NCBI RefSeq assembly: GCF_025698965.1
Contig: NZ_JAILWL010000007.1
Location: 1 to 35,476 of the forward strand
Length of the DNA: 35,476 nucleotides
Reading direction: 5' to 3'
Origin: Roseibium sp.
Lineage (GTDB): Bacteria > Pseudomonadota > Alphaproteobacteria > Rhizobiales > Stappiaceae
The stretch's first letter is position 1, and every line of letters begins with the position of its first letter. Positions 1 to 35,476 of this stretch are shown here, in pieces. A model generated the notes under the pieces. The model saw nothing but the letters and a program-made list of their open reading frames with translations. It did not search any database and was not told the DNA's origin. The position numbers and the translations under genes were made by a program.

Positions 1-2337
1 GAAGAGGCCTTTATCGAACAAGCCAAACTGGTCCGTCGATACGGTGCTGCGGTTGTCATCATGGCATTCGACGAAAGCGGGCAGGCGGATACGTTCGAGC
101 GGAAAACCGAAATCTGTGCCCGCTCCTATAAGGTGCTGACGGAAAAAGTCGGGTTTCCGCCCGAAGACATCATTTTCGATCCGAACATCTTTGCGGTCGC
201 AACCGGCATTGAAGAACACAACAATTATGGCGTCGATTTCATCGAAGCCACAGGCTGGATCCGCGAGAACCTGCCTCATGCCCACGTGTCTGGTGGTGTG
301 TCGAACCTTTCTTTCTCTTTCCGTGGCAATGAGGCCGTGCGTGAGGCGATGCACTCCGTATTCCTCTATCACGCCATTCAGCGTGGAATGGACATGGGCA
401 TCGTCAACGCCGGTCAATTGGCGGTATACAACGATCTTGACGAAGAATTGCGGGAACTTTGCATTGATGTTGTCCTGAATCGGCGGGATGATGCGACGGA
501 TCGTATGCTGGAAGCTGCTGAACGCTGGAAAGGCGAGGGCGGCAAGAAACGGGAAGCCGATCTCACCTGGCGCACCTGGGGTGTTGCCAAGCGGATAGAG
601 CATGCATTGGTTCACGGAATTTCCGATTTCGTGGAAGAAGACACTGAGGAGGCCCGCAAGGCCTTTGACCGTCCGCTACACGTGATCGAAGGGCCGTTAA
701 TGGACGGCATGAACGTGGTCGGAGACCTGTTCGGCTCGGGACAGATGTTCCTGCCGCAAGTGGTTAAATCTGCCCGGGTGATGAAAAAAGCCGTCGCCTA
801 TCTGATGCCCTTCATGGAGAAGGAAAAACAGGAGCTGGGACTCACCGGCCATTCATCCGCCGGCAAGATCCTGATGGCAACGGTGAAAGGTGATGTGCAT
901 GACATCGGCAAGAATATCGTCGGCGTCGTTCTCCAGTGCAACAACTTCGAGGTGATCGATCTCGGGGTTATGGTTCCGGCTGCCAAAATTCTTGAAACGG
1001 CCAAGCAGGAAAAGGTCGACATGATCGGGTTGAGTGGCCTGATCACGCCGTCCCTGGACGAAATGTGCCACGTGGCTGCGGAACTGGAACGCGAGGAGAT
1101 GAACGTGCCGTTGCTGATCGGTGGTGCAACAACCTCCAAGATCCATACAGCGGTGAAGATCCACCCGAATTACGAACGTGGCCAGGCGATTTATGTGACC
1201 GACGCCGGACGGGCTGTCGGTGTTGCCTCCAAGCTGATGAGCGAAGGAGGGCGGGATCCTTATTACGCGCAGGTGCGCAGCGAATATGCCGATGTTGCTG
1301 AAAAGCATGCCGCCGGTCGGGGTACGCAGCAACGAACGCCGATCGCTGCTGCCAGGGATAACGCCTTCAAGTCTGATTTTATCGGAAAGCCACCGGTCGC
1401 TCCCAGGAAACCGGGAACGACGGTGTTTGAAGATTTCCCGCTCGAAGAGCTCGTACCGGTAATTGACTGGACGCCGTTTTTCGCGACCTGGGAAATCAAG
1501 GGTCGTTATCCGGCGGTGTTGACCGACAATCGTTATGGTCCTGCGGCAAAGGCGCTTTATGACGACGCTCGTCGGATGCTGGACGAGATTGTCGAGAAGA
1601 AGCTCTTGACTGCGAAGGGCGTGGCAAATCTTTGGCCGGCCAATGCGGTTGGAGATGACGTTCGACTGTTCACCGACGAAAGCCGGACTGAAACACTCGG
1701 CACTTTTCATACTTTGCGCCAACAGATGGCAAGAACGGCTGGCGGACGCGCCAATGTGGCGCTCAGCGATTTCGTCGCGCCGCTGGAGAGCGGCATCAAT
1801 GATTGGATAGGGGGCTTTGCGGTGACGGCAGGTCATGGAGAAGACGATCTGGCTGCTCGCTATGCCCGTGAAGGAGACGACTACAACAAGATCCTCTCAC
1901 AGGCGCTTGCCGACCGTCTGGCGGAAGCATTCGCCGAGAAGCTCCACGAGATCGTCCGGAAGGATCTCTGGGGGTATGCAGCGGACGAGACTCTCTCCAT
2001 CGATGATATCATCGGTGAAAAGTATCAGGGGATCCGCCCGGCAGCTGGCTATCCGGCACAACCGGATCACACTGAAAAGGATACGCTTTTCAAGCTGCTC
2101 GACGCTGAACGATTGACAGGTATACAGCTAACCGAAAGCCGGGCGATGATGCCGGGGTCTTCAGTTTCTGGGCTGTATTTCGGTCATGCGGATAGTCACT
2201 ATTTTGGTGTCGGCAAGATTGAGAGGGATCAGGTGGAGGATTATGCCGCCAGAAAGGGCTGGGACATTGCCTATGCCGAGCGCTGGCTTGCTCCAATCCT
2301 GAATTATGATGCAGCGCGCATGGTTGCTGCGGAGTAA
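1..2337 (+). CDS. metH: Cobalamin-dependent methionine synthase MetH, 3' part (5' end outside window)
   Basis: This enzyme transfers a methyl group from 5-methyltetrahydrofolate through cobalamin to homocysteine, giving methionine in the cytoplasm. The reading frame is open from base 1, so the listed ATG at 61 is internal; the homocysteine-binding domain and part of the pterin-binding domain lie outside the window. Visible in order are the end of the pterin barrel ([18 protein letters not shown]), the four-helix cap, the B12-binding Rossmann domain with the DVHDIGKNI motif whose His ligates cobalt (near base 898), and the C-terminal AdoMet-binding reactivation domain ([15 protein letters not shown]). 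The C-terminal [13 protein letters not shown] block is typical of the full-length enzyme. No frameshift is seen. A strong terminator follows about 50 bases after the stop. Identification is very secure. Confidence 0.97.
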
Positions 2338-2384
2338 GTCACTGCCGGTCGCGCACTGCGATCAGGTCTTCTGGAACAGTTACA

Positions 2385-2416
2385 GCCTTCGCCGGGAACC
2401 CGGCGGAGGCTTTTTG
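2385..2416 (+). terminator. Rho-independent terminator of metH
   Basis: A 12-bp GC-rich stem (GCCTTCGCCGGG with CCCGGCGGAGGC, one G-U pair) is followed directly by a run of T. It lies about 50 bases past the metH stop. Confidence 0.9.
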
Positions 2417-2469
2417 TTTTGGGGTCAAATTAATTGACGTTGGGAAAGCAAAGGAAAAATAGCAAAATA

Positions 2470-2506
2470 TGCACAAGGTGCACTCTTGAAAAGTGCACAA
2501 AGTGCG
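2470..2506. promoter_or_regulatory. Twin palindromic operators GCAC-AAR-GTGC
   Basis: Two near-identical dyads are seen: TGCAC-AAG-GTGCA at 2470-2482 and GCAC-AAA-GTGC at 2495-2505, with centres 24 bp apart. The second sits inside the spacer of the -35/-10 pair described next. That geometry is typical of a repressor operator. The cognate regulator is not identifiable from the window. Confidence 0.5.
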
Positions 2507-2513
2507 CTAACAT
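2486..2513 (+). promoter_or_regulatory. Sigma-70-like promoter upstream of a 47-aa ORF
   Basis: TTGAAA (2486-2491) and TAACAT (2508-2513) are separated by 16 bp. Initiation would be expected near 2520, about 45 bases before an ATG with a good Shine-Dalgarno sequence. It is overlapped by the twin dyads. Confidence 0.45.
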
Positions 2514-2566
2514 TGATCTTAAGAAGTTGCTGCGTTTCAGATTGTGGGCGACTGAAGGAGAACAAG

Positions 2567-2710
2567 ATGAATGTGCACACGGCCAAATTGATATTGGTGA
2601 AGCATCGCCAGGACTACAATCGGGATCGCCTACCATGGTTGCCCGCCCGGCTGTACAGGTCCTGGAAAGAAGCATCACCCAACGTTCAGGAGCCTCCAAA
2701 AGGATCCTGA
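2567..2710 (+). CDS. Small hypothetical protein (47 aa)
   Basis: This is a possible small gene with no recognisable family. The ATG at 2567 is preceded by GAAGGAG at a good distance, which is why I prefer it over the ATG at 2486 in the same frame, which lies within the promoter. The product is basic and Arg/Lys/Trp-containing (DYNRDRLPWLPARLYRSWKE) with no signal peptide or membrane segment. Its gene lies between a promoter with twin operators and an intrinsic terminator at about 2801, so a complete, regulated transcription unit is drawn around it. An overlapping frame (2434-2730) is also open, so the transcript could instead be non-coding. Coding status is uncertain. Confidence 0.35.
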   Translation: MNVHTAKLILVKHRQDYNRDRLPWLPARLYRSWKEASPNVQEPPKGS

Positions 2711-2800
2711 TGCAGGGCCAAACCCGATAAGGCCCCAAAAGCCATAAAAATATGACCCCAAATAACGTTTGTGATACCCAGACGTTGACCCACCTCCTGG

Positions 2801-2826
2801 AAACCCGGCTCCGGCCGGGTTTTTTG
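2801..2826 (+). terminator. Rho-independent terminator after the 47-aa ORF
   Basis: AACCCGGC and GCCGGGTT form a short strong stem with a four-base loop, followed by six T. It ends the small transcription unit starting near 2520. The azoR stop on the other strand is about 80 bases further on, so this terminator belongs to the plus-strand unit. Confidence 0.8.
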
Positions 2827-2902
2827 TGTCCGAGAGGACGCCTGCCGGATTGAGCAGGAAGCGGGGCAACGCGGGCCTTGTTTTGCAGAGCGGGAAACGG
2901 CG

Positions 2903-3523
2903 TCAGGCCGGAGTCAGGTCGCGGCCGACGAGTGAGACGATTTGTGCACGGGCGGCAGCAAGACCAGCCTGAGCTGCTTCTTGTCCCAAGGCGAGGCCCT
3001 TGGCGTGGATGAATTCAATATCGGTTATACCGAGATGGCCAAGCGCCAATTCAAGATAACCGGTTTCGAAGTCCATGGAGGTACCGAGAAAATCTCCACC
3101 TTGGGCAATTACGATGATCGCTCGAATTCCGGTCAGAAGTCCCTTTGGTCCTTCGTTGGTGAAACGGAAGGTCTCGCCGGCACGGGTCACATGATCGATC
3201 CATGATTTTAGCGTGGAGGGGATCGTAAAATTGTACATTGGCGCGCCAACCAACAGCACATCGGTCTCTCTGAGTTCCGCAATCAATTCGTCTGAAATCG
3301 CAAGGCCTTCTATTTTTGTTGCAGAGGTGACTGTGGCGGGAGCCGAAAAGGACAGAAAAGTGGTCTTATCCAGATGCGGGATCGGGTCTTTGCTCAGATC
3401 CCGCTTGATGTGCCGCATGGCAGAGTGCTGCGCCAAAAGCCTGTGCGCGACTTCGTCGGCGAGCTTTGAAGTCTGAGACTCCGCACCATGAATGCCGGAG
3501 TTTATCTGCAAGAGAGTTTTCAT
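2903..3523 (-). CDS. azoR: FMN-dependent NADH:quinone/azo oxidoreductase AzoR (206 aa)
   Basis: This is a cytoplasmic flavodoxin-fold reductase that uses NAD(P)H and FMN for two-electron reduction of quinones and azo compounds. The protein starts MKTLLQINSG, the usual first beta strand. The VGAPMYNFTIPSTLKSWIDHVTRAGETF block is the conserved FMN and dimer region of the AzoR/AcpD family, and AQGGDF is the second FMN-contacting loop. At 206 aa the length is normal. The ORF track starts upstream at 3601, but the ATG at 3523 is preceded by AGGACGAAAG and matches the family N-terminus. It is divergent from a LysR gene with a 146-bp shared spacer, so control by that regulator and induction by quinone-like compounds are likely. 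The specific in vivo substrate cannot be read from sequence. Confidence 0.92.
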   Translation of the reverse strand: MKTLLQINSGIHGAESQTSKLADEVAHRLLAQHSAMRHIKRDLSKDPIPHLDKTTFLSFSAPATVTSATKIEGLAISDELIAELRETDVLLVGAPMYNFTIPSTLKSWIDHVTRAGETFRFTNEGPKGLLTGIRAIIVIAQGGDFLGTSMDFETGYLELALGHLGITDIEFIHAKGLALGQEAAQAGLAAARAQIVSLVGRDLTPA

Positions 3524-3639
3524 CTTTCGTCCTGTGTCTCGGTGTCTGGAGCCGGGGTGAAATCCAACTGGATTGGCTGGTTCCGTTGGAACGCAGGACA
3601 ATTTTAATTCTCTTTTCGAATGGTAATAAGTTAACTAGT

Positions 3640-3654
3640 ATTGATATTATCAAT
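3640..3654. promoter_or_regulatory. LysR-type T-N11-A dyad between azoR and its divergent regulator
   Basis: The 15-bp palindrome ATTGATA-T-TATCAAT fits the T-N11-A rule for LysR-family boxes. It ends 16 bases before the probable TTG start of the LysR gene, within an AT-rich part of the divergent spacer, as expected for autorepression and for activation of azoR. Confidence 0.6.
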
Positions 3655-3669
3655 ATATTGAGGTTTGAA

Positions 3670-4548
3670 TTGACCAGTCTGGACCAGCTCAAAATGTTTG
3701 CCGCCGCTGTGGAAACCGGTAGCTTTTCCGCTGCCGGGCGAGCCCTGGACAAGGGGCAATCGGCTGTCAGTCTTGGCATAGCCAACCTGGAAATCGATCT
3801 CGGACTGGACCTTTTCGACCGGACCACCCGCAAGCCTCAGCTCACGGAAGGCGGGGAAAGACTGTTGCCATTGGCGAAGGCGATCCTGACACAGGTTGAA
3901 GATTTCGACGCAGCGGCACAAAGCATTTTTGCTGGCGAGGAAACGCGTGTCCGGATTGTTCTGGATGATGCGATTTTACTTCCTTCGCTCAGCAAACTTC
4001 TGGTCGAATTCGGCGTCCGATTTCCGGCAACACAAATCGAGTTTGTTTCCGCAGTCAGTCCAGATATTCCTGAAATTGTTGTGAATGGCGAAGCAGACAT
4101 TGGATTGATGTTCTCGGGAAGCAAGGTTCAAAAGGGAGTCGAACAGGCTTTCATCGGGAACCTGTCTTTCATTGCCGTGAGCAGCCCGGACTATCCGCTG
4201 GCAAAAATCACGAGCATCGGTGCCAACGAGTTGCTCCCTTTCAGACAACTTCTTTTGCGCAGCCCGCAGGGGAGTGTTCTCGATCAGTTTCCGGCACTTT
4301 CGACAAGCATCTGGTATGCCAGCAGCTTCCATGCCATTCGGGATCTGGTCTTACAGAAAACAGGCTGGGCTTATTTGCCCGAACACCTTGCCAATGAGGC
4401 GATAGCGGCGGGGCAGCTTGTAAAACTGAACTTGAGATTCGAGCACAAACACTGGAGTCCGCCGGTGGAGTGGGTCACCCTCAAAAATGCGCGGATGGGC
4501 CCTGCCATGTCCTGGCTCTCGGGCAAGGTCAAGAACATCCTGTCTTAG
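3670..4548 (+). CDS. LysR-family transcriptional regulator (292 aa), divergent from azoR
   Basis: This is a DNA-binding regulator with an N-terminal winged helix-turn-helix (LDQLKMFAAAVETGSFSAAGRALDKGQSAVSLGIANLE, about residues 4-42) and a C-terminal periplasmic-binding-like effector domain. The frame is open from 3466, but that region lies across azoR's start. I choose the TTG at 3670 because GAGG precedes it by six bases and the resulting 292 aa matches the family. A TTG start often implies low expression. The family normally represses itself and activates the divergent gene, here azoR, in response to a small molecule, probably a quinone or aromatic. The inducer is inference only. Confidence 0.88.
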   Translation: MTSLDQLKMFAAAVETGSFSAAGRALDKGQSAVSLGIANLEIDLGLDLFDRTTRKPQLTEGGERLLPLAKAILTQVEDFDAAAQSIFAGEETRVRIVLDDAILLPSLSKLLVEFGVRFPATQIEFVSAVSPDIPEIVVNGEADIGLMFSGSKVQKGVEQAFIGNLSFIAVSSPDYPLAKITSIGANELLPFRQLLLRSPQGSVLDQFPALSTSIWYASSFHAIRDLVLQKTGWAYLPEHLANEAIAAGQLVKLNLRFEHKHWSPPVEWVTLKNARMGPAMSWLSGKVKNILS

Positions 4549-4637
4549 TTGAAGATGTCGCCCGCTTGCAGGCCGGACGGAATTCGCTGGATTTCAGCCC
4601 GAAACCGGAGACAGTATTTGCAGGTCTTTCATCACCG

Positions 4638-5282
4638 TCAATTCGAGCGCGTCAGCAGTCTCATACCGGCAAACGCGAAAAAACTTCCGAGAGTGAATTG
4701 TATTCCGCGCCGCGCGCGCCCGTACAAGCGGACCATGAGCGGGGTTGAAAACGCAATTGCATAAAGCACATGGACGACAACAGAGAGCACAAAAGTTCCA
4801 AGCACGATTGTCGCGGCGACCCAGAGCGGTGCTCCATTTTGCATGCCGAGCGAAATGATTGCGATCCAGGCGAGCGCAGCCTTGGGATTGGTGATCTGAA
4901 CGAGATAACCTCGCAGCAGGAAACCTGTGAGCGTTCGTTTTTCTCCCGCCATTTTCTGAGCTTTGAGGTCCTGGCGTGCCGCAGCGGACTTGAAGGATTT
5001 GTAGGCCAGCCACAGCAGGTAAAGACCACCGAATATCTTGATGGCAGTCAAAGCCGAGGCATAGAGGGTCAGCAGTGTCGTCAGGCCGACGACCGTGAGC
5101 AGTGCCCAGGTCAGGGAACCGAAGGCGACCCCAAAAGCAAGCGCAACTCCGGAAGGTCTGCCCGCGCTCATGGACGTTCCTATTACGGCAATAAAATTCG
5201 GACCGGGACTTACAATGGCCAGAAGGAAGGCCGAGTAGGCGAGTAAAATTCCAGGCAGAAACTCAGATATTTGCAGCACCAC
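4638..5282 (-). CDS. LysE/RhtB-family amino-acid exporter (214 aa)
   Basis: This is an inner-membrane exporter of the LysE superfamily, which usually expels amino acids or related metabolites. The family signature near the N-terminus is clear (AIVSPGPNFIAVIGTSMSAGRPSGVALAFGVAFG), with about six hydrophobic segments and the conserved LRGYLVQITNPKAALAW stretch in the middle. Length is normal. The start is taken as GTG at 5282, preceded by AGAGG; a second GTG is the next codon. It converges with the LysR gene upstream in the window and lies 95 bases from the end of the ArsR gene on the same strand. The substrate is unknown. Confidence 0.9.
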   Translation of the reverse strand: MVLQISEFLPGILLAYSAFLLAIVSPGPNFIAVIGTSMSAGRPSGVALAFGVAFGSLTWALLTVVGLTTLLTLYASALTAIKIFGGLYLLWLAYKSFKSAAARQDLKAQKMAGEKRTLTGFLLRGYLVQITNPKAALAWIAIISLGMQNGAPLWVAATIVLGTFVLSVVVHVLYAIAFSTPLMVRLYGRARRGIQFTLGSFFAFAGMRLLTRSN

Positions 5283-5377
5283 GACACCTCTTACACTTTG
5301 CCTGTCAGACTAAAGCAAAATGCAACGGGAAGATTCGATGAGGGTCGAACTGTGCTGGAGAGATGGTGCAGGTACTA

Positions 5378-6067
5378 TCAAGCGTCGGGGAAAAGTTTCT
5401 TCAGTGCTGCGTTTCCTCCAGACGAGAAATGCACAACCCGGCTGTTCTTCTCACGTCGCAACCAACCCTCTTCCTGAAACCGGTTCAGGAATGCGGCTCC
5501 AAGACTGCCGGCCAGATGATTGCGCCGCTCACTCCAGTCAAGGCAGGCCCGGCACAAGGGGCGCCGGTTCGCGGAGAGGGCTTCAAGGTCAATTCCAAAA
5601 TCGGTGACAAAGGTTTCACCGTCGGGCGAAAGGCCAAGGCCGCCTTTGTTTGTGGATGTTCTGAGGAATCCTCGAGTCTGCAGACTGTCGAATATCCGTA
5701 CAGCCATGTCGCCGGCTAGATGGTCGTAACACACGCGGGCGGCACGCATCGCCGGATCTCTAGGTCCTGTGCGCGTTCGCAAGTGACCGCTTCGTGCAGC
5801 CAACCCCATGATCGCTTCAAGTGTCGCGCCAACTTCCGGGCCGGCAAGAGTGAAGTAGCGGTGGCGACCCTGTTTGGCCTGCGCCAGCAACCCGCCTTCC
5901 ATAAGTTTCTTCAGATGCGAGCTTGCGGTCTGGTTGGTCACTCCGGCTTCCGTCGCGAGTTCGGTCGCTGTGAGGGCCTTGCCGCTCAACAGGGCGTTCA
6001 GGATATTGGCGCGTGCGGGGTCGCCAATCAGGGCCCCTATGCGGGCTATGTCAGGTCCATCTTTCAT
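5378..6067 (-). CDS. ArsR-family regulator with C-terminal CxxC domain (229 aa)
   Basis: This is a winged helix regulator. Residues 1-90 form the ArsR fold ([40 protein letters not shown], then a QGRHRYF wing). The remaining 130 residues form an extension with a [19 protein letters not shown] motif that recurs in long ArsR-like regulators. The ORF track starts far upstream at 6457, but the ATG at 6067 has GAGG in front and fits the domain start. The gene is divergent from the NIPSNAP-ABM-EamA-cupin operon with an 81-bp spacer. A perfect dyad overlaps its ribosome binding site, so autoregulation together with control of the operon is likely. The CxxC-like pair might sense metal or redox state, which is inference. 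Confidence 0.88.
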
Positions 6068-6069
6068 GG

Positions 6070-6085
6070 TTCGATCCTCATCGAA
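6070..6085. promoter_or_regulatory. Dyad at the ArsR gene ribosome binding site
   Basis: TTCGAT-CCTC-ATCGAA is a perfect 6+6 palindrome lying immediately upstream of the ArsR gene start and covering its Shine-Dalgarno region. It is a good candidate for the ArsR operator in the 81-bp divergent spacer. Confidence 0.45.
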
Positions 6086-6148
6086 GCATTCACGTCGCAG
6101 AGCATGGCACACAAGAACCCACAACGCTACATCAAAGAGGCCCGATCC

Positions 6149-6481
6149 ATGATCACATGTTTTATCCGCTATCACATTGACCCGAGCAAGAAAGCTGCGT
6201 TCGAGGAATATGCCCGCAACTGGGGGCAGGCAATTCCGCGCTGCGGTGCGAATCTGATTGGGTATTTTTCGCCGCACGAAGGCTCCACGACGCTGGCCTA
6301 TGGTGTCTATTCCATCGAGGATCTGGCTGCTTATGAGGCCTATCGTGCACGCCTGGCCGAAGATCCTCTCGGTCAAGTGAACTATGCCTTTGCGCAAAAG
6401 GAGAAATTCATCTTGCGGGAAGACCGAACCTTCCTGAAACTGGCATCCGCGCCGCATGCTGAGGGAGGACTAAAAGTATGA
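6149..6481 (+). CDS. NIPSNAP-family protein (110 aa)
   Basis: This is a small ferredoxin-like alpha/beta barrel protein of the NIPSNAP family. The pattern [45 protein letters not shown] is characteristic. Members are related to dimeric alpha-beta barrel monooxygenases and often sit beside aromatic or quinone-handling enzymes; their reactions are mostly undefined. The ATG at 6149 follows AAAGAGG and fits the family start, whereas the track start at 5720 is spurious and runs across the ArsR gene. The stop overlaps the next start as ATGA, so it is translationally coupled to the ABM gene. It is first in a four-gene operon divergent from ArsR. Confidence 0.85.
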
Positions 6482-6822
6482 TAGCCGTGATTTTCGAAGT
6501 GATCCCGCATGCGGATAAAAAGCAGAACTATCTCGACGTGGCGGCTGAACTGCGGCCGCTGATCGACGAGATTGACGGGTTCCTGTCAGTCGAACGCTTT
6601 CAGAGCCTGACCAACCCGGAAAAACTGCTTTCCGTTTCGTTCTTTCGAGATGAAGCGGCGTTGGATGAGTGGCGTCGATTGACCCAGCATCGCAAAGCTC
6701 AGCGGGTTGGAAGGCACAGCTATTTCAAGGATTACCGCCTGCGTGTGGCACATGTCTTGAGGGACTATGGCATGGAAGACCGGGCAGAGGCACCGGAAGA
6801 CAGCCGGGTCGAGAACGGCTAA
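6478..6822 (+). CDS. Antibiotic-biosynthesis-monooxygenase (ABM) domain protein (114 aa)
   Basis: This is a small dimeric alpha-beta barrel protein. [41 protein letters not shown] followed by [26 protein letters not shown] is the ABM fold signature; HRKAQ lies in the usual HxxA position. Such proteins can oxidise quinols or polyphenols without cofactor, or degrade haem, but the substrate here is unknown. Its ATG overlaps the stop of the NIPSNAP gene. It lies between NIPSNAP and an EamA exporter in one operon, which suggests chemical modification coupled to export of a toxic small molecule. Confidence 0.85.
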
Positions 6823-6832
6823 CGCATCCATC

Positions 6833-7753
6833 ATGCAATCCCGCTCTTTCGAATATGCCCTCCTGGGCTGTCTCGCCCTGTTATGGGGTTCGTCCTACAT
6901 GTGGATCAGTATTGCGCTGGAGACTATTCCACCGGCAACGCTGATCGCAATTCGGGTTGGACTGGCATCCGTCATCCTTCTGATGATCATGTCCTTCAGA
7001 GGCATCCGGATGCCTTTGGACTGGAGAACCTGGAAACTGTTCTTTGTTCAGTCACTGGTCAACAGCACCGGTCCCTGGTTGCTGCTTGCCTGGGGACAGC
7101 AATATGCCGGCACTGCCGTGTCGAGTGTCCTGAATTCAACTTCGCCTCTGTGGGTGTTTGCCCTGTCCTTTGTGGTGCTTCAATCGGGACAACGGCCCGG
7201 TGCACGGCAATTGATTGGTGCACTTGCCGGTTTTGGCGGCATTGTGCTGATTGTTGGCGTCGGTGCGCTGGAAAATATCGGCGAAAACCTTCTGCCGCAG
7301 CTCGCGGTTCTGTTCAGCGCAGTTCTCTACGGCTTATCGGCATTACGTGGTCGGCTGTTTTCAACAATGCCACCAATTGTGCCGGCGGCCGGAACACTCA
7401 TCTGCTCTTCGTTTGTGCTTGTTCCGGTGAGCATAGTTGTCGATCGGCCGTGGTCCCTGTCTCCAGATACGACAAGCATATGCGCCGCGCTGATCCTTGG
7501 CATTGTCTGCACGGCTCTGGCGTTTCTCATCTATTTCAGATTGCTGTCGACTTTGGGAGCCATGGGAACCGCCAGTCAGGCCTATCTGAGGTCCGGTGTT
7601 GGCGTATTTCTAGGTGTGGTCTTTCTTTCCGAGACCCTGGACCTGGAAACCTTTGCCGGAATATGCCTTGCCATTTTCGGGGTTGTTCTGATCAACTGGC
7701 CCGGTACTCGGAAATTGCGAACTGCCGTATCTGCCGGCAAGGAGGTGCCATGA
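6833..7753 (+). CDS. EamA/DMT-family transporter (306 aa)
   Basis: This is an inner-membrane drug/metabolite transporter with about ten hydrophobic helices arranged as two EamA repeats. LLGCLALLWGSSYMWISIALETIPPATLIAIRVGLA opens the first repeat and ILGIVCTALAFLIYFRLL lies in the second. The track starts at 6767 inside the ABM gene; the ATG at 6833 gives the family N-terminus, although its ribosome binding site is weak, so coupling to the ABM gene 10 bases upstream is likely. The stop overlaps the cupin start as ATGA. It probably exports a metabolite handled by the neighbouring enzymes. Confidence 0.9.
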   Translation: MQSRSFEYALLGCLALLWGSSYMWISIALETIPPATLIAIRVGLASVILLMIMSFRGIRMPLDWRTWKLFFVQSLVNSTGPWLLLAWGQQYAGTAVSSVLNSTSPLWVFALSFVVLQSGQRPGARQLIGALAGFGGIVLIVGVGALENIGENLLPQLAVLFSAVLYGLSALRGRLFSTMPPIVPAAGTLICSSFVLVPVSIVVDRPWSLSPDTTSICAALILGIVCTALAFLIYFRLLSTLGAMGTASQAYLRSGVGVFLGVVFLSETLDLETFAGICLAIFGVVLINWPGTRKLRTAVSAGKEVP

Positions 7754-8172
7754 GCGTTCTGACCGTTTACGAAGCCGGATCCCGACCGACCACGCGTGTC
7801 AATCCGGACTATTTCACCGGTACCGCGTGGTTGGATCCTGTCATCAATGCGCCTGCACCCGCACGGGCAAGGGTGTTCAAAGTGACATTTGAACCAAAGG
7901 CCAGAACTCATTGGCATACCCACCCGTTGGGGCAGGCTCTTCATGTCCTGGAAGGGGCGGGCTTTGTTCATCTCTGGGGGCAGGAGAAACTGTCGATACT
8001 GCCTGGCGACGTGATCTGGATACCGCCCAATATCAAGCATTGGCACGGTGCCGGACCGCATACGTCTCTGGTTCATCTGGTCATTCAGGAAGAACTGAAC
8101 GGTGCTGCGGTCGATTGGCTGGAACCGGTCGATGAGGCGACTTATGCAGGTGAACTGGAAGCAAGGCGCTAG
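7750..8172 (+). CDS. Cupin-domain protein (140 aa)
   Basis: This is a single-domain beta-barrel cupin. Motif 1 (THWHTHPLGQALHVLEGAGFV) and motif 2 (PGDVIWIPPNIKHWHGAGP) contain the His and Glu/Gln metal ligands. The HWHTHPLGQ and WIPPNIKHWHG blocks resemble the small manganese cupins that include (R)-hydroxynitrile lyase-like proteins and are often linked to quinone or aldehyde metabolism. The true function is uncertain. The start overlaps the EamA stop and is preceded by AAGGAGG, a strong ribosome binding site. It is the last gene of the ArsR-linked operon. Confidence 0.87.
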   Translation: MSVLTVYEAGSRPTTRVNPDYFTGTAWLDPVINAPAPARARVFKVTFEPKARTHWHTHPLGQALHVLEGAGFVHLWGQEKLSILPGDVIWIPPNIKHWHGAGPHTSLVHLVIQEELNGAAVDWLEPVDEATYAGELEARR

Positions 8173-8262
8173 TTAGACCAGGCAAGTTGACCAGAAATCG
8201 ATTGGTCGATGACCGGAGATCTGCGCTTGTATTGAGTCGATCCTGAAATGTTCTTTGATTTT

Positions 8263-8340
8263 CCGGCTGAATTGAGCCGGGCTCTCGCGGCTTGCGCAAG
8301 CGGCAGCCAAGCAGCTGTCACTTGCGCAACCCCTCAGTAC
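8263..8340. repeat. Palindromes downstream of the histidine kinase gene
   Basis: CCGGCT-N6-AGCCGG (8263-8280) is followed by two copies of CTTGCGCAA, at 8291 and 8331, exactly 40 bp apart. Neither is followed by a T tract, so no ordinary intrinsic terminator is drawn. They sit between the cupin stop and the convergent kinase stop. They may form a bidirectional terminator or processing structure, or simply be chance GC palindromes. Confidence 0.35.
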
Positions 8341-8360
8341 ACCAACCGTTCACTCAAGGA

Positions 8361-9800
8361 TCAGCTACTCATCGGCAACCTGATTTCAGCTTCAAGGCCG
8401 CCCTTCGGACGGTTTTTCAGTTCAATCGTGCCACCATGGGCGTGGATGATCGAGCGGGTGATTGCAAGTCCGAGGCCGATTCCTCCGGTCTCCTCGCTTC
8501 TGGATTCTTCCAGACGCACAAAGGGCTCAAAGACATCTTTCAACCGCGCTTCGGGAATGCCCGGGCCTTCGTCAAGAATGCGAATGACAATTTCGTCTGC
8601 GGTCTTTGTCGCTTCGACGGAAACGGAATCTCCGTACCGGATCCCGTTCTCAATCAGGTTGCGCAGAGCTCGCTTCAGCGCCATCGGACGGCAGGACAAC
8701 GAAATTTCCTCGTTGACCAGGACCCAGCAAACGTGCCCCAGATCCTGTTGGTCCCCGGCCAGACTTTCCAGCATTGCTCCAAGGTCGGTTATTTCGGCAC
8801 TTTCGGAATAAGCCTCATCCTTGGCAAAGCGCAGCGCGGCTTCTGTCATGGCAGACATTTCTTCCAGCGTTTCGATCATTTTTTCCCGGTTTTCATCGTC
8901 TTCGATAAATTCAGCCCGCAGACGCAGAGATGTGATCGGGGTGCGCAAATCATGACTGATTGCGGCAAGCATGCGGGTTCTGTCGCGGACGAAACGCGTC
9001 AGACGACCCTGCATGTCGTTGAAAGAGGAGGTCAGCGCCTGAACTTCACTCGGTCCGCTTGGCGTCAGTGGTTCCTGTTCTTCACCTCGGCCGAATTTTT
9101 CCGCCGAAATGGCCAGATCCTTGAGTGGTCGGGTAACCCGGCGAACGGCAAGAGCGATGATCAGCACAATAGCAAGGGCAGTCAGCGAAAGCTGTACCAG
9201 CAAGGGAATGATCGCACCGGGAGGTGGCCGGTAACTGGTGGCGACGTTCAGCCAGCGCCCGTCGGTCAATTGAATCGACAACGAGAGATCTTCCGGCTTG
9301 TTCATGATCTTGCGAAGATTGTGAGGACGCTCGCGTTTGGGAACGGCACGCCAACTCTTTTCGTCATCCTTGTCCGGTTTTTTGCTGCGCGGGCCACGCT
9401 TTTCATCCGCGTGAATGTTGATGTGTACGGCCTGACCCTTGTGCAGCTGTTGGCTAAGGTAACCTTGCAGACCAATTTCAAACCGGGATGCCCCCCTTTC
9501 CGGTGCAAGCGGTGTGTCACCGATCCAGAACACGGCATATCGGCTGCTGCTGGCCTCCAAGATTCGGCCTTGCAGGGATTCCGGGGTATCTTCGATCAAC
9601 TCGGCAATGGAAGCTGCGCGTGCAAGCAGGTTGTCCCGAACCGCTGCCACCATGGCAATGCGCCGCTCGTCCTGAAATATGAAAATGCTCAGAGCCTGTG
9701 CCGCCACAATCGCCAGCAGAAGCAGAACGATCAGTTGAGACGCCAGAGCTCTGGGCCACAGGAAATCGAGAGCCTTTCGAAGAAGGGCGGATACGTTCAT
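8361..9800 (-). CDS. Sensor histidine kinase, EnvZ/BaeS-like (479 aa)
   Basis: This membrane kinase is paired with the response regulator at 9797-10537. TM1 is at about residues 20-42 and TM2 at about 197-219. The roughly 150-residue periplasmic part between them carries a highly charged stretch (HADEKRGPRSKKPDKDDEKSW). HAMP follows at about 220-272, then HisKA with ISHDLRTPITSLRLR (phosphoacceptor His283), then HATPase_c with RNLIENGIRYG, DEGPGIP and GGIGLGLAI motifs. The start ATG overlaps the regulator's stop by four bases, so both are in one operon. The pair is divergent from an EF-hand protein gene, so the ligand may be a cation or an envelope stress signal. The large plus-strand ORF opposite it is a shadow. 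Confidence 0.95.
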   Translation of the reverse strand: MNVSALLRKALDFLWPRALASQLIVLLLLAIVAAQALSIFIFQDERRIAMVAAVRDNLLARAASIAELIEDTPESLQGRILEASSSRYAVFWIGDTPLAPERGASRFEIGLQGYLSQQLHKGQAVHINIHADEKRGPRSKKPDKDDEKSWRAVPKRERPHNLRKIMNKPEDLSLSIQLTDGRWLNVATSYRPPPGAIIPLLVQLSLTALAIVLIIALAVRRVTRPLKDLAISAEKFGRGEEQEPLTPSGPSEVQALTSSFNDMQGRLTRFVRDRTRMLAAISHDLRTPITSLRLRAEFIEDDENREKMIETLEEMSAMTEAALRFAKDEAYSESAEITDLGAMLESLAGDQQDLGHVCWVLVNEEISLSCRPMALKRALRNLIENGIRYGDSVSVEATKTADEIVIRILDEGPGIPEARLKDVFEPFVRLEESRSEETGGIGLGLAITRSIIHAHGGTIELKNRPKGGLEAEIRLPMSS

Positions 9801-10537
9801 TCGACGTGGTCTTTCACTTCAGCGGTAAACATGTAACCACCACCCCACACGGTCTTGATCAGTTTCGGATCCTTCGGGTCTATTTCGATTTTGCGGCGCA
9901 GGCGTGAGACCTGATTGTCAATGGACCGGTCGAACACCGCCGGGGCCCGGCCTGTGGTCAGGTCCAGAAGCTGATCGCGGTTCAGGACCATCTTGGGTCG
10001 TTTCAAAAAAGCGCACAGCAACTGAAATTCACCGCTGGACAGCGCGACAGGATTGCCGTCTGGATCCGTCAGTTCCCTGCGGGAAACGTTGAGTGCCCAT
10101 CCGTCGAAATGCATCTTTTCCTGCTCGATCGGATCGCGTTCTTTAGGGGCCAGTGAAGTTCTTCTGAGAACCGCGCGAATGCGCGCCAGCAATTCACGCG
10201 GGTTGAAAGGCTTCGTTACATAGTCATCTGCGCCGACTTCCAGGCCTATTACCCTGTCGGTGTCGTCTGCCATGGCGGTCAAAAGGATTACTGGCATCGA
10301 ACCGGTTTCCACCAGATGGCGGCACAGCGACAGACCATCTTCACCAGGCATCATGATGTCCAGAACGACGAGATCAATGGAGGCGGCCTTCAGGGATTTG
10401 CGCGCGTGTGCAGCATTCTCGGCCGTCGTTGCACGCAGGCCGTTCTTTATGAGATAGCGGGCAAGGGTCTCGCGAATGTCGCGATGGTCATCAACCACCA
10501 GAATATGCGGGCTCGGGTCGCTCACCATTGTCTCCAT
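9797..10537 (-). CDS. OmpR-family response regulator (246 aa)
   Basis: This is a two-component response regulator with a receiver domain (ILVVDDHRD; phosphoacceptor Asp60 in VVLDIMMPGEDG; switch Lys109 in GADDYVTKPF) and a C-terminal winged helix (FDRSIDNQVSRLRRKIEIDPKDPKLIKTVWGGGYMF). Three in-frame ATGs are possible, at 10549, 10537 and 10528. I use 10537, with GAGAAG upstream; 10528 has GGAG but very close. It overlaps the kinase gene by four bases. The 221-bp spacer to the divergent EF-hand gene probably contains its own binding sites, making that gene a likely target. Confidence 0.93.
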   Translation of the reverse strand: METMVSDPSPHILVVDDHRDIRETLARYLIKNGLRATTAENAAHARKSLKAASIDLVVLDIMMPGEDGLSLCRHLVETGSMPVILLTAMADDTDRVIGLEVGADDYVTKPFNPRELLARIRAVLRRTSLAPKERDPIEQEKMHFDGWALNVSRRELTDPDGNPVALSSGEFQLLCAFLKRPKMVLNRDQLLDLTTGRAPAVFDRSIDNQVSRLRRKIEIDPKDPKLIKTVWGGGYMFTAEVKDHVE

Positions 10538-10645
10538 TCTTCTCTGCATGATCAGCCGCTCTCTGTTTAATACACTGATCTGCTTGTTTCTAAGGCCAAA
10601 ATAATGTCTGGCAGGCCGTTGCGCGAACCGAACTTGTATCAAAGT

Positions 10646-10680
10646 GTGTCGCTCCCGCCCAGCGGTACAGATGGCGACAC
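10646..10680. promoter_or_regulatory. Inverted repeat in the spacer between the regulator and EF-hand genes
   Basis: GTGTCGC (10646-10652) and GCGACAC (10674-10680) form 7-bp arms around a 21-base centre. The element lies upstream of the EF-hand gene and between the divergent starts. It may be an operator or a transcript stem in a leader; sequence alone does not decide. Confidence 0.35.
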
Positions 10681-10758
10681 TTCAGGCCTCTGGCGAGGGT
10701 ATTCTTGCGACAATTGCCTCCTACCTTCAGCTCATCAACGAACCAAGGAGTTGTTGGA

Positions 10759-11769
10759 ATGAAACCGTTCAAGAAGATTGCAATTGCCGCTTTGGCTGCG
10801 AGCGTTGCCGGTACTGCACTGACTGCTGGTTATTCTGCCTCAGCCCAGACGGCAGCAGCAACCGCGGACGGGGGCAAGCAAATTCAGCAGACTGAAGGCA
10901 AGCGTTTTGCGCATATGGGTGAGCGCGGCGGCCGTCATGGCAAAGGTCATGGACGCGGCGGCCACGAGCAACGCGCCGAACGTCTGTTCGAACGTTTTGA
11001 CGTCAATAAAGATGGTGTCATCACGCAGGAAGAAATCGATGAAGTCCGGGCACAGGATTTCCAATCCGCAGATGCCGATGGCAGCGGTGAAATCAGCCTC
11101 GAGGAATTCAAGGCAGCGTTTCTGACCCGGTCAAACGATCGCATGGTCCGGGCGTTCCAGTTCCTGGACGCGGATGGCGACGGCATTGTGACCCAGGAAG
11201 AAGTGGACACGGTTGCCAACCGTCTTTTCAATCGCCTCGACCGGGACGGCAACGGCACTGTTGAACGCGTTCGCGGCCAACGTGGTGCCAATGCCCAAAA
11301 TGCGGAAAACGCAGAAAATGACGGCGAACGCGGCCAGCGGGCGGAAGCCCGGGACCGCAAGGGCCGAGGTGGTCACGAGCGTGGCCGTGGCGGACCTGCA
11401 CGGATGTTCATGCAAGTGTTCGACACAAATAGCGATGGCACCGTGACCCGCGAAGATTTTGATGCGCGGCGTGCCGAGCTCTTTGCTCTTGCCGACACCA
11501 ATGGCAGCGGTTCCTTCACTTTGGAAGACTTCGGTCCTTTGTGGTTGGCCGTTAACGAGAACCGTGTCGTTGACATGTTCCAGCGTGCGGATGCCGACGG
11601 TAGCCTCGGGATCACTGCCGAGGAACACGGCAAGCGCATGGAACGCCTGATGGATCGTGCTGATCGCAATAAAGATGGCGTGATCACCAAAGCCGATATT
11701 GAAAAAGGCAAAAAAGGCAAGAAAGGCGCAGACCGCGGAATGGGCAAAGGTAAAAAGCACCGCGGCTGA
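10759..11769 (+). CDS. Secreted EF-hand protein with eight calcium-binding loops (336 aa)
   Basis: The protein is exported by a Sec signal peptide (MKPFKKIAIAALAASVAGTALTAGYSASAQ, cleavage near residue 29). A His/Gly/Arg-rich stretch follows at about residues 52-72. EF-hand loops begin near residues 81, 105, 137, 161, 222, 246, 278 and 302, for example DVNKDGVITQEE and DADGDGIVTQEE. Loop 4 lacks the acidic twelfth residue, and loop 7 (DADGSLGITAEE) has an inserted-looking Leu. A low-complexity Arg/Gly/Asn linker (about 170-213) splits the loops into two groups of four. The C-terminus is Lys/Gly-rich. The ATG at 10759 follows AAGGAG by eight bases. The gene is divergent from a two-component system and is probably its target. 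The role, calcium buffer or sensor in the periplasm, is inferred. Confidence 0.9.
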   Translation: MKPFKKIAIAALAASVAGTALTAGYSASAQTAAATADGGKQIQQTEGKRFAHMGERGGRHGKGHGRGGHEQRAERLFERFDVNKDGVITQEEIDEVRAQDFQSADADGSGEISLEEFKAAFLTRSNDRMVRAFQFLDADGDGIVTQEEVDTVANRLFNRLDRDGNGTVERVRGQRGANAQNAENAENDGERGQRAEARDRKGRGGHERGRGGPARMFMQVFDTNSDGTVTREDFDARRAELFALADTNGSGSFTLEDFGPLWLAVNENRVVDMFQRADADGSLGITAEEHGKRMERLMDRADRNKDGVITKADIEKGKKGKKGADRGMGKGKKHRG

Positions 11770-11853
11770 GGCCCGACGAGATGTTCCGGCATGCCCCCAC
11801 TCCCGGAGCAGTTTCCTGAAGCTCAAACTCCCGTCTGAGTTACGGAAACGACT

Positions 11854-11882
11854 AGGGAGCCGCATCAGCGGCTCCCTTTTTG
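11854..11882 (+). terminator. Rho-independent terminator of the EF-hand gene
   Basis: AGGGAGCCGC-ATCA-GCGGCTCCCT is a perfect 10-bp stem followed by TTTTTG, about 85 bases past the stop. Confidence 0.93.
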
Positions 11883-11967
11883 CTGTGCAGGTCATCGAAA
11901 CGGACGTTACGGGAATCTCAAGAATTTTCAGCGATAACCTGTGCAAGATTTTTTACTGGGGGATCCC

Positions 11968-12969
11968 ATGACCAAACCGGGACTGGAAGACTTTGTTGCT
12001 GCGAAAATCTCAAGTGGCACGGTCAATGAAGATGATGTCATTACCTTGCGTCGGTACATTTACGGCGACATGGCAGTGTCGCTCGATGAAGGCGCTGCGC
12101 TGTTCAAGTTGAACAATGCCGACCTGACTTTTGCCGATACCTGGTATGAGCTTTTTCCTGAAGCCATCGGAGACATTCTGGTTCATCAGGCCAAACCGGA
12201 AGGGTACGTATCCGATGACAATTCAGACTGGCTGATCGGGCAGATCTCCGTGGACGGTCATGTTTGTACACGAACGGAGCTGAACGCTGTTCTGCACGTT
12301 CTGGAAAAAGCCCGGCAGGCGCCGGCAGGCCTCGAGCAATTCGCCTTGAGAGCGGTTGCGGAGTCGGTCATTTCCGGCGAAGGGGCGACACGCACAGGAG
12401 CGGAATTGAGGCCGGGCGTGATTTCCGAGGCTGAAGTCGAGTTACTCCGCAGGGTGCTTTATGCCGGAGCAGGGTGCGGCGGCATTGCGATTTCCAAATC
12501 AGAAGCCGAAATTTTGTTCGACCTGAACGATGCAACCTTGGAAGCTGAAAACGATCCCGCCTGGTCGGAACTTTTTGCCAAGGCGATTGCAAACTATCTG
12601 ATGGCGATGTCCGGATTTGCACCACCAGCACGAGACGTTGCCCTTGCGCGCGAAAACTGGCTGGAACAACCTGGGGGTTTTGAAGGCGGTCTTGGCGGGT
12701 TTTTCAGCAAGATGTTCAGCGGCGGTGTCGGTGGCATTCGTGATGCGTATGCCGATCGGTCGGATCCGGTGTCGGAGCGCGGCGCAGCCATGCGGGCGGA
12801 AATTGCGGTCAATGAAGTGGTTACGGAAGACGAAGCAACCTGGCTGGTAAACCGCATCGGCCGGGATGGTGTGTTGCACGAGAACGAAAAAGCACTGCTA
12901 CGTTTCATCCAGGAGGAAAGCCCGAACATTCACCCGGCGCTTCGACCGTTAATGGACAAAACCCTATAA
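11968..12969 (+). CDS. Internally duplicated protein of unknown function (333 aa)
   Basis: I do not recognise a named family with certainty. The protein is acidic, soluble and built from two copies of a two-part unit. Part A occurs at about residues 20-73 (VITLRRYIYGDMAVSLDEGAALFKLNN, then WYELFPEAIGDIL) and about 152-212 (VELLRRVLYAGAGCGGIAISKSEAEILFDLND, then WSELFAKAIANYL). Part B occurs at about 88-117 (WLIGQISVDGHVCTRTELNAVL) and about 290-317 (WLVNRIGRDGVLHENEKALL). A Gly/Phe-rich linker (GGFEGGLGGFFSKMFSGGVGG) lies between. The helical pattern with DG turns recalls TerB-like or EF-hand-like folds, but this is only a guess. The ATG at 11968 follows GGGGGA. It stands alone after a terminator and converges with yceI. 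Confidence 0.8.
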   Translation: MTKPGLEDFVAAKISSGTVNEDDVITLRRYIYGDMAVSLDEGAALFKLNNADLTFADTWYELFPEAIGDILVHQAKPEGYVSDDNSDWLIGQISVDGHVCTRTELNAVLHVLEKARQAPAGLEQFALRAVAESVISGEGATRTGAELRPGVISEAEVELLRRVLYAGAGCGGIAISKSEAEILFDLNDATLEAENDPAWSELFAKAIANYLMAMSGFAPPARDVALARENWLEQPGGFEGGLGGFFSKMFSGGVGGIRDAYADRSDPVSERGAAMRAEIAVNEVVTEDEATWLVNRIGRDGVLHENEKALLRFIQEESPNIHPALRPLMDKTL

Positions 12970-13007
12970 GGCATAGTCACAGAACTGAGCCTCATCTGTT
13001 ATCTGGG

Positions 13008-13595
13008 CTATTCGTCAATCCGCATGGCTTCGGTTTCCAGGATCAGTTGGACCTCGTCTCCGACAAAGCCGTTGTCGACGGCATAGGTCATGCCATAGGC
13101 GCTACGGGTGACCGTTCCACGGGCACTGAGACCGAGTGTGAACCGGCCGTGGCCGAACGGATACTTCGCAGCCTTGTTCAGGGTTACATCCAGGGTGAGC
13201 GGATGGGTCTGACCGAGGAGGTTCAGTTCTCCTTCAACCGTTCCGGTGGTGGCGCTTGTCGGCGTGCCGCCGGTGGCGGTGAATGTCATAACCGGAAAAG
13301 TCTCGACATTCAGGAAATCCCCGCTGCGGACATGACCATCACGAGCCTCGTTGAAGCTTTCAACGCTCGCGGTCTGCACGGTTATGATCACGTCCGACAG
13401 GTCCTGGGTATCCATGTCATAGGTGAAGCCGCCCTCAAAAGTGAGAAAAAGACCAAGCGTGTCGGCATAACCCAGGTGATCCACCAGAAAGGCGATGGTC
13501 GTGTGTTCCGGGTCGAGTTCATAGCGATGCGGTTCGCCGAGCGCCGCCGTGGCACCAAGCGTCAATGCAGCAATTCCTGCGAAAAGTCTGGTCAT
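13008..13595 (-). CDS. YceI-family periplasmic protein (195 aa)
   Basis: This is a lipocalin-like beta-barrel protein that binds long isoprenoid-type lipids in characterised homologues. A signal peptide (MTRLFAGIAALTLGATAALG) precedes the mature start EPHRYELDPEHTTIAFLVDHLGYADTLGLF. The family core is clear: VQTASVESFNEARDGHVRSGDFLNVETFPVMTFTA, LNLLGQTHPLTLDV and AKYPFGHGRFTLGLSARGTVTRSAYGM. The start at 13595 follows TGAGG; the track start at 13625 adds ten unlikely residues. It lies 158 bases after the VOC gene on the same strand, so it may have its own promoter. The physiological ligand is unknown. Confidence 0.93.
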   Translation of the reverse strand: MTRLFAGIAALTLGATAALGEPHRYELDPEHTTIAFLVDHLGYADTLGLFLTFEGGFTYDMDTQDLSDVIITVQTASVESFNEARDGHVRSGDFLNVETFPVMTFTATGGTPTSATTGTVEGELNLLGQTHPLTLDVTLNKAAKYPFGHGRFTLGLSARGTVTRSAYGMTYAVDNGFVGDEVQLILETEAMRIDE

Positions 13596-13753
13596 GATTT
13601 GCCTCACCAAATTCAATCTCGGCATCCGGAATTTTTTTAAGAAAACCGGCGTCTTGAGAGAAACCTAGTGCGTGCAAAAAGGGCGGCAACGCGAGTGCCG
13701 ATCACGAGCGCGCGTATGCAGGTGAAATCTTTGTCAGGTTGGACAGAACCCGT

Positions 13754-14134
13754 TCACTCATCTACCGGGAAGTCAACATGGATATGGTTGCCGTCTGGAT
13801 CCCAGACATTATAGGCAACGGTACCTGTCGTTGCGACCTCAGATTTCTGAAACTCTTCGCCTCGATCTGTCAGCCTTTGTTCAAATTCCCTGGCTCCCGA
13901 CGCAGTGAAAGCGAAATGTTCGAGTTTCAGTTCTACCTCCGAACCGACAGATTCTGCACCATCCATACCGACAAGATGGACAACCGCTGTATCGCCGGCA
14001 TAGAGCCAGGCACCGGGGAACGGAAAGGGGGGTCTTGTGCCGGATTTCAGGCCCAGAACCTCCGTATACCATGCGACCAGGTGATCGAGGCGCGTGGTGC
14101 GTATGTTGACATGGTCGAGCTTGTTGATCTGCAT
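13754..14134 (-). CDS. VOC-superfamily (glyoxalase/dioxygenase-like) protein (126 aa)
   Basis: This is a small vicinal-oxygen-chelate fold protein made of two beta-alpha-beta-beta-beta units. LDHVNIRTTRLDHLVAWYTEVLGLKSGTRPPFPFPGAWLYAGD opens it, LEHFAFTASG supplies the middle His and YNVWDPDGNHIHVDF ends it. The metal ligand positions (His in LDHVNI, His in VHLVG or LEHFAF, and a C-terminal acidic residue) are plausible. Such proteins are lyases, dioxygenases or resistance proteins, and the substrate is not predictable. The ATG at 14134 is chosen over 14161, which lies inside the upstream gene. The stop of the peroxiredoxin-like gene is 14 bases upstream, so they are co-transcribed. Confidence 0.87.
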   Translation of the reverse strand: MQINKLDHVNIRTTRLDHLVAWYTEVLGLKSGTRPPFPFPGAWLYAGDTAVVHLVGMDGAESVGSEVELKLEHFAFTASGAREFEQRLTDRGEEFQKSEVATTGTVAYNVWDPDGNHIHVDFPVDE

Positions 14135-14148
14135 CTTGATCGACGTCC

Positions 14149-14703
14149 TTAAGGTTTCCATTTGATGGAACAGCCGATCGAGGGGATCTGGTCTTCAGGC
14201 CCCCGACCGGTTTCGGCGATCTGTTTCATCGCCTCAAAGAGATCCCGGCGCAAGTCCTCAGAACCCGCATTCATGCACGTGGCATCCAGACGCCCACGGT
14301 ATTGCAAGCCGAGATCCTTGTTGAAGCCGAAATAATCCGGTGTGCAGACAGCTTCGTAACGTCTGGCGACCTCCTGCTCCGCATCATGCAGATAGGGAAA
14401 AGGGAAGCTGTGCTTTTCGGCCATCAGCTGCATATTGTCGAAATTATCTGCCGGATAGGCGACATGATCGTTGGAGCAGATGGCAACCACGCCAATGCCG
14501 TGATCTTTCAGTTCATGCGCATCTCGGACGATCTTGTCCATCACGGCCAGCACAAACGGGCAGTGATTGCAGATGAACATGACGAGCGTGCTCTTTTCAC
14601 CGGCAACATCCTGCAGACTGTAGTGCTTGCCGTCGGTCCCCGGCAACGTGAACTCAGGAGCCTGCCAGTCAAAATCGCATACGGGAGGAGTGAGTGCTGC
14701 CAT
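14149..14703 (-). CDS. Peroxiredoxin-like thioredoxin-fold protein (184 aa)
   Basis: This is a cytoplasmic AhpC/TSA-related redox protein. PEFTLPGTDGKHYSLQDVAGEKSTLVMFICNHCPFV contains a CxxC-type active site (CNHC), unlike the single peroxidatic Cys of ordinary peroxiredoxins; VCTPDYFGFNKDLGLQYRGRLDA is the conserved second half. Family members are annotated as thioredoxin family or PRX-like proteins, and their substrate is unknown. No signal peptide is seen. The ATG at 14703 follows GAGG. It sits in the minus-strand operon with the VOC and alcohol dehydrogenase genes, which fits a role in stress by oxidants or electrophiles. Confidence 0.88.
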   Translation of the reverse strand: MAALTPPVCDFDWQAPEFTLPGTDGKHYSLQDVAGEKSTLVMFICNHCPFVLAVMDKIVRDAHELKDHGIGVVAICSNDHVAYPADNFDNMQLMAEKHSFPFPYLHDAEQEVARRYEAVCTPDYFGFNKDLGLQYRGRLDATCMNAGSEDLRRDLFEAMKQIAETGRGPEDQIPSIGCSIKWKP

Positions 14704-14769
14704 GTCTGCCTCGTGATTGATACTTCGTCGGATGATAGCGCAGCCGGAGGCCCGGCTGCACTCAACTTT

Positions 14770-15780
14770 TTAAAACCCTTCGATCACAACCTTGCCCTTG
14801 GCAGTTCCTGTTTCAATCAAGGCATGTGCCTTGCGCAGGTTCTCCGCGTTTATTGGCGCCAGAACCGTATCAAGCGTTGTACGAATGCGCCCGGCGTCGA
14901 TTTCCTTGGCGACATAAGTCAGCAGGCGATGCTGCTCGATCATGTCAGGGGTCTGGAACATGGCGCGGGCGAACATGAACTCCCAATGCAGGCTGGCAGC
15001 CTTCATTTTCATCGTTTCCATCGGCATTGGCTGGTCGGTGTCGTCAATCGTCACGATGCCACCCTCCGGACGGATCAATTCGACGGCAGCGCTCCAGTGG
15101 CGCATGTCGTTGAAGATGGCGATGTGGTCGACATGCTGAAACCCGAGCGCGCGCACCTGGGCCACCATGTCTTCGCGGTGATTGACAACCTCGTCGGCAC
15201 CGAGCTCTTTCACCCAGGCAGTGGTTTGCGGACGGGAGGCGGTCGCAATGATTTTGAGGCCCGCTGCCTCTGCAAGCTGGATGCCGATGGAACCGACGCC
15301 GCCGCCCGCACCGATGATCAGGATGCTTTCGCCCTTGTTACCACCATCGCGGTCAATGCCAAGGCGGTCGAAAAAAGCCTCATAGGCTGTCAACGTCGTC
15401 AACGGCAATGCAGCAGCTTCCGAAAAACTCAGGGATTTCGGCTTGGCTCCGACAATACGCTCGTCCACCAACTGGAATTCGGCATTGGAACCGGAACGGG
15501 TAATGTCGCCGGCATAATAAACCTCGTCGCCTGGCTGGAACAACGTCACATCCGGACCGATTGCTTCGACTACACCTGCAGCGTCCCAGCCGAGAACACG
15601 TGGCGTTTCTTCTATTGTTTCCTTCGGTGCGCGCACCTTGGTATCCACCGGATTGACCGAAACGGCCTTGACCGCCACCAGAATGTCGCGGCCTTTCGGG
15701 GTCGGTCTCGGCAGGTCTACATCCAGGAACGATTTCGGATCTTCAATGGGCAGATAATGAGTGAGGGCAACAGCTCTCAT
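14770..15780 (-). CDS. Zinc-type alcohol dehydrogenase / quinone reductase family protein (336 aa)
   Basis: This is a medium-chain dehydrogenase/reductase that lacks the structural zinc cysteines and is closer to NADPH quinone reductases. The N-terminus (YLPIEDPKSFLDVDLPRPTPKGRDILVAVKAVSVNPVDTKVR) closely fits the subfamily usually named 'zinc-binding alcohol dehydrogenase family protein'. The GroES-like domain is followed by a Rossmann fold with ILIIGAGGGVGSIGIQLA, then FQTPDMIEQHRLL and a C-terminal GKVVIEGF. The start follows AAGGAAAG. It is 46 bases downstream of the ABM gene and 66 upstream of the peroxiredoxin-like gene. It probably reduces quinones or alpha,beta-unsaturated carbonyls, by analogy with relatives. 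Confidence 0.92.
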   Translation of the reverse strand: MRAVALTHYLPIEDPKSFLDVDLPRPTPKGRDILVAVKAVSVNPVDTKVRAPKETIEETPRVLGWDAAGVVEAIGPDVTLFQPGDEVYYAGDITRSGSNAEFQLVDERIVGAKPKSLSFSEAAALPLTTLTAYEAFFDRLGIDRDGGNKGESILIIGAGGGVGSIGIQLAEAAGLKIIATASRPQTTAWVKELGADEVVNHREDMVAQVRALGFQHVDHIAIFNDMRHWSAAVELIRPEGGIVTIDDTDQPMPMETMKMKAASLHWEFMFARAMFQTPDMIEQHRLLTYVAKEIDAGRIRTTLDTVLAPINAENLRKAHALIETGTAKGKVVIEGF

Positions 15781-15826
15781 GGTTTTGCTTTCCTTGAAAA
15801 CTAAAGGCAGGCAGACACGGGTTCAG

Positions 15827-16117
15827 TCAGCCGATGACCGTCATTTCGTTGAGTGTAAACTCGGCAACAGCACCATCGGTGGCTTCCATATAGGCGGCCA
15901 GATGCGGCGCGTTCATGTGAACCTGCCACAGCTCGCGGCTTTCCCAGTTCTCGTAGAACATGAAATGTGCCGGATTTTCGTTGTCCTGATGCAGGTCGTA
16001 GTTGATGCAACCTTGTTCAGCGCGGGTAACGTCGATCAGCTTGATGAGTTCGGACTTCACCAGGTCGACCTTGTCCGGGTTGGCTTTTATGTTCGCAACT
16101 ATTGTCAGTCTGGCCAT
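15827..16117 (-). CDS. Putative quinol monooxygenase, ABM/YgiN-like (96 aa)
   Basis: This is a small dimeric ferredoxin-like barrel protein. MARLTIVANIKANPDKVDLVKSELIKLIDVTRAEQGCINYDLHQDNENPAHFMFYENWESRELWQVH is a textbook ABM/YgiN pattern. YgiN oxidises quinols to quinones, forming a redox cycle with a quinone reductase, and the next gene here encodes a quinone-reductase-like dehydrogenase. AAGGAG precedes the ATG. It is the first gene of the minus-strand operon and is divergent from the LysR gene at 16216, which probably regulates it. Confidence 0.92.
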   Translation of the reverse strand: MARLTIVANIKANPDKVDLVKSELIKLIDVTRAEQGCINYDLHQDNENPAHFMFYENWESRELWQVHMNAPHLAAYMEATDGAVAEFTLNEMTVIG

Positions 16118-16184
16118 TGGTTTGTCTCCTTATTTGGCGATAGCGGCAATGTAGTCTCTTGCTATTTTCGGATAAACGGGCAGG

Positions 16185-16214
16185 ATACGAATAAACAATC
16201 CGGAATTTCCGTAT
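16185..16214. promoter_or_regulatory. Nested dyads in the ABM/LysR divergent spacer
   Basis: CGGAA-T-TTCCG (16201-16211) is a palindrome, and ATACG (16185-16189) mirrors CGTAT (16210-16214) around it. A TATAAT at 16212-16217 overlaps the LysR gene start codon. These are candidates for the LysR binding region and for a promoter whose -10 element merges with the ORF start. Confidence 0.4.
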
Positions 16215-16215
16215 A

Positions 16216-17106
16216 ATGTTGCTCGATAACATCTCCCTGTTTCTGCTTATCGTTGAAAAGGGCAGTCTCGTGGCGGCCGGCAGAGAAGTCGGCTTGTCAC
16301 CGACGACCGTGTCGGAACGGCTGGCGGCGCTCGAAAGTCACTATGGTGTGGTTCTTCTCAACCGTACGACACGGTCGATCAGCTTGACAGAGGAAGGTCG
16401 AACTCTTGTTGAGGGAGCCAAGCAGGTTCTGGGAGAGGTTGAGGATCTGGAGACACGGATCCGTTTCGGTGCGCAAAGGCTCTCCGGACCGATCCGGATC
16501 AGCACACCAAAGGATCTCGGCCGTACAATTGTTTCTGAAGCAATGGCACGTTTTCTGGCAGAGCATCCCTCCATCTCGATCGATCTGCACCTTTCGGACG
16601 GCTATGTCGACATCGTCGGTATGGGGATTGATCTGGCCGTTCGTTTCGGGCCGATCAGCGACAGCAGTCTCAGGGTCAAGCAACTGCCTTCCAGACGGCG
16701 GATCTTGTGCGCGGCGCCAAGCTATCTTGAACTGCACGGCGTGCCGAGAACGCCGGCGGACCTGAAAGACCACAATTGTCTGGTGATGCGTTTCGGACAA
16801 AACATCGACAATGTCTGGCGCTTCGGGGCGACGGCGGCGAAACAGATCGTCACGGTAAGAGGCAACCTCATTGCCAACGATGGTGCATTGGTGCGCCGTT
16901 GGGGCCTGGAGGGCAGGGGAATTCTTCTGAAGTCGGAATTTGATGTCGGCGACGATATTCGCACCGGGCGCCTGATCGAACTTCTCCCCGAGCACGCTTC
17001 ACCGCCGGTCCCTTTGCAACTCCTCTTCCCTCCAAGCCGCGCACAGCCAAGGCGGGTGGGTGCCTTCGCGGACTGTTTGGCAAAAGCGTTTCGGGATTTT
17101 GGATGA
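16216..17106 (+). CDS. LysR-family transcriptional regulator (296 aa), divergent from the ABM-ADH operon
   Basis: The winged helix-turn-helix covers about residues 1-60 (NISLFLLIVEKGSLVAAGREVGLSPTTVSERLAALESHYGVVLLNRTTRSISLTEEG). The effector domain (LSGPIRISTPKDLGRTIV, IDLHLSDGYVDIVGMGIDLAVRFGPISDSSL) belongs to the CrgA/DsdC-like group common in alphaproteobacteria. The start at 16216 matches the family N-terminus but has no clear ribosome binding site, and the bases TATAAT overlap it. It probably controls the divergent ABM, dehydrogenase, peroxiredoxin-like and VOC genes in response to a quinone or aldehyde. The signal is inferred. Confidence 0.92.
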   Translation: MLLDNISLFLLIVEKGSLVAAGREVGLSPTTVSERLAALESHYGVVLLNRTTRSISLTEEGRTLVEGAKQVLGEVEDLETRIRFGAQRLSGPIRISTPKDLGRTIVSEAMARFLAEHPSISIDLHLSDGYVDIVGMGIDLAVRFGPISDSSLRVKQLPSRRRILCAAPSYLELHGVPRTPADLKDHNCLVMRFGQNIDNVWRFGATAAKQIVTVRGNLIANDGALVRRWGLEGRGILLKSEFDVGDDIRTGRLIELLPEHASPPVPLQLLFPPSRAQPRRVGAFADCLAKAFRDFG

Positions 17107-17164
17107 GGGAAAGTCATGGCGCCGGTGACGCAAAGCGATGATTAACTTGAAGGAACAAAAAGAA

Positions 17165-17199
17165 CCTCGCAAACCTCTTCGTGGGCAAAATTTGCGAGG
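17165..17199 (-). terminator. Inverted repeat, possible minus-strand terminator
   Basis: CCTCGCAAA and TTTGCGAGG form a perfect 9-bp stem with a 17-base loop. Read on the minus strand it is followed by a T-rich tract (TTCTTTTTG). No confident minus-strand gene lies upstream, so if it is functional it would end an unannotated transcript. The long loop lowers confidence. Confidence 0.35.
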
Positions 17200-17210
17200 C
17201 TAAATTGGGG

Positions 17211-17250
17211 GTAGGGTTTCGCTACCACACACTGACCCTACGCTTTGTGG
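17211..17250 (+). repeat. Interleaved inverted repeats with pseudoknot geometry
   Basis: GTAGGGT (17211-17217) pairs with ACCCTAC (17235-17241). CCACA (17225-17229) in the loop can pair with TGTGG (17246-17250) downstream. This interleaving is the geometry of an H-type pseudoknot. There is no neighbouring gene to explain it. Confidence 0.3.
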
Positions 17251-17481
17251 TGACAATGTAAATAGCCCATAAGGACTGTCAGACTCACTTTAAGCGCCTC
17301 AGGGTGGCAATCGGATTGGTTTTCGTTGGATATCCAGCGTCTATCAAAGTGAAATTGGCCGCCGGTCCGGTGTTTTTTGGGCTTGCAACGTACCAGCGGC
17401 CAAAGCTGGAGGTGGGGTCCAGCATTGCTGTGACGGGGCAAGTCACTAGCAATAAATTGAATATAGGTCAAATTAACATTG

Positions 17482-17507
17482 TCAAATGTGACAGGAATCA
17501 CACTTGA
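17482..17507. promoter_or_regulatory. 26-bp dyad containing a perfect CRP-type TGTGA-N6-TCACA core
   Basis: TCAAATGTGA-CAGGAA-TCACACTTGA has 10-bp arms with a single mismatch, and its centre matches the classical CRP half-sites exactly. It lies in a gene-poor stretch more than 300 bases from any confident gene start. It could serve a CRP/FNR-family or other dimeric regulator. An adenylate cyclase gene occurs in this window at 34494, but a link is speculation. Confidence 0.5.
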
Positions 17508-17834
17508 TGCTTTTACTGACTTGCAAGACAATTCTGTGCCGTTGGAACGCCGGGATTGACCTGTTCGTCACGGCTGGTCACCTGAATCTGAAGTTCGTCT
17601 CATTTCTCAACGCACTCCGAACGGGCTTCAGATTTAAAGAGCAACCGGTAAGTGTATGTTTCCAGTGCGGTTTAAGGTATGAAATTCGCTACGAAGCAAA
17701 ATGCATAAGTGAGGCGAATATCAAATCACCGCACTCGCAGGAGCGTCTGTTTGGGTAAGCTGTCCCTCAAGCATCTTGAGTTTTCAGCCGTTGACGCAAT
17801 AGAGCCTGCGTTTTCCGCGCATCGGCATCCCGGT

Positions 17835-18104
17835 TCACTCATGCGGGTCGAAAATCGTATCAATTGCCTGAAACATCGTTTTGTAGACACCGATTTCGTC
17901 CTTTGCGAAATCGCCATGCGGGATTGTCTTTTTTGCTTCGTTGATCAGATCGGCCTTGATCGCGTCGAGATCGACACCCGATCCATCCATGCGGTTTGAA
18001 AGCTCCATATGCAATCGCTTGGCAATCCCTGCATATGCCACGATTGCCGTCACCATGTGCGTCGGTTCCTCAGGGATCGGGATCTTCATGATTGCTAATT
18101 CCAT
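17835..18104 (-). CDS. Small hypothetical protein (89 aa)
   Basis: No family is recognised. The product looks like a small soluble helical protein (PEEPTHMVTAIVAYAGIAKRLHMELSNRMDGSGVDLDAIKADLINEAKKTIPHGDFAKDEIGVYKTMFQAIDTIFD) with no signal peptide or membrane segment. The amino-acid composition is natural, and two in-frame ATGs are possible, at 18104 and 18089; neither has a strong ribosome binding site. It is divergent from the lipoprotein gene at 18288. It is kept because the composition and amphipathic helices look genuine. Confidence 0.55.
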   Translation of the reverse strand: MELAIMKIPIPEEPTHMVTAIVAYAGIAKRLHMELSNRMDGSGVDLDAIKADLINEAKKTIPHGDFAKDEIGVYKTMFQAIDTIFDPHE

Positions 18105-18287
18105 TTTGTGAATGAGTACGGTTCATCCACATATATGATTGTTGGGTTTGTTTGTTAGCATAGTGAATTGAACGAGCGGTTCAGGGATTTCTGAGTGCTT
18201 CTTTGGCTTCGCACTTAATGGTTGCAATCCCAACCGTGTTTTTGTGACACTTCAGGCATTGATGTTTTTTCGCACTGGGTCGCCGTT

Positions 18288-18692
18288 ATGAGACATAAAA
18301 TTGTTTTCCTGAGTTTAAGTTTGTTGTTTCTATCGGCTTGCAACACCACTTCCACGAGCCCGGGAGTGTCCCCTCCGTCTGGAAATGAACCTCCACCCGT
18401 TGCACGCGGCATCGTGGGAGAATGGAACTTCAAGGCAACGGACAGTGTTTTGTCCTGCCGCATAAAGGTGTCCGGATCTGATGATGACCAGGAGGGCAAT
18501 GCGACCGATTACGGCTGTATAGGTCTCGACAACTTCTTCATGGTCAGGCGCTGGAAGCGGGAACGGGGAACCATTGAATTTTACCGTTTTGCCTATGATA
18601 CACCAGTGGCCAGCGTGTACCGGGTCAATCGCGATGAATTTCGTGGAGAGTTGCTGCCTTCGGGTCGGGAAATTGTCCTGACAAGACGATAG
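18288..18692 (+). CDS. Lipoprotein with AprI/Inh (Omp19-like) domain (134 aa)
   Basis: A lipoprotein signal peptide (MRHKIVFLSLSLLFLSAC, lipobox LSAC with Cys18 as the lipidation site) is followed by a short Ser/Pro-rich tether. The C-terminal domain (GIVGEWNFKATDSVLSCRIKVSG ... GCIGLDNFFMVRRWKRERGTIEFYRF ... FRGELLPSGREIVLTR) has the pattern of the eight-stranded Inh/AprI barrel, including its disulfide-type Cys pair. In Brucella the related Omp19 inhibits proteases. Location is probably the outer membrane. The ATG at 18288 is used because it begins the signal peptide. Function by homology only. Confidence 0.8.
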   Translation: MRHKIVFLSLSLLFLSACNTTSTSPGVSPPSGNEPPPVARGIVGEWNFKATDSVLSCRIKVSGSDDDQEGNATDYGCIGLDNFFMVRRWKRERGTIEFYRFAYDTPVASVYRVNRDEFRGELLPSGREIVLTRR

Positions 18693-18905
18693 CCGGAATA
18701 CGAAGAAATCGGCTTCACAGGTGTGCCTTGCGCAAGGATATTGAGCAGGGCAGGAGGCGGCTTTGCGAGAACAATCTCCAGCCCGCGCTCGATCTTAGGC
18801 TATTTCGAAATTTTGCAATGCCGCGATGTGTTTCGGCTCCCGGTTCCTGGCATCCGGTCTCCGTTTCGCTGGTGGCGACCGGGTGCCGGGATTTGGGGAC
18901 TGGAT

Positions 18906-19622
18906 TCAGTGCGCGCCGCAAACCGCTCTTTCGACAGGACCGGGAAACAGAGTGTCCACTTCTGGCGGGAGTTGGTAGTGCTTGTTCAACAACGCGTAGT
19001 CCCCCATACAATAGAGCGCCAGCTGCTTGCGGGCCGATTTGGACAGATCTTTAAAATAGATTTTCTGACCTCCGGTTTGTTCTCTTCCAAGTTTCAGATT
19101 TTGCGATGTTTTCTCGGAAATAAAGTCGACCAGGTCGGTCAGTTTCTCGAGCGGATAGACTTTTTGAAAGTAGTCCAGCGACGGGCCCAGAAACTTGGTT
19201 GCGGGATCGGTATGATGCTTGATCGAGGTGGACAGTGCCCGATACTTTTCCAGATTGAGAAAGAACTCATCGGGTGAAGGATCCGGGCTAATTCCCAGTT
19301 TTTCCGCAAGATCGGTATCGATGCGACGTTCGGAAAGTTCACGGTGAAAAACCACCCGGTTACTGTAGGCGGACAAGAGGCGGCTGATCGGATCTCGAAT
19401 GACAGTGACCCGCGTTTTTGTCGCGTGTTCGCTATGCGACAGATCAGAAAAATAGGGCGTACCGTAACCTGCATTGTGGATGTGCATGAGGGTACCGTTT
19501 TTCTTGTAGTTTTTGAAAACCCGGTTTTCATTCAAGTGAAAGAAAAGCAGTTTCAGAGAGGTGCATGCCGTTTTGGGCATCGGAAAATAGACAATGTCAT
19601 GGTTTTTGAGAGGGATGGCCAT
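18906..19622 (-). CDS. Sulfotransferase-family protein (238 aa)
   Basis: This is a PAPS-dependent sulfotransferase of the carbohydrate (Sulfotransfer_2) type. The 5'-phosphosulfate loop is FPMPKTACTSLKLLFFHLN near residues 13-31, and the 3'-phosphate motif is VTVIRDPISRLLSAYSNRV near residues 72-90. Both carry the expected Lys, Arg and Ser residues. No signal peptide or membrane helix is seen, so it is probably cytosolic, modifying a nucleotide-sugar, lipid or surface glycan precursor. It is isolated from other polysaccharide genes and has an AT-rich upstream region with a good promoter. Transfer from elsewhere is possible. The acceptor is unknown. Confidence 0.85.
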   Translation of the reverse strand: MAIPLKNHDIVYFPMPKTACTSLKLLFFHLNENRVFKNYKKNGTLMHIHNAGYGTPYFSDLSHSEHATKTRVTVIRDPISRLLSAYSNRVVFHRELSERRIDTDLAEKLGISPDPSPDEFFLNLEKYRALSTSIKHHTDPATKFLGPSLDYFQKVYPLEKLTDLVDFISEKTSQNLKLGREQTGGQKIYFKDLSKSARKQLALYCMGDYALLNKHYQLPPEVDTLFPGPVERAVCGAH

Positions 19623-19668
19623 GATTGAACTCGTTTGATGGTTGTTTGTCAGAAATGCAACTTCAGAC

Positions 19669-19698
19669 AGTATATTTTTGACAATTAAGTAATTGCAA
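19669..19698 (-). promoter_or_regulatory. Sigma-70-like promoter for the sulfotransferase gene
   Basis: On the minus strand TTGCAA (19698-19693) and TATACT (19674-19669) are separated by 18 bp, about 50 bases upstream of the start codon. Confidence 0.45.
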
Positions 19699-19860
19699 CT
19701 ATTAAATAGTTTGATATTAGAATTATATTGCAGATAATTTTACAGGAAATGTGATTTTGAGTAATAATTGTGCGGCTTTAATTTATTATGTGAGTATTGT
19801 TTTGAATTTAATGTCCTGTGAGTTGCTTGTTTGAGTTTTTTTGTGGAATTTTTGCAATTC

Positions 19861-19874
19861 ATATTCATGAATAT
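19861..19874. promoter_or_regulatory. Perfect 14-bp palindrome ATATTCATGAATAT
   Basis: The sequence equals its own reverse complement and lies in an AT-rich intergenic region about 240 bases upstream of the sulfotransferase start. It could be a binding site for a dimeric regulator, although AT-rich palindromes also arise by chance. Confidence 0.35.
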
Positions 19875-20018
19875 TGTGAAAATCAGAATAAATTCTCCGC
19901 TTTATTTCCTGATGACTTCAGTGGAGGCAAGCGACACTACTCCAAACAACTGAAAATGCACCATTGCTTTGTTTGATGCGTTGAGTTGCACCGGGGGTAA
20001 TTCCAATTTCAAAAGGTG

Positions 20019-21233
20019 TTAGCCGGTCGTCGGCGGACCGCCCATTCCCCCCGGAGGAGGTGAGCGTTTCACAGGACCGTTCGCGGTCTTGTTTGCGCCG
20101 AGTTGACCTTTCTTTCCCTTTCGCCTGAACCAGGCCAAAATTGCTCCAACACTTCCGACGCCAAGCAGGCTGAGCAGCCCCTGGGTCGACTTGGCGAACT
20201 CTCCGATGGCAGACATCACGCGTCCGGCGCGCGTCCAGAAATCCACGGTAACGGTGATTGATTTTGGAAATTCATCGACCTTGAGACTGATCTCCTGGTC
20301 GCCGAAGACTACCTTGTTACGTACGCTGACCAGCAATTGACTGGCGTTTTCATCATCTGGCCTGACCGTCCATTCGAATGTGTCTTCTTCGCCATCGGGT
20401 ATCGTTCGCCAGACAAAGCCCTCCGGTTCGATGGTGAAGCCGGCGCCGCTCAGCTTGATGCCGACTTCCGGTGTTGTTCTGGTATCGGGAACATCAATCG
20501 TTTCCGGTTCCGCTGTTTGCCTCATCAACCCTTCTGCCGTCTGCGACGGTGCAACCGAAGTTTCACCGATCAGTCCACGCGTGACGGTAATAAAGGCATT
20601 GTGTTCCTTGTTGTGCTGCATGTCCGGAAAGAATTCACCAGTGACAGAGGTGACGCGTTGTTCGCGGCTCTCAACCTCTTCCAGAATTGCTTTCCGGATA
20701 TTGCTCGGCGCGTCCCTGTAAAGGGTCGCCAGTTCACCGAGTGAAGACATCTGGAGGTTTCGCAACAACTGAGGGTCGTTTTCACAACCGGCCAAGTGCG
20801 GAGAGTTTGTGCAATTGACCTGTGGGAATGTATTGGGCGGAAGATTGTAACCGGGAGAATTTGTGGTCGTTCCACCATTGAATTTGCCGACAACCGTCCC
20901 GCTGTTGCCTATGCCAAGACCGGTGTTCCCGCGATCCGTCCCGCCCCAGCCGGGGCTGTTTCCAATGTTGCCGTTTCCGTACCAGTAACTGCCGGATCCA
21001 TCGGTGGTCGAGGTTTCGGTGCCATCTCCACCGGATGCCGGTTCGATCAGTATGATATCCGAAACGTCGTGATCATCATCTGTTGTGGAAACCGGGGGAG
21101 GTACAATGTCGACAGATGTTGGAGCATCTGCATTCTGTGCTTTGAAAGAATTTGTTAACCAAAATGCAGCGCCTGCAACTATAACGGCGATTAAAGCGCC
21201 GAATATTACCAGTGTTTTATTTTTCTTCTCCAT
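20019..21233 (-). CDS. Bitopic protein of unknown function with Gly/Asn-rich segment (404 aa)
   Basis: No known family is recognised. An N-terminal membrane anchor (TLVIFGALIAVIVAGAAFWLT, about residues 7-27) is followed by an acidic Thr/Asp/Pro stretch. A Gly/Asn/Ser-rich low-complexity region (SYWYGNGNIGNSPGWGGTDRGNTGLGIGNSG) spans about 80-140. A folded section (about 150-350) contains beta-rich segments, including FTIEPEGFVWRTIPDGEEDTFEWTVRPDDENASQLLVSV. A second hydrophobic helix (GLLSLLGVGSVGAILAWF) precedes a basic RRKGKKG and a Pro/Gly tail. This looks like a cell-envelope protein whose long central part lies in the periplasm. AGGTGG precedes the ATG. A promoter with a perfect TATAAT lies about 65 bases upstream. 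Confidence 0.8.
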   Translation of the reverse strand: MEKKNKTLVIFGALIAVIVAGAAFWLTNSFKAQNADAPTSVDIVPPPVSTTDDDHDVSDIILIEPASGGDGTETSTTDGSGSYWYGNGNIGNSPGWGGTDRGNTGLGIGNSGTVVGKFNGGTTTNSPGYNLPPNTFPQVNCTNSPHLAGCENDPQLLRNLQMSSLGELATLYRDAPSNIRKAILEEVESREQRVTSVTGEFFPDMQHNKEHNAFITVTRGLIGETSVAPSQTAEGLMRQTAEPETIDVPDTRTTPEVGIKLSGAGFTIEPEGFVWRTIPDGEEDTFEWTVRPDDENASQLLVSVRNKVVFGDQEISLKVDEFPKSITVTVDFWTRAGRVMSAIGEFAKSTQGLLSLLGVGSVGAILAWFRRKGKKGQLGANKTANGPVKRSPPPGGMGGPPTTG

Positions 21234-21298
21234 GACCCACCTTTGATGCGGTCATTTAAATAAGTATTTTCGGAAGTAGTTCGTTTTAACGTTGCGGA

Positions 21299-21327
21299 AT
21301 TATAGCGCACTTTTGCTGGTTGCGACA
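21299..21327 (-). promoter_or_regulatory. Promoter of the bitopic protein gene
   Basis: TATAAT on the minus strand (21304-21299) is a perfect -10 element; the -35 position, 17 bp away, reads TGTCGC, a weak match. Initiation near 21292 would give a leader of about 60 bases. Confidence 0.4.
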
Positions 21328-21462
21328 GGTCTTCCCGGATATCTGAGTCCAAATGCAGAGGGAAACTCATCCCTACGGCGAAATTCTCCGCCGGACCAAT
21401 CTGCACGAAATCTGCAGAAACCCTGAACAAGCCGTGCACCTGGGTGCCGCAGAACGAGCGCC

Positions 21463-21852
21463 ATGAAACAGATGACACGCCTGAAATTGACTTCCGCCGG
21501 CTCCTTGATTGCCGTCTTTGGTTTCGCTATCGCTTCGATCAGTGCCGTATTTCTGGTGGTGGAGGGAGCTGCCGCGACACCGCTGGAAACGCTTCCGGTT
21601 CGAAATATTCTCAATGATCCCGGCAGCGTAGTTTCACTATTCGCCGACAACTTCAATTCCATGACCTGCCGGATAGCAGCAATCGGCATACTGTTGCTTC
21701 TTGCCACGTGGTTGTGGCTCAGACTTCTTCCCCGGACGTCGCTCCACAAGCCGGTCACCAGACGAACACCTTCGGCATGCGGAAACAAGATCGTTATAGA
21801 TAGATCTCTGCCGCGCGGTCTGCTTCGTGATGGTTGGTGGCTGGAAAGCTAG
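21463..21852 (+). CDS. Small membrane protein of unknown function (129 aa)
   Basis: Two hydrophobic segments are seen: LTSAGSLIAVFGFAIASISAVFLVV (about residues 9-33) and AAIGILLLLATWLWLRLLP (about 72-90). The section between them (VRNILNDPGSVVSLFADNFNSMTCR) would be periplasmic, and the basic C-terminal tail cytoplasmic by the positive-inside rule. No family is recognised. The ATG at 21463 is preceded by GAGCG, a moderate ribosome binding site. It is divergent from the bitopic protein gene, with a 229-bp spacer. An overlapping minus-strand ORF at 21300-21788 has unnatural composition and is rejected. Confidence 0.6.
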   Translation: MKQMTRLKLTSAGSLIAVFGFAIASISAVFLVVEGAAATPLETLPVRNILNDPGSVVSLFADNFNSMTCRIAAIGILLLLATWLWLRLLPRTSLHKPVTRRTPSACGNKIVIDRSLPRGLLRDGWWLES

Positions 21853-22120
21853 TGTAGTGAATTTGAAATTCACTTCATCAAGACCGCTCCTTCCGTGGCG
21901 AGTATCAAGTTAAAAAACCACACTAGGAACAAACACTTGTCAGTCACCCTTTTGAATAGGCAGTTCGTCGGAGTGCATTGAGAAATGGGACGAACCCCAG
22001 ATTTGGGTGACTGGCGCGAATTTGCAGTATACGGAGTGACTTGATAGCGCTTCGGGGCCGGTTCGGGTATTTCTAGTGTTCCGGTAATGAGCTGCGAACC
22101 CATTTGTCAGGATTGAAGAT

Positions 22121-22837
22121 TTGCAGACCCATACGATTCTCGTTGTTGATGATGATCCGCACATACGCGAGGTCATTTGCTTTGCGCTTCAAAAAGCATC
22201 TTATGGCTTTGAGGTAGCAGCGGATGGCAAGGAAGCGCTGGACAAGGCAACGCTCTGTGATCCGGCTTTGATTGTTCTTGATATCGGTCTGCCTGAAATG
22301 GACGGATTGGAAGTCTGCAAGCATTTGCGAAAAACTTCTGATGTGCCGGTGCTGTTCCTATCCGCGCGGGACGATGAGATTGATCGCATTGTCGGGTTGG
22401 AAATCGGTGCGGATGACTATGTAACCAAACCCTTCAGCCCGCGCGAACTGATCGCCCGGATCGGGGCAATTCTCAAACGATACGGGGCTCCTGCGCCCGT
22501 GCCGGAAGCAGGCGGCGAGGCCAGACTGCAAAATGGCATTCTGGAGCTGGTCAGGGAACAACGGCTTGTGCAGGTGAGTGACGAGCCGGTTGCTCTGACA
22601 GCGATCGAATTCGACATTCTAGCAGCGCTGCTCAGCCGTCCGAAAATCGTTTTTACACGCGAACAGATCCTGGAGAGAGCCTACAAGGACAACATTCACG
22701 TCTCCGACCGAACCATTGACAGCCACATCCGCAACATCCGCGCCAAACTCGGAGCCGCCGGGTGTGTAGACGCCATTGAAACGGTCCATGGCGTCGGTTT
22801 TCGGCTTGGGCCGTGCCACAACAGTCACACCGTCTAA
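22121..22837 (+). CDS. OmpR/CreB-like response regulator (238 aa)
   Basis: The receiver domain has ILVVDDDPHIREV, phosphoacceptor Asp54 (IVLDIGLPEMDG) and switch Lys103 (GADDYVTKPF). A winged-helix DNA-binding domain follows (LTAIEFDILAALLSRPKIVFTREQILERAY and DRTIDSHIRNIRAKLG). The start is a TTG at 22121 preceded by AGGA at a suitable distance; no ATG occurs before the receiver core. The kinase gene begins nine bases after the stop, so the pair is one operon. It resembles CreB, partner of CreC, in the style of both proteins. The target genes are unknown. Confidence 0.92.
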   Translation: MQTHTILVVDDDPHIREVICFALQKASYGFEVAADGKEALDKATLCDPALIVLDIGLPEMDGLEVCKHLRKTSDVPVLFLSARDDEIDRIVGLEIGADDYVTKPFSPRELIARIGAILKRYGAPAPVPEAGGEARLQNGILELVREQRLVQVSDEPVALTAIEFDILAALLSRPKIVFTREQILERAYKDNIHVSDRTIDSHIRNIRAKLGAAGCVDAIETVHGVGFRLGPCHNSHTV

Positions 22838-22846
22838 CCCGAGTTG

Positions 22847-24436
22847 ATGTTGCTTTCGCCTTCCTTTCGCAACCGCTGGCGCCCACCGCTCAGCTTCGTC
22901 GTGGCCGTGGTGCTTGGTATCATGTTGCTGGTTCCACTCGGTGGGATCGTGTTTTTCCGGGTCTATGAAAACCAGCTCATCCAGACGACAGAAGCAGAAC
23001 TGATCGCACAGTCAGCGGCAATCGCAGCAACAACTGCGCAACAGCTGAAGGAGGTCGTGTATGAAAGCCTGCCCTTGGGCGCGAAGGCGCGTTCTCCCAA
23101 GACGCAGTATTCCTACCTCCGAAAGTCGCTTGGAGAATGGTCGCCTCAACTTCCGACGCTGGACCTCAACAAGACGCCGATCCTGCCAAGGCGACCTGCC
23201 GCCATACCATCCGATAAGCCTGTTCACGACGCTTTGAAATCCGTCGGGCAGAAAATCGATCCAATTCTTCAAGAGACTCAAAAGCTCACTCTGGCCGGGT
23301 TCCGTATACTTGACGCAAACGGTGTGGTGATTGCCGGGCGAGATGAAATCGGTCACTCGCTCGCCCATGTCAGCGAAGTCGGCAAAGCTCTTTCCGGACA
23401 ATATGCCAGCGCTCTGCGCGAGCGTATCGTCGACAATCCGCAACCCATCTATTCAATTAGCCGGGGAACGTCAGTGCGTGTGTTCACCGCGCTGCCGATC
23501 GTGGTGGACGGCCGAGTGGCGGGTGTCGTCTATGCATCGCGAACCCCCAGCAACATCCTGAAAGAAATGTTCTTGAAACGGGAAACCGTTTTCTGGGTTC
23601 TGGCCTTTGTGCTGGGAGCGACATTTGTCGTCGGGGTCATTTTCGTGCGCGCCATCTCAGGTCCAATCAGGGCTTTGACGGCCCGGTCGCTTAAAATCGG
23701 CAGTGGTGATCGCGACGCCCTGAAGCCACTGGCAACACATGGCAATCGGGAAATTTACGCGCTCTCGTCAAGCATGCTGGAAATGTCGCGCAAGCTGTTT
23801 GAACGCAATGACTACATCAACACATTTGCCAATCACGTCACGCATGAGATGAAGACACCGCTGACTTCCATTCAGGGGGCTGCGGAACTGCTGTTGGATG
23901 GCGGCGAAGGTTTGAGCGAAGCAGAGCGTAGCCGATTCCTGCAAAACATTTTGAGCGATACGGCTCGTGCGTCACGGCTCCTGAATCGGCTTCGGGAACT
24001 TGCCCGAGCCGACAGCATCGATATTGGTGGTTCGTGCCGGTTGGTTGAAGTCCTGGGTGAAATCGGCGCAACGCGGAAACAGCTGAACATTGAATGGGAT
24101 CGCGACTGCGTTTTGCCGCTGTCAAAGGAAAACGCCCGGATCGTGTTTGAAAACCTGATCGAAAATTCGCAGAAACATGGCGCGAGCACGGTTACAGTAT
24201 CCGTGACTGAAAGCGATGACGGGTTGACACTTCATATCGCCGACAATGGTGATGGGATTTCACCCGGTAATGCGGAACAGATTTTCGATCTCTTCTTCAC
24301 GACAAGACGGGAAGAGGGCGGCACCGGTATGGGGCTTGGTATCGTTCAAGCCGTACTTCAGGCGCATGGCGCAGTGATCCGCCTGAAACCGGACTGGGAT
24401 GCGGGGACCTGTTTCGAGATTTCGTTCGAACGATAA
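22847..24436 (+). CDS. CreC-like sensor histidine kinase (529 aa)
   Basis: This membrane sensor has TM1 (about residues 17-37), a periplasmic sensing domain of about 210 residues ending in VFTALPIVVDGRVAGVVYASRTP, which is Cache-like, and TM2 (about 247-269). HAMP follows, then HisKA with NHVTHEMKTPLTSIQGAAELL (phosphoacceptor His333), then the ATPase domain with ENLIENSQKHG, DNGDGIS and GTGMGLGIV motifs. The HEMKTPLTSIQGAAELL style matches CreC-type kinases. The track starts at a TTG one codon earlier; ATG 22847 is simpler. It probably senses a small organic ligand through the Cache-like domain. Nearby polyamine genes make a polyamine signal imaginable but unproven. Confidence 0.93.
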   Translation: MLLSPSFRNRWRPPLSFVVAVVLGIMLLVPLGGIVFFRVYENQLIQTTEAELIAQSAAIAATTAQQLKEVVYESLPLGAKARSPKTQYSYLRKSLGEWSPQLPTLDLNKTPILPRRPAAIPSDKPVHDALKSVGQKIDPILQETQKLTLAGFRILDANGVVIAGRDEIGHSLAHVSEVGKALSGQYASALRERIVDNPQPIYSISRGTSVRVFTALPIVVDGRVAGVVYASRTPSNILKEMFLKRETVFWVLAFVLGATFVVGVIFVRAISGPIRALTARSLKIGSGDRDALKPLATHGNREIYALSSSMLEMSRKLFERNDYINTFANHVTHEMKTPLTSIQGAAELLLDGGEGLSEAERSRFLQNILSDTARASRLLNRLRELARADSIDIGGSCRLVEVLGEIGATRKQLNIEWDRDCVLPLSKENARIVFENLIENSQKHGASTVTVSVTESDDGLTLHIADNGDGISPGNAEQIFDLFFTTRREEGGTGMGLGIVQAVLQAHGAVIRLKPDWDAGTCFEISFER

Positions 24437-24516
24437 CACCGGGTACCAGGTCCACACCTGAAATTCCGTGGCAACCGCCTTCCCAAAAAAAATGCAAATG
24501 ACCCTCGTATTTTTAC

Positions 24517-24545
24517 TTGCGCTCCATTGCGAATGAGCGCATATA
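24517..24545 (+). promoter_or_regulatory. Promoter of the ornithine decarboxylase leader
   Basis: TTGCGC (24517-24522) and CATATA (24540-24545) are separated by 17 bp. Transcription would start near 24552, giving an unusually long leader of about 430 bases before the decarboxylase ATG. Confidence 0.4.
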
Positions 24546-24581
24546 CCGCGTGCCCAAATTCGCACGTGCCCGAGGTCGTTC

Positions 24582-24599
24582 ATGGGGTGCCTTGTTTAA
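24582..24599 (+). CDS. Possible 5-codon leader peptide (MGCLV) in the decarboxylase leader
   Basis: ATG GGG TGC CTT GTT TAA is preceded by CGAGG at seven bases, a good Shine-Dalgarno arrangement. It lies just upstream of the nested stem. A translated short uORF could couple ribosome behaviour to folding of the leader, as short uORFs do in polyamine control elsewhere. Five codons can occur by chance, so confidence is low. Confidence 0.25.
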   Translation: MGCLV

Positions 24600-24968
24600 A
24601 GGACATCTCTTAAGGGGCCGCTGCCACATACACCGCCAAGGGGCGGGCAGCAGATCCGTACGGCTTAAAGCAACGACGTAAGAGGGCTTTTTTGGTCTCT
24701 GCCGGGGTATCCAACCTCCGGCGTCACTGAAGAGGCACTTGTTACATCCTTGCCCGACGTGCGGCTCGGTATTTCCGATCCAATCAACGGCATTTCCGAC
24801 GCGGGAAAGCGTTGCGCTGTTCGTCAGCTGCAATTGCCCAACCGTCGCTGCAGTCAACCCGGCCTCCGGTTCCATCCCGGGGGAGGCCCGGTGGGTATTG
24901 CAGCACCCTGCGACGTGAACCTGCAGCGCGCCTCATTGGCATAAGCGTGTATGCGGCCAGAATTGAGA

Positions 24969-24980
24969 GGGGAAATCCCC
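24969..24980 (+). promoter_or_regulatory. Hairpin occluding the decarboxylase ribosome binding site
   Basis: GGGG-AAAT-CCCC lies directly before the ATG, and the first G run is the Shine-Dalgarno sequence (GAGAGGGG). Formation of this stem would hide the ribosome binding site. Confidence 0.45.
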
Positions 24981-26111
24981 ATGAGCGAACGTATCCGCGA
25001 CTTCCTGCGACGACGCGACGACGATGGTCCCTGTGTTGTTGTCGATCTCGACATCGTGCGTGACAATTTCCAGGCATTTGCCAGGTCGCTGCCGGACACA
25101 TCCGTTTACTACGCGGTGAAAGCCAACCCGGCGCCGGAGATCCTGTCCCTTTTGGAGAGCCTCGGTTCGTCGTTTGACTGCGCTTCCGTCGGTGAAATTG
25201 AAATGGTTCTTGCGACAGGTGCTGCAGCCGATCGCATTTCCTACGGCAATACCATCAAGAAGGAGAAGGACATTGCGCGTGCCTTTGCATATGGCGTCCG
25301 GCTCTTTGCGGTCGACTGCGTCGAAGAAGTTGAAAAAATCGCCCGCGTCGCCCCGGGTGCAAAAGTCTTCTGCAGGGTCCTGTGCGACGGTGCCGGTGCC
25401 GAATGGCCGCTCTCCCGCAAATTCGGCTGCGATCCGGACATGGCGTCCGACGTCCTTGAACACGCCCATCGTCTCGGTCTTGTTGCCTACGGCGTCTCCT
25501 TCCATGTCGGCTCCCAGCAAGCCAACCTGCAAGCCTGGGATTTCGCTCTCGCCATGGCGTCCGACGTCTTCAAGGAAATGGCGCTGCGCGGCATCGAATT
25601 GAAAATGGTCAATATGGGTGGTGGGTTCCCGACCCGGTACCTGAAGGACATTCCCGGTGTGCCGAGTTACGGCGAGGCGATTTTTCATGCTCTGACCAAG
25701 CATTTCGGGAACCGGTTGCCATCCACAATCATTGAGCCGGGCCGCGGCATGGTCGGAAATGCGGGTGTTATCGAGGCGGAGGTTGTTCTGATCTCGAGAA
25801 AATCCGAGCAGGACGACGTGCGCTGGGTTTATCTCGATATCGGCAAATTTCATGGGCTGGCCGAGACCATGGACGAAGCGATCCGCTATCCGATCCGCAC
25901 GCCGAAAGACGGGGATGCGAAAACTCCCTGCGTGTTGGCCGGTCCGACTTGCGACAGCGTGGACGTGCTCTACGAAAAAACACCCTATGAGTTGCCGGTC
26001 AGTCTTTCGATTGGTGACAAGGTGCTGATCGAGGCCTGTGGTGCCTACACCACAACCTATTCCTCAGTTGGTTTTAACGGTTTCGCACCACTGGCGTCCT
26101 TCGTCATCTAG
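24981..26111 (+). CDS. Ornithine decarboxylase, fold type III PLP enzyme (376 aa)
   Basis: It converts L-ornithine to putrescine, the entry to polyamines; some alphaproteobacterial members also accept lysine. The protein is of the eukaryote-like alanine-racemase-fold group. YYAVKANP carries the PLP Lys47; CASVGEIE, SFHVGSQ, VNMGGGFPTRY and EPGRGMVG (phosphate binding) follow. GPTCDSVDVL holds the catalytic Cys324, and EACGAYTTTYSSVGFNGF closes the barrel site. The GPTCDS and GAYT motifs favour ornithine over diaminopimelate. Length is normal. The ATG at 24981 is used because the GGGG Shine-Dalgarno lies before it. A long structured leader precedes it, and GNAT and homospermidine synthase genes follow. 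Confidence 0.93.
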   Translation: MSERIRDFLRRRDDDGPCVVVDLDIVRDNFQAFARSLPDTSVYYAVKANPAPEILSLLESLGSSFDCASVGEIEMVLATGAAADRISYGNTIKKEKDIARAFAYGVRLFAVDCVEEVEKIARVAPGAKVFCRVLCDGAGAEWPLSRKFGCDPDMASDVLEHAHRLGLVAYGVSFHVGSQQANLQAWDFALAMASDVFKEMALRGIELKMVNMGGGFPTRYLKDIPGVPSYGEAIFHALTKHFGNRLPSTIIEPGRGMVGNAGVIEAEVVLISRKSEQDDVRWVYLDIGKFHGLAETMDEAIRYPIRTPKDGDAKTPCVLAGPTCDSVDVLYEKTPYELPVSLSIGDKVLIEACGAYTTTYSSVGFNGFAPLASFVI

Positions 26112-26122
26112 GAACCTGAACC

Positions 26123-26674
26123 ATGATCTCGATCGTTAACGAGGCGCCGGAGCATTTCGGCGCGCGTGAACTTTTGCTCGACCGGTGCTTTGGTGAGGAC
26201 CGGTTCGCAAAAACGTCGGAGCGGTTGCGCGAAGGCCGGTTGCCGGTATTCGCCTTTGCCGCTCTGAACGAGGCCGGCCTTCTGGCCGGGACGGTGCGGC
26301 TGTGGTCCGTGGCGGACCGCAACGGAACTCAAAGTCTGTTGCTCGGACCACTTGCCGTTGCCCCGGAGTGCCGGGGACGGCAAGTTGGCGATCGGCTTTT
26401 GCGCCATGCGCTCAACCAGGTTGCCGTCCATGGCCACGGGTCTGTGATCCTGGTCGGGGATCAGCGCTATTATACCCGCTTCGGATTCTCGGCGGGATTG
26501 TTGAACCGGATCACTCTTCCAGGGCCAGTCGCCCATGACCGTTTTCTGGGATTGGAAATCGTTTCCGGTCAATTGTCATTGCTGAGTGGAGAAATTTCAG
26601 CTGCTGGTGAGAAAGCAGCTTCGCAGTTCTTTTCACCCGCTCTGCAATCTTTGTTGCCGGACAAATGTGTCTGA
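26123..26674 (+). CDS. GNAT-family N-acetyltransferase (183 aa)
   Basis: This is a cytosolic acetyl-CoA-dependent acetyltransferase. The acetyl-CoA loop is LLLGPLAVAPECRGRQVGDRLLRHAL (about residues 71-96), with the RGRQVG variant of the Q/RxxGxG/A motif; VILVGDQRYYTRFGFSAG is the following conserved strand and helix of YhbS-type members. It begins 11 bases after the decarboxylase stop and so belongs to its operon. The substrate is unknown; a polyamine or an amino acid is suggested by neighbours only. The start follows AGGA. Confidence 0.88.
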   Translation: MISIVNEAPEHFGARELLLDRCFGEDRFAKTSERLREGRLPVFAFAALNEAGLLAGTVRLWSVADRNGTQSLLLGPLAVAPECRGRQVGDRLLRHALNQVAVHGHGSVILVGDQRYYTRFGFSAGLLNRITLPGPVAHDRFLGLEIVSGQLSLLSGEISAAGEKAASQFFSPALQSLLPDKCV

Positions 26675-26699
26675 CCCCAGGTTTGGTCGCCGGAAAATC

Positions 26700-26715
26700 T
26701 CAAGTAAACACTTGA
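26700..26715. promoter_or_regulatory. Palindrome TCAAGT-AAAC-ACTTGA upstream of homospermidine synthase
   Basis: A perfect 6+6 dyad lies in the 188-base spacer between the acetyltransferase and homospermidine synthase genes, overlapping a TTGAAA element at 26712-26717. It is a candidate operator for separate control of the synthase gene. Confidence 0.4.
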
Positions 26716-26862
26716 AATTCTGTCGTAAACCGGTCACTGCTAATCGAAAGTGCATCTAGTGCGCTTCTGTGCATGGGGCGATTTCCAAAAGGGCTGCCTG
26801 AGAAATTTTTGACGTAGGCAGGCTTTCCGGCGATCGCTTAGCGAACGATTGGAGCCTGGAAC

Positions 26863-29232
26863 ATGACCGACGAAACCAGCGGCAGCGCGCCAAAGAAAAC
26901 AACCCGGAAAACTGCCCCGAAAAACACCCGAAAACCTGCCGCAAAGGCGGCTTCGTCCCAAAAACCCGCTGTCAAGGCTTCGACAAGCGCGAAGTCTGCT
27001 CCTGCAAAGCCAACAACCAAAGCTGCGGCGGCCAAGACCGCTGCAAGCAAATCGGCGGCAAGTAGATCTACCTCCGCATCCAAGCCGCCAGCAAAATCAT
27101 CAACGACGAAGAAACCGGCTGTTGCCTCAAAATCTGCAGCAAAGCCTGCTGCCGCGAAGTCATCTGGAAGTGCGAAAACAGGCACGGCCAAGCCTGCAAC
27201 CAAAGCAGCGGCATCCAAGACCGCAGCCAGCAAACCGGCAGCGAGCCGATCCGCCGCCGCATCCAGGCCTTCGGCAAAACCGGCGACATCAAGGAAACCG
27301 GCAACGAAATCCGCTGCGGCGAAAAAGCCAGCCGCTGTGAAACCAACTGCAAGCGCAAAAGCAGGCACGGCCAAGCCTGCAACCAAAGCAGCGGCATCTA
27401 GGACTGCAGCCAGCAAACCGGCAGCGAGCCGATCCGCCGCCGCATCCAGGCCTTCGGCAAAACCGGCGACATCAAGGAAACCGGCAACGAAATCCGCTGC
27501 GGCGAAAAAGCCAGCCGCTGTGAAACCAACTGCGACCAAACCTGCATCAAAGACGTCCGCTACAAAGACAGCGGCACCCGCTGTGACGAAGCCGACCGCC
27601 AGCAAACCGGCAGCGGTTAAAGCTGCTGCTGCTAAACCACCGGTCGGCAAATCAACTGCGAACAAACCTGTCGCCGCCCGATCGGCCTCAACAAAGCCTG
27701 CAGCAACGAAACCGGCGACTGTCGCTGCAGGTGCCCCGGCAAAAAAGGCGCTCGCACGCAAGCCTGTTGCCAGAAAGCCGGCCACCAGAGCAGCTGCTTC
27801 CTCGGTCAATTACCCAGTTCACGGCACTATCAGCGGACCGCTTGTCATGATCGGCCTTGGGTCCATCGGCAAAGGCACTCTGCCGTTGATCGAGCGTCAT
27901 TTCAAATTCGACAAGAGCCGCTTCACCGTGATCGACCCCGTCGACACGGACGCGAAACTGGTGAGAGACAAGGGCTACAGGTTTCAGAAAGTCGCGCTCA
28001 CTCCGGAAAACTATAAAAACATACTCACTCCGATTTTGAGCGCTGGGGAAGGGCAGGGTTTTGTCGTCAACCTGTCTGTCGACACCTCTTCGCTCGAACT
28101 GATGAAGCTGTGCCGTAAACTCGGCGTTCTCTATCTCGACACGGTCGTTGAACCTTGGCCGGGATTCTACTTCGACGAAAACGCCAGTGCAGCCGATCGT
28201 ACAAATTATGCGTTGCGTGAAACGGTACGCAAAGAAAAAGCCAGAAAGCCGGGCGGCACGACGGCTGTTTCCTGCTGTGGTGCCAATCCTGGCATGGTGT
28301 CCTGGCTGGTAAAAAAAGCGCTGGTGGATATTGCCGCCGACACCGGAACGAAATTCAAAGAGCCCAAAAACCGCAAGGGCTGGGCGAAGCTTATGAAGAA
28401 GACTGGTGTCAAAGGCATTCATATCGCCGAACGTGATACCCAGCGTGCCAAACAACCAAAGCCGCCAAATACCTTCTGGAACACCTGGTCGGTGGAAGGA
28501 TTCCTGTCAGAAGGCTTTCAACCGGCCGAACTTGGATGGGGAACGCACGAGGCCTGGAAACCGAAAAACGCCAAAAGCCACAAGAAAGGATGCAACGCGG
28601 CGATTTATATTGAGCAGCCTGGCGCAAATACCCGGGTAAGAAGCTGGTGCCCAACGCCTGGTGCGCAGTTCGGCTTCTTGGTGACACATAACGAGGCGAT
28701 TTCGATCGCCGACTATTTCACACTTGAGAACGGCAAGAAGGTTTCCTACCGGCCGACCTGCCACTATGCCTATCACCCGGCTGACGAAGCTGTGCTCTCG
28801 CTGGACGAGCTCTTCGGAGCCGCGGGGAAAGTGCAGAAGACACTGCATGTGCTGACCGAGGATGAAATTCGCGACGGAACAGACGAACTTGGCGTGTTTC
28901 TTTATGGTCACAAGAAGAATGCCTACTGGTATGGATCCCAGCTTTCGGTAGAGGAAACACGCAAACTTGCACCTAACCAGAACGCCACCGGTCTGCAGGT
29001 AAGTTCAGCGGTCATAGCTGGTATGGCCTGGGCTCTGGAGAACCCGGAAGCGGGGATCGTCGAAACAGACGAGATGGACTACAAGCGCTGCCTTGAAATC
29101 CAAATGCCGTATCTTGGTCCGGTCAAGGGGTATTATACGGATTGGACACCGCTCGACGGTCGCCCCGGTTTCTTCAAGGAAGACCTGGACAAGAATGATC
29201 CCTGGCAGTTCCGGAATATTCTGGTTCAGTAG
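26863..29232 (+). CDS. hss: Homospermidine synthase with histone H1-like N-terminal extension (789 aa)
   Basis: The C-terminal part (about residues 315-789, 475 aa) is a complete NAD-dependent homospermidine synthase, which makes homospermidine from putrescine. VNYPVHGTISGPLVMIGLGSIGKGTLPLIERHF is the Rossmann start; VNLSVDTSSLELMKLC, LYLDTVVEPWPGFYFD, GANPGMVSWLVKKALVD, NTWSVEGFLSEGFQPAELGWGTHE, WYGSQLSVEETR and a DPWQFRNILVQ end are family-typical. Ahead of it lie about 313 residues rich in Lys, Ala, Pro, Ser and Thr with almost no acidic residues, built from KPA-, KAA- and SKPA-type repeats and resembling histone H1-like tails. A 61-residue unit is tandemly duplicated inside it. GGAG precedes the ATG at 26863, and no other in-frame ATG lies between the tail and the core except one that would remove the NAD site. 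The frame is intact, so the tail appears translated. Confidence 0.93.
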   Translation: MTDETSGSAPKKTTRKTAPKNTRKPAAKAASSQKPAVKASTSAKSAPAKPTTKAAAAKTAASKSAASRSTSASKPPAKSSTTKKPAVASKSAAKPAAAKSSGSAKTGTAKPATKAAASKTAASKPAASRSAAASRPSAKPATSRKPATKSAAAKKPAAVKPTASAKAGTAKPATKAAASRTAASKPAASRSAAASRPSAKPATSRKPATKSAAAKKPAAVKPTATKPASKTSATKTAAPAVTKPTASKPAAVKAAAAKPPVGKSTANKPVAARSASTKPAATKPATVAAGAPAKKALARKPVARKPATRAAASSVNYPVHGTISGPLVMIGLGSIGKGTLPLIERHFKFDKSRFTVIDPVDTDAKLVRDKGYRFQKVALTPENYKNILTPILSAGEGQGFVVNLSVDTSSLELMKLCRKLGVLYLDTVVEPWPGFYFDENASAADRTNYALRETVRKEKARKPGGTTAVSCCGANPGMVSWLVKKALVDIAADTGTKFKEPKNRKGWAKLMKKTGVKGIHIAERDTQRAKQPKPPNTFWNTWSVEGFLSEGFQPAELGWGTHEAWKPKNAKSHKKGCNAAIYIEQPGANTRVRSWCPTPGAQFGFLVTHNEAISIADYFTLENGKKVSYRPTCHYAYHPADEAVLSLDELFGAAGKVQKTLHVLTEDEIRDGTDELGVFLYGHKKNAYWYGSQLSVEETRKLAPNQNATGLQVSSAVIAGMAWALENPEAGIVETDEMDYKRCLEIQMPYLGPVKGYYTDWTPLDGRPGFFKEDLDKNDPWQFRNILVQ
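27181..27533 (+). repeat. 183-bp in-frame tandem duplication within the histone-like tail
   Basis: Bases 27181-27363 and 27364-27533 are almost identical, with a period of exactly 183 bp (61 codons), so the frame is preserved. Copy two differs by a few substitutions near its start (ATCTAGGACT against ATCCAAGACC). High identity suggests a recent duplication and likely length variation among strains. Confidence 0.9.
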
Positions 29233-29252
29233 ATCCTACTTCAATGTGCGAC

Positions 29253-29283
29253 GAGGCTCTGAACACCAATCAGAGCCTCTTTG
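29253..29283 (+). terminator. Rho-independent terminator of homospermidine synthase
   Basis: GAGGCTCTGA-ACACCAA-TCAGAGCCTC is a perfect 10-bp stem followed by TTTG, 20 bases after the stop. The T tract is short. Confidence 0.85.
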
Positions 29284-29523
29284 CCCAACGAACTGCTTGC
29301 CTCCTGTCAGAAAGTTCGACCGGTCAAAGGCGGTGTTGTTGCCAGGCAAACTGCAGGCGGCAGAAGTAGATTAATTATTTTTGAAAAATCCCTGCTGCTC
29401 TGGAATGTGAAACAATCGTTTCCTACCTAAGCCGGGTTGCTGAACGAAACCATTCCAATTCAGCGAACCAGGCGGTCCGGTCTTGAGGATCGGGATTGCT
29501 CAGCAAGATCTTTAACAATCGAA

Positions 29524-29886
29524 ATGGTTCTGGATATTCCTGTGATGAGCATTCTGTTCGATGCCAGCCTTCTGATGCTGGATGTCGCCATCTTTGGCGC
29601 AACTGTTTTCGGCTATTTCATTGTTTCGAGGTTCTTTCAGGCGAAAAGGCGTCGCGGTTTTATGGGTGGCGATGGTATTGCCTTCGTGATTGCCGGTGTC
29701 CTCTTTACCGCATTCACAGTCAGTTATATCGAAATTTTCAGTCTGGCTTTCCGCTTGCCGTTCTCTGCTTACACTGATCTTGCGATCGGACTTGGCAGCG
29801 TCACGGTGGCGATTGCTTTGGCCTATGCCGCTTCCAAGGTTCATTTGACCCGCAAGGAACGGTCTCGGAGAGCTGTTTCAGGATAA
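29524..29886 (+). CDS. Small membrane protein of unknown function (120 aa)
   Basis: Three hydrophobic helices are seen: SILFDASLLMLDVAIFGATVFGYFIV, GIAFVIAGVLFTAFTVSYIEIFSLAF and AYTDLAIGLGSVTVAIALAYAASKV. The loop between the first two is basic (QAKRRRGFMGG) and would be cytoplasmic, and the tail (KVHLTRKERSRRAVSG) is basic too. No family is recognised. The track opens at a TTG (29437) with an unlikely N-terminus; I use the ATG at 29524 with low certainty, and 29545 is also possible. It follows the homospermidine synthase terminator and so has its own promoter. Confidence 0.6.
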   Translation: MVLDIPVMSILFDASLLMLDVAIFGATVFGYFIVSRFFQAKRRRGFMGGDGIAFVIAGVLFTAFTVSYIEIFSLAFRLPFSAYTDLAIGLGSVTVAIALAYAASKVHLTRKERSRRAVSG

Positions 29887-30016
29887 GACCTGTGGCTTTT
29901 CGTTTTCATCGGCTTGTTTCTCAAGGAAAAAATCAACCTCGGCGCGATGGCCGAGGTAATGGTTTGGAACTTGGTTGGTGCTTCGGTCAAATGATCCGAC
30001 ATTTAACGGATGCGCT

Positions 30017-30409
30017 CTAATTACCGAGTTTTGCGACCCCGAGAGGGACATTGAATTTGCGGCACCAGATGTAGACTTCGTTATAGGCGTTTGCGTCGAT
30101 CCCGTTGCGCAGTCGATAGCTTTGCTTGCCATTCAGGTTTTTCAGCGCGCCAAGATCCGTTCTGGCGTCGTATTTGCCGTTCTTGCCAAGACCCACACGA
30201 GCGTCCGGTGCACCATCCAGGCTGAAATCATTGAAAAGTACGACACGCGAACCAGTCAGTTCAGCCTTGCCGGTCGTGACATGGTTGCTGCGTCCTGAAA
30301 ACTTGCCGGTTCGACCATCACCACCTGCCCAGGCAGGGCCCAGGCCTGTCATAAGGCCTGCCGCCGCGAAGCCTGCCGTTAGTTTTAAAACTTGTCTGCG
30401 GTTTTGCAT
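30017..30409 (-). CDS. Tat-exported DM13-domain protein (130 aa)
   Basis: The N-terminus MQNRRQVLKLTAGFAAAGLMTGLGPAWAG contains a twin-arginine motif (RRQVLK) and a hydrophobic core ending at an AWA cleavage site. The rest is one DM13 domain (KFSGRSNHVTTGKAELTGSRVVLFNDFSLDGAPDARVGLGKNGKYDA, then NAYNEVYIWCRKFNVPLGVAKL), with the conserved Cys in the IWC motif. DM13 is proposed to take part in electron transfer through that Cys. Tat export suggests folding, perhaps with a cofactor, before export. AAGGA precedes the ATG. The gene is monocistronic. Confidence 0.9.
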   Translation of the reverse strand: MQNRRQVLKLTAGFAAAGLMTGLGPAWAGGDGRTGKFSGRSNHVTTGKAELTGSRVVLFNDFSLDGAPDARVGLGKNGKYDARTDLGALKNLNGKQSYRLRNGIDANAYNEVYIWCRKFNVPLGVAKLGN

Positions 30410-30824
30410 CAGGTGCTTCCTTCTCCAGTGTTTGCGGGCAAGCGCTCATCAGGATGCCGCGCGATGCGACCGTTCGATACGGCCGAAGAGAGAAACGTTC
30501 CTCAGCTTGATTGGCTCCATGGTTTCTGTTCGCAATCGATAACAAAATTGCGAATTCCGCGCGAGCAGTTCCGCTTGAATAGATGTGCAATTCAAATAAC
30601 AGGAATATCTCTGGCCTATCAGGATTTTTACTTAAGTCTGAAATCTAATTTTCAGTTTCTGCACTCAATCGAAAGTTGTTTTCTTTGTTTTATATGTATT
30701 TATGGTATGTTTTGTCAGTTGAAAAATAGGTAAACCTTACAATACGCTTCTGTAATCAGTTTAGATCAATAATTTTTTTACTTTCCGCTGCGTTAATTTA
30801 ATTATCACTGTTGTGGGGGAAAGA
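30410..30824. other. 415-bp gap upstream of the chemoreceptor
   Basis: No gene is supported; the frame at 30392-30733 is composed of unlikely residues. The right half (about 30590-30800) is AT-rich and probably holds the chemoreceptor promoter; several -35-like TTGNNA and -10-like elements occur, but no pair with standard spacing is convincing. Confidence 0.5.
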
Positions 30825-32303
30825 ATGGCTTTTCTGGTTCGAAATTCTGCGAAAGCGATCCTTGACGCTTTCAGTCGTTCACAGGCGATGATTGAATTTA
30901 CGCCGGATGGTGTCATTCTGGATGCCAACCCGAATTTCCTGGGGGCGATGGGTTACGCTCTTGAGGAAATCAAAGGCCAGCATCATCGGTTGTTTGTTGA
31001 CCCGGACTATGCAGAAAGCCAGGAGTATGTGGACTTTTGGCACGAGCTTGCAGAGGGCCAGTTCAAAGCCGCCGAGTTTCTCCGGTTTGACAAACAGGGA
31101 AACGATGTCTGGATCCAGGCATCGTACAATCCCGTCATGAACGGAGCCGGCAAAGTCGTAAAAGTCGTCAAGATTGCCGCGGATATCACCGCGCAGAAGA
31201 TGCGTAATGCGGATAATGAAGGTCAGGTGGACGCGATCAACCGATCACAGGCCGTCATTCACTTTGAATTGGATGGCACGATCCTCGACGCAAACGATAA
31301 TTTTCTGTCGGCCATGGGTTACTCTCTGGAAGAAATTCAGGGACAGCATCATGGAATGTTTGTTGAACCCGATTTCCGTGAAAGCGCTGAGTACCGTCAG
31401 TTCTGGGAAGACCTTGCAGCCGGTCAATTCAAGTCCAACGAGTTCAAGCGGATTGCCAAGGGGGGACGGGAGATTTGGATCCAGGCAACCTATAACCCCA
31501 TTTACGATGCGGCCGGACGACCGTTCAAGGTGGTAAAATTCGCCTCCGATATCACGGAACAGGTCACTGAGCGGCACCGCCGGGTTGAAACGCAGAAGAA
31601 GATTGACGAAGACTTGTCTGAAATCGCGCAATCCATCTCGGAAGCCTCGCATCAGGCCAATGAATCAGCCTCAGCGTCTGAACAAACGTCTTCCAGCGTT
31701 CAGACTGTGGCTGCTGCGGCTGAAGAGCTCGTCGCGTCCATTCAGGAAATCAGCCGGCAGGTTCAGGTGGCACTTGAAGTGTCTCAAAACGCGGTCGGTG
31801 AGGCCGAACGTTCAAGCGAAATCATGTCCGGTCTTTCTGAAGATGCCAAGACGATCGGATCTGTCATCGAATTGATCGACGGGATTGCGGACCAAACCAA
31901 TCTTCTGGCGCTGAACGCGACAATTGAAGCTGCCCGGGCCGGCGAGGCTGGCAAAGGTTTTGCGGTTGTCGCTTCTGAAGTGAAGAACCTTGCCTCTCAG
32001 ACCAGCAAGGCAACCGAGGAAATCTCGGCTCAGGTCAGTTCCGTGCAGGAGACGACCGAGAATGCAGTTGATGCGATTGCCTCAATCATGGCGGTGATCA
32101 AGAATATCGGTGAAATTGCAACAAGCATATCGACGGCAGTCGAGGAGCAAACAGCCGTCACCAACGATATCTCGTCAAATATGCAGTCCGCGGCCCAGGG
32201 GGTGGATCTGATCACCAAGAACATGCAGGTGATATCGTCTGCGACGACGCAGATCGATGCAGCCACGAACAACGTCCGCGAAGCATCCCTGACATTGCAG
32301 TAG
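30825..32303 (+). CDS. Soluble PAS-PAS methyl-accepting chemotaxis protein (492 aa)
   Basis: This chemoreceptor has two tandem PAS domains (about residues 10-125 and 132-248) and a C-terminal signalling hairpin. The PAS copies are close paralogues ([36 protein letters not shown] versus [36 protein letters not shown]). The hairpin tip [40 protein letters not shown] is the universal CheW/CheA contact. No membrane segment is present, so it signals in the cytoplasm, probably sensing redox or oxygen through PAS-bound cofactors. GGGGGAAAG precedes the ATG at 30825. No C-terminal receptor pentapeptide is seen. Confidence 0.95.
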
Positions 32304-32397
32304 ATTTGTCAGGTCCTGAATTGATTTGCCCTTCCGGATGAAGATGCTCTGCGTGAATGAGCTGATAGCGAAAACGGCTGTGCTTGGGGCATGAAAT

Positions 32398-32420
32398 CCG
32401 CCGCCCGCCAAAGGCGGGGC
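32398..32420 (-). terminator. Weak GC hairpin downstream of the curlin gene
   Basis: CCCGCC-AAA-GGCGGG forms a stem between the convergent chemoreceptor and curlin stops. No clear T tract follows on the minus strand, so confidence is low. Confidence 0.25.
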
Positions 32421-32477
32421 AGCGGGGCCGGCCAATGAGACCGTCGTTCCAAAATCGGTTTTCGCACAGTCACGTTC

Positions 32478-32882
32478 TCACCACCCGAATTGGAACGTTG
32501 TTCCTGTTTGACCATGGCCGTTTTGAACGACGTGGCCATTGGTGTTTCTTCCGAACTGAAACAGTCCATAAGAATTGTTGTTGCCATGCTGCTGCAATGT
32601 GCCGTTGTGGCCGTTACCGTCCTGATAAACAATGCCGTGGTTGGCAAAACCGTTCTGAAGGATTCCTGCGGCGTTGCCGAAACCGTTTTGCTTGATGCCG
32701 CCCTGCTTGCCGAGATCATTGGCCACAGCAGCTGCGATGAGCCCGGCGCGCATCAGGTGTTGTTGTTCAGCGTTTTGCGGGTTCAAGGTTACGGAAAAGG
32801 AGCCTCCGGCAAGGGCTGGCGTTGCTGTCAGTCCACCGACCAATGCAGCCGCGGCGATAAAGCGAGTGATTTTACGGGTCAT
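32478..32882 (-). CDS. Curlin-repeat (CsgA-like) amyloid subunit (134 aa)
   Basis: A Sec signal peptide (MTRKITRFIAAAALVGGLTATPALAG) precedes a non-repeat stretch (SFSVTLNPQNAEQQHLMRAGLIAAAVANDL). About four or five short curlin half-repeats follow (KQNGFGNAAGILQNGFANHGIVYQDGNGHNGTLQQHGNNNSYGLFQFG), rich in Gln, Asn and Gly at the spacing of beta-solenoid curli subunits. It ends with FQFGW. Expected to polymerise outside the cell into functional amyloid. The ATG at 32882 is chosen over 32942 as the start of the signal peptide. It is the last of three minus-strand curli genes, 29 bases after csgH. Confidence 0.88.
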   Translation of the reverse strand: MTRKITRFIAAAALVGGLTATPALAGGSFSVTLNPQNAEQQHLMRAGLIAAAVANDLGKQGGIKQNGFGNAAGILQNGFANHGIVYQDGNGHNGTLQQHGNNNSYGLFQFGRNTNGHVVQNGHGQTGTTFQFGW

Positions 32883-32911
32883 TTGTGCGTCTTTCGTAAG
32901 AATGAGGATGG

Positions 32912-33304
32912 TCAGATGTGATCGCCGATACGGGTCTCGCATTCAAAGGACGCGCCATCGATCCTGTATTGCAGTCGGGCGTCATAGATGCCGTCGTTGC
33001 CAAGCGTAACGCGACCGATTTCGGCTTTGCCGTCCCGACCGATTTCGAAGGCTCCACCTTGACTGGTGGACGTTGTTCCACTTGCGCCGCCGCCTTTGAT
33101 GGTCAAGCGATACTGGCCGGCCTGGCCGGGTTCACCTTTTGCTATCCCGGTCAGGGTCAAAGAGCCTCGGCCGGTCTCAGTGTTGATAGCGCATGCATTT
33201 TCTGACGTATTTTCATGAGCTTGCGAGGTATCTGTCGCATAATGTACTGCACCAAACCCGGCAATCAGGGCTGCAAGGCTCATGGCTTTAAGATTGGAAA
33301 ACAT
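32912..33304 (-). CDS. csgH: CsgH-like curli assembly chaperone (130 aa)
   Basis: A signal-peptide-like N-terminus (LKAMSLAALIAGFGAVHYATDTSQA) is followed by a single immunoglobulin-like beta-sandwich (GRGSLTLTGIAKGEPGQAGQYRLTIKGGGASGTTSTSQGGAFEIGRDGKAEIGRVTLGNDGIYDARLQYRIDG). That pattern fits CsgH, the alphaproteobacterial periplasmic inhibitor of curlin amyloid formation. Two Cys residues (ENACAIN and FECETR) may form a disulfide. AAGGAGG precedes the ATG. It lies between two curlin genes, which strongly supports the assignment. Its role is to keep curlin subunits soluble until export. Confidence 0.87.
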   Translation of the reverse strand: MFSNLKAMSLAALIAGFGAVHYATDTSQAHENTSENACAINTETGRGSLTLTGIAKGEPGQAGQYRLTIKGGGASGTTSTSQGGAFEIGRDGKAEIGRVTLGNDGIYDARLQYRIDGASFECETRIGDHI

Positions 33305-33376
33305 GGTTTCCTCCTTGAGGATGTTTCGGTGGCCGGATTGACCGGACCACCAAAAGCATCAGGGATAGGTGAAGTC

Positions 33377-33811
33377 CTACGGACACGTTTGGACAAAGGC
33401 GGCAACATTGCCGGAGCCGGCTTGATTGACGGATGCTTCGCAACCGTGCCCGACCTGGACACCGGCCGCGATGTTGCCGTTCCCATCCTGGGTCATAACC
33501 GCGTTGTGGTCGGTGCCGAACTGGCCAACCCCTGCAGAATTGCCCGAGCCGTTCTGCCAGGTGTCGGCAAAGTTATGTGCTCCGGTCTGGCCGACCGCGG
33601 TAGTATTGCTGTTGCCGAACTGATTGCTGATGGTCTCATTGGCATGTCCGTCTTGGAAAATGCCGATCAGATTGTTGAAACCATTCTGGTTGCCGCCTGC
33701 AACGTGACCAAATCCGAATTGCTCGATATTGATGCCGTTTGCGCTGACGGGCAGGGATGCGGCGGTAAGAAAAATGGCTGCGGTGGTGCCGAGAACAATT
33801 TTGCGGAACAT
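33377..33811 (-). CDS. Curlin-repeat protein with a C-terminal Cys pair (144 aa)
   Basis: A signal peptide (MFRKIVLGTTAAIFLTAASLPVSA) is followed by repeated motifs containing N/Q, G and N at curlin spacing (EQFGFGHVAGGNQNGFNNLIGIFQDGHANETISNQFGNSNTTAVGQTG ... WQNGSGNSAGVGQFGTDHNAVMTQDGNGNIAAG). About five or six half-repeats are visible, so it is a CsgA/CsgB-like amyloid subunit. Unusually, two Cys residues lie in the last 25 residues (GHGCEAS and FVQTCP), which could clip the C-terminus with a disulfide. It is first in the operon, with AGGAGG before its ATG. Nucleator or major-subunit identity cannot be told from sequence. Confidence 0.9.
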   Translation of the reverse strand: MFRKIVLGTTAAIFLTAASLPVSANGINIEQFGFGHVAGGNQNGFNNLIGIFQDGHANETISNQFGNSNTTAVGQTGAHNFADTWQNGSGNSAGVGQFGTDHNAVMTQDGNGNIAAGVQVGHGCEASVNQAGSGNVAAFVQTCP

Positions 33812-34185
33812 CTGGACTTCCTCCTGTCGGTGCGGCCTCGCCGCGTTTTGAAGACAAGTGGAAGTTAGTCGGCGCGTTCGGAACTCGCCCTGAATGTCGC
33901 GTTCAGATTGGGTTCATTGTGGTGTTCAAATTTGGGCAGAGGCAGTTTGCTAGGTATAGCCAGGCGATCTGGCTTGTCGTGGAATGACCTAAAAAACTAT
34001 GTTTGTTTGAACTTGTTCTGGTGTGTTTCGGCGAGCCCAAACACTCGATTGTTATCGAAAAATGGTGGAAATCCGCCTCATCAAGATAATTTTACCATCG
34101 TAAATAATAACAATGCTTGCAGCGGACGAGTTTTGCTGGCATCCGTTGGTTGTAATGTATTCATTATCTTATTTTTGAGTCTTAG
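33812..34185. other. 374-bp gap between the curli operon and the ACP gene
   Basis: No supported gene is present; the frame 33908-34273 is unconvincing. The right half (about 34050-34180) is AT-rich and probably holds the ACP gene promoter; TTGCTG and TGTATT occur there at a 17-bp spacing, a weak match. The curli operon promoter should lie on the minus strand near 33850. Confidence 0.5.
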
Positions 34186-34461
34186 ATGTCTGATATTTTT
34201 GATAAAATCAAAGCGATCACCGCAAGGAACTTCAATTTGGCCACGTGGATTATCAACAGGGATACCACGCTAAGTAGATTGGGGGCAGATAGCCTTGATG
34301 CCATTGGTCTGATCATGGCCGTTGAAAGGGAACTTGGCTGTCTTGTCCCGAACGACGCGTTCAGTGCGGCAGTCCCCGCGTCGGGTGAAATGACATTCGG
34401 CACCTTCGTCGACATCATTGAAAAATCCATAAGGCGGGATGGTCGTAAGATAGCAGGGTGA
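34186..34461 (+). CDS. Free-standing acyl carrier protein (91 aa)
   Basis: This is a small four-helix carrier protein. LGADSLDAIGLIMAVERELGCLVPND contains the phosphopantetheine attachment Ser36 in the DSL motif, followed by the acidic recognition helix II. It differs from housekeeping AcpP in having a basic C-terminus (KSIRRDGRKIAG) and in lying outside fatty-acid genes. It could serve a specialised acyl product, for example a lipid A acyl donor, but no partner enzyme is in the window. The ATG has no strong ribosome binding site. The upstream sequence is AT-rich, which may mark transfer. Confidence 0.87.
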   Translation: MSDIFDKIKAITARNFNLATWIINRDTTLSRLGADSLDAIGLIMAVERELGCLVPNDAFSAAVPASGEMTFGTFVDIIEKSIRRDGRKIAG

Positions 34462-34493
34462 ATGATCTGCGATCTCGATGAGTGATGTCTTGC

Positions 34494-35476
34494 TCAACCG
34501 ATCAAGCGCACCACTTCCATGGGTTCCGCCTTGCCCTTGACCATTTGCGCACCGATCGGTTCCTGCTGAATGTCGTCACTCAGTTTCTTCGCAACCTCTT
34601 TGGAGACCAGGATCGTCACATCTGCGTCCGGATCGATCTCTTTGCCGAGGCTTTCAAGCCTTGAGGCCGCGTTTACCGTATCGCCGATCACGGTGTAATT
34701 GACGCGTTCTGGTGCGCCGATGTCACCGACCACGAGGGGACCGAGATGCAGACCAATGCGGATACGTATCGGAGGTTTACCCTCGTTCCTTCTGTGACAA
34801 TTGTCTTCACGTATCGCACGGGCCATACCGAGAGCCGCGCGCGCCGCGTGCTCTGCCGGATTGTCGAGATGATCCGGTGCGCCCCAGAATGCCATGACAC
34901 TATCGCCGATATATTTGTCGATCGTCCCTCCGTTCTTTCTGATCTCAGCGCCCAGAAGCGACAGGTGATGGTTCACGAATGCTGCGGTTTGCGAAGCAGA
35001 CATGCCTTCTGAAGCAGAGGTGAAACCGGCAATATCTGTGAACAGGACGGCGACTTCACGTTCTTCCGGCGGTGCGTCGGCGCGGCCTTCGCTGAGCAGT
35101 TTGAGCACCAGCGCTTTTGGCACATAACGCCGAAATGCATCCAGACCGCTGACCATGGAATTGAAGCCGCTGGCCAGGTCGTCCAATTCTCGCACCGAGC
35201 TGCGCGGCAGTTCCTCGACAGCATCCAGATCCAGTTTCGCGACAGCGCGCGCTCCGATTGCTGCCCTGCGGATCGGTTGTCCGATCCTATGGGCGAGTAG
35301 ACCGGCTCCAACCAGTGACAATCCCAGTAGCGCAACTCCAAGAACGATGGAATCAGTGAGCTGGTCGAAAGGCTGTTCGAGGATCGACGCGGGAAAATGG
35401 GCCCCCATCGCGATGGGCAAACCGAACGAGCCTTGTTGGCCCCGGTCCAGAATAACAAATCGCTTGTCCTGAAACT
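34494..35476 (-). CDS. Class III adenylate/guanylate cyclase with HAMP (N-terminus beyond window)
   Basis: This is a membrane-bound nucleotide cyclase making cAMP or cGMP. The reading frame stays open to the window end, so the listed start at 35420 is internal and the N-terminal sensor is cut off. Visible are a hydrophobic helix (DSIVLGVALLGLSLVGAGLLA), a HAMP segment (RIGQPIRRAAIGARAVAKLDLDAVEELPRSSVRELDDLASGFNSM) and the class III catalytic domain. VAVLFTDIAGFT and DKYIGDSVMAFWGAP give the two metal Asp residues and the purine-binding Lys; NYTVIGDTVNAASRLE gives the transition-state Asn/Arg. The Lys and Thr/Asp pattern favours adenine. Likely role: cAMP signalling from an envelope signal. 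Confidence 0.93.
   Translation of the reverse strand, partial: FQDKRFVILDRGQQGSFGLPIAMGAHFPASILEQPFDQLTDSIVLGVALLGLSLVGAGLLAHRIGQPIRRAAIGARAVAKLDLDAVEELPRSSVRELDDLASGFNSMVSGLDAFRRYVPKALVLKLLSEGRADAPPEEREVAVLFTDIAGFTSASEGMSASQTAAFVNHHLSLLGAEIRKNGGTIDKYIGDSVMAFWGAPDHLDNPAEHAARAALGMARAIREDNCHRRNEGKPPIRIRIGLHLGPLVVGDIGAPERVNYTVIGDTVNAASRLESLGKEIDPDADVTILVSKEVAKKLSDDIQQEPIGAQMVKGKAEPMEVVRLIG

Follow-up and report, generated by a model that had tools for sequence, protein, structure and literature searches.

The phage anti-CRISPR repressor Aca1 has an operator of the form GGCACACTGTGCC...GGCACAATGTGCC, a twin GCAC-NNN-GTGC (PMC9410881), and the core promoter of Aca genes contains an inverted repeat that, in several families, has a second beside it (PMC9410906). 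Among small Arg-rich alphaproteobacterial proteins, those with DUF1127 (the SDPs of Agrobacterium, YjiS and CcaF1) are tied to phosphate metabolism, restraining phosphate uptake through PhoR (PMC12501420), or to 3'-linked small RNAs (PMC10253847), the CcaF1–CcsR locus of Rhodobacter providing a precedent for a small RNA from a 3' untranslated region (UTR; PMC10253847).

We analysed a 35,476-nucleotide stretch of Roseibium DNA (the window), in which the metH–azoR intergenic region carries twin GCAC-NNN-GTGC dyads in the promoter of a small open reading frame (small ORF A). As in Aca1 promoters, one repeat lies in the core promoter, with a second next to it as in several Aca families, and the best candidate regulator of the dyad targets is also a small helix-turn-helix (HTH) protein, an XRE/HTH_3 protein whose gene precedes carB at another locus of the same genome (hereafter XRE). 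By sequence, Aca1 is the best PDB relative of XRE through a weak match (phmmer E 0.009–0.024 over Aca1 chains), and the recognition helices SDRVMRYY (Aca1) and KKRMIQYY (XRE) have R-[VM]-[MI]-x-Y-Y in common. XRE differs from Aca1 in several respects: its gene sits on the chromosome next to carB as part of the core genome and is not co-operonic with the small ORF, it has many candidate targets, there is neither an acr gene nor a mobile-element operon, and its predicted half-site is GYGCAC rather than GGCAC. In NCBIfam the XRE HTH comes closest to MqsA-type antitoxins (TIGR03830, 1.1e-6), but its 28 bits fall far under the cut-off of 61.8, the CxxCG zinc domain is missing and no toxin partner was seen. 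The likeness to Aca1 suggests that a phage anti-CRISPR repressor and a core-genome repressor of the host have one operator code in common. Judged from sequence, the metH–azoR unit is, we think with fair confidence, one target of this small, chromosomal, autoregulated XRE repressor; the most likely wider reading is that the repressor controls phosphate-related genes and two small proteins.

A small predicted transcription unit with twin dyads

The earlier note had read this region as a complete cassette of promoter, Shine–Dalgarno, ORF and terminator ending at position 2710; all four elements are present, but the terminator lies about 90 nt past that end. The features, in window coordinates, are as follows.

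1–2337, plus strand: metH, the C-terminal part of methionine synthase truncated at the window edge, with Pfam Met_synt_B12, B12-binding and Pterin_bind
2384–2411, plus strand: intrinsic terminator of metH, a 12-pair stem followed by a T-run
2434–2455, plus strand: TGACGTnnGGAAA-like stretch 5' of dyad 1, kept in many relatives (for example, TGACGTAAGGAAAATAA)
2470–2482, no strand: dyad 1, TGCACAAGGTGCA, directly 5' of the -35
2486–2513, plus strand: predicted sigma70-type promoter TTGAAA-16-TAACAT (-35 at 2486–2491, 16-bp spacer, -10 at 2508–2513)
2493–2507, no strand: dyad 2, the 15-bp GTGCACAAAGTGCGC, filling the -35/-10 spacer; matched by model R1 (below) at E 1.9e-6
2556–2560, plus strand: Shine–Dalgarno AGGAG
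2567–2710, plus strand: small ORF A, 47 amino acids, MNVHTAKLILVKHRQDYNRDRLPWLPARLYRSWKEASPNVQEPPKGS (ATG at 2567, stop at 2708–2710), found in 44 of 87 genomes with pN/pS 0.28
2764–2786, plus strand: 3' UTR hairpin AACGTTTGTGATACCCAGACGTT, with a conserved CCC in its loop and two-sided changes in 6 of 8 pairs
2801–2825, plus strand: intrinsic terminator AAACCCGGCTCCGGCCGGGTTTTTT (stem 2801–2822, T-run to 2825)
2903–3523, minus strand: azoR-type flavodoxin-fold reductase (Pfam Flavodoxin_2), convergent and outside the unit

Because metH has its own terminator at 2384–2411, the small-ORF unit is separate from it. By consensus alone the predicted promoter is at chance level (1 found versus 1.1 expected); its conservation supports it, with dyad 2 lying between a -35 (CTTG[AT]AA) and a -10 (TA....T) in nearly every relative. 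The TGACGTnnGGAAA-like stretch upstream could be an activator site or an UP element.

The pairing of the dyads, 24 bp apart with the core of dyad 2 (TGCACAAAGTGCG) at 2494–2506, is not a chance expectation in the intergenic stretch: twin GCACNNNGTGC arose in 0 of 5,000 shuffles of it, and twins within 60 bp in 5 of 1,000 dinucleotide shuffles of the whole window. In total, GCACNNNGTGC occurs three times in the window versus a mean of 0.8 in such shuffles; the third copy lies at 16734, and chance alone would give about one such site. A dyad is present upstream in 43 of the 44 genomes with small ORF A, at loci chosen by protein similarity and not by the dyad. The regulated unit with twin operators that the earlier note proposed is thereby supported, as is the conservation of dyads and ORF by which it suggested judging the locus. 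Dyad 2 is the better conserved of the two and the sole dyad in most small ORF A paralogs; roughly half the distinct promoters also have dyad 1, 24 bp upstream of it (22 or 25 bp in a few). Across relatives' promoters the half-sites GYGCAC/GTGCRC are fixed, an invariance that is partly by construction because the aligned rows were selected for having a dyad, and the three central bases are free to vary. Of the GCAC-AAR-GTGC operator first described, the half-sites therefore stand and the AAR spacer is local only. Together, spacing and conservation support the prediction that the twin dyads are operators. One relative (G068; L115, upstream of the small ORF, and L372) carries twin operators that are near-perfect palindromes, GCGCACACTGTGCGC and GCGCACAGTGTGCGC, 22 bp apart.

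Simple pattern searches carried little information. The strict twin pattern gave 120/140 in the window's own genome versus 90/94 in the control, drowned in chance matches, and plain TGCACNNNGTGC counts were enriched only 2–3 fold, alone uninformative. Scanning a genome collection with the full promoter returned mostly small ORF A in Roseibium, together with scattered matches in unrelated bacteria. No report turned up in literature searches for operators of Roseibium or for the dyad spelled with Ns.

Other dyad sites and a candidate regulator

The earlier note called the unit an orphan and suggested a genome-wide search for the dyad as a route to its regulator. For such a search we used model R1, a sequence-only model of the -35/dyad 2/-10 segment built solely from small ORF A promoters, which was run over the whole family and also over seven genomes, after which gene contexts were read. 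The dyad recurs 50–62 bp upstream of small ORF B in 21 genomes; this ORF of 73–78 amino acids (MAHSLFEPAP...) lies between trpB and trpA (L238 1501–1800, L334, L358 7730–7975) and has no match in Pfam or NCBIfam. It also recurs at -75 to -102 before a NUDIX hydrolase gene followed by one or more PHO4-family (PiT) phosphate permeases (21 genomes), at -99 before a Na/Pi cotransporter with a PhoU domain (4 genomes, with a degenerate fifth in G014), at about -200 before a DUF1194 gene (6 genomes, 2 genera) and, at matching position, before small ORF A paralogs. Further sites lie at a ParA-like gene divergent from rnd (in G018, ppx and ppk are just past rnd), before the XRE gene and, in degenerate form in the single genome G041, before a CYTH-CHAD gene. 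The window's own genome has sites at small ORF A (C646), NUDIX-PiT (C70), small ORF B (C665), Na/Pi (C441), XRE (C57), ParA/rnd (C41) and DUF1194 (C124). In this genome a glycine-rich cold-shock-domain gene likewise has a dyad, 86 bp upstream of it (L189 1501; L346), and G034 has one at a similar place.

Single sites score modestly: among the independent targets in the window's own genome, NUDIX reaches E 0.013 and the others 0.4–1. Overall, single-site scores span E 0.01–1; the case for a regulon rests on conserved position, and the counts for NUDIX, small ORF B and similar loci are biased since those loci were picked for scoring. Read in this way, the sites support a family-wide regulon defined by the dyad, with phosphate and polyphosphate as its theme and with outliers: a theme of phosphate alone does not cover the neighbours trp, DUF1194, ParA/rnd and cold-shock. 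With such a regulon and a regulator that can be named as a candidate, the description of the unit as an orphan no longer applies. Two candidates were rejected. A SorC-family regulator beside the DUF1194 site was set aside as the binder, repeated AATTTTTGCC motifs there suiting SorC better by eye; a site in G038 was dropped as a polyphosphate-gene target, its neighbour being a saccharopine dehydrogenase gene by Pfam.

The XRE gene reached by R1 (G000:C57:13071-13346) encodes 92 amino acids, matches PF01381 HTH_3 at 29.5 bits, above the curated cut-off of 23, and is found in 83 of 87 family genomes, in single copy in most. Nearly all Roseibium have AGCACATTGTGCAC or a close variant ahead of the gene, some 117 bp from the start codon. 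A dyad occurs within 400 bp upstream of XRE in 36 of 51 genomes examined and is absent in most other genera, against a background of 7 in 242 400-bp pieces, some of which came from loci picked for a dyad. All four genomes without XRE (G039, G056, G058 and G060) are also without small ORF A; R1 found nothing credible in them, with no operator at E<0.6 (at most a single one, at E 0.64). Within the genus, an operator at E<=0.1 is present in 42 of 43 genomes with XRE and in 0 of 2 without, for which our own hypergeometric estimate, ignoring phylogeny, is 0.003. In G050, XRE is kept and the operators are absent. XRE has no upstream dyad in genera g16, g17 and g19 and in most of g18, so its autoregulation is not universal; in g16 and g17, dyads are nonetheless present on small ORF A. 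In one further genome (G083; L272 / L362 near 6391), XRE is divergent from another small ORF, the third (MLNEMILYRSALHFEKVDVHRFAQF...), which lies under twin dyads and may be distantly related to small ORF A. The phage and plasmid homologs of XRE that were found are all distant; one from a phage, 43% identical, has a different recognition helix (STGSVELY), and no GCAC-NNN-GTGC dyad occurs in the 3.2 kb around it. Text searches of the open literature found no report on this XRE regulator.

The genera with operators on small ORF A and no dyad upstream of XRE fit an account in which the regulon is the same and another protein, such as a ribbon-helix-helix protein, is the binder. The plasmid CopG operator has a TGCA-N5-TGCA layout, with which the dyad spacing agrees. 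We nevertheless judge this unlikely: the promoter of the XRE gene itself has a dyad at a constant position, XRE is missing where operators are missing, among solved structures it is closest to a known GCAC-NNN-GTGC binder, and inspection of the sites revealed no neighbouring ribbon-helix-helix gene.

With XRE as the candidate repressor, a dimer would bind the 15-bp palindrome GYGCAC-NNN-GTGCRC. At the small ORF A promoter, where dyad 2 takes up the -35/-10 spacer and dyad 1 lies against the -35, bound XRE would be expected to block RNA polymerase and thus repress. It would also bind upstream of its own gene, PiT, Na/Pi, NUDIX, small ORF B and sometimes CYTH-CHAD; activation is conceivable at NUDIX, because the dyad there precedes the probable -35. 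Release of XRE by a signal, which might be phosphate or polyphosphate status, would allow the 47-residue Arg-rich protein to be made; this protein would probably act as a small adaptor binding a protein or an RNA.

The 47-residue protein and its 3' UTR

The earlier note left three readings of the unit side by side: a small protein, a regulatory RNA or a relic of a mobile element. Small ORF A is a real conserved gene under strong purifying selection. Of the family's 87 genomes, 44 contain relatives by six-frame search, and pN is below pS in 528 of 528 pairs with a mean ratio of 0.28 (mean pS 0.67, mean pN 0.19; 33 sequences, first 37 codons); variable columns number 23, 17 and 35 by codon position. 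The small-protein reading is thus supported. A class-wide search matched small ORF A in 3 of 385 sampled genomes, the window's own among the three, so it is essentially a family-level innovation; named same-genus records with a match to its promoter belong to Roseibium/Labrenzia/Stappia. It sits 3' of metH in nearly all Roseibium, and some genomes have paralogs elsewhere. Its relatives share a motif of approximately M[NT]V..A[RK]..LV.HRQDYNRDRL.WLP.RLYRS..EA, and neither Pfam nor NCBIfam has a matching family. AlphaFold2 gave the 47-mer two helices (about 3–20 and 27–36) at pLDDT 62–64, too weak for a fold search. The resemblance to DUF1127 proteins lies in small size and Arg-richness; none of 26 small ORF A members has a DUF1127 match in Pfam or NCBIfam, and their motif is HRQDYNRDRLPWLPxRLYRS. 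DUF1127 is thus a different family and may serve as a functional analogy.

Downstream of the ORF, the helix at 2764–2786 is 96% paired in 17 sequences, and the two-sided changes in 6 of its 8 pairs among these 17 relatives were equalled in 0 of 500 shuffles, slid controls scoring far lower. This hairpin, set among A-rich linkers and followed by a strong terminator, recalls the ccaF1–CcsR loci in its layout (PMC10253847), so a 3'-derived RNA is possible. Taken further, the unit might act mainly as an RNA, with the small ORF a passenger or dual-function and the 3' UTR processed into a trans-acting small RNA, for which the covarying hairpin, its CCC-bearing loop, the A-rich linkers and the strong terminator at the end would speak. 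We find that improbable given the strong purifying selection on the protein, its retention in other genera though their 3' UTR differs and the lack of an Rfam match (none at gathering score within 2430–2840). The covarying hairpin leaves a regulatory-RNA role conceivable. That the unit is a mobile-element or prophage relic carrying its own repressor's operators, as twin operators like those of phage repressors and the Aca1-like XRE might suggest, is very hard to credit when the locus stays 3' of metH in nearly all Roseibium, its ORF is under purifying selection, its promoters are vertically conserved, and XRE is a near-universal core gene by carB whose phage and plasmid homologs are distant only.

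Under the reading with XRE as repressor, an unannotated intergenic gene leads to a regulatory circuit with a candidate regulator, a 15-bp predicted operator and about eight candidate target classes. It brings in two uncharacterized small protein families (small ORFs A and B) and links phosphate-uptake and polyphosphate-type genes of a widespread marine group to the candidate XRE regulator. More speculatively, and with considerable doubt on our part, this Stappiaceae core XRE, a relative of Aca1 that shares its operator code, might be a second phosphate/polyphosphate regulator besides PhoB, acting partly via the two small proteins, one of which would also yield a 3' UTR small RNA. Elsewhere in the window, Rfam matches the alphaproteobacterial small RNA ar45 (24552–24691), directly followed by a speF leader (24700–24848).

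Follow-up and report, generated by a model that had tools for sequence, protein, structure and literature searches.

Homospermidine synthase (HSS) joins two putrescines to homospermidine with the help of bound NAD, and polyamines, which act mainly through the binding of nucleic acids, are thought to be synthesized in solution. Why, then, should an HSS of Roseibium sp. be preceded by a long polycationic tail of the kind known from nucleic acid-binding proteins, and is such a tail a genuine part of the protein? In the present study, we addressed this question for the hss gene (26863-29232, + strand) in a stretch of 35,476 nucleotides, hereafter the window, of a 6.4 Mb genome. From the translation of the open reading frame and its matches to PDB and Pfam entries, the gene encodes an HSS of 789 aa with an N-terminal polycationic tail.

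The synthase core, its tail and its neighbors

The preliminary description of this locus had proposed that one unbroken frame joins the tail to a synthase core of usual length starting near residue 315, and both points were borne out. The frame at 26863-29232 (+) runs from ATG to stop as a single frame of 789 aa without interruption, and residues 316-788 (27808-29229, +) align end to end with residues 5-477 of the Blastochloris viridis HSS (PDB 4plp; 746 bits, E 4e-223). Two Pfam domains that exceed their cut-offs, PF03435 at residues 328-469 (117.8 bits) and PF16653 at 473-756 (114.3 bits), represent the saccharopine-dehydrogenase NADP-binding and C-terminal domains and span the whole core, for which the NCBIfam profiles gave no match. 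All eight catalytic or substrate-binding residues that were checked are intact (D94, E117, N162, E210, W229, E237, H296, and E298 in B. viridis numbering); in HSS these positions include the ionic slide D94/E117, the amino sites, the cation-pi residue W229, and the Glu-His-Glu triad E237-H296-E298 (PMC8489232). Judging from this agreement, the core is an ordinary bacterial HSS and probably enzymatically active.

The 315 aa ahead of the core (26863-27807, +), recognized by composition, coil prediction, and genus-wide conservation, are made up largely of Lys, Ala, Pro, Ser, and Thr (K 56, R 14, A 103, P 36, S 45, T 37) and carry a net charge of +68. The claim that this long tail is nearly devoid of acidic residues holds, the total of D and E being two, both within the first four residues. 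Basic residues mostly follow one another at steps of 4-5 residues, with no K/R-free stretch longer than 10 residues, and 27 KP, 19 KPA, and 8 KPAA motifs are present. In the AlphaFold model, obtained from a shallow alignment of 24 sequences, the tail is coil throughout with a pLDDT of about 33; the mean pLDDT of the same model is 46.5, and the core too is poorly modelled, the alignment being too shallow. The prediction suggests that the tail would be intrinsically disordered in the cell.

By its length, its K/A/P-rich composition, its scarcity of acidic residues, its regular lysine spacing, and its predicted coil, the tail has the sequence features of the H1-like lysine-rich tails of AlgP, PhaF, and the TopA repeats. 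The designation "histone H1-like" in the preliminary description is thus upheld for composition; it does not extend to family membership, because the tail scored below the cut-offs of both the chlamydial HC2 profile PF07382 (29.9 bits vs. a gathering cut-off of 40) and NF038053 (22.7 bits vs. 80). In the freely accessible literature searched, we found no published HSS with such a tail, in agreement with the earlier remark that no described enzyme of this kind was known; the parts are already known, and the combination of HSS with a polycationic tail is new as far as this literature reaches.

Upstream of hss lie an ornithine/lysine-type PLP decarboxylase gene for putrescine supply (odc, 24951-26111, +; PF02784 and PF00278), preceded by a speF leader RNA (24700-24848, +; Rfam RF00518, 42.2 bits, gathering threshold 37), and, between odc and hss, a GNAT acetyltransferase gene (26123-26674, +; PF13508 and PF00583). 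An Rfam ar45 sRNA match (24552-24691, 46.5 bits) was also observed immediately upstream of the speF leader. The odc gene was found near hss in all Stappiaceae loci checked, irrespective of tail length, and the GNAT gene likewise adjoins both long-tailed and short-tailed hss; in Rhizobiaceae and Phyllobacteriaceae, no odc was detected close to hss. An odc-hss link in "Stappia aggregata" has been mentioned in a paper whose text does not contain the term "N-terminal" (PMC13293326).

Translation of the tail and selection on its charge

The full-length start has a Shine-Dalgarno sequence, GGAG (26851-26854, +), 8 nt upstream of the ATG at 26863. In nearly all relatives (T)GGAG stands before the initiation codon of MTDE/LTDE, which is ATG or, in three species and at the same position, TTG, and the N-terminal motif MTD[DE]..NGGAPKK (M/LTD[DE]..) is kept at any tail length. 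Further in-frame starts are the GTG codons at 27337, 27520, and 27583, none of them with a Shine-Dalgarno sequence, and the ATG at 27847, which encodes M329 in the NAD-binding fold, within its first strand; from residue 241 to M329 there is no in-frame ATG, GTG, or TTG. Because the alternative starts either lack a Shine-Dalgarno sequence or fall inside the fold, the tail is no artefact of annotation. A start codon downstream of the tail had been named beforehand as one observation that would speak against the fusion; none usable exists in the interval between tail and core, the far-upstream start is conserved, and a start-codon artefact is ruled out.

It could also be imagined that the tail, once made, is cleaved off in the cell, which would release an H1-like polypeptide and leave a normal HSS behind. 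The core does begin where tail-less HSS normally starts, but the junction bears no conserved cleavage motif and the last residues before the core vary between species, and we find this scenario hardly credible.

When the tail was shuffled 2000 times with base composition preserved at each codon position, the shuffled versions contained on average 23.6 D/E (minimum 11), 25.5 K/R (maximum 39), and 5 stops, vs. 2, 70, and 0, respectively, in the actual tail. These shuffles, together with the dN/dS values, rule out an open frame arising by chance. Opposite the tail, the minus strand has an open frame of 323 codons as well (26838-27809, -); we rejected an antisense gene at this place, the open frame being a by-product of the codon make-up of the tail, with selection acting on the charge encoded in the plus frame.

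Values of dN/dS, which are approximate and come from sequence pairs picked for alignability, were 0.14-0.61 for the tail vs. 0.02-0.08 for the core. Among 104 changes in the tail, only 2 involved acidic residues against 12.1 expected, a six-fold depletion (p 3e-4), and changes between basic and neutral residues were depleted two-fold (11 observed, 23 expected). From the conserved start, the lack of an internal one, dN/dS below 1, and the depletion of charge-changing substitutions, we conclude, as far as comparison of sequences can tell, that the tail is translated and under purifying selection, and that its charge is what is selected.

Distribution and stepwise growth of the tail

The search for Lys/Ala-rich N-terminal extensions of HSS that the preliminary description had suggested was carried through the whole genus. 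HSS was found in 36 of 45 Roseibium/Labrenzia genomes, and every one of the 36 encodes the tail, with lengths of 54-412 aa, one of the tails being truncated by a contig end, and net charges from +11 to +92. The other nine genomes, mostly smaller ones, yielded no HSS, which seems to have been lost there, tail included, or replaced. In sister genera of Stappiaceae 2-56 aa, often A/K/P-rich, precede the core, and in other families of Rhizobiales HSS starts 2-4 aa before it. On the core tree, tails of 54-110 aa occupy the early Roseibium branches, tails of 142-270 aa are found in most other Roseibium, and a supported clade of 12 species, including the present one, has tails of 259-412 aa; read in this way, the tree shows a clear stepwise lengthening of the tail.

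How the lengthening may have proceeded is indicated by repeats. Throughout the tandem repeat rows of Roseibium tails, every reported period is divisible by three. In the present tail, a 183-nt unit of 61 codons (reference copy, 27141-27323, +) is preceded by a degenerate first copy (26958-27140, +; 63%) and followed by a second copy that is 92% identical (27324-27506, +); TRF reported 2 copies at 27164-27533 (96%). From the repeat analysis, the segment 27324-27506 is a recent in-frame tandem duplication. A short A/K/P-rich leader is the probable origin of the tail, part of whose growth came through duplications of this type.

Such growth brings to mind a tolerated low-complexity expansion, namely a leader of little function, neutral or almost so, that slippage and duplication lengthen. 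The spread of lengths from 54 to 412 aa within one genus, the recent 183-nt duplication, and a dN/dS several times that of the core would all suit this explanation. Retention in 36 of 36 HSS-bearing genomes, the depletion of acidic changes, the retention of basic residues, and dN/dS below 1 all speak against it, however, and we judge it unlikely.

Outside the family, we read 32 HSS loci with longer open frames, drawn from the listed matches of a sample at order, class, and phylum level, and among these listed matches none had a K/A tail; as candidates for the same architecture they were rejected, most being GC-rich run-on frames and some being frames of a YihY protein running into HSS. The latter belong to one alphaproteobacterial family, in three genomes of which the frame of a membrane protein, which we take to be YihY/BrkB-like, runs without a stop into hss (open frames of 812-818 aa); a fourth locus in another genome of that family has a similar run-in that is cut by the contig end. 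A membrane-anchored HSS fusion is a possible reading of these frames, yet a Shine-Dalgarno sequence and an ATG are present at the HSS start as well. We also discarded a mobile origin of the tailed gene, as the sole phage match is an untailed HSS and no plasmid match to the core exceeds 73% identity. This phage sequence, in Achromobacter phage Motura (MN094788.1:74282-75535), is annotated as homospermidine synthase, is 35.6% identical, and gives no match to the tail.

Possible roles of the tail and comparison with known systems

In composition, lysine spacing, and conserved charge the tail matches the nucleic acid-binding tails of AlgP, PhaF, and TopA. On balance we favor the reading that this is an HSS to which a disordered polycationic tail has been added that tethers the enzyme to the nucleoid and/or RNA. 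Lysines evenly spaced, mostly every 4-5 residues, would bind phosphate backbones non-specifically, as in the three proteins named; the tail would keep HSS on the nucleoid and/or RNA; and homospermidine would be produced at the site where it is used as a counter-ion. The binding of polyanions is predicted here from the chemistry of the tail, and its localization and physiological benefit are what we infer from such binding. Since the substrates of HSS are small molecules, tethering to DNA would answer no obvious catalytic need. Further points against this reading are the scores below both H1-like cut-offs, the nine genomes of the genus in which no HSS was found, and the almost eight-fold spread of tail length within Roseibium at low sequence identity, which speaks for the absence of strong constraint on any precise function.

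Polyphosphate, rather than nucleic acid, could be the main partner, so that the tail would place HSS on polyphosphate granules and polyamines would neutralize the chain. In Pseudomonas AlgP associates with these granules and its KPAA tail is required for their spacing (PMC9239181), polyamines co-assemble with polyphosphate in engineered Citrobacter (PMC12874136), and the HSS tail contains 27 KP and 19 KPA motifs. On the other hand, neither ppk nor other polyphosphate genes were seen among the window ORFs scanned, and a similar tail occurs in the same genome on TopA, a DNA enzyme, which makes polyphosphate improbable to us as the main partner, though it is a serious alternative and may be bound in addition to nucleic acid.

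We see an equally slim chance that the tail is a feedback sensor that mimics polyamine. Phosphate sites, or the ionic slide (Asp94, Glu117) at the substrate pocket, would then be contested between the tail and free homospermidine and putrescine, and tethering or auto-inhibition would track the polyamine level; such release by polyamine or auto-inhibition could also refine the tethering proposed above. Cationic amines are indeed bound by the HSS pocket, of which an acidic ionic slide forms part (PMC8489232), the Roseibium HSS retains D94 and E117, and selection holds the tail basic; but no sequence motif or conserved spacing indicates a specific docking site, and polyamine control is probably exerted already upstream, via the speF leader of odc. 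A far less probable thought is self-modification, which suggests itself because the HSS reaction transfers the aminobutyl group of putrescine onto an amine and the tail is rich in lysine: tail lysines might accept the group and become N-epsilon-(4-aminobutyl)lysine (deoxyhypusine). If true, this would create a polyamine-decorated nucleic acid-binding tail, a bacterial analogue of the silaffin-type polyamine lysines.

Returning to tethering, we know of no earlier case of local polyamine production, and if the tail binds polyanions, Roseibium would provide the first known one, genus-wide. The graded tails of culturable species (none, about 50, 200, and 400 aa) constitute a natural experiment, and this length series bears on the origin and the function of disordered polycationic tails.

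Among known systems, BvHSS (PDB 4plp/4tvb) and PaHSS (6y87) share with the Roseibium enzyme the whole catalytic core at full length and all eight checked residues, but lack the tail, whereas 315 aa stand ahead of the core in Roseibium. The chlamydial HC2 (PF07382) and the Burkholderia-type H1-like protein (NF038053) resemble the tail in composition and through the weak profile matches, but are free-standing nucleoproteins, while the HSS tail is fused to an enzyme. The phasin PhaF of Pseudomonas putida has a disordered lysine-rich DNA-binding tail as well, by which a metabolic component is held at the nucleoid (PMC3574117), although its partner is the PHA granule and that of the HSS tail a polyamine enzyme. 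AlgP of Pseudomonas aeruginosa likewise has a long K/P/A-rich disordered tail with KPA(A) motifs, and its KPAA repeats bind DNA (PMC9239181); in AlgP, however, 25 perfect KPAA repeats lie C-terminal to a helical N-terminal domain (PMC9239181), whereas the 8 of HSS are N-terminal and on an enzyme. In a different Roseibium species, a long tail of KPAAK repeats forms the end of the protein encoded by a 419-codon open frame.

The genome studied here encodes a TopA with a C-terminal K/A-rich tail of roughly 45 aa, similar in kind to the HSS tail, and TopA of other Roseibium species has a K/A-rich end of similar kind, much shorter than the HSS tail. Across the genus, the HC2 profile matched mainly HSS tails and frames of roughly 900 aa, three of which were read and are TopA by sequence; profile searches for K/A-rich proteins missed the genome's own TopA tail and are therefore not exhaustive. 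TopA with lysine repeats, as in actinobacteria and Caulobacter, is like the Roseibium HSS an enzyme with an H1-like K/A-rich tail, and in Streptomyces these repeats stabilize the enzyme-DNA complex and confer processivity (PMC7398561). The difference is that TopA acts on DNA itself and has a far shorter tail, at the C-terminus, whereas the tail of HSS is N-terminal.
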